25,761 bases of DNA from IMG/VR virus record IMGVR_UViG_3300026521_000036, positions 1-25,761 of that record. One strand, given 5' to 3'. This DNA is from a virus. This document shows, piece by piece, positions 1-25,761 of the stretch; position 1 is the stretch's first letter, and every line of letters begins with the position of its first letter. The position numbers and the translations under genes were made by a program. The notes beneath the pieces are model-generated. The model saw only the letters and a list, made by a program, of their open reading frames with translations. It was not told where the DNA came from and searched no databases.

Positions 1-334
1 CCACTGCTGCGTCTTTAAACGTTTTTTCTTTACTAGTATCACCAAACCACTTAACATTAATAGCTCCACTATATTTTCTAATATAGCCAATAAAGTTAGT
101 TCCATCATTATCTTCATCTACTTTGCTAGAATCGTATACAAAGTTTCCTCCTCTATTAACATCAGTAACAAATACAGCCATTGTATCATAAGGACTTGTA
201 AGTTCTTTCATGTCCTCTATTGTATCTACAACTATGATTCTATCATTACCAAACATTTTTATTGGTGAGGTGTTAAACTCTTCTTTATGGTTATCTACAG
301 TTAAACTTTCATCTAATGCTATAAAACTCATCAT
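1..334 (-). CDS. Tail fiber/spike protein, N-terminal part (runs off left edge)
   Basis: The start is the first of two adjacent ATGs at 334, preceded by an AAAGGG ribosome site; the 111 visible codons stay open to the window edge. Residues about 40-100 carry RGGNFVYD, then a DG turn, then a KWFG motif. This matches the head of the fiber encoded at 2676-4385 (RGGTFIYD ... KWFGAKGDG) and is the usual virion-anchoring start of phage tail spikes with a pectate-lyase-like beta-helix. The receptor-binding body lies outside the window. It is the last minus-strand gene seen, just after the lysis cassette, and has its own TATAAT box in the 34-bp gap. Role at the virion tail is inferred from the head motif and position. 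Confidence 0.75.
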   Translation of the reverse strand, partial: MMSFIALDESLTVDNHKEEFNTSPIKMFGNDRIIVVDTIEDMKELTSPYDTMAVFVTDVNRGGNFVYDSSKVDEDNDGTNFIGYIRKYSGAINVKWFGDTSKEKTFKDAAV

Positions 335-360
335 TTTTTACCCTTTTATTTAGTAGTAAC

Positions 361-366
361 ATTATA
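361..366 (-). promoter_or_regulatory. Candidate -10 box of fiber gene promoter
   Basis: Perfect TATAAT on the minus strand, 27 bp upstream of the fiber start at 334. No TTGACA-like -35 at a normal distance. It is one of a series of TATAAT boxes placed in the gaps between virion genes. Confidence 0.4.
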
Positions 367-368
367 TA

Positions 369-668
369 CTATTTACATCTATCTTGTTCTAGGACTCTAA
401 CTCGTAATCTTAGTTTGTCCATATCGCTATATAACCCATTGACTAATTTATCTTCATGCTCTACAAGCACTTGTAACTTAGCCAAATGGTTGTCAATACC
501 TTTAATAGCATTTAAATTAGTCTTACACTCATTTACCTTTATACTATTACTAGCTACACTCTTATCAATACTAGCAAATCTATATATAGTACCACCTAGC
601 AACACAAGAAGTGTAACTATTAGTGATATAATAGATATAACACTTCTTAATGTTCCTTGGTCTTGCAT
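369..668 (-). CDS. Small membrane protein with coiled coil, possible inner-membrane spanin
   Basis: 99 aa. One hydrophobic segment spans about residues 10-28, followed by a heptad-like, charged, probably coiled-coil domain (about 45-95). Start chosen at the ATG after AAGGATATAGT. It lies directly downstream of the endolysin gene (10-bp gap), the normal place for spanins, and its layout (N-terminal membrane anchor, then periplasmic coiled coil) fits an i-spanin such as Rz. No lipoprotein o-spanin was found nearby, so this is only a candidate. An unrelated phage membrane protein of the same shape is equally possible. Confidence 0.55.
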   Translation of the reverse strand: MQDQGTLRSVISIISLIVTLLVLLGGTIYRFASIDKSVASNSIKVNECKTNLNAIKGIDNHLAKLQVLVEHEDKLVNGLYSDMDKLRLRVRVLEQDRCK

Positions 669-677
669 ACTATATCC

Positions 678-1079
678 TTACTTATACATCCAACTTCGCA
701 TATCTCTACTATCACTTAATTTGGTATCTATATGAAGCCTCTTATCGTTACCAGCACCTAACCAATAGCTACCTTGACCTATACCTTTAAAACCTACACT
801 AATAGCTTTACTAAGAAAATCAAAGTACTCTGATTTAGTCTCATAAGTCTTACTCTTGATATCTACTGCCATAGCTCCACTACCATTATCAATATGTGTA
901 CTTGTAGGATTTCTACCTACCTTATTTACACTATAATCTAAACAAGTAGCACCTTGTTCTATATAGATAGGTTTACCATATAACTCCCTAAGAGTATCTA
1001 ATTTCTCTTTAGTTTCATCATTAAGAGTAGCTCCACAGTTACATGGACAATTTATCTCTTCCTCAGTAAAGTACTTCAT
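678..1079 (-). CDS. Endolysin, peptidase M15-type D-Ala-D-Ala carboxypeptidase
   Basis: 133 aa, the normal size of a single-domain M15_3 peptidase that cuts peptide cross-links in the cell wall. The zinc ligands of the family are visible: H62 in the STHIDNGSG stretch, D73 in AVDIKS, and H116 in RLHIDTK. Residues 11-16 (CPCNCG) form a cysteine cluster common at the start of this phage family. No signal peptide is seen, so it should need a holin to leave the cytoplasm. It overlaps the upstream VanZ-like gene by 4 bp (ATGA), follows the holin gene, and precedes a spanin-like gene, giving a compact lysis cassette. Confidence 0.88.
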   Translation of the reverse strand: MKYFTEEEINCPCNCGATLNDETKEKLDTLRELYGKPIYIEQGATCLDYSVNKVGRNPTSTHIDNGSGAMAVDIKSKTYETKSEYFDFLSKAISVGFKGIGQGSYWLGAGNDKRLHIDTKLSDSRDMRSWMYK

Positions 1080-1393
1080 TGTATTCCTTTATAAATTAAT
1101 GCCATAAAAGGCATTAGAACTATAGTAGATCCTAACAATACAGCTATTGCATCATAGTTAGCATACTGACCTGTTTTAGAGTATAACTGGAATACCTCTA
1201 TACCCCACGATATGCACATAACTAGTATTATATAAGCAGATATGCCTAATAACATATCAAGGCTTGTATAGGTTATCATAGCTAGTATAGTAAGCAGTAC
1301 AGAACCTATAATAGTACCACCTAACATATGATATGCTTTATCTACAGGTACTCTTTGTAGTAATCTTATTAACTTACTTAATCTATCAATCAT
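1076..1393 (-). CDS. VanZ/YfiM-like small membrane protein in lysis cassette
   Basis: 105 aa with about three hydrophobic segments (near 24-44, 47-66 and 80-101). Polar residues typical of VanZ/YfiM-type proteins are spaced as D18-K19-x2-H22, E66-x2-Q69 and D81. The biochemical role of this family is not settled. Between holin-like and endolysin genes it could be a second holin/antiholin or an envelope-modifying protein. It overlaps both neighbours by 4 bp, so it is translationally coupled to them. Confidence 0.6.
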   Translation of the reverse strand: MIDRLSKLIRLLQRVPVDKAYHMLGGTIIGSVLLTILAMITYTSLDMLLGISAYIILVMCISWGIEVFQLYSKTGQYANYDAIAVLLGSTIVLMPFMALIYKGIQ

Positions 1394-1788
1394 TTATTAA
1401 CCTTTGCTTCTTTAATATTGTTGGAGACATTAACTCCAAAAGAGGCCGTAACAATGGTAGCCCAAGATGCTGTTATTGGGGTGAAAAGCTCTGTCATCAT
1501 CTTAGATGCTACCTTAGCCCCTTCTGGATCTCCTATCTTAAATGCTACCATAGCTATAAGTAATGATGTAATAAACAAATAATATCCATAGGCCTTACTG
1601 GCAAATGTAGCTAGATCTCTTCTCATCTTACCATTAGGATCTAATGTCTTAATAAATAAGGCTTTAGCTTCAGCATCTATATGCCCTGCTTTAGCCTTCT
1701 CTATATCCGTATCGATCCATTCCTTCGCTATATTCTCTATAGCACTTGTTGCTCCACCTGTGAATATATTTGCTATTGTTTGCCACAT
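1390..1788 (-). CDS. Probable holin (3TM GTA-type holin family)
   Basis: 132 aa. A short N-terminal hydrophobic/amphipathic stretch, a charged middle (ETDIEKAK-like region about 26-60 ending in MRRDLA), then two hydrophobic segments at about 68-86 and 101-119 and a basic C-terminus. The start MW..I.NIF and the R-rich turn before the first strong segment resemble the phage holins grouped as 3TM holins for gene-transfer-agent release. It sits two genes upstream of the endolysin. Ribosome site AAAGG before the ATG at 1788. The role, timed membrane permeabilisation, is inferred from family resemblance and position. Confidence 0.65.
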   Translation of the reverse strand: MWQTIANIFTGGATSAIENIAKEWIDTDIEKAKAGHIDAEAKALFIKTLDPNGKMRRDLATFASKAYGYYLFITSLLIAMVAFKIGDPEGAKVASKMMTELFTPITASWATIVTASFGVNVSNNIKEAKVNK

Positions 1789-1801
1789 ACTAATTAACCT
1801 T

Positions 1802-2386
1802 TTACTTTGTAAACTTTCTAGCTCTCATAAGAGCCTCAGTATCTTTAAGATCTCTTTCTAGTAATGCCGTTATTCTAGCATTAGTCTTATCAAACTGATT
1901 AAAAGTCTGAACTACGTAGCTACCAAATGCTATCGAATAAGCTATTATAAGACCTACAAACCATCTTATTGTAATAGGGGCTATATCAGCAGCATTATGT
2001 TGTTGAAGTACCTCTATATGCTCTCTCTGTATCTCAGTAGCTCTAACTAGATTTGTAACATCTTTAGTAATGGCTACAATATCTTTAGTAAGTAATCTTA
2101 CACTATTACAACCGCTATTACCTCTTTGTACTAAATCAATCTCATCAATACGGCTATGTACTCTTTTAAAACTTTCTAGTAACTCTTTATCAATATTAGC
2201 TACTTTCTGTTCTAATGCTGATTGTTTAGTTAAGTATATACTTATCTCTTCAAGCTTCTTAATAGTATCTCTTACATCACATGAAGTAAGCTCTTGAGTC
2301 TTAGCTAAGTGTTCTATACTGCTTGCTAAAGACTCTAAGGCGCCATCATGTTTAAGTATTAACTCTTTTAGAGTTTCATCTGTCAT
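1802..2386 (-). CDS. Coiled-coil protein with one C-terminal membrane segment
   Basis: 194 aa. Residues 1-130 are strongly heptad-patterned and mostly helical; a single hydrophobic segment follows at about 140-160 and a charged tail at 161-194. The start overlaps the stop of the upstream PLA2-like gene (ATGA). Within the lysis cassette it resembles XhlA-like membrane-anchored helper proteins only in general shape. Function is not recognised; accessory lysis factor or antiholin are possibilities. Confidence 0.5.
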   Translation of the reverse strand: MTDETLKELILKHDGALESLASSIEHLAKTQELTSCDVRDTIKKLEEISIYLTKQSALEQKVANIDKELLESFKRVHSRIDEIDLVQRGNSGCNSVRLLTKDIVAITKDVTNLVRATEIQREHIEVLQQHNAADIAPITIRWFVGLIIAYSIAFGSYVVQTFNQFDKTNARITALLERDLKDTEALMRARKFTK

Positions 2387-2670
2387 TTTATAATACCATT
2401 ATAATTTTCTGAATGTCTATACTTATATTTTTTATAGTATAAGTATGGTAGCTTAATAAGAGTAAAGAAAGTACCACCAAAAGTAATCATAACTCTACTC
2501 CAAAAACTTATACCTCTACTTTTCAAACAGTTATAGAAATTAATATGAGGTGTGACAGGATTATATGTTCCTGCCTCACCAACTTCGTTGTCATGCTTTT
2601 TACAGCATGTTTGCCCTATCTCTATGCCTTCCCAAGTATCTGGGAAAGCTGTACAGTAGTCCTTATTCAT
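2383..2670 (-). CDS. Phospholipase A2-like small protein
   Basis: 95 aa. The segment TCCKKHDNEVG (residues 21-31) resembles the CCxxHD active-site helix of phospholipase A2, where the His-Asp pair (H26, D27) activates water. A third cysteine at C48 could pair with C22 or C23. A hydrophobic stretch at about 56-74 could contact membrane. The Ca2+-binding glycine loop of classical PLA2 is not obvious, so activity is uncertain. It lies between the long fiber and the lysis genes, with AGG about 10 nt before the ATG. A role in membrane disruption at lysis or entry is inferred. Confidence 0.5.
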   Translation of the reverse strand: MNKDYCTAFPDTWEGIEIGQTCCKKHDNEVGEAGTYNPVTPHINFYNCLKSRGISFWSRVMITFGGTFFTLIKLPYLYYKKYKYRHSENYNGIIK

Positions 2671-2675
2671 TTTTA

Positions 2676-4385
2676 TTAACCTGCACTAACTTTTAATGTA
2701 CCACCATCATTCCATAGTACACCTTCTTCTACTGGGTCTGCTGTTATAAGTGACGGCATTTTAATATTACCTTCTGGTGTAATTATTAATTTTCTAATAC
2801 CACCTTGAGTTAAATAGATATTACCATTAGCTCCTGTGTATAAGTCAATATTAGCACCATCTTCTGTTCGCCCCAATGAAGTTTCATCTATAGTTAATGG
2901 ATCAACACTTCCTATTTTTATTGAGTTATTTTCTATCTTAGTAATACCATTATCGCCATTACTTAGGTTTATAGCAGCATTGGCACCACTTTGAATAGTG
3001 ATATTAGCATCATCCTCATCTCTATAGATTTTAGAGTTGCTTACATGTATTGGAGAGTACATACCTACAGTTATTAGATTATCTTTTACTCTAACTGAAT
3101 GCACATCACCATTACTTAAGTAAATAGCTCCAGCGTTTCCACTTTTAAGTGAAATATTAGCTAATTCAGTATCTCTTGATATTGCACTAGAACTTATAGT
3201 TAAAGGCTCAAAACTACCTATCTCTATTTCATGATTTCTTATAGTAAGGTTAGTATTATCCCCATTTTTTACGTATACAGTACCTTCGTTACCGCTTTGT
3301 AATGTAATGTTAGCATTATCTGCTTCTCTAAATATAGAATTATCTGAAATTAGTAATGGTTCATAGTTACCAACTTGTAGTTTATTAGTTTTAACGTCAC
3401 CATATTTATTTACATAGAATAGTTGTTCTGTAGCTTCTTTATTTTTTAACTTTAAGAATCTAGCACTCTCTGAAGAGTTATCTCCCATAGCTGCTTGAAG
3501 TACAGCGTCATTAAAATCAATAGGCTGCTCAAATACTATACCATTTTGCCATCTACTATCGTAGTCTGAAGAATCAAAACGTAAACCTATTACAGTATCA
3601 TTAACAGGTCCTTGGTTAGGTTGGTGTGATAACTGCATTATAATTGGGTTTTTAGTGTTTTGTGTTGGTGATATACTTCCAGAATAAGCCATTACTGACA
3701 GACAACCATCTGTAGATAGGTCATGAGCACCTACACGTATAGCTTTGAAAGCTCCAGGAGACTTACCAGTAGCTTTTACAGTACCTATAACACCTCTAAC
3801 TGGCTCATTAGAAGTACCATCTGATGATAATGCAAAGTGGTAAGCATAAAATTCACTATCAACAGTACCTGTAAGATCTGCAATAGCTTCATGTGCATTA
3901 AATACAGTATCAGTAAGTTTTGATGATACATTATAATTAGCTACTCCACCATTGTAACCATCTCTATACGTGAATGAGCTAAAAAACTCACCATTTATGG
4001 TAGCGGCATCATTTGTAGTAAATGTAATATGTTTACCTTGTGTTTCTATGGTTTGATAATTAATAATATAGTCACCAGCATCAAACTCTAATATAATAGG
4101 TGCAGGTTGTGTTGCAATTATAGCATTAATAACTACAGTATCATTAGCTATACCGTCACCTTTAGCTCCAAACCATTTTGCATGCATAGGGCCTTCATAC
4201 TGTCGTACCCAACCATTAAAAATATTACCGCCATCATTTACTGATGCTTTACTAACATCATAAATAAATGTACCTCCTCTTTCACTATCTGAAACAATAC
4301 ATATCTGTTTATCTGTAGCTTCTACATTATTCAAATCTTCTACATTATATACATTAAAATCTATACTCTTATTTGTTAATCTCAT
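2676..4385 (-). CDS. Tail fiber/spike protein with internal repeats
   Basis: 569 aa. Residues about 25-80 are the anchoring head (RGGTFIYD, DGGN, KWFGAKGDG). Residues 80-330 look like a beta-helix body. Residues 338-540 are four repeats of exactly 51 residues. The C-terminus (GVLWNDGGTLKVSAG) is a common ending of trimeric phage fibers. No signal peptide or catalytic motif is evident, so a polysaccharide lyase/hydrolase activity cannot be assigned. It lies between the short fiber-related gene and the lysis cassette. The likely role is host receptor binding at the tail. The head is shared with the truncated fiber at the left edge. Confidence 0.85.
   Translation of the reverse strand: MRLTNKSIDFNVYNVEDLNNVEATDKQICIVSDSERGGTFIYDVSKASVNDGGNIFNGWVRQYEGPMHAKWFGAKGDGIANDTVVINAIIATQPAPIILEFDAGDYIINYQTIETQGKHITFTTNDAATINGEFFSSFTYRDGYNGGVANYNVSSKLTDTVFNAHEAIADLTGTVDSEFYAYHFALSSDGTSNEPVRGVIGTVKATGKSPGAFKAIRVGAHDLSTDGCLSVMAYSGSISPTQNTKNPIIMQLSHQPNQGPVNDTVIGLRFDSSDYDSRWQNGIVFEQPIDFNDAVLQAAMGDNSSESARFLKLKNKEATEQLFYVNKYGDVKTNKLQVGNYEPLLISDNSIFREADNANITLQSGNEGTVYVKNGDNTNLTIRNHEIEIGSFEPLTISSSAISRDTELANISLKSGNAGAIYLSNGDVHSVRVKDNLITVGMYSPIHVSNSKIYRDEDDANITIQSGANAAINLSNGDNGITKIENNSIKIGSVDPLTIDETSLGRTEDGANIDLYTGANGNIYLTQGGIRKLIITPEGNIKMPSLITADPVEEGVLWNDGGTLKVSAG
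2766..3374 (-). repeat. Four in-frame 153-bp repeats in fiber gene
   Basis: Units start at residues 338, 389, 440 and 491 of the fiber (V/I-G-x-x-x-P), so the period is 51 aa each time. Each unit reads roughly [VI]G..(E/D)P(L/I).(I/V)....(I/L).R..(D/E).ANI.(L/I).(S/T)G..(G/A).(I/V)Y(L/V)..G followed by a short strand. The copies have diverged strongly in sequence but not in length, consistent with stacked beta-structural modules of a fiber shaft. Confidence 0.8.
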
Positions 4386-4406
4386 TTTACTATCCTTTTG
4401 TGTTTA

Positions 4407-4844
4407 TTAAATTACTTTATATATAGCACCATCTTCTATAGTCAACGTTGCACCATTCACTAATTCAAGATTATCTATGCTAAAACCGTTAACCCCAGCT
4501 TTTACTATAATGTCTTCTTTAGCTGTAAGTGCTGCAGTAAACCCTATAGTGTACCCTATTTTAGTACCATTATCAACAGATTGCCCTGCTGCCATAACCC
4601 AAGCATCTCCATTCCACACTAAGTACTTATTTGTACTAGTATTAAAGTAGATGTCCCCAGGTTGTAATGGGTCACCATTAGGCCTTGTTGTAGGGTGTGT
4701 AGCACTTGGAGGAAATTCTCCTTCTGCTGCAGCTATAATATATTCTATATTATCAGCTACTACCCTTACTGTATCATATCTACTATTTATATTTTGTGTT
4801 ATTGCAGAGGCTGTACCTGCTGCTAGTTGTGATCCCCAAGCCAT
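4407..4844 (-). CDS. Short tail fiber-associated structural protein
   Basis: 145 aa. The segment DPLQPGDIYFNTSTNKYLVW plus a following NGDAWV (about residues 58-84) is a small beta module found in many podovirus tail and fiber proteins. The N-terminus is helical and the C-terminus beta-rich (LTIEDGAIYKVI). The ATG overlaps the stop of the adaptor-like gene by one base (TAATG), so the two are probably co-translated. Likely a fiber base or connector piece; no enzymatic motif. Confidence 0.6.
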   Translation of the reverse strand: MAWGSQLAAGTASAITQNINSRYDTVRVVADNIEYIIAAAEGEFPPSATHPTTRPNGDPLQPGDIYFNTSTNKYLVWNGDAWVMAAGQSVDNGTKIGYTIGFTAALTAKEDIIVKAGVNGFSIDNLELVNGATLTIEDGAIYKVI

Positions 4845-5470
4845 TACATAAATCCTTTATCATCTATTCTAAACTGCATATTAACAGTATCTGGTGTAAA
4901 CATACCTTCTTTGGTAAGTCTTCCTACACTCATTTCATACAGTTTATAACTAACTGCACTCTCACCTTGTGTATCTCCATGGACAGTTGTATGTCCTTTA
5001 TAGCTGACATAATATAATAATGCTTCTAGCATTTGTGGAGGTATAGGTAGCTGCTTATCTAACATACCAATAGTAAAATAGGTAGGAGCAGCAGCATATA
5101 TTAAACTGACATAGTCTCCTGGTATATTAGCAGGTATTTGTATAGTATTCCAATTAACAGTATTAATACTATATGGGTTATCAAAATCATTAATAGGAAG
5201 TAAGTTTACACTGTTAGTAGGGTCTTCTGATATGTCTATAGGAACTTCACCATAAGCCTCTATTAACCACATATAATCAGAAGGCATAGTAAACATCTCA
5301 TTTTCTTCTGATATTTGTACTATTTTCTCTTTAGTACTTAAAGGAAACTTCTTATACAACTCTATAAGTCCAAAGTTGATAAAGTTAACAATAGCTGCTG
5401 TATCGCTCTTTATAGCTAGAGATTTAAGTTCTCCTTGTTTAGCTACATCAACAAATTCTTGTATAGTCAT
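4844..5470 (-). CDS. Putative head-tail adaptor protein (DUF6682-like)
   Basis: 208 aa. An N-terminal helical part contains FINFGLIELYKKFP, and a later segment has LPIPPQMLEALLYYVSYKG followed by YKLYE (about residues 141-180). This resembles a phage adaptor family in which a region binding other ring proteins is followed by a helical hairpin. Start at the ATG after GAGG. It sits between the terminase genes and the fiber genes, which fits a connector/tail tube role. Assigned from pattern and context, not from a database search. Confidence 0.55.
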   Translation of the reverse strand: MTIQEFVDVAKQGELKSLAIKSDTAAIVNFINFGLIELYKKFPLSTKEKIVQISEENEMFTMPSDYMWLIEAYGEVPIDISEDPTNSVNLLPINDFDNPYSINTVNWNTIQIPANIPGDYVSLIYAAAPTYFTIGMLDKQLPIPPQMLEALLYYVSYKGHTTVHGDTQGESAVSYKLYEMSVGRLTKEGMFTPDTVNMQFRIDDKGFM

Positions 5471-5497
5471 AGTAATTTCCTCTGTATTATTTACAGC

Positions 5498-5506
5498 ATT
5501 ATATCA
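5498..5506 (-). promoter_or_regulatory. Extended -10 promoter before adaptor gene
   Basis: On the minus strand the sequence is TGATATAAT, a perfect extended -10, in the 46-bp gap between the large terminase and the adaptor-like gene, 28 bp upstream of the ATG at 5470. No -35 match. Confidence 0.45.
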
Positions 5507-5516
5507 TAAAATGTAC

Positions 5517-7352
5517 TTAGAAAATTGTACTACCAGTCATAATATCATCATCATCATCAAAGTCATTAGGGAAGTATCTATCAACTTCTGGTTCATTATC
5601 ACTAAATTCTATATTAGAGCTATCTTCACTTGCTAGCACATACTTGATATTTTTTATCATACTAATGAGATCACATCCATCGTCGGCTCTAGTAAAGTTC
5701 TTATGTGTAGCACCTTGTATTTGGCTAATAAATTCTCTCATATCTTCATCGTCTTTAAGATGCTTAGGAAACCACATCTTCTTCTGTAACAGTATCTGAC
5801 TAGCTATTCTAAATCTCTCATGTTTCTTAACACCAGAGCCTCTACTAAGTATACCTTTCCTAGTTCCTTTCTCATCATTAATATCTCTAGCAAAGCTAAA
5901 CCAACTACCTCTTTGCATCATCATTTTTTCTAAGCTATAAATATGAGCATTCTGATTACCATCAATCTCTACACCTATCTCTACATATTTACCTTTTCTA
6001 GTCCAGTAAGCAGCTTCGTTAAGAGTATCTTCATACTGCTGTTGCATACTTCTCTTTCTGAGTGTAAGATTAAGTAAGAACCAATCATCATTACTACTTA
6101 CAGCCCATGTAGCAATACCACTAAAGTCACTATTCTCACCACTAGTTGTAGTATAGTCAGTAGTAATATAAACATTATATCTATCTATATGGTTCTCTAC
6201 AACATTCCTATCATACCATTGAAAGCAACTATCAGGAATAAGCCTATCAGCTCCAGATGTAAGTCTAAGCATTCTCTCTTGTAAGAAGCTACCTAACTTC
6301 CCAACTCTCTTAGCATCTCTTACCATTTGTAAGATAGATATAGCAGGGTGCATAGCTTCCCAGCTGCTAAGAATAGCATTAGCTTTAAGCTTATTGCTAT
6401 CAGCATCAAAGTTTTTAGCTATAGGTATTACACAAGGTGTATAAGCACCACTAGTTACAAGTTGTGTGTTAACATCCATATAATGAAAAGGTGTAAAACA
6501 GTTTATAATTCTCCCTTTACCACCGCCTTTTAAAGCAGCAACACTATCCGAATGTATAGCAGATTCTATGTTCTCAGTAATAGTTTTAGAGTAAGCAGCA
6601 GCTTCATTCAAAATAACATCATCGAACAAAATACAACAAATTCTTCTTTCTCCGTATCTAGAACCCCTAATACCAGTACCAACACCTTGATACCTTATTA
6701 GAAAACTTCTGTTCTTCTTAGGTCCATTACCTTTACGTACAAACTCTGTCTCACTCTCAGTATATCTTACACTCTCAAAATAGTCCTTAATAAATACACT
6801 ATCTTCACACATAGCTTTAACAGCTAAAGCATTAACCCTAGCACCGCCTCTACTACTAGCAGCAATTACTAAATAAAACCATACCTTACCTATACCATTA
6901 GGAAGTACTCCTTTAATAGCACTATATACTCCAAAGAATGATATGATAACTGTAGACTTACTCATACCCCTACTCTCCATAAAAGCTAGTCTAAGGTTAT
7001 TTAAATTAATAGTCTTACATACCTCTTCACTAAATGGGAATACATTAGTATCTGTAATCTCATTAAGTAGTAAATCAACCATAAAGTAATGAGCTATAGG
7101 AGTGTTAAATTCAAAATCTCCACCTTGTACAAGTCTCATAATGTTAAAGAAGTCTACAGCATTAGGACTAGGTTTATACCTAGGGAATGTAGGATCATAA
7201 CTATCTAAAGCTTTATCTATATCAAACTTAGCTTCTTCTACAGCAGTTATAATACTCTTATTAACCTCTTCTTTAGCATCATTATCTACAATATTCTCTA
7301 TAATACTCTTATTATACTCAAACTTAATACTGCCATCTACCTCATTACTCAT
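5517..7352 (-). CDS. terL: Terminase large subunit
   Basis: 611 aa from the ATG at 7352, which has GGAG seven bases upstream; an in-frame ATG at 7367 has no ribosome site. The ATPase half shows a Walker A-like ESRGMSKST (about residues 126-134) and a Walker B ILFDD (about 241-245) after hydrophobic residues. The C-terminal nuclease half shows ITTDYTTTSG (D near 399) and VEIDG, fitting the RNase H-like acidic cluster. The C-terminus has a run of aspartates (DFDDDDD) coded by a CAT microsatellite. It overlaps terS by 8 bp (ATGAGTAA). It packages DNA into the procapsid through the portal, whose gene lies outside the window. Confidence 0.9.
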   Translation of the reverse strand: MSNEVDGSIKFEYNKSIIENIVDNDAKEEVNKSIITAVEEAKFDIDKALDSYDPTFPRYKPSPNAVDFFNIMRLVQGGDFEFNTPIAHYFMVDLLLNEITDTNVFPFSEEVCKTINLNNLRLAFMESRGMSKSTVIISFFGVYSAIKGVLPNGIGKVWFYLVIAASSRGGARVNALAVKAMCEDSVFIKDYFESVRYTESETEFVRKGNGPKKNRSFLIRYQGVGTGIRGSRYGERRICCILFDDVILNEAAAYSKTITENIESAIHSDSVAALKGGGKGRIINCFTPFHYMDVNTQLVTSGAYTPCVIPIAKNFDADSNKLKANAILSSWEAMHPAISILQMVRDAKRVGKLGSFLQERMLRLTSGADRLIPDSCFQWYDRNVVENHIDRYNVYITTDYTTTSGENSDFSGIATWAVSSNDDWFLLNLTLRKRSMQQQYEDTLNEAAYWTRKGKYVEIGVEIDGNQNAHIYSLEKMMMQRGSWFSFARDINDEKGTRKGILSRGSGVKKHERFRIASQILLQKKMWFPKHLKDDEDMREFISQIQGATHKNFTRADDGCDLISMIKNIKYVLASEDSSNIEFSDNEPEVDRYFPNDFDDDDDIMTGSTIF

Positions 7353-8118
7353 CAACAATCTCCGCATCAGCTATTTTAATATTAATCTTCTGTACATCAT
7401 CAATACTCTCACCAGCTTCTAATCTCTTCATCTGATTCTCATTCATAATTCTCAACTGTTCAGCTAACTCTTGTTGTACACTCTTAGCTTCATCACTCAT
7501 ACCAACTTTAAGATCTATAGTATTCTCAACAGGAGGTGCTAGATGATCCAATAGCTTACTAGCAGCTTGTACTTGTACCGTAGGACTTACATCTTTACCG
7601 CTTGTACTTTGTCCTCTAGCCACATTAGCAAGATTACTTATCATCTCATGATATACATGGTTATACTCTACATGAGCAGGTAGTATACTTTGTTTATCTA
7701 ACTCTACAACTAAATCAGTTTGGTTGTACATAGCTACAAAGTTATCGACCTGTTTACCTTTACTAATAAGTTCATTGTACTTCTTTCTAAATACAATACT
7801 ATAAGCTTCTTTATTAAGCATAAACTTCTTAAGATTTACATACTTAACAGCATTTACATACTTCTCTAGTGTAACCCCTTTAAGGCCTTGACCTAATAAA
7901 TGAAGACTACTAATAATCTTCTCTTCCATCATACCTTGATCTAAATCAATATCTCTTTCCATATTATTAATAGCATCTAATATCTTGTCAGTAACTTTAT
8001 GACTAGTACCTCTTGGTATTCTTTTTTCTAGCTCTTCTCTAGTTATTCCAATAGCTTTAGGAGCTACTTTTGTAAGTAATTTTTTATTTATTTCTGTTGG
8101 TTTTGTAGTTGCGGTCAT
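7345..8118 (-). CDS. terS: Putative terminase small subunit
   Basis: 257 aa from the ATG at 8118, with GAGG six bases upstream; a TTG twelve bases earlier is open but sits on the ribosome site itself. The protein is mostly helical and charged, with no membrane segment. Position directly before terL with an 8-bp overlap is the main reason for the call; small terminases diverge too far for motif recognition. The C-terminal third (EELRIMNEN-like, about residues 205-245) is likely coiled. It would recognise the packaging site and load TerL. Confidence 0.6.
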   Translation of the reverse strand: MTATTKPTEINKKLLTKVAPKAIGITREELEKRIPRGTSHKVTDKILDAINNMERDIDLDQGMMEEKIISSLHLLGQGLKGVTLEKYVNAVKYVNLKKFMLNKEAYSIVFRKKYNELISKGKQVDNFVAMYNQTDLVVELDKQSILPAHVEYNHVYHEMISNLANVARGQSTSGKDVSPTVQVQAASKLLDHLAPPVENTIDLKVGMSDEAKSVQQELAEQLRIMNENQMKRLEAGESIDDVQKINIKIADAEIVDE

Positions 8119-8132
8119 TATAAGCCTCAATA

Positions 8133-8174
8133 TATTATTTTGATAATAGTACCAAAATAATACATTGAAGTCAA
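8133..8174 (-). promoter_or_regulatory. Promoter of terminase genes with -10 inside an inverted repeat
   Basis: Minus strand: -35 TTGACT (8174-8169), 17-bp spacer, extended -10 TGG-TACTAT (-10 at 8151-8146). The -10 lies inside the loop of a perfect 10-bp inverted repeat, TATTATTTTG at 8133-8142 and CAAAATAATA at 8153-8162. The distance to the terS start is about 28 bp. The overlap suggests a repressor or activator site controlling the packaging operon. Confidence 0.6.
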
Positions 8175-8193
8175 TTTGAGTTTTTATTGTAGA

Positions 8194-9159
8194 TTATACA
8201 TAATTACTAAATATAGAGAATTTTTTCTTAGCTGTTTTATAAAAATAAGTAAGCCCTGATGCATATAATCTAACCGATGGACTAGTGCCACTACTTCTAG
8301 TACTAATAAGAATAGCTGAGTTACCGCCTGTTATAGTAGTTCTGAAAGTTCTTGTATAAGAATCAACATAAGCACTAACGTCATTTATAGCTACTTCAGA
8401 GATATTATCAATTTGAGGATTTTCTGAATAGATCTTACCATCTAAGTCAAGATCTATATCGTAGTTAAAATATCTATTACCATGTAAATATGTGTAATCT
8501 CCAGTAATATCATCCGTACTTAAAGTATTATTTTCAACATCGTAATAGTACTTATTATAAGATGTTTCTGCTCTTAGTATTTTACTGTCAGTATACAAAA
8601 CTACAGGATCGGAAGAATCTCCAGAACCAGAATCACTTATAGTCGCAGAGGTTGTAAATGTATTTGTAGGTATATCATAGTACGCTCCTCGTACCCAATC
8701 ATCACTCGTATTAATGTATATAAATGCAAACCCACTATTTATAGGTGTACATCCAAGTACATAGCTGTCAAGTGTTCTTGTGAATATAGGATTACCTGTT
8801 ACAGTATCTACTATAACTATCTTATTTACAGAATACTGACTGTTAACAAGTAATGCAGCATTGTATGCTAAATTCCTAAGCCTAGCATAACCGAATACAT
8901 TCGTATCCTGTGTATCTAGATATTTTGAGTAGGTAATAACTTTCTCACCTAAAGGACTCATACTAACAGTTTCATTAGCACTAGCAGTACTAGTAGCTAT
9001 ACCTTGATATATTACTTTGAGCCTAGGTTTAATAGGTGTTTTATACACTTTATTCTCAGTATCAACTACTACCCTATCACCTTTAGCTATATCAGACATT
9101 GCTATACCTTCTATAACTATACCACCAGACCCACCTATAAAATCCATAAGATTACTCAT
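8194..9159 (-). CDS. Virion-associated beta-rich protein, function unknown
   Basis: 321 aa from the ATG at 9159, which has GGAGG eight bases upstream; a TTG further upstream overlaps that site and is less likely. The N-terminus (IAMSDIAKGDRVVVD) resembles the short beta domain at the start of many phage decoration and fiber proteins. The rest is rich in Thr, Ser, Tyr and Asp with repeated strands of the type NKYYYDVENNTL and LDSYVLG..., suggesting a beta-propeller or beta-solenoid. The start overlaps the previous stop by one base. Likely a tail or head surface protein. Confidence 0.5.
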   Translation of the reverse strand: MSNLMDFIGGSGGIVIEGIAMSDIAKGDRVVVDTENKVYKTPIKPRLKVIYQGIATSTASANETVSMSPLGEKVITYSKYLDTQDTNVFGYARLRNLAYNAALLVNSQYSVNKIVIVDTVTGNPIFTRTLDSYVLGCTPINSGFAFIYINTSDDWVRGAYYDIPTNTFTTSATISDSGSGDSSDPVVLYTDSKILRAETSYNKYYYDVENNTLSTDDITGDYTYLHGNRYFNYDIDLDLDGKIYSENPQIDNISEVAINDVSAYVDSYTRTFRTTITGGNSAILISTRSSGTSPSVRLYASGLTYFYKTAKKKFSIFSNYV

Positions 9160-9494
9160 TATACTAACCTCCAATCTGTTGTATTATAAACTAGTTCAAT
9201 ACTAGCATTTTTTGTATTAATTACCATATCTTCTGCTAACCCCATTATTGTTTCACCATTACGTGCAACAATAACAGCATTTACATCGAACGTACTTTTG
9301 TTGTCAATTATGCTTATACTGCAATTATCAGTAGGGGTATCTGGTAATGTTATAGTAATAGCATTATTTTCTGTATTAACATAAATAGCATCATTACACT
9401 TAGCAGTATAGTCAGTAGTTACATCTATATAAGTAGCCCTGCTTCCACCGCCTATACTACCTATTAATTGTTGATCTTTACTTACAGTTATCAT
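9159..9494 (-). CDS. Small beta-helical virion protein (fiber/decoration domain)
   Basis: 111 aa. The layout AIYVNTENNAITITLPDTP, then SIIDNKSTF, then VNAVIVARNGETIMGLAED, then ELVYNTTDWRLV at the end is the common phage fiber or decoration module in which a protein strand, a LPxTP turn and a final W.L strand repeat across many unrelated virions. No signal peptide. It sits directly between its two virion-gene neighbours, overlapping the downstream one at TAATG. Confidence 0.65.
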   Translation of the reverse strand: MITVSKDQQLIGSIGGGSRATYIDVTTDYTAKCNDAIYVNTENNAITITLPDTPTDNCSISIIDNKSTFDVNAVIVARNGETIMGLAEDMVINTKNASIELVYNTTDWRLV

Positions 9495-9505
9495 TCTAAC
9501 CCCTT

Positions 9506-9781
9506 TTAAGATATTCTCAAGAATATAGAATCAGTACAGTAAGCATACACTGTATTCCCACCTAAATTGGCAATATTAGCTGTTTCGCCATTACTAAGTA
9601 TAGTTGCTCTATCTGCATCATCTACACTAATAGGTTCACTAGTAGGCTTAGTAGTATCTTCTACTAAATAGACTACCCTATTACCAGCATCACTACTAAA
9701 CTGTTTATATTGCACTGCACAATCTTCATTACTAATCTCTACCCATTTATTAGCTTCTAATTCAATACTTTTACTCACCAT
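9506..9781 (-). CDS. Small virion protein, paralog of the gene at 10958-11227
   Basis: 91 aa. Shares a pattern with the second copy: [MV]SK, ANKW, DC.VQY, VVYLVEDT..PTS, DDADRA and a VYAYC tail. Both are acidic, beta-rich and free of membrane segments. The ATG at 9781 follows GGAG. The most likely role is a surface or decoration protein; the duplication around the 372-aa gene suggests paired structural subunits. Function not recognised. Confidence 0.6.
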   Translation of the reverse strand: MVSKSIELEANKWVEISNEDCAVQYKQFSSDAGNRVVYLVEDTTKPTSEPISVDDADRATILSNGETANIANLGGNTVYAYCTDSIFLRIS

Positions 9782-9813
9782 AACATATACTCCATTTTAT
9801 TTACATTTTAGGT

Positions 9814-9822
9814 ATTATAACA
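9814..9822 (-). promoter_or_regulatory. Extended -10 promoter in 49-bp gap
   Basis: Minus-strand TGTTATAAT, a perfect TGn extended -10, 33 bp upstream of the ATG at 9781. A TTGACC lies 22 bp further upstream, too far for a standard -35. Confidence 0.45.
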
Positions 9823-9830
9823 CATATAGT

Positions 9831-10949
9831 TTATACCCATTGGTCAACAGGATACCTACGTCTATAATCTACATATACTTGTCCTTCACTACCTTTTTCA
9901 ATAGCTCCCTTACCATCAAGTATATAAGCATATAAATAACAACTCTCACCAACAGGTAATCCATCAGCTTGTATCTTAAATATCTCACTATCAATAGCTA
10001 CTCTAGCCTTACTTCTTGTTGTATATAAATTCTGACCTACAAGCTTAAATATAGGATATTCTCCATCACCAGTAGTAAATATATGCATTACAACATAATC
10101 ACTACCAGTATCAACTAAATCCCAACTACCATCTCCATTGTCCCTATTGTATACAGCATCTGCACTACCATCATTAGTAAAGGCTAATACATTACTTGTA
10201 ACTACATCACCATTACTATCAGTCTCTAGTACCCAATTACCATCACTTCCTCTATAAACAAATGGTGCATCGTATACATCATCTATATTAACCATAACAT
10301 CTTCATTAAGAACAATACCAGCTTCTATCTTATCAAATGTAGTACCATTATCAACAATACCTTTAATACTTAACCCTACATCATGCATAGAACCTATACT
10401 TTTCTGTAGCATATACCTAGTAGCACTACTCATCTCTTTACCATGTCTAGTATTAGCAAATACTATCTTCTTACCTTCTTCTACATTAATCATAACAACA
10501 GCTACAGGTACATTACCCATAATAGCAATATATGTATCATTAACTACTTTAAGATCTCCAACACCATCAAGCACAATGCTATTAACTTGTGATGCATCAT
10601 CTAACTGTACAGTAACACTACTATCTAATACAATAGCATTAGCTTTATACCAATATCTAGTAATACCACTAGCACCAGGTCTTAAACATACAGTTCTATC
10701 AGCAAGACTAGTAACACCATCTCCAAACTTACCATCTGTACTATCAACCTTACTAAACACATTATCTTCATCAATCCTATAATATATAGCATCACTAGCA
10801 TTTACACATAATTCTATAATACCATGACCTCTACTATCCCTAAGATCAAACCCATTAGGATCACTTAACTCTCCACCCATAATATCTTCAACTAACTCAC
10901 TCTTACTAAGATGTTGAGATATACTAGTCTTACCTTGTAAATAAATCAT
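9831..10949 (-). CDS. Virion structural protein, function unknown
   Basis: 372 aa with AGGAG before the ATG. Acidic and rich in Val, Asp and Gly with alternating short strands (VVNDTYIAIMGNVPVAVVMI, about residues 137-156). No known catalytic motif, signal peptide or membrane segment. It is bracketed by two paralogous 90-aa genes, which suggests the three products assemble together. It could be a head vertex, collar or tail component. Codon use and strand match the neighbouring virion genes. Confidence 0.5.
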   Translation of the reverse strand: MIYLQGKTSISQHLSKSELVEDIMGGELSDPNGFDLRDSRGHGIIELCVNASDAIYYRIDEDNVFSKVDSTDGKFGDGVTSLADRTVCLRPGASGITRYWYKANAIVLDSSVTVQLDDASQVNSIVLDGVGDLKVVNDTYIAIMGNVPVAVVMINVEEGKKIVFANTRHGKEMSSATRYMLQKSIGSMHDVGLSIKGIVDNGTTFDKIEAGIVLNEDVMVNIDDVYDAPFVYRGSDGNWVLETDSNGDVVTSNVLAFTNDGSADAVYNRDNGDGSWDLVDTGSDYVVMHIFTTGDGEYPIFKLVGQNLYTTRSKARVAIDSEIFKIQADGLPVGESCYLYAYILDGKGAIEKGSEGQVYVDYRRRYPVDQWV

Positions 10950-10957
10950 ACTATCTC

Positions 10958-11227
10958 CTAATCTACACTAAGTATTGCATCAGCGCTACAGTAAGCATAC
11001 AATACATCACCATCTAATCCAACTACAGCAGCTACTTCATACAAATCTACTACCTTACTTCTGTAACTATCATCAATAGTAAGTGGTGATGTAGGCATAC
11101 TAGTATCTTGTAGTAAGTAAACCTTCCTATCAGTACCACTAACATCTTTAACATACTGTACAGTACAGTCTACATCACTAACCTTAGCCCATTGCTTAGC
11201 AGTTACATTAACCATTTTACTTGCCAT
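10958..11227 (-). CDS. Small virion protein, paralog of the gene at 9506-9781
   Basis: 89 aa. Matches the 9506 gene in order: MASK, VTAKQWAKVS, DC.VQY, KVYLLQDT..PTS, IDDSYRS and VLYAYC. AGGAG lies before the ATG. Probably an exposed beta-rich virion subunit of the same fold as its paralog. It is 8 bp upstream of the 372-aa gene. Function beyond that is not recognised. Confidence 0.6.
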   Translation of the reverse strand: MASKMVNVTAKQWAKVSDVDCTVQYVKDVSGTDRKVYLLQDTSMPTSPLTIDDSYRSKVVDLYEVAAVVGLDGDVLYAYCSADAILSVD

Positions 11228-11254
11228 CCTATTCTCCTATATTATATTTTCTAA

Positions 11255-11260
11255 ATTATA
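11255..11260 (-). promoter_or_regulatory. Candidate -10 box
   Basis: TATAAT on the minus strand, preceded by GTG, in the 42-bp gap before the gene at 10958-11227, about 28 bp from its ATG. No -35. Confidence 0.35.
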
Positions 11261-11269
11261 CACTAATAA

Positions 11270-11668
11270 CTATCTACTAAGCTCTTTAAACACATCTTCT
11301 CTCATTAGGATAGGAGTTAACAACTTACCATTAGGTTCTACTTCTCTAAAATACTCTGATAACCCTCTAACTCTACCATCAGTAGCCATCTGTACACTAG
11401 GTCTATAGTTACCATACTTATCCCATACACCACCAGGAGTCTTACTATTACTATATCCACTCTCTTGTGAGAAAGTAGGATGCCATGGCAGCTTACCAAC
11501 ATCAGTAGAATGACCATTATCTGCTAATCCTTTAGCTTTACCTTCTACTATAGCTTTAGCAGCTAATCCATAGTCATAGTCTAATCCCATACCATCTGTA
11601 TGTCTAGCTATATCTTCAGTATTTCTATTAGCTAGTCTATTAATAATACTTTGTATATCATCCATCAT
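11270..11668 (-). CDS. Conserved phage structural protein of unknown role
   Basis: 132 aa, soluble. The segment DYDYGLAAKAIVEGKAKG, then KLPWHPTFSQESGYSN, then GGVWDKYGNYRPS is a motif set seen in many podovirus proteins (typically .HPTFS.ES.Y...GG.W). Such proteins are usually small virion-associated or C-terminal pieces of internal proteins. Two ATGs begin it (11668 or 11665); GTGAG upstream is a weak ribosome site. It is the first gene after the homing endonuclease in this strand. Confidence 0.5.
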   Translation of the reverse strand: MMDDIQSIINRLANRNTEDIARHTDGMGLDYDYGLAAKAIVEGKAKGLADNGHSTDVGKLPWHPTFSQESGYSNSKTPGGVWDKYGNYRPSVQMATDGRVRGLSEYFREVEPNGKLLTPILMREDVFKELSR

Positions 11669-11693
11669 TTACTCACTTACATTTATTTCCATA

Positions 11694-11699
11694 ATTATA
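11694..11699 (-). promoter_or_regulatory. Candidate -10 box of the virion cluster
   Basis: TATAAT on the minus strand preceded by CTG, in the 110-bp gap between the HNH gene and the 11270-11668 gene, 26 bp upstream of its ATG. No -35. Confidence 0.4.
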
Positions 11700-11778
11700 C
11701 AGTAATTGTTACTCTACATATAATGGTATATATAAGTACCCCCTACCGCTTACATAATAGCTAGTAAATAAATAAAGT

Positions 11779-12810
11779 TTATACAGATGTTATAGCATAC
11801 TTACCATACATTGACCATTCTGGTCTATCACCATTTAAAAACTTACGTAATTCTTTCCTTATAGTGTCGACATTTTTAGTAGGTTCACAACTAGCTATAT
11901 ACCTAGCAGCGGCTTTTATAGATCTATACTCTACACCATTTACTTTAAGAGGTTTTCCTATACTAGCATTTTCACTAGTTAGCTTTCTACGTTCCATGTA
12001 AGTCTGATGGCTACTAATAGCTAGTTGGTGCATAGCTGTTACACTCTCAGCTTTTTCTCTAGCAGCTTCTAACGCTTTAACTGTTTTAGATAATTCCTTC
12101 TTTATACTCGTTAAAGCTCTTCTTTCTTTAAGTAAAGCAGCTTTGGCCTTAGACAGCTCTTTTGTTTTAGTATCTAGTAATTTAACTAATCTATGCTCTC
12201 TTAAATTGTGATACTCTTTAGCATTATCTAACCTACTTTTCCACTCAAGGTTCTCAACTCTATTATCCTCTTTATTCTCATTAATATGGTTAACAGTTTC
12301 TAAGTTGTCTGGGTTAGGTATAAAAGCTTTAGCTACTAATCTATGAACTAATGTTTTGTGTTCCCCATTACTCACTTTCATATAACCTTTTTTTGTTTTA
12401 TTACCGATACTAGCTTTACCTGTATACATATTTAAAACATAACCTTCTTTACTTACAGCAACATGCTTAGTAACAACTTTAAAAGTTGTATCATCTGTAG
12501 TAATATAACTGTCTATAGGGTACTTTTGTAGGCTATACATAGCTAAGTTGTCATACACTTTTGGAAGAAGTTCTAAATTTTCTATATTCTTATTATTACT
12601 ATCCCCATCCTTATACCTAAGGATTGTATTACTATAATCTAAACCTTTAAATAAGTGTAGCAGTACTTTACCTATTTGTGTACGTTTACCTCTTGTAGGA
12701 AAATCTATGTATTCTGGATAGTATACGCTATCATCTTTTGTTTTATTATGTATAACTACTTTACCGTTTTCAAATAACTCTTTTTTTGTTGACATCCATA
12801 TTGATTTCAT
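11779..12810 (-). CDS. HNH homing endonuclease with a degenerate duplicate HNH
   Basis: 343 aa. The active copy is at residues 155-199: VHRLVAKAF, then VNHINENKEDNRVENLEW, the HNH_3 pattern (His156, Asn174-His175, Asn183). An older copy at 46-90 (IGKVLLHLF, then LRYKDGD, then NIENLEL) aligns with it but has lost the catalytic histidines. Residues 205-275 are a long charged, probably coiled linker. Residues 290-343 (GVEYRSIKAAARYI ... GKYAI) look like a NUMOD1-type DNA-binding tail. It is freestanding, with no interrupted gene beside it. AAAGG lies before the ATG. Confidence 0.85.
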   Translation of the reverse strand: MKSIWMSTKKELFENGKVVIHNKTKDDSVYYPEYIDFPTRGKRTQIGKVLLHLFKGLDYSNTILRYKDGDSNNKNIENLELLPKVYDNLAMYSLQKYPIDSYITTDDTTFKVVTKHVAVSKEGYVLNMYTGKASIGNKTKKGYMKVSNGEHKTLVHRLVAKAFIPNPDNLETVNHINENKEDNRVENLEWKSRLDNAKEYHNLREHRLVKLLDTKTKELSKAKAALLKERRALTSIKKELSKTVKALEAAREKAESVTAMHQLAISSHQTYMERRKLTSENASIGKPLKVNGVEYRSIKAAARYIASCEPTKNVDTIRKELRKFLNGDRPEWSMYGKYAITSV

Positions 12811-12872
12811 TATATATCCTTTAGTTGAGAGTATATCTGATAATACTTTAACACCCCCTGGGGCAGATATTT

Positions 12873-13019
12873 GTGGAGTAAGGTAGTGGTACGATTACGT
12901 GGGATTAGTGTCCCACTCCGTTCCACTGATCTCCGATAGCCCGCCCCTATGCTAGCAATCACTCCGTTCTTCTATGCTCCTTTCGTCACTAGCCAGCTTT
13001 CGCTGTCTGTTTTCTCCAC
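12873..13019. other. GC-rich, foldable intergenic element (possible structured RNA)
   Basis: A stretch of about 50-57% G+C in an AT-rich genome (34 of 60 bases in 12901-12960 by hand count). Complementary segments: GTGGAG 12873-12878 with CTCCAC 13014-13019 as a closing helix; AGTGG 12885-12889 with CCACT 12923-12927; GTGGGA 12899-12904 with TCCCAC 12911-12916; GCTAG 12951-12955 with CTAGC 12989-12993; CAGC 12994-12997 with GCTG 13002-13005. On the minus strand the last is CAGC-GAAA-GCTG, a GNRA tetraloop. A 10-bp direct repeat (cactccgttc) occurs at 12914 and 12960. It lies between divergent genes, and if minus-strand it would be the leader of the HNH gene. No known RNA family recognised. 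Confidence 0.4.
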
Positions 13020-13051
13020 TGGTGTGGATAAATTTAATTAAAGGATAAGTT

Positions 13052-13240
13052 ATGACTATTAAAATAGATAATAACAATAGCATTAAAGCATTTGTAAATG
13101 TAGTAGGAGTATCTAAAGATACACCAGTAGATGAAGCTAACGAGTTAATCCTTAGCTTCATCAATGAATTGAATACAGGTAACTTAAATGTTACAGCATT
13201 CTATAATAAAGAAGGTAGACTAGTTATAGGTTTTAAATAA
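13052..13240 (+). CDS. Small protein of unknown function
   Basis: 62 aa, preceded by AAAGGATAAGTT. Soluble, mixed helix and strand (NVVGVSKDTPVDEANELILS in the middle). No motif recognised. First plus-strand gene after the divergent region; its stop codon lies inside the hairpin at 13221-13250, so it is probably a short early transcript. Confidence 0.6.
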   Translation: MTIKIDNNNSIKAFVNVVGVSKDTPVDEANELILSFINELNTGNLNVTAFYNKEGRLVIGFK

Positions 13241-13260
13241 CCTATAACTATCTAGCTTTT
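13221..13260 (+). terminator. Hairpin overlapping the stop of the 62-aa gene
   Basis: Perfect 12-bp inverted repeat (TAGTTATAGGTT 13221-13232; AACCTATAACTA 13239-13250) with a 6-base loop, followed by TCTAGCTTTT. The stem is AT-rich, so it may act as an inefficient terminator or RNA-processing site. Confidence 0.5.
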
Positions 13261-13307
13261 AAAGTCTGAGAGAGAAACAAATATTATACAACCTTAAGGA
13301 GGTTATT

Positions 13308-13583
13308 ATGGATTTAGGAATAGTAGTTATCACTTTAGCAGTGATATTCATTATGTATAGAATAGGAGCTATTAAGTTAGCACAGGCAAGTAGTGATGTC
13401 TTGATTAAGACCACTACTGAATCACTTAAAGTATTCGAAGCAAAGACTGCTGAGAAGAACACTAGGGAGTTTGGTAAGATAGCTATCAAACTAGCAGATG
13501 ATGAGATCACTAGATCAAGTTATAAGTCTGTTATGAAACAGATTAAAGAGCTTGACAAAGAACAACCTACAGTAGCAGCTTAA
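13308..13583 (+). CDS. Small membrane-anchored helical protein
   Basis: 91 aa with a strong ribosome site (AAGGAGG, 7 nt before ATG). Residues 3-20 are hydrophobic (LGIVVITLAVIFIMYRIG), then a charged helical domain (about 25-90). Likely N-terminally anchored with the helical part facing the cytoplasm. No known family recognised. It ends in a hairpin (13574-13591) overlapping its stop codon. Confidence 0.6.
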   Translation: MDLGIVVITLAVIFIMYRIGAIKLAQASSDVLIKTTTESLKVFEAKTAEKNTREFGKIAIKLADDEITRSSYKSVMKQIKELDKEQPTVAA

Positions 13584-13591
13584 TAGCTGTT
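13574..13591 (+). terminator. Short hairpin at the end of the 91-aa gene
   Basis: AGCAGC (13574-13579) pairs with GCTGTT (13586-13591) with one G-U pair and a 6-base loop containing the stop codon; ATTGTTAATATC follows. Weak terminator or processing stem. Confidence 0.3.
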
Positions 13592-13623
13592 ATTGTTAAT
13601 ATCTTAATTACAAGGAGAACATT

Positions 13624-13686
13624 ATGTCAGTAGTTGTATTACCAGATGGTACTATATTATTACCAACAGAAGATCCAAGATATTAG
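13624..13686 (+). CDS. 20-aa microprotein
   Basis: Sequence starts MSVVVLPDGT and ends EDPRY, with AAGGAG 8 bases before the ATG. It is too short for most gene finders. Composition (hydrophobic strand, a DG turn, acidic end) gives no function. The strong ribosome site and the following hairpin support real translation. Confidence 0.5.
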   Translation: MSVVVLPDGTILLPTEDPRY

Positions 13687-13691
13687 TCAAG

Positions 13692-13713
13692 CTACTAGCA
13701 ATTAAGCTAGTAG
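13692..13713 (+). terminator. Hairpin after the 20-aa gene
   Basis: CTACTAGC (13692-13699) and GCTAGTAG (13706-13713) form a perfect 8-bp stem with loop AATTAA. No T-run follows, so termination is uncertain. It lies just before the convergent ParB-like gene end at 13748 and may be read on both strands. Confidence 0.4.
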
Positions 13714-13727
13714 TTAATGTAGTAACA

Positions 13728-13747
13728 AAGGAGAGAGTGTGAGAGAG
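13728..13747. repeat. 20-bp direct repeat, copy 1
   Basis: aaggagagagtgtgagagag. An identical copy lies at 14656-14675. This copy abuts the stop codon of the ParB-like gene (13748). The two copies bracket that gene plus its upstream array. Confidence 0.8.
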
Positions 13748-14467
13748 CTACTCATTAAGTTTATATAAAAGATTAGCAAGTTCGATCATATACCTAATAG
13801 GGTCTTCTCTAGCTATTTCAATCTCCTTAGCATACCATTGCTTACCAGCTTCTGTTTTAATCATACTATCTGGATTCCATTCCGTAGCCATAGCAGTAGT
13901 AGTTAGGTTATTAGCTTCTAGTTCAAGCTTAACAGCTCTAGCAATAGTAGTTACACTGTCTGTTGATATAATAGTACCTTTGTACCTTACATCTACATCA
14001 TTACCGTTAAATAGCTCTTCTAAGTAATCAGGTCTATGCTTAGCTATATATCTCATAGAGTTAAGAGCTCTTTCACTTATTCCCCAAGAAGTAGCTATCT
14101 CTTTTAGAGTACCAGCTTTTTTATCTTGTAAACTTACTTTACAAGCTGCTGCTATCTTTTGAGTCCTAGTTAAATTCCTACGGGTATTAACAGATTTAAC
14201 ATAGATAGCTACATCTTCAATACTTAATGAAGAATCTAACTCTTTGTATAGTATAGGTTGTTTAAGTAGACGTAGAGCTTTCATTCTACATCTTCCATCA
14301 ACTACAGCACCTTTATATGTAATAATAGGTTCTCTTAAACCATTAGTACGTATATCATTAGTTAAAGCAGCTTGCTCACTATGTGTAGCCATCGGTACAA
14401 GACCTGCTAATTCCTCATTAATAGGTAATGGTCCTTCAGTGTATAATCTAGTATGTATATCATTCAT
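13748..14467 (-). CDS. ParB-like protein with HTH and FNG module (copy A)
   Basis: 239 aa. The N-terminal ParB/Srx-like domain shows SEQAALTNDIRTNGLREPI, then a GAVVDGRCRMKAL motif (residues about 51-63, DGRxR), then NTRRNLTRTQ. An HTH follows (TLKEIATSWGISERALNSM, about 135-153), then LEELFNGND and TDSVTTIA. ParB-family proteins bind centromere-like DNA or act as nucleases; the catalytic role here is unknown. AAAGG lies before the ATG. Upstream is a phased CpG array and a perfect -10. The HTH+FNG part is shared with the proteins at 15180 and 15955. Confidence 0.7.
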   Translation of the reverse strand: MNDIHTRLYTEGPLPINEELAGLVPMATHSEQAALTNDIRTNGLREPIITYKGAVVDGRCRMKALRLLKQPILYKELDSSLSIEDVAIYVKSVNTRRNLTRTQKIAAACKVSLQDKKAGTLKEIATSWGISERALNSMRYIAKHRPDYLEELFNGNDVDVRYKGTIISTDSVTTIARAVKLELEANNLTTTAMATEWNPDSMIKTEAGKQWYAKEIEIAREDPIRYMIELANLLYKLNE

Positions 14468-14487
14468 AAATATCCTTTTATAGATGT

Positions 14488-14493
14488 ATTATA
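14488..14493 (-). promoter_or_regulatory. Candidate -10 of the ParB-like copy A gene
   Basis: TATAAT within the 13-bp sequence TAGTATAATACAT that also surrounds the -10 of the copy B operon (16744-16749). The place of a -35 is taken by the first GCGTTAAC half-site of the array, so activation or repression through the array is plausible. Confidence 0.5.
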
Positions 14494-14512
14494 CTAATAT
14501 TTACCTTAATGG

Positions 14513-14637
14513 TGCGTTAACTATGCGTAAATACATAGTAATTCTACGTATATTGTACGTATACGGTAGTAAGTTTACGCAGCTGTGCGTAAGTTATAAA
14601 TACCTATTACGCTATACTACGTATATAAGTGCGTAAT
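14513..14637. repeat. Helically phased CpG repeat array (four ~31-bp units)
   Basis: Four diverged units starting near 14513, 14544, 14575 and 14606. Each has two CG-centred half-sites (GCGTAA, TTACGC or TACGTA) about 10-11 bp apart. CpG positions 14515, 14526, 14547, 14558, 14578, 14588, 14610, 14620 and 14632 fall close to whole multiples of 10.5 bp (0,1,3,4,6,7,9,10,11 turns); one extra CpG at 14564 is off register. Inverted pairs are TTACGC-6-GCGTAA at 14575-14592 and ATTACGC-18-GCGTAAT at 14606-14637. It lies upstream of the ParB-like copy A gene, so it is a likely binding array (operator, centromere-like or origin). No gene is present in 14468-14781. Confidence 0.7.
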
Positions 14638-14655
14638 TTGATAAATTAACATATT

Positions 14656-14675
14656 AAGGAGAGAGTGTGAGAGAG
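14656..14675. repeat. 20-bp direct repeat, copy 2
   Basis: aaggagagagtgtgagagag, identical to 13728-13747. It lies just outside the phased array, so the ParB-like copy A gene with its control region is bracketed by the pair. Confidence 0.8.
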
Positions 14676-14751
14676 GAGAGCTAGTAAATTAATAGCCTAT
14701 TAGATATCTGTAAAACCAAATCCCTATAATAGGGAGTTTGAAGGGTGTTTT

Positions 14752-14772
14752 GTGTACCCGATTTAGGTACAC
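14752..14772. other. 7-bp stem-loop downstream of the 126-aa gene
   Basis: GTGTACC (14752-14758) pairs with GGTACAC (14766-14772) around a 7-base loop. A near-perfect palindrome TCCCTAT-A-ATAGGGA lies at 14720-14734. Neither has a T-run on the minus strand, where the gene at 14782 ends, so a terminator or a protein site are both possible. Confidence 0.35.
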
Positions 14773-14781
14773 CTTAGGTTA

Positions 14782-15162
14782 CTACACAGAGTCATCAACA
14801 TAGTACTTAATGACAGTTTCCTTCTGTCTAGGTGTGATCTTACCTTGCTCTTGCAAGTATTGAGCTATAGATACCGTAGTAGGAACAACTACTACTTTAT
14901 CTACACCACAGTAGTTAGCTAAGTCTTTAACCATACCACTTACTAATTCTTTGATGTAAGCTTTAGTCATGCTATCAGCTTTACTACGATAGTTGTCTTC
15001 AGCTATCTTAGCTTCAAGTTCTTTAGCTTTCAAAATAGCTTTAGCTTCTTTGAATGACTGGCTATCTTCAACAGTAATACTTTTAACTCTTGAAAATTCA
15101 TCACTTGATAAATTAGCTTTCAAGATACCTAAAACCTTAAACTTAAATTCCTGATTATTCAT
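14782..15162 (-). CDS. Small helical protein of unknown function
   Basis: 126 aa with AAGGAAATTGT before the ATG. Residues 30-75 are lysine/alanine/glutamate-rich and likely coiled (EAKAILKAKELEAKIAEDNY). No membrane segment or catalytic motif. It is 17 bp downstream of the GIY-YIG-like gene in the same minus-strand operon, and may be an accessory to those DNA-binding proteins. Confidence 0.5.
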   Translation of the reverse strand: MNNQEFKFKVLGILKANLSSDEFSRVKSITVEDSQSFKEAKAILKAKELEAKIAEDNYRSKADSMTKAYIKELVSGMVKDLANYCGVDKVVVVPTTVSIAQYLQEQGKITPRQKETVIKYYVDDSV

Positions 15163-15179
15163 ACAATTTCCTTATTTAC

Positions 15180-15962
15180 TCAATGTTGACTCAAATTGTG
15201 TTCAAGCTTACGTAATAACTCACTTCTAACAATAGCAGATTGCTTACTGTAGGCTTCAACCATCATACTAACCCAATTAGTCTCATCGAGAGTAAGTTCC
15301 TCTGTAGGCATAGGAATAGGAGTATAATTAGTATCTAATCTACTAGTCTTCTCTAGAGTGTTTATAATAGTTTGAGGACTATCAGTAGGTTTAAAACCTT
15401 CTAACAAAATCTTACCACCATTAAACAACTGTTCTATAATATCAATCCTATTAAATCGTTGATATTGTTTAGCAGGTAATGGTTCATTAGCTCCACCAAT
15501 TATATTAATACGTTGTACTTGTTTAAGACTAACACCAACAGCTTTAGATGCTTCACTCATTGTAGTGTAAGTACCAGCTCTCCAGAGTTTCCAAGCTTTA
15601 ATAGCTAACTGTGTAGGATTTAATAACTCATCAACCTCATAATAGCTAGAAGTCAATATAACAGTGCCGTGCATCTCAACTATATCAGACACAAATACTT
15701 CTGAATTACCATGAGATTCACCATTAGTATGAAACAAAACATCTTTAGTAGTTACAAAAGCTTTAAATCTACGTAATAAAGCTTGTTCAATAGCTAAAGC
15801 ATCATCACTTTGATGAGAGTACAATAACTCAATATCAACCTTATTAACATTGTTAATAGCTGTATACTTAGCAAACCTATGAGCTATATCAGAAGTAACA
15901 CCTATCTTATAGAACACTTCATTAGCCTGAGTTGTGATTTTAATATAATATAGACTACTCAT
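15180..15962 (-). CDS. GIY-YIG-like protein with the shared HTH and FNG module (copy C)
   Basis: 260 aa from the ATG at 15962 (AAGG six bases upstream, 8-bp overlap with copy B). Residues 4-70 look like a GIY-YIG/T5orf172-type nuclease domain: LYYIKIT, VFYKIGVT (Y18, G21), R29 and the glutamate E59 in IEQALLRRF. Residues about 113-190 match the ParB copies: NPTQLAIKAW, an HTH with SEASKAVGVSLKQVQRI, then IIEQLFNGGK and TDSPQTIINTL. It could be a nuclease that shares DNA-recognition with the ParB-like proteins. The catalytic set is incomplete by eye, so activity is uncertain. Confidence 0.6.
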   Translation of the reverse strand: MSSLYYIKITTQANEVFYKIGVTSDIAHRFAKYTAINNVNKVDIELLYSHQSDDALAIEQALLRRFKAFVTTKDVLFHTNGESHGNSEVFVSDIVEMHGTVILTSSYYEVDELLNPTQLAIKAWKLWRAGTYTTMSEASKAVGVSLKQVQRINIIGGANEPLPAKQYQRFNRIDIIEQLFNGGKILLEGFKPTDSPQTIINTLEKTSRLDTNYTPIPMPTEELTLDETNWVSMMVEAYSKQSAIVRSELLRKLEHNLSQH

Positions 15963-16713
15963 GATAAGCCTTAAATAGATTATCATCTACAGTCTCTAAA
16001 GATAGAGCACCAACTCTACTGTAAATCATACCACTTAACTTAGTTAATAACCTAGTACCTAGTTCAGCTTCAAGCTCTTCTAACTTACTACTAAGAGTAT
16101 GTAATTCGTCATCAGTAAATATAATAGCTTTTTCTTTAGCAGATGCCTCTAATACTTCAGATTCATTAGCTTTAAAATAGTTATAAACACTTAGCAAGCT
16201 ATCAGTCATTAAAGGTTTACTTTCAGTACCAATGTTAATTTTACCACCGTTGAACATATGCTCAATGACTTTATTAGACACTAACTCACTGAGTTTCTTA
16301 GCTCTACTAAGCATTTTTCTATTAGTGCCATATCTAGCACATACAGCTTCTTGAGACTCTTTAACACCATTAGCTCTAAGCCTATCATACTCATATAAAG
16401 CATATATAGCTTTTTGTGTAGGGGTTTGATGTCTTCTAGTCTCATAACTAGTAACCATTTGTTTTACTTCTTCAATAGAAGTAGTAGATGGTATAGCTGT
16501 AGCCTTTATAGTATCAGCTTGTAGTTCTTTCATAACTAGTACTCTATGTCTGCCATCTACTACTTTACCTCTATACATTTTAATAGGCTCTAATTGACCA
16601 TTATCTTTAATATCTTGTTTTAAAGACTTATATTGCTCATTAGTCATCTTAGGGGTACTTAGTGCTAATTTATGTATTTCTATATCGTTTAGTAATATAT
16701 CTGTTACTTTCAT
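15955..16713 (-). CDS. ParB-like protein with HTH and FNG module (copy B)
   Basis: 252 aa. ParB-like N-domain: MTNEQYKSLKQDIKDNG, then YRGKVVDGRHRVLVM (DGRHR), then ETRRHQTPTQKA. An HTH follows (ESQEAVCARYGTNRKMLSRA), then IEHMFNGGK and MTDSLLSVYN; the C-terminus is helical (LSSKLEELEAELGTRLL). First gene of the minus-strand island: a consensus promoter and tandem operators lie just upstream. AAGG lies before the ATG. Probably DNA-binding and autoregulatory; a nuclease role cannot be excluded. Confidence 0.7.
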   Translation of the reverse strand: MKVTDILLNDIEIHKLALSTPKMTNEQYKSLKQDIKDNGQLEPIKMYRGKVVDGRHRVLVMKELQADTIKATAIPSTTSIEEVKQMVTSYETRRHQTPTQKAIYALYEYDRLRANGVKESQEAVCARYGTNRKMLSRAKKLSELVSNKVIEHMFNGGKINIGTESKPLMTDSLLSVYNYFKANESEVLEASAKEKAIIFTDDELHTLSSKLEELEAELGTRLLTKLSGMIYSRVGALSLETVDDNLFKAYHE

Positions 16714-16728
16714 TTCTTATACCTTATT

Positions 16729-16760
16729 TGGGAATGTAAATGTATTATACTATGTTCCCA
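16729..16760. promoter_or_regulatory. Half-site pair flanking the -10 of the island promoter
   Basis: TGGGAA (16729-16734) and TTCCCA (16755-16760) are inverted half-sites 20 bp apart, with the TATAAT of the promoter between them. They share the TGGGA half of the upstream operators. Confidence 0.4.
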
Positions 16761-16772
16761 TATATATGTCAA
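16744..16772 (-). promoter_or_regulatory. Consensus sigma70-type promoter of the ParB/GIY-YIG island
   Basis: Minus strand: TTGACA (16772-16767), 17-bp spacer, TATAAT (16749-16744), a perfect match to the consensus. The expected start is near 16737, giving a leader of about 24 bases before the ATG at 16713. It is the strongest promoter-like sequence in the window. Confidence 0.75.
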
Positions 16773-16783
16773 GAAGAGAGTTT

Positions 16784-16842
16784 TGGGAATCTGTCCCATT
16801 CTATTTTTGGGAATCTGTCCCATTTTGGTAAATCTGTTACCA
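16784..16842. promoter_or_regulatory. Three tandem operator palindromes with ATCTG centre
   Basis: Two identical sites, TGGGA-ATCTG-TCCCA (16784-16798 and 16808-16822), inside a 20-bp direct repeat with 24-bp period, and a third variant TGGTAA-ATCTG-TTACCA (16826-16842). They lie 12 bp beyond the -35 of the island promoter and about 130 bp before the plus-strand gene at 16975, so they could control both directions. Dimeric binding is implied by the inverted arms. Confidence 0.65.
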
Positions 16843-16935
16843 TTCTAAACCTATCACTTTGTTCTATTTATTATATAGGCAATAGGTGTTCAAAATAGTA
16901 TACCTTATATAACAATAACTTATACTAACAACCTT

Positions 16936-16960
16936 AATCTTAACAGGTTAACAATCTTAA
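16936..16960 (+). promoter_or_regulatory. Small repeat and palindrome in the leader of the plus block
   Basis: AATCTTAA occurs at 16936-16943 and 16953-16960, bracketing TTAAC-AG-GTTAA (16940-16951). It may be an operator near the start of the plus transcript. The rest of 16843-16935 shows only AT-rich, promoter-like sequence with no clear -35/-10 pair. Confidence 0.25.
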
Positions 16961-16974
16961 TTAAAAGGACCAAC

Positions 16975-17256
16975 ATGAAACCTAACACAATCCACTCACT
17001 AGACAGTATGATACTATCAGCTACTGATAATCATACTAATTACTCACATATCTATAAACACCTTAGCACTAAGTCTAAAAACGTATACAGCCTCTACAAC
17101 ACTATAACTAATGAGACTATCATAGTAGTACCACATGATGAAGAGTTTGTATTACCTAATGTATTTATTAGAGATACTCCTAAGATAGAAACTAACTGGA
17201 TATACGATGTGTATATACCTGTAGACTCTATCCAAGACAGTCATAGACAATGTTAG
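16975..17256 (+). CDS. Small early protein, unknown function
   Basis: 93 aa with AAAAGGA about 8 nt before the ATG. Soluble, rich in Ser/Thr/Tyr; no motif recognised. It starts the plus-strand block after the divergent control region and overlaps the next gene by 7 bp (ATGTTAG), so the two are probably made together. Confidence 0.5.
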   Translation: MKPNTIHSLDSMILSATDNHTNYSHIYKHLSTKSKNVYSLYNTITNETIIVVPHDEEFVLPNVFIRDTPKIETNWIYDVYIPVDSIQDSHRQC

Positions 17257-17498
17257 TCTATGCAGTAGTTTATAATAGTTCTATAGAAAAACTATGTTCA
17301 AGCCTCAAAGAAGCAGAGATATATGCTAAAGAATTAATGGCTAGTAGACTTAATAACAAAGAAGCTAGCAAACACTTACAAGCTATACCAATAACTGCTA
17401 AACATCCTAGCTATAATGAAAATATAGTTGATATAACTATAGTTAAATACCAAGGTACTAGTAAGATACCTATATCATTCATAGCTTTAAAATACTAA
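17250..17498 (+). CDS. Small early protein, unknown function
   Basis: 82 aa. Starts inside the end of the previous gene, so it is translationally coupled; no strong ribosome site. Starts MLVYAVVYNSS, then an alpha-helical stretch (about 17-50). Soluble; no family recognised. Followed by strong hairpins. Confidence 0.5.
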   Translation: MLVYAVVYNSSIEKLCSSLKEAEIYAKELMASRLNNKEASKHLQAIPITAKHPSYNENIVDITIVKYQGTSKIPISFIALKY

Positions 17499-17510
17499 CC
17501 TAATAACTGC

Positions 17511-17567
17511 TAGAGTACATACTATTGTAATTAATAACTATGTACTCTATGGAGCTATTAGACTCCA
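17511..17567 (+). terminator. Tandem hairpins between early genes
   Basis: First stem: TAGAGTACATA (17511-17521) with TATGTACTCTA (17539-17549), 11 bp perfect, 17-base loop. Second: TGGAG (17550-17554) with CTCCA (17563-17567). No clear T-run follows. They could be processing sites (RNase III-like, as in T7 early mRNA) or a weak terminator. Confidence 0.45.
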
Positions 17568-17617
17568 CTAGTTGGTAGAAATACCCAATCATATAACAAA
17601 CATTAAGGAAGAATATC

Positions 17618-18337
17618 ATGGCAGTAACAGAATTTGAAAAAGCAGTAGAAGCAAGAGTACAAGCACGTAAAGAAGAACAAAGTAAAGCATCATTAGCTTT
17701 GTTAGACAATGAAGCATTTATGGATACACAAGCTCATATCATGGCTCTTAGTCAAGAAGTACAAAAGTTAGATACTATCATCCATCAACTAAACACTGGT
17801 ATTACTCCATTTGTATCTAAAGATGGCACTAAGTTCAGTGTAAGAGTATTTCCAATAGCTAGCTTTGGTATGGGTTTAGATAAACTTATGGGTATTGTAA
17901 GTAATAGTTCTAGTGCATTTACAGATGAAATGGCTTTACAGTATGAAGCTATTGTAGGTATACAATTTACAGAACTATCAGTAGCTAGAGAACTACTTGG
18001 TACTGTAGACTATGTCAACAAAGATGGTATCTATGTAGAAGGTACTAGAACAGTAGCTAAGAACGAAGTTAGAGCTTCTGTAGATAGTGATGAAGTATTA
18101 GCTGGTACTAAAGCTGTTAAACAATGGGAAACAGAGAACATTGGTAAACTATACCTTGTTGTACAAAGTATATGTGTTAAGTTAGGACTATATGAAATCC
18201 TACCTAATGTAGAAGCATTCACAGAAGCTATTGCTAGATGGGAACAAGCTGCTACTAGAAGAGCTACTAAACAGCTTGAAGAGATTGAGAAATCAGCTAC
18301 TCTAAACAGTGATAGTAGTTTCACTATAGAAGACTAA
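17618..18337 (+). CDS. Protein of unknown function just before the RNA polymerase
   Basis: 239 aa, AAGGAAG before the ATG. N-terminal helix (EFEKAVEARVQARKEEQ), then possible coil and beta segments (PFVSKDGTKFSVRVF, about 66-80) and a helical C-terminus (ARWEQAATRRATKQLEEIEK). No membrane segment. Its place directly upstream of the RNA polymerase gene could suggest a partner subunit, as N4 RNAP II has two polypeptides, but it shows no polymerase motif. Unassigned. Confidence 0.5.
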   Translation: MAVTEFEKAVEARVQARKEEQSKASLALLDNEAFMDTQAHIMALSQEVQKLDTIIHQLNTGITPFVSKDGTKFSVRVFPIASFGMGLDKLMGIVSNSSSAFTDEMALQYEAIVGIQFTELSVARELLGTVDYVNKDGIYVEGTRTVAKNEVRASVDSDEVLAGTKAVKQWETENIGKLYLVVQSICVKLGLYEILPNVEAFTEAIARWEQAATRRATKQLEEIEKSATLNSDSSFTIED

Positions 18338-18344
18338 AACTAAG

Positions 18345-18375
18345 CTCTCTACTTATTGTAGGGAGTATTTTAATT
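18345..18375 (+). terminator. Stem-loop before RNA polymerase gene
   Basis: CTCTCTAC (18345-18352) pairs with GTAGGGAG (18358-18365), one G-U pair, loop TTATT, followed by TATTTTAATT. Intrinsic-terminator-like, 15 bp before the polymerase ribosome site, so it may attenuate polymerase expression. Confidence 0.5.
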
Positions 18376-18389
18376 ATAAGGAATAAATC

Positions 18390-20228
18390 ATGATAGATAG
18401 AAGATTAGAGCTATTCAATGGTAAATATACAATGCCAACTATTAAAGATATGAAAGCTAAAGACAGTAAAGCTTATAGAGAGCTAGAAGCTATGTTTAAT
18501 GCTATGTGGAATAGTTATTTAGTAAAAGGTACTAAAGGTAGCATTAGTTTACCATATTGGGCACAAAGAGTACAGTCTCCTAAACTAATGAACATAGCTC
18601 TTAAACTACTTAGTGAGAATGGCTATATTACTGTTAGTACTAGACCTAGTCATAATTGGTCAGAAGCTAGTCTATGTGAAGATAAGCTATTAGAATATGT
18701 AACTAAAGAAGAGTTATCTAGTATTCGTAAACAGTTTAAATTCCAAAGATATATGCTTAATAACAGTGATGTTAATGAAGATTGTCAATGGTTAACATCT
18801 ACTAAAGGTACTATTAGTAATACTGGTTTACACAGAGAAGGATTTATGAAAGCTGGTAAAACAGAGTTCATGTTTGATGTAGATACTATGCTTGAATGGA
18901 AAGATGAAGTAGTATCACTTGTTAACTATGGTATAGAGAAAACATTAGTACAATATCCTAACCTTAGGGATGATCTAGCTAACTATGGTAATGTAGGTCT
19001 AGAGGTAGTAGAATACTATCTTTACACTAATGGTGTATATAACAGTGGTACTAGATATAGTGATCCTAGAGGTAGAGATATAGCAGGATATTTGTCTAAA
19101 ATAGGTAATCCAGTAGGTTATAAAATAATGCGTAGTCTACTTGTTATTCCAGAGGAATATAGACAAGTAGCTACTAATAAAGGCTTAGAAGCTAAGTATC
19201 TATTTATAGCAGAATTAGCTGGGTATAAAGCAGGTACTATAGCTGGTAAAATAGCTTATGGTAAAGAATGCTATGAGAAAAGATACCAGCATGAACTTAA
19301 CCTTATGTTAGAACATGATCTTAAAGAATTACCAGAGAATATCTGGTTAATGAGATTGTATAAAGACATAGATGGCTATATAAGTATTGATGGTTATAAA
19401 TGGACTTGTCCTATTGAACTTGATGCTAGTGCTAGTATTAAGTCTTATTATGGCTTGTTATTAGGACATAAACCATATCTAGTAGATTGTAATGTTATTG
19501 TAGAAGATGATGTACTTAATGATGCATGGTCTCATGATGTTATTAAAGATAGAAAACAAGCTAAAAGTGTTATGAGAGTACTTTATGGTAGCAAACAACC
19601 TATCATGGATATGTGGTTAGCTATGGGTATTAAAGGTACTAGAGAAGAAGCTATAGCTATGGAGAAAGATATTACTACTGGGCATTTAGCACCAGCTAAT
19701 AGAATGAAAGAGTTCATGGCTAACAATGCTAATATGTCAGCAGAGATGAACATTAACATCTGGAATGAAAAGTTCACAGTACAATGTAATAAGTTCTACA
19801 ATAGAGGTGAGACTACTATTAAGTATGACTTCTATGATAGCCATAGTAAAAGTGTTAGACGTATACATCATACAGATACTATTAAAGTACCTAACCTTCA
19901 AAGATTTAAAATCTATACAAGTACATTACTTATACATCACCTTGATAGTAGATCTATGGATGTTACTTGTAATGTAGTATATGATGCTTACCAATGGTGT
20001 CTACCTATACATGATGCTCAGATTTGTGACTGTGAAGCTACAGACTTAGCTAGAGAAACATACGCTAAACAAATAGAACTTATCTATAGAGATAGAAATG
20101 GAATACTTACTAACTACTTTAGAAGTATTGGTATACAAGCTTCAGCTATTCAAGAATGGCAAGATGAAGTAATGGCTTATGTTGAACCAGTAAAAGAGTT
20201 TAAATGCTCTAAAATGGTTCTTAAATAA
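18390..20228 (+). CDS. Single-subunit phage RNA polymerase
   Basis: 612 aa. Template/strand motif: SDPRGRDI (224-231; D225, R227-G228-R229), like T7 DWRGRVY. Motif A: ELDASASIKSYYGLLLG (343-359; D345), like T7 VDGSCSGIQ. Motif B: DRKQAKSVMRVLYGSK (387-402; K392, Y399-G400), one residue tighter than T7. Motif C: PIHDAQI (539-545; H541-D542), followed by TYAKQIELIY and YFRSIGI (576-582). T7 RNAP is 883 aa, and N4 RNAP II is two chains of about 670 in total, so this is compact and may need a partner. It transcribes phage DNA in the cytoplasm. AAGGAA before the ATG. Confidence 0.82.
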   Translation: MIDRRLELFNGKYTMPTIKDMKAKDSKAYRELEAMFNAMWNSYLVKGTKGSISLPYWAQRVQSPKLMNIALKLLSENGYITVSTRPSHNWSEASLCEDKLLEYVTKEELSSIRKQFKFQRYMLNNSDVNEDCQWLTSTKGTISNTGLHREGFMKAGKTEFMFDVDTMLEWKDEVVSLVNYGIEKTLVQYPNLRDDLANYGNVGLEVVEYYLYTNGVYNSGTRYSDPRGRDIAGYLSKIGNPVGYKIMRSLLVIPEEYRQVATNKGLEAKYLFIAELAGYKAGTIAGKIAYGKECYEKRYQHELNLMLEHDLKELPENIWLMRLYKDIDGYISIDGYKWTCPIELDASASIKSYYGLLLGHKPYLVDCNVIVEDDVLNDAWSHDVIKDRKQAKSVMRVLYGSKQPIMDMWLAMGIKGTREEAIAMEKDITTGHLAPANRMKEFMANNANMSAEMNINIWNEKFTVQCNKFYNRGETTIKYDFYDSHSKSVRRIHHTDTIKVPNLQRFKIYTSTLLIHHLDSRSMDVTCNVVYDAYQWCLPIHDAQICDCEATDLARETYAKQIELIYRDRNGILTNYFRSIGIQASAIQEWQDEVMAYVEPVKEFKCSKMVLK

Positions 20229-20252
20229 TATATGTTAAATAAGGAGAATAAA

Positions 20253-20507
20253 ATGACAATTAAAACTACAGCCTATCTTACAGGTAATAAGAGAGATATA
20301 CACTTAACTACTCCTAAAGCTCTTCTAATCAATATAGAAGGCTTTAGAGACCATTGTTGGGTACTTATGGATAGTGTTAAGCATCTGATGGTTAAAGGCC
20401 ATCATAAACCTATTAAAGTAGAGATAGAAGCTAAAATTGTTGAGTACCTAAGATATGGTACAGAAAAAGCACAGACATTACAAATTAAAAGAATCAGACG
20501 CATCTAA
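20253..20507 (+). CDS. Small protein following the RNA polymerase
   Basis: 84 aa from the ATG at 20253, which has AAGGAG AATAAA directly upstream; an in-frame ATG at 20232 lacks a ribosome site. Starts MTIKTTAYLTG and ends IKRIRRI, basic at the end. No motif recognised. Its stop codon lies inside the terminator stem (20489-20541). Probably co-transcribed with the polymerase. Confidence 0.5.
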   Translation: MTIKTTAYLTGNKRDIHLTTPKALLINIEGFRDHCWVLMDSVKHLMVKGHHKPIKVEIEAKIVEYLRYGTEKAQTLQIKRIRRI

Positions 20508-20541
20508 TAATAGGTGTGTCTGATTCTTTTTTTTTTTTTTT
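20489..20541 (+). terminator. Strong intrinsic terminator
   Basis: AAGAATCAGACGCATCT (20489-20505) pairs with AGGTGTGTCTGATTCTT (20512-20528) as a 17-bp stem with two G-U pairs and a 6-base loop, followed by 15 T residues (20527-20541). The strongest terminator in the window; it closes the RNA polymerase block. Upstream CDS stop is in the stem. Confidence 0.9.
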
Positions 20542-20660
20542 GAGATAAGTTACGAAAAAGAGGTAGGAAAAGTGTATTGCACTTCAATGTGAAAATGTTG
20601 AAAATAGGCCATTTTTACTCAATATGGCTTCAAGTAGGTAAGCTATTTTTTAGACTATTT

Positions 20661-20669
20661 TGATATACT
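20661..20669 (+). promoter_or_regulatory. Extended -10 promoter of accessory block
   Basis: TGATATACT, an extended -10 (TGn plus TATACT), 37 bp before the microprotein ATG at 20706. No clear -35. The 198-bp interval between terminator and next ORF holds this promoter; 20542-20660 shows only imperfect AT-rich inverted repeats. Confidence 0.5.
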
Positions 20670-20705
20670 GCTAAACGTTACTAAATTAACAAGAAAGGAG
20701 TAGTT

Positions 20706-20750
20706 ATGGGATGCAAGAAAAAGAAAAAGCCAACACCTAAGAAAAAATAG
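20706..20750 (+). CDS. 14-aa polybasic microprotein
   Basis: MGCKKKKKPTPKKK, with an AAAGGAG ribosome site 5 nt before the ATG and a promoter just upstream. Strongly basic, with one cysteine (C3). Too short to classify; may bind nucleic acid or membrane. The strong leader argues that it is translated; it could also be a leader peptide for the downstream gene. Confidence 0.5.
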   Translation: MGCKKKKKPTPKKK

Positions 20751-20763
20751 GTAAGAGTTACAA

Positions 20764-20816
20764 ACTAGGTTAAGGTTAAATTCCTTATGGTAAATAAACA
20801 TTATGTTTTACCTAGT
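20764..20816 (+). promoter_or_regulatory. Foldable leader before the TTG-start gene
   Basis: ACTAGGT (20764-20770) pairs with ACCTAGT (20810-20816) around an inner TAAGG/CCTTA hairpin (20771-20775, 20783-20787). A competing GGTAAA/TTTACC pair (20789-20794, 20807-20812) shares bases with the outer stem, so two alternative folds exist. Could regulate translation of the next gene; no known riboswitch pattern. Confidence 0.3.
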
Positions 20817-20838
20817 ATTTTATTTAAAAGGAAAGTAT

Positions 20839-21033
20839 TTGGTTACAATAATTAAATCAAAAGTAATAGATAATGATATAGTTATTACTATAAAAGAAAA
20901 AACAAAGAGAGAAGTTCATATAGATTATGAATTACAACCAGATGGTTCTGTATATAGTAATTATCTAGACAAAACATTTAATGGCTTAGCAGAGCTTATA
21001 GACTATTGCCATAGCAATATAGAGATACTTTAA
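20839..21033 (+). CDS. Small protein, probable TTG start
   Basis: 64 aa from TTG at 20839, which has AAAAGG about 8 nt upstream. An in-frame ATG at 20803 (76 aa) has no ribosome site and lies in the leader fold. Mixed alpha/beta, charged (VTIIKSKVIDNDIVITIKE at the start); no family recognised. Confidence 0.45.
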   Translation: MVTIIKSKVIDNDIVITIKEKTKREVHIDYELQPDGSVYSNYLDKTFNGLAELIDYCHSNIEIL

Positions 21034-21048
21034 TTATAGGGAGAATAA

Positions 21049-21210
21049 ATGGTAAGAGACACAATAACAGCATTGGTTATTACGATGCTTATATTGGGAG
21101 TATATACATTATCAGAATATGATTATGGATTAGCTATTATATTTGGAGCTATAGGAACATTTACAATGTTATTCTTAATCATTAGAGAATTAATTATAAG
21201 TAGTAGATAA
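21049..21210 (+). CDS. 53-aa double-membrane-segment protein
   Basis: AGGGAG before the ATG. Two hydrophobic segments (about residues 6-20 and 27-45) separated by an acidic turn (SEYDYG), C-terminal ISSR. Stop overlaps the next ATG (TAATG). Not in the reported longer ORFs because of its size. A phage membrane protein of unknown role; a superinfection-exclusion role is only a guess. Confidence 0.6.
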   Translation: MVRDTITALVITMLILGVYTLSEYDYGLAIIFGAIGTFTMLFLIIRELIISSR

Positions 21211-21515
21211 TGGGTAGATATGAATCAGTTGAAGAGTACATTAACTCTATTGTAAGTGTATCTGCTGAAATCTATAAGTTTGGAACAGATATAGGTACTA
21301 AAGAGAAGATAGTATGTATTTATAACTGTTTTATTAATGGAAAGTATGTAGATCATTTATGGGTTAAAGATAAGCAGTTATTAGCTTTTAAACATGGTGA
21401 TACTATTGTGTTTAGAGCTAGATTAAAACTACGTAAAAGACCATCTATCAGTATATTTAAAGATAGTATCAAAGATATACAATTAGTAGATATTACTAAT
21501 GTAAAGAAAGGTTAA
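21210..21515 (+). CDS. OB-fold-like small protein
   Basis: 101 aa. The core YVDHLWVKDKQLLAFKHGDT (residues 46-65), then IVFRARLKL, then a final KDIQLVDI strand has the shape of small phage OB-fold proteins (DH.W...L....GD.I.F.A.). These often bind single-stranded nucleic acid, so a role in DNA metabolism is possible. The ATG overlaps the stop of the 53-aa gene. Weak ribosome site. Confidence 0.45.
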   Translation: MGRYESVEEYINSIVSVSAEIYKFGTDIGTKEKIVCIYNCFINGKYVDHLWVKDKQLLAFKHGDTIVFRARLKLRKRPSISIFKDSIKDIQLVDITNVKKG

Positions 21516-21517
21516 CT

Positions 21518-21757
21518 ATGAGTGGTTATATTAACTTACAGACAACAGAGTTTAAAGATAGTATGGAGTCTCTTAAAAGAGATATACAACTATTTGATTG
21601 GTTAATGGATAAGCATAAGACACAAGCTACTATAGATGGATATATAAGATTGTTAGATACTATCAACAATGATAGAGGATACTGTTTAACACCATTAGCT
21701 AAAGAGACATATCCTATTGGATTTATAAAGGAATACATATGTGTATCAAAAATATAA
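21518..21757 (+). CDS. Small accessory protein
   Basis: 79 aa, AAAGG before the ATG; soluble, mostly helical (KRDIQLFDWLMDKH). Overlaps the next tiny gene by 19 bp. Unrecognised. Confidence 0.5.
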   Translation: MSGYINLQTTEFKDSMESLKRDIQLFDWLMDKHKTQATIDGYIRLLDTINNDRGYCLTPLAKETYPIGFIKEYICVSKI

Positions 21758-21876
21758 AGACAGGGCTTAGTAAATATATTGAGATGTGGAAATATACAGA
21801 AGAAGAGTTAGTTGCTATTTATAGATTCTATAGTAGTCATAAAGATTATAGTATAAAGCCATCATCATGTATATAG
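21739..21876 (+). CDS. 45-aa small protein
   Basis: Starts MCIKNIKTGL, ends PSSCI; AAAGG about 8 nt before the ATG. Residues 15-40 are helical (EMWKYTEEELVAIYRFY). It overlaps the end of the previous gene and the start of the next, a packed layout typical of phage early genes. Two cysteines (C2, C44). Function not recognised. Confidence 0.5.
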   Translation: MCIKNIKTGLSKYIEMWKYTEEELVAIYRFYSSHKDYSIKPSSCI

Positions 21877-22139
21877 TTAGATTAGCAAGTAAAGAAGAGT
21901 TAACGAGTAGAAGTGGTGTGTATATTGATGATAATTTAATGACTTCTTATAGAGATAATACTAAAGATACATTTGGTATGCCACATACTATGTACAATGC
22001 TCTATATGGTAAAGATTTAAAACTTACAAAAGAACAACTACATAGCTTACAAACAAAGAATGGGTCTACAATAAATGGTTGGGTAGTACAACCATGGATG
22101 CTTAGAATAGAAGACCTTATAAAATACAAATTATTATGA
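21867..22139 (+). CDS. Small accessory protein
   Basis: 90 aa. No own ribosome site; it starts inside the end of the 45-aa gene and is probably translationally coupled. Mixed alpha/beta with an N-terminal MYIVRLASKEEL that resembles short phage proteins; no family recognised. Its stop overlaps the next start (ATGA). Confidence 0.45.
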   Translation: MYIVRLASKEELTSRSGVYIDDNLMTSYRDNTKDTFGMPHTMYNALYGKDLKLTKEQLHSLQTKNGSTINGWVVQPWMLRIEDLIKYKLL

Positions 22140-22399
22140 AGTACTTATTATTAATACTAGCAGTATTACCATTACAAGCTAATGTATATAACCTATATAC
22201 TGAAAATATAACAGGTAAGATATCTATACAAAAAGATGATTTAGTAATAGTGTCTTATGGGTATAAGTACATACATACTTTTATAGAGTATGGTATTAAC
22301 TATAAAGAATGTGGTTCTGAGCAGTGTAGAACTAAAGAGATAGAGAGATTACAAGCTAGATATAAAACTAGAGGTATCTCAATAATAACAATAAGGTAA
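22136..22399 (+). CDS. Secreted or periplasmic small protein
   Basis: 87 aa with an N-terminal signal peptide (MKYLLLILAVLPLQA, cleavage plausible after residue 15). The mature part is beta-rich with two cysteines in ECGSEQC (residues 58-64), which could form a disulfide. Translationally coupled to the upstream gene. Similar in type to the 99-aa gene at 25376. May act in the envelope, for example against superinfection; inferred only. Confidence 0.55.
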   Translation: MKYLLLILAVLPLQANVYNLYTENITGKISIQKDDLVIVSYGYKYIHTFIEYGINYKECGSEQCRTKEIERLQARYKTRGISIITIR

Positions 22400-22403
22400 T
22401 ACT

Positions 22404-22700
22404 ATGGAGAAATTATATAATAGCAAAGGACAAGTTGCTGTAGCTGTTAGCTATGGTTTTGGTGCTGGTTGGAGCACATGGGAAGATGTAGACCCTATGG
22501 ATAAAAAGTATAATGAACTTATTTATAAGGAGCAGTGGGAAGATCTGTATAGATTATTAGAGAAAGATAGCATACATTCTGGAGGAGTAGCAGATATAGA
22601 ATTAGTATGGTTAGATAAAGGTACTGAATTTATCATTACTGAGTACGATGGTGCAGAAAGTATAGAATATAAAGACAAAATACAATGGAGAACAGCATGA
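22404..22700 (+). CDS. Conserved phage protein of unknown function
   Basis: 98 aa, AAGG before the ATG. Motif chain YGFGAGWSTW (residues 18-27), then SGGVADIELVWLDKGTEFII, then TEYDGAESI is a pattern seen in many phage and prophage hypothetical proteins. Soluble, no catalytic residues known. Confidence 0.55.
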   Translation: MEKLYNSKGQVAVAVSYGFGAGWSTWEDVDPMDKKYNELIYKEQWEDLYRLLEKDSIHSGGVADIELVWLDKGTEFIITEYDGAESIEYKDKIQWRTA

Positions 22701-23194
22701 AAAATTTAAAACATTTAGTAGAAGAAGGTCAGCTTATTAATAAGGAGAATGGTAACTTATATGAATTTGGTTACATAGGATTAGTAGATAAATCTGGAGA
22801 TTTAAGCCATAAAACTGTCACGTTTGAAGAGTTAAAAAAAGACTTTACAATTATGCCTAAAGATATTATTTCAGAATTAGAAGCTCTTAGAAAAGAGAAT
22901 TTAAAATTAAAGGATAAGTTAGAAAATTCTAATACTCCTAGAGAAAGAGCTTTAGGAACTGATGAGAGAAAAGAGTATAACATTCTTAGTCAAGCAGAAG
23001 TTAAAGAGATTGAAGAGTTATTTAAAAATGGTAATAAGACTAAACAGTTCTTACTAGCTACTGAGTATAATGTATGTCCTTCTACAATCAGTAGAATACA
23101 TACTGGAGTACACCACTTATCTACATTAGACTATATAGCATGGTTAAAAACTAAAGGAAAATATAATGACATTCACGAGGAAACAACTGTATAA
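22697..23194 (+). CDS. HTH protein with N-terminal region and coiled coil
   Basis: 165 aa from the ATG at 22697 (GGAG six nt upstream; overlaps the previous stop by 4 bp). An in-frame ATG at 22685 is less likely. Residues 60-85 are a coiled coil (ISELEALRKENLKLKDKLEN). Near 120-140 is an HTH of the phage type: FLLATEYNVCPSTISRIHTG. Likely DNA-binding, possibly an early regulator. Confidence 0.55.
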   Translation: MKNLKHLVEEGQLINKENGNLYEFGYIGLVDKSGDLSHKTVTFEELKKDFTIMPKDIISELEALRKENLKLKDKLENSNTPRERALGTDERKEYNILSQAEVKEIEELFKNGNKTKQFLLATEYNVCPSTISRIHTGVHHLSTLDYIAWLKTKGKYNDIHEETTV

Positions 23195-23465
23195 TTATTT
23201 ACCAAAACAAAAAGCGAATACTCTCATAAATGCCCTAAGAAGAGAGAACTTAGGTAAGAACATACCATTAACAACAATAGAGAAACATCGCTATGGTAAA
23301 GCTCCTAGGACTATGTGGGTATATGAATTTGATACTAATGAGATTATTAAAACATATACTGAAAAGATAAAAGATTATAAAAGTAATCCATTTAGAACAC
23401 CTAATAAAAATTGGTTACTACATTGGAGTAATATTATAACTATTATGAAGGAGTTAGAAAAATGA
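23166..23465 (+). CDS. Small basic protein
   Basis: 99 aa, AAAGGA before the ATG. Basic (many K/R), with a possible HTH-like N-terminus (TRKQLYNYLPKQKANTLINAL) that resembles phage DNA-binding proteins only loosely. Overlaps the next gene by 4 bp (ATGA). Unrecognised. Confidence 0.45.
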   Translation: MTFTRKQLYNYLPKQKANTLINALRRENLGKNIPLTTIEKHRYGKAPRTMWVYEFDTNEIIKTYTEKIKDYKSNPFRTPNKNWLLHWSNIITIMKELEK

Positions 23466-23683
23466 AAATAATGTCTTTAATAAATAGAGATGTATTTATA
23501 GAAGCTATTAAGTACAGTACTATAAATAGTAATGAAGTAGAAGACGTAATATTAACACATGAAGTATTCAAAGCTATGAGTACTAATAATTTAACTTTTA
23601 AAGATTTAGAAAATATTGCTGACTATATTAAAAAATATAAATGTACTATGATCGAACTAAAAGAAGTTGTAAGTAATCCGTAA
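23462..23683 (+). CDS. Small acidic protein
   Basis: 73 aa, AAGGAG eight nt before the ATG, which overlaps the previous stop. Helical with no membrane segment or metal-binding set. Unrecognised. Confidence 0.45.
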   Translation: MKIMSLINRDVFIEAIKYSTINSNEVEDVILTHEVFKAMSTNNLTFKDLENIADYIKKYKCTMIELKEVVSNP

Positions 23684-23738
23684 AATAAATAAAAACAATT
23701 AGAAAGTTTATACTTCCTAAAATACTAAAGGATATAAA

Positions 23739-24026
23739 ATGACAAGAGATAGTTTAAAAGTGTATTTAATGCAAATTGCACAATCAGATGATCCAATATC
23801 TTCAAGATGGGATCCAGGAATCTTATGCAGTATAATAGATACAGTATCTGATGAAGATATATTAGGTTTAATTAAAACACCTAGAATATGCTCTAATTGT
23901 AAATTTTCTAAATTAGATAAAAACAAAGACTTACATTGTATAAAAGGTATAACTATAGAATCTTCAAAAGCTTATATACTAGCAGATTTTGGATGTGTAT
24001 ATTGGGATAAAAAGGATATGAAATGA
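23739..24026 (+). CDS. Cysteine-rich small protein, possible zinc binder
   Basis: 95 aa, AAAGG before the ATG. C-terminal half has CSNCKFSKLDK (residues 51-61), then a Cys near 66 in LHCIKG, then FGCVYW at about 87-92. The four spaced cysteines could hold a metal ion, as in small phage zinc proteins. It overlaps the next gene by 4 bp. Confidence 0.5.
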   Translation: MTRDSLKVYLMQIAQSDDPISSRWDPGILCSIIDTVSDEDILGLIKTPRICSNCKFSKLDKNKDLHCIKGITIESSKAYILADFGCVYWDKKDMK

Positions 24027-24202
24027 ATATAGATATAATACTAGGATTAGCGATTGGAATCCTAGTTGGAGTATTTATAATAATTCCAATTAGTTACGAA
24101 AAAGGGTCTGTAAATAAATTACTTATTAAAGAGCAATGTGCGGAATATAATTCTACAACTGGAAAGTTTGTAATACATAATTTACTAAAGGTTAGAAAAT
24201 GA
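24023..24202 (+). CDS. 59-aa membrane protein, conserved phage type
   Basis: One membrane segment (residues about 5-22, LGLAIGILVGVFIIIP). The C-terminal part has QCAEYNSTTGKFVI, a motif of many small phage membrane proteins (C-A-x-Y-x3-T-G-x-F). Starts and ends by ATGA overlaps with its neighbours. Function unknown; the motif is probably exposed outside the membrane. Confidence 0.6.
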   Translation: MNIDIILGLAIGILVGVFIIIPISYEKGSVNKLLIKEQCAEYNSTTGKFVIHNLLKVRK

Positions 24203-24420
24203 ATATGAATACATTTAAAAGTGAATATTTAAAAGAGGAAGATACAGTTACTGTATCAGCAAGAGAGCTTCAAAACTTGTTAATTAAATACGATAGTTTA
24301 GAAAGAAAAGTCGATTCTGTTCTGAATAAAAATAAAAGACTAGCAATACATATTGAAGACTTGGAGCTTCAAATTGAAAAACTCCAAAATACTCATATTA
24401 CATTAGATTTAAAGGTTTAG
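24199..24420 (+). CDS. Coiled-coil protein, upstream frame of a possible frameshift pair
   Basis: 73 aa. Residues about 18-60 are heptad-like (ARELQNLLIKYDSLERKVDS ... HIEDLELQIEKL). AAAGG before the ATG. Three codons before the stop the mRNA reads T TTA AAG (24408-24414), a slippery heptamer for -1 shifting; the -1 frame stays open to 24668 without a normal start codon. The short form may therefore be one of two products. Confidence 0.6.
   Translation: MNMNTFKSEYLKEEDTVTVSARELQNLLIKYDSLERKVDSVLNKNKRLAIHIEDLELQIEKLQNTHITLDLKV
24408..24414 (+). promoter_or_regulatory. Candidate -1 ribosomal frameshift site (TTTAAAG)
   Basis: X XXY YYZ heptamer in the correct register: zero frame reads GAT TTA AAG GTT TAG. 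A -1 slip gives TTT AAA GGT TTA GAT and enters an 84-codon open frame. No strong stimulatory pseudoknot is visible downstream; the nearest stem is weak. Confidence 0.5.
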
Positions 24421-24668
24421 ATATAGCTAATAGAACAATTAAATATTGCTCATATTGCGGTAATGATACAGGGATTGAAATTTACTCAGATGCGTATATA
24501 AAAAGCTTAGAAAAGCATATAACTCATTTAGAAGATATAGTAGAGAATGAAATATATGCTAAGCATTTCACGTTAGAAGACTCATTAAAGGTATTACAAG
24601 CTTTGATAAATAAAGAAGGTAAAGATTATGTTGAAAGACAAATCAATATGATGGAGGAGAGGAGATAA
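24414..24668 (+). CDS. -1 frame extension: CxxC-containing domain
   Basis: 84 codons from GGT (24414) to TAA (24666-24668); fused product about 156 aa. It contains YCSYCGNDTG (single CxxC) and then a coiled stretch (IKSLEKHITHLEDIVE). The frame has no ATG until 24645, only TTG at 24603, so independent translation would need ATA or ATT near 24402-24423. A mutation that split one gene is the other explanation. Function unknown; the fused shape is a coiled coil with a metal-binding knuckle. Confidence 0.45.
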   Translation, partial: GLDIANRTIKYCSYCGNDTGIEIYSDAYIKSLEKHITHLEDIVENEIYAKHFTLEDSLKVLQALINKEGKDYVERQINMMEERR

Positions 24669-24669
24669 A

Positions 24670-24765
24670 ATGTTTACTAAATACAATTGTATAGAAGTAG
24701 TCCTTATAACCGTTATGGTTATTGGATTAATGTTCGTTGCTTTTGGAGCATTATATGGAAACTAA
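24670..24765 (+). CDS. 31-aa membrane microprotein
   Basis: GGAGAGGAGATAAA before the ATG (24670). Single hydrophobic segment (about residues 8-28, IEVVLITVMVIGLMFVAFG) with no cleavage site. Not long enough for standard ORF calls. Role unknown. Confidence 0.55.
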   Translation: MFTKYNCIEVVLITVMVIGLMFVAFGALYGN

Positions 24766-24776
24766 AGGGGTAAATT

Positions 24777-25373
24777 ATGATATTAACTAAAAAAGAAATA
24801 GTACAAAAATTAATAGATGGTAAGAAATTGACTCCAGTAACAGATAATAATTGTTATTGCTATTATGATGATACATATAACAATCCATTTAGATTTGTTA
24901 ATCCAGATTTAAATATTAATAGTGATATGGAAATAGCATGGGCTGTTACTGAATGGGAACTGTATGAAGAAAAACCCACTTGGTGGGAACCAAAGGATGA
25001 TGAAAAAGCTTATTATATAGATGACTCAGGGCAGATATGCACAGGTGATGTATGGAACTATGAAATAGATAAAGGGTGTGTTAATCAAGGTAATGTATTT
25101 AAAACAAAAGAAGAAGCTGAAAGAGAAGCTAAATTAAGGGAAGCTAAATATAAAGTAAAACGTAGAGTTTGGGAGCTTAATGATGGATACTTTATTAATT
25201 TTAAACTCTATGATGATAATTATTCTTTCCATTTATACGAAAATAGAATGAAGTGTAGTGTTAGTAGTTCAACTAAATATTATCCTAATTGGCAATACCT
25301 TAAGTCTAAAGAATTAGTTGAACAACTAATTAAAGAGATGGAAAAAGATCTATTACTAATAAGAGGAGAATAG
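24777..25373 (+). CDS. Conserved phage/prophage protein of unknown function
   Basis: 198 aa, AAAGGGG before the ATG. Features: W-rich stretch (WELYEEKPTWWEPK, residues 61-74), then a YYIDDSGQI beta turn, then GNVFKTKEEAEREA (about 104-117). The W.P...Y.ID..G, GN.F.T.EEAE chain occurs in many phage hypotheticals. Charged C-terminal helix. No enzymatic motif. Confidence 0.55.
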   Translation: MILTKKEIVQKLIDGKKLTPVTDNNCYCYYDDTYNNPFRFVNPDLNINSDMEIAWAVTEWELYEEKPTWWEPKDDEKAYYIDDSGQICTGDVWNYEIDKGCVNQGNVFKTKEEAEREAKLREAKYKVKRRVWELNDGYFINFKLYDDNYSFHLYENRMKCSVSSSTKYYPNWQYLKSKELVEQLIKEMEKDLLLIRGE

Positions 25374-25375
25374 CA

Positions 25376-25675
25376 ATGAAAAAAATTATATTAATACTAT
25401 TAATGCTAACAGCATTAGTACAAGCAGAACAAGGAAGTGGTAAATTTTACCAGAACGAAAGTATATCAGTAGTTAGTAGTAAACAAATATCTTTTTATTA
25501 TAATAGAAGTACATTATATTTAAAAGACCAAAATACTAACAATATGGCTATTAATCTATACAAAGCTATATGTGCAGATAAAGATATAAATGAGTTATCT
25601 CGTATTTATAAAATAAGATACATATACATCTATAAAGATGGTATCTATCAAATAGACGTACCAGAGTGTAAATAA
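25376..25675 (+). CDS. Secreted or periplasmic small protein
   Basis: 99 aa with a clear signal peptide (MKKIILILLMLTALVQA, residues 1-17; cleavage before E18). Two cysteines in the mature part (C66, C98). Mixed beta/helix, similar in type to the gene at 22136. AGGAG before the ATG. Envelope-located; role unknown. Confidence 0.55.
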   Translation: MKKIILILLMLTALVQAEQGSGKFYQNESISVVSSKQISFYYNRSTLYLKDQNTNNMAINLYKAICADKDINELSRIYKIRYIYIYKDGIYQIDVPECK

Positions 25676-25761
25676 TGAAAGAAGCACTATATAAACTAAT
25701 TAACAAAGTTAAACCACAAATACTAGTACAGTATCCATACTTACTAGAATTAGCTAGTAAC
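25675..25761 (+). CDS. Start of a further gene (truncated at right edge)
   Basis: 29 codons from ATG 25675, which overlaps the previous stop (TAATG). Sequence starts MKEALYKLINKV and is helical. No product call possible. Confidence 0.5.
   Translation, partial: MKEALYKLINKVKPQILVQYPYLLELASN

What the first reader, a model, noticed from the sequence alone, without database searches (positions are those of the whole stretch)
14513..14637. Helically phased CpG repeat array upstream of a ParB-like gene
In an AT-rich phage, nine of ten CpG steps in this stretch sit on a 10.5-bp grid (turns 0,1,3,4,6,7,9,10,11 from 14515; one at 14564 is off). They group into four ~31-bp units, each with paired GCGTAA/TTACGC or TACGTA half-sites. 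Spacing by whole helical turns puts all sites on one face of the DNA, as in iterons, parS arrays or strong operators. The array sits directly upstream of a ParB-like gene and covers its -35 region. The sites do not match the chromosomal parS consensus as I know it.
Basis: seen in the sequence. Interest (0 to 1): 0.75.

Follow-up and report, generated by a model that had tools for sequence, protein, structure and literature searches.

The report
Private operator array of phage ParB
A lytic phage carries, in front of a gene for a ParB-like DNA-binding protein, a row of short repeated sites all facing one side of the DNA helix; relatives keep the layout but each phage spells the sites differently, which suggests that the protein switches its own gene through a lock-and-key code private to that phage.

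Summary
Ten CpGs lie in 125 bp of a strongly CpG-depleted phage (at most 7 per 125 bp in 100 shuffles of the window), nine of them on a 10.5-bp grid (p = 0.0003). The CpG is incidental: it is the core of a 6-bp half-site (TACGCA/TGCGTA/TACGTA) that occurs nine times, once as the palindrome TTACGCA-N4-TGCGTAA. The window is a fragment of a lytic, N4-like podophage. In relatives with a homologous ParB-like gene, the operon promoter carries the same kind of array (6-bp half-sites, usually N4 palindromes, 10.5-bp phasing, in register with the -10), but nearly every lineage uses another half-site. Recognition-helix residues of the ParB-like protein track the half-site, with moderate statistics. None of 25 records has ParA or an integrase, and the dyads tested occur essentially once per phage record, at this promoter. 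I read the array as the autoregulatory operator of the ParB-like protein, probably repressive. In the window it overlaps a TTAAC-N6-TTAAG-N11-TATAAT promoter that matches the HP1043/HsrA box of Helicobacter, which points to a Campylobacterota host. It is not a parS centromere. New variant of a known kind: ParB/KorB-family operators. Binding itself is untested.

The parts
13748..14467 (-). ParB1: ParB-like regulator (239 aa; ParB N-domain + HTH; predicted recognition helix residues 132-144)
   Evidence: PHROG ParB-like matches; AF2 model pLDDT 88 whose Foldseek and VIA matches are ParB/Noc/KorB/Spo0J; homologs with arrays in about 20 phage contigs
14513..14635 (.). Array of nine 6-bp half-sites: 14513-14518, 14524-14529, 14545-14550, 14556-14561, 14576-14581, 14586-14591, 14608-14613, 14618-14623, 14630-14635
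   Evidence: half-site scan, R = 0.94 at 10.5 bp; CpG grid
14575..14592 (.). Central palindrome TTACGCA-GCTG-TGCGTAA, half-sites 98/88 bp upstream of the -10 hexamer
   Evidence: top dyad by unsupervised scoring; only such dyad in the record; palindrome at the same distance in L013, L016, L021, L034
14505..14521 (-). Activator-type box GTTAAC-N5-ATTAAG in place of a -35, overlapping the proximal ParB half-site
   Evidence: TTAAG-N6-TTAAG-N11-TATAAT class, 11 sites at this spacing against 0-2 at other spacings; matches HP1043 consensus TTTAAG-N5-TTTAAG (PMC5253667, PMC8345958)
14488..14493 (-). -10 hexamer TATAAT of the ParB1 promoter
   Evidence: 11 nt downstream of TTAAG
14721..14735 (-). Terminator-like hairpin that separates the upstream leftward genes from ParB1, consistent with ParB1 having its own promoter
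15955..16713 (-). ParB2: second ParB-like regulator, paralog of ParB1 (30% identity)
16729..16842 (.). ParB2's own array with another half-site (TGGGA-N5-TCCCA twice, TGGTAA-N5-TTACCA once, further TGGGAA/TTCCCA copies), flanking and inside a consensus TTGACA-N17-TATAAT promoter (16772-16744, -)
13728..13747 (.). Left copy of an exact 20-bp direct repeat AAGGAGAGAGTGTGAGAGAG that flanks the ParB1 gene + array
14656..14675 (.). Right copy of the same 20-bp direct repeat

Best explanation
The array is the autoregulatory operator of ParB1. A ParB1 dimer binds the 18-bp palindrome TTACGCA-N4-TGCGTAA through its HTH domains (one half-site per monomer, half-sites one helical turn apart). [quoted passage not shown] The row of bound protein reaches the promoter, where the proximal half-site overlaps an activator-type box (GTTAAC-N5-ATTAAG) that stands in for the -35, so that ParB1 and the activator or RNA polymerase exclude each other; the likely net effect is that ParB1 represses its own gene once made. 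Shown by sequence: array, geometry, promoter, conservation of architecture, private half-sites per phage, ParB fold (predicted), no ParA or integrase in the records. Inferred: that ParB1 is the binder, cooperativity, and the sign of regulation. In the relatives the same array stands at the head of the ParB operon.
For: Arrays with the same geometry lie upstream of the ParB-like operon in relatives found only by protein similarity (RNAP alignment; ParB alignment), and again in three contigs fetched last (L035-L037). Pooled over 25 promoters, exact 6-mer direct repeats 11 bp apart are 6.7/kb against 0.33/kb elsewhere in the same contigs. Half-site phasing at 10.5 bp without the window: Fisher p = 1.8e-7; after collapsing all neighbouring pairs still p = 0.001 (this run includes the window), while 8.5, 9.5, 11.5, 12.5 bp give 0.3-0.99. 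Half-sites are in register with the -10 across phages, p = 0.0004 without the window. Half-sites sit on the -35 box, in the -35/-10 spacer or on the TTAAG box in at least ten loci: window ParB1 and ParB2, L003, L004, L007, L016, L017, L031, L034, L035. The dyads scanned occur once per phage record, apart from scattered one-mismatch sites. All seven loci with xxxGCA half-sites have Arg at residue 133 of the recognition helix against 1 of 13 others (Fisher p = 1e-4); residues 132-137 are the six-residue stretch that best tracks the half-site after removing overall protein distance (family-wise p = 0.005; 0.016 without two near-duplicates). Known ParB specificity residue R173 lies in the recognition-helix region of C. 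crescentus ParB (PMC7383237).
Against: No binding data. The covariation depends on the half-site calls: with automatic calls on 13 loci it is p = 0.015 (column) and 0.06 (stretch), and with 14 loci, one of them called in a shifted register, it is not significant; on the tree only four independent contrasts are available, three agree, none disagree, one is uninformative. The nearest relative, L013 (54% identity), keeps Arg133 but has TGGGAA sites. Most of the array lies far upstream of the promoter, a position that would also suit activation or looping. L014, L026 and L032 have weak or no recognisable arrays.
Confidence: 0.65

Rival explanations
1. ParB1 binds the array but activates or anti-silences transcription (VirB-like) rather than repressing, or uses the array as a loading site from which a nucleotide-gated clamp slides.
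For: Most sites lie upstream of -40, in register with the promoter; ParB-fold N-domain with conserved R59, R61, N94, R97 in the region of the nucleotide pocket; VirB and KorB are ParB relatives that regulate transcription with CTP (PMC11790492, PMC12704722).
Against: Operators inside or on the core promoter in window ParB2, L017, L035, L004, L007 favour occlusion.
Confidence: 0.2
2. A host transcription factor, or a different phage protein, binds the array.
For: The TTAAG box overlapping the array does look like a host regulator site (HP1043 consensus).
Against: The half-site differs between related phages although promoter and gene order are kept, and the two ParB paralogs of the window have different arrays; the recognition helix tracks the half-site.
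Confidence: 0.1
3. The array is a parS-like centromere of a partition system.
For: ParB-like protein next to a cluster of palindromic sites.
Against: No ParA family match in 25 records up to 113 kb, while the control rings in all 14 reference genomes; no integrase either, so probably a lytic phage with nothing to partition; array tied in register to a promoter. Records may be fragments.
Confidence: 0.03
4. Replication iterons.
For: Phased repeats in an AT-rich intergenic region.
Against: No recognised replication initiator next to it in the window; sites sit in fixed register with a -10 across phages; N4-type phages are not known to use iterons (own knowledge).
Confidence: 0.02

Closest known systems
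KorB / OB of plasmid RK2 (ParB-family transcriptional repressor, PMC11790492)
   Same: ParB N-domain + HTH fold (Foldseek 8qa8/8qa9, VIA Z 9-10); palindromic operators at promoters
   Different: KorB acts on several plasmid promoters through a shared operator (own knowledge); here one operator cluster per phage, private sequence, arrayed in 10.5-bp phase. No recognisable Pfam ParB match, CTP binding untested.
ParB-parS and Noc-NBS (PMC7383237)
   Same: Same fold (best VIA match M. xanthus ParB 7bnk, Z 12.5); palindromic sites of similar size; specificity varies with residues of the HTH region
   Different: Site does not match parS (TGTTTCACGTGAAACA, own knowledge) or NBS; no ParA; local promoter association instead of chromosome marking
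HP1043/HsrA box promoters of Helicobacter (PMC5253667, PMC8345958)
   Same: Two TTTAAG hexamers with 5-bp spacer replacing the -35 immediately upstream of the -10
   Different: Found on phage promoters; in the window one hemi-site (GTTAAC) deviates where the ParB half-site overlaps it
Cluster A mycobacteriophage repressor and its operators (PMC6550527, seen in search results only)
   Same: Phage repressors whose operator specificity diverges between relatives (own knowledge)
   Different: Those are temperate phages with many sites genome-wide (own knowledge); here no integrase found and one cluster per record

Membership tests
ParB/Noc/KorB superfamily (protein) | ParB-type N-terminal domain followed by HTH DNA-binding domain | tested here: met
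   AF2 model; all top Foldseek hits E 6e-5 to 1e-3 and VIA Z 9-12.5 are ParB, Noc, KorB, pNOB8 ParB; sequence families give only weak PHROG ParB hits and no Pfam hit
ParB/Noc/KorB superfamily (protein) | CTP (NTP) binding and clamp closure | not testable with these tools
   DGRCR (R59, R61) and NTRR (N94, R97) conserved in alignment A6, consistent but no proof
ParABS partition system | ParA ATPase encoded nearby | tested here: not met
   PF13614 0 of 25 records, control 14 of 14; records may be fragments
ParABS partition system | parS consensus TGTTTCACGTGAAACA | tested here: not met
   array read directly; half-sites are TACGCA-type
Autoregulatory operator array | sites overlap the regulator's own core promoter | tested here: met
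Autoregulatory operator array | sites bound by the regulator | tested here: inconclusive
   recognition-helix covariation; no binding assay possible
HP1043/HsrA-type promoter | TTTAAG-N5-TTTAAG immediately upstream of -10, no -35 | tested here: met
   window GTTAAC-N5-ATTAAG-N11-TATAAT, one mismatch in the ten TTAAG positions; class enriched at exactly this spacing
HP1043/HsrA-type promoter | host encodes the regulator (Campylobacterota) | not tested
   host inferred only: a homolog lies in a Sulfurimonas MAG contig
Temperate phage repressor system | integrase/lysogeny genes | tested here: not met
   PF00589 0 of 25 records; records may be incomplete

The most novel reading that the evidence does not exclude
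A family of lytic-phage ParB proteins has turned the ParB fold into a private, fast-diversifying switch: each phage has its own recognition helix and matching operator spelling within a fixed, helically phased architecture, used to shut a host-activator-driven early promoter and possibly to exclude only its own kind (superinfection exclusion).
Probability: 0.3. Interest if true: 0.8.

Novelty: new variant of a known kind. Interest (0 to 1): 0.6.

Why it matters
About a dozen natural operator spellings paired with homologous ParB-fold proteins give a ready-made data set for how ParB-family DNA specificity evolves, dissected in detail for the ParB/Noc pair. It also gives ParB-like genes of lytic N4-like phages, which are often labelled partition proteins, a concrete role: local gene control. 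The promoter overlap with an HP1043/HsrA-type box suggests that phages of Campylobacterota plug into an essential host regulator, which can be tested directly.

Tried and rejected
Single-protein scans of IMG/VR with ParB1, terminase and RNAP found nothing, and blastn against phages found nothing; an RNAP alignment with Alteromonas phage AD45 opened the way. DNA hairpin (N4 vRNAP-type promoter) reading: the fold of the array is only weakly better than shuffles (z -2.1 and -1.6), and half-site orientation is mixed, so rejected. Exact 6-mer counts per promoter are significant in about half the loci only; pooled spacing statistics were needed. A first version of the covariation window ranking was spoiled by undefined values and was redone. 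Rfam gives nothing at the array. Sequence search of PDB with the ParB profile: no hit.

Full report
WHAT THE WINDOW IS. The window is an entire IMG/VR record of 25,761 bp. It encodes a terminase large subunit of the N4 type (5517-7367, about 29% identity to N4-like phages) and a phage RNA polymerase-like protein (18390-20228) whose named relatives are Alteromonas phages AD45. It is therefore a fragment of a distant relative of N4-like podophages. It has GC 32% and CpG observed/expected 0.25. Two ParB-like genes lie on the minus strand: ParB1 (13748-14467) and ParB2 (15955-16713), 30% identical.

THE OBSERVATION. The ten CpGs at 14515-14632 are there. Nine lie on a 10.5-bp grid (turns 0,1,3,4,6,7,9,10,11), p = 0.0003 against dinucleotide shuffles, and the local CpG density exceeds everything in 100 shuffles of the window. 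The CpG is only the core of a half-site: nine copies of TACGCA with at most one change, R = 0.94 at 10.5 bp. The best unsupervised dyad is the palindrome TACGCA-N4-TGCGTA, part of TTACGCAGCTGTGCGTAA at 14575-14592, and it occurs once in the record.

RELATIVES. An alignment of the RNA polymerase with AD45 found ten related loci, most of which carry a ParB-like gene on the opposite strand between terminase and RNA polymerase. An alignment of the ParB-like proteins found 22 loci in viral contigs (L027, L028, L030 and L025 repeat or nearly repeat loci already held) and later three in genome bins, among them a Sulfurimonas MAG contig. In nearly all of these the promoter region of the ParB operon has an array of short half-sites, but the spelling changes: TGCGCA (L004, L007, L035), TACGCA (L019, L020), AGTGCA (L034, L037), CGGACA (L015), TAGACA (L018, L022), CAGACA (L036), TGAACA (L016), CGCACA (L021), TGGGAA (L013), TGGATA and close variants (L003, L017, L024, L026, L031), TGGGTA (L033), GTATAAC in the AD45-like branch (L002, L006, L012), CCTAAC (L010), GGTAAC (L008). 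ParB2 of the window has its own array built on TGGGA-N5-TCCCA. L014 and L032 have no clear array; L023 and L029 are cut off before the promoter.

GEOMETRY IS CONSERVED. Pooled over 25 promoter regions, exact 6-mer direct repeats at 11 bp occur 6.7 times per kb against 0.33 per kb in the rest of the same contigs; neighbouring distances are not raised comparably. Half-sites in the relatives are phased at 10.5 bp (Fisher p = 1.8e-7 without the window); this partly reflects the palindrome used to define them, so all neighbours within 12 bp were collapsed: still p = 0.001 at 10.5 bp (window included), nothing at 8.5, 9.5, 11.5, 12.5. The arrays are also in register with the -10 hexamer across phages (p = 0.0004 without the window), and the palindrome starts 97-99 bp upstream of it in the window, L013, L016, L021 and L034. 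L016 repeats the window's pattern of pairs every three turns (0,1,3,4,6,7) with an unrelated half-site.

THE PROTEIN. AF2 with 22 homologs gives a confident model (pLDDT 88). All significant Foldseek matches are ParB, Noc, KorB, Spo0J or pNOB8 ParB; VIA-align puts M. xanthus ParB first (Z 12.5) and KorB at Z 10. Sequence alone gives no Pfam match. The predicted recognition helix is residues 132-144. All seven loci with a half-site ending in GCA have Arg at 133, against 1 of 13 others, and residues 132-137 track the half-site better than any other six-residue stretch once overall protein distance is removed (family-wise p = 0.005, or 0.016 without near-duplicates). This is moderate evidence: with fully automatic half-site calls it weakens to borderline or disappears, depending on one call, and on the tree only four independent contrasts exist (three agree, none disagree, one uninformative). 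It agrees with the known role of R173 in the HTH region of C. crescentus ParB (PMC7383237).

THE PROMOTER. Upstream of the ParB1 -10 (TATAAT, 14493-14488) there is no -35, but GTTAAC-N5-ATTAAG. A scan over all loci for two TTAAG at every spacing shows a single peak: 6 bp between them and 11 bp to the -10, 11 sites against 0-2 for other spacings; six of the 11, plus one in L013 with a 10-bp gap, are at ParB promoters or the head of the ParB operon. This is the consensus and position of the HP1043/HsrA activator of Helicobacter (TTTAAG-5bp-TTTAAG immediately upstream of the -10 in place of the -35; PMC5253667, PMC8345958). Boxes of other OmpR-family regulators (PmrA, QseB) look similar (own knowledge), so the assignment is an inference; with the Sulfurimonas contig it suggests Campylobacterota hosts. 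In the window the ParB half-site in TTAACGCA overlaps the first hemi-site. In window ParB2, L017 and L035 the half-site lies in the spacer of a near-consensus TTGACA/TATAAT promoter, and in L004 and L007 on the -35 position. That placement favours repression by occlusion.

ALTERNATIVES. Partition: no ParA in 25 records, control positive in 14 of 14. Lysogeny repressor: no integrase in 25 records. Genome-wide silencing: the three dyads scanned (TACGCA, TAGACA, AGTGCA) occur at the ParB promoter and otherwise only as scattered one-mismatch sites in phage records up to 113 kb. Activation instead of repression cannot be excluded.

LITERATURE. Searches found no description of such operators for phage ParB-like proteins; the library holds open-licence papers only. 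A 2025 survey of the ParB fold notes its wide occurrence in phages, largely uncharacterised (PMC12704722).

Noticed in passing
L013:8012, L015:6566, L024:5714, L019:2116, L014:6592: TTAAG-N6-TTAAG-N11-TATAAT promoters also occur away from the ParB gene, for example ahead of a small gene and the terminase in L024 and an uncharacterised 261-aa gene in L019: an HP1043-like promoter class used at several places in these phages.
   Followed up: partly
13728-13747 and 14656-14675: Exact 20-bp direct repeat AAGGAGAGAGTGTGAGAGAG brackets ParB1 together with its array, as if gene and operator had moved as one cassette.
   Followed up: no
12877-13010: Second CpG-dense, GC-rich non-coding stretch (8 CpG per 125 bp) between the late genes and 13052(+); RNA fold only weakly better than shuffles (z -1.7), no Rfam match.
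   Followed up: partly
18390-20228: The RNA polymerase-like protein is one 612-aa chain in the window, but split into two or more ORFs in AD45 and several relatives; it resembles N4 RNAP II subunits by motif (own knowledge).
   Followed up: no
L012:9878-10176, L012:10808-11069, L002:9791-10045: Group I introns lie in the RNA polymerase gene region of relatives.
   Followed up: no
L002:1940-2070, L004:7540-7640, L006:7560-7650, L012:6700-6800, L007:6240-6330: Conserved leader of the divergent rightward operon (a GGGGGG(T)AC run, then AGTAATGCC, then ACAAAATTT), with a possible hairpin and T-run: perhaps a leader terminator or attenuator.
   Followed up: no
L007:5890-6010: A second repeated motif (GACATTA/TAATGTC) besides the TGCGCA array, perhaps sites of another regulator.
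   Followed up: no
window: CpG observed/expected of 0.25 is lower than in every related locus examined (0.41-0.94).
   Followed up: no
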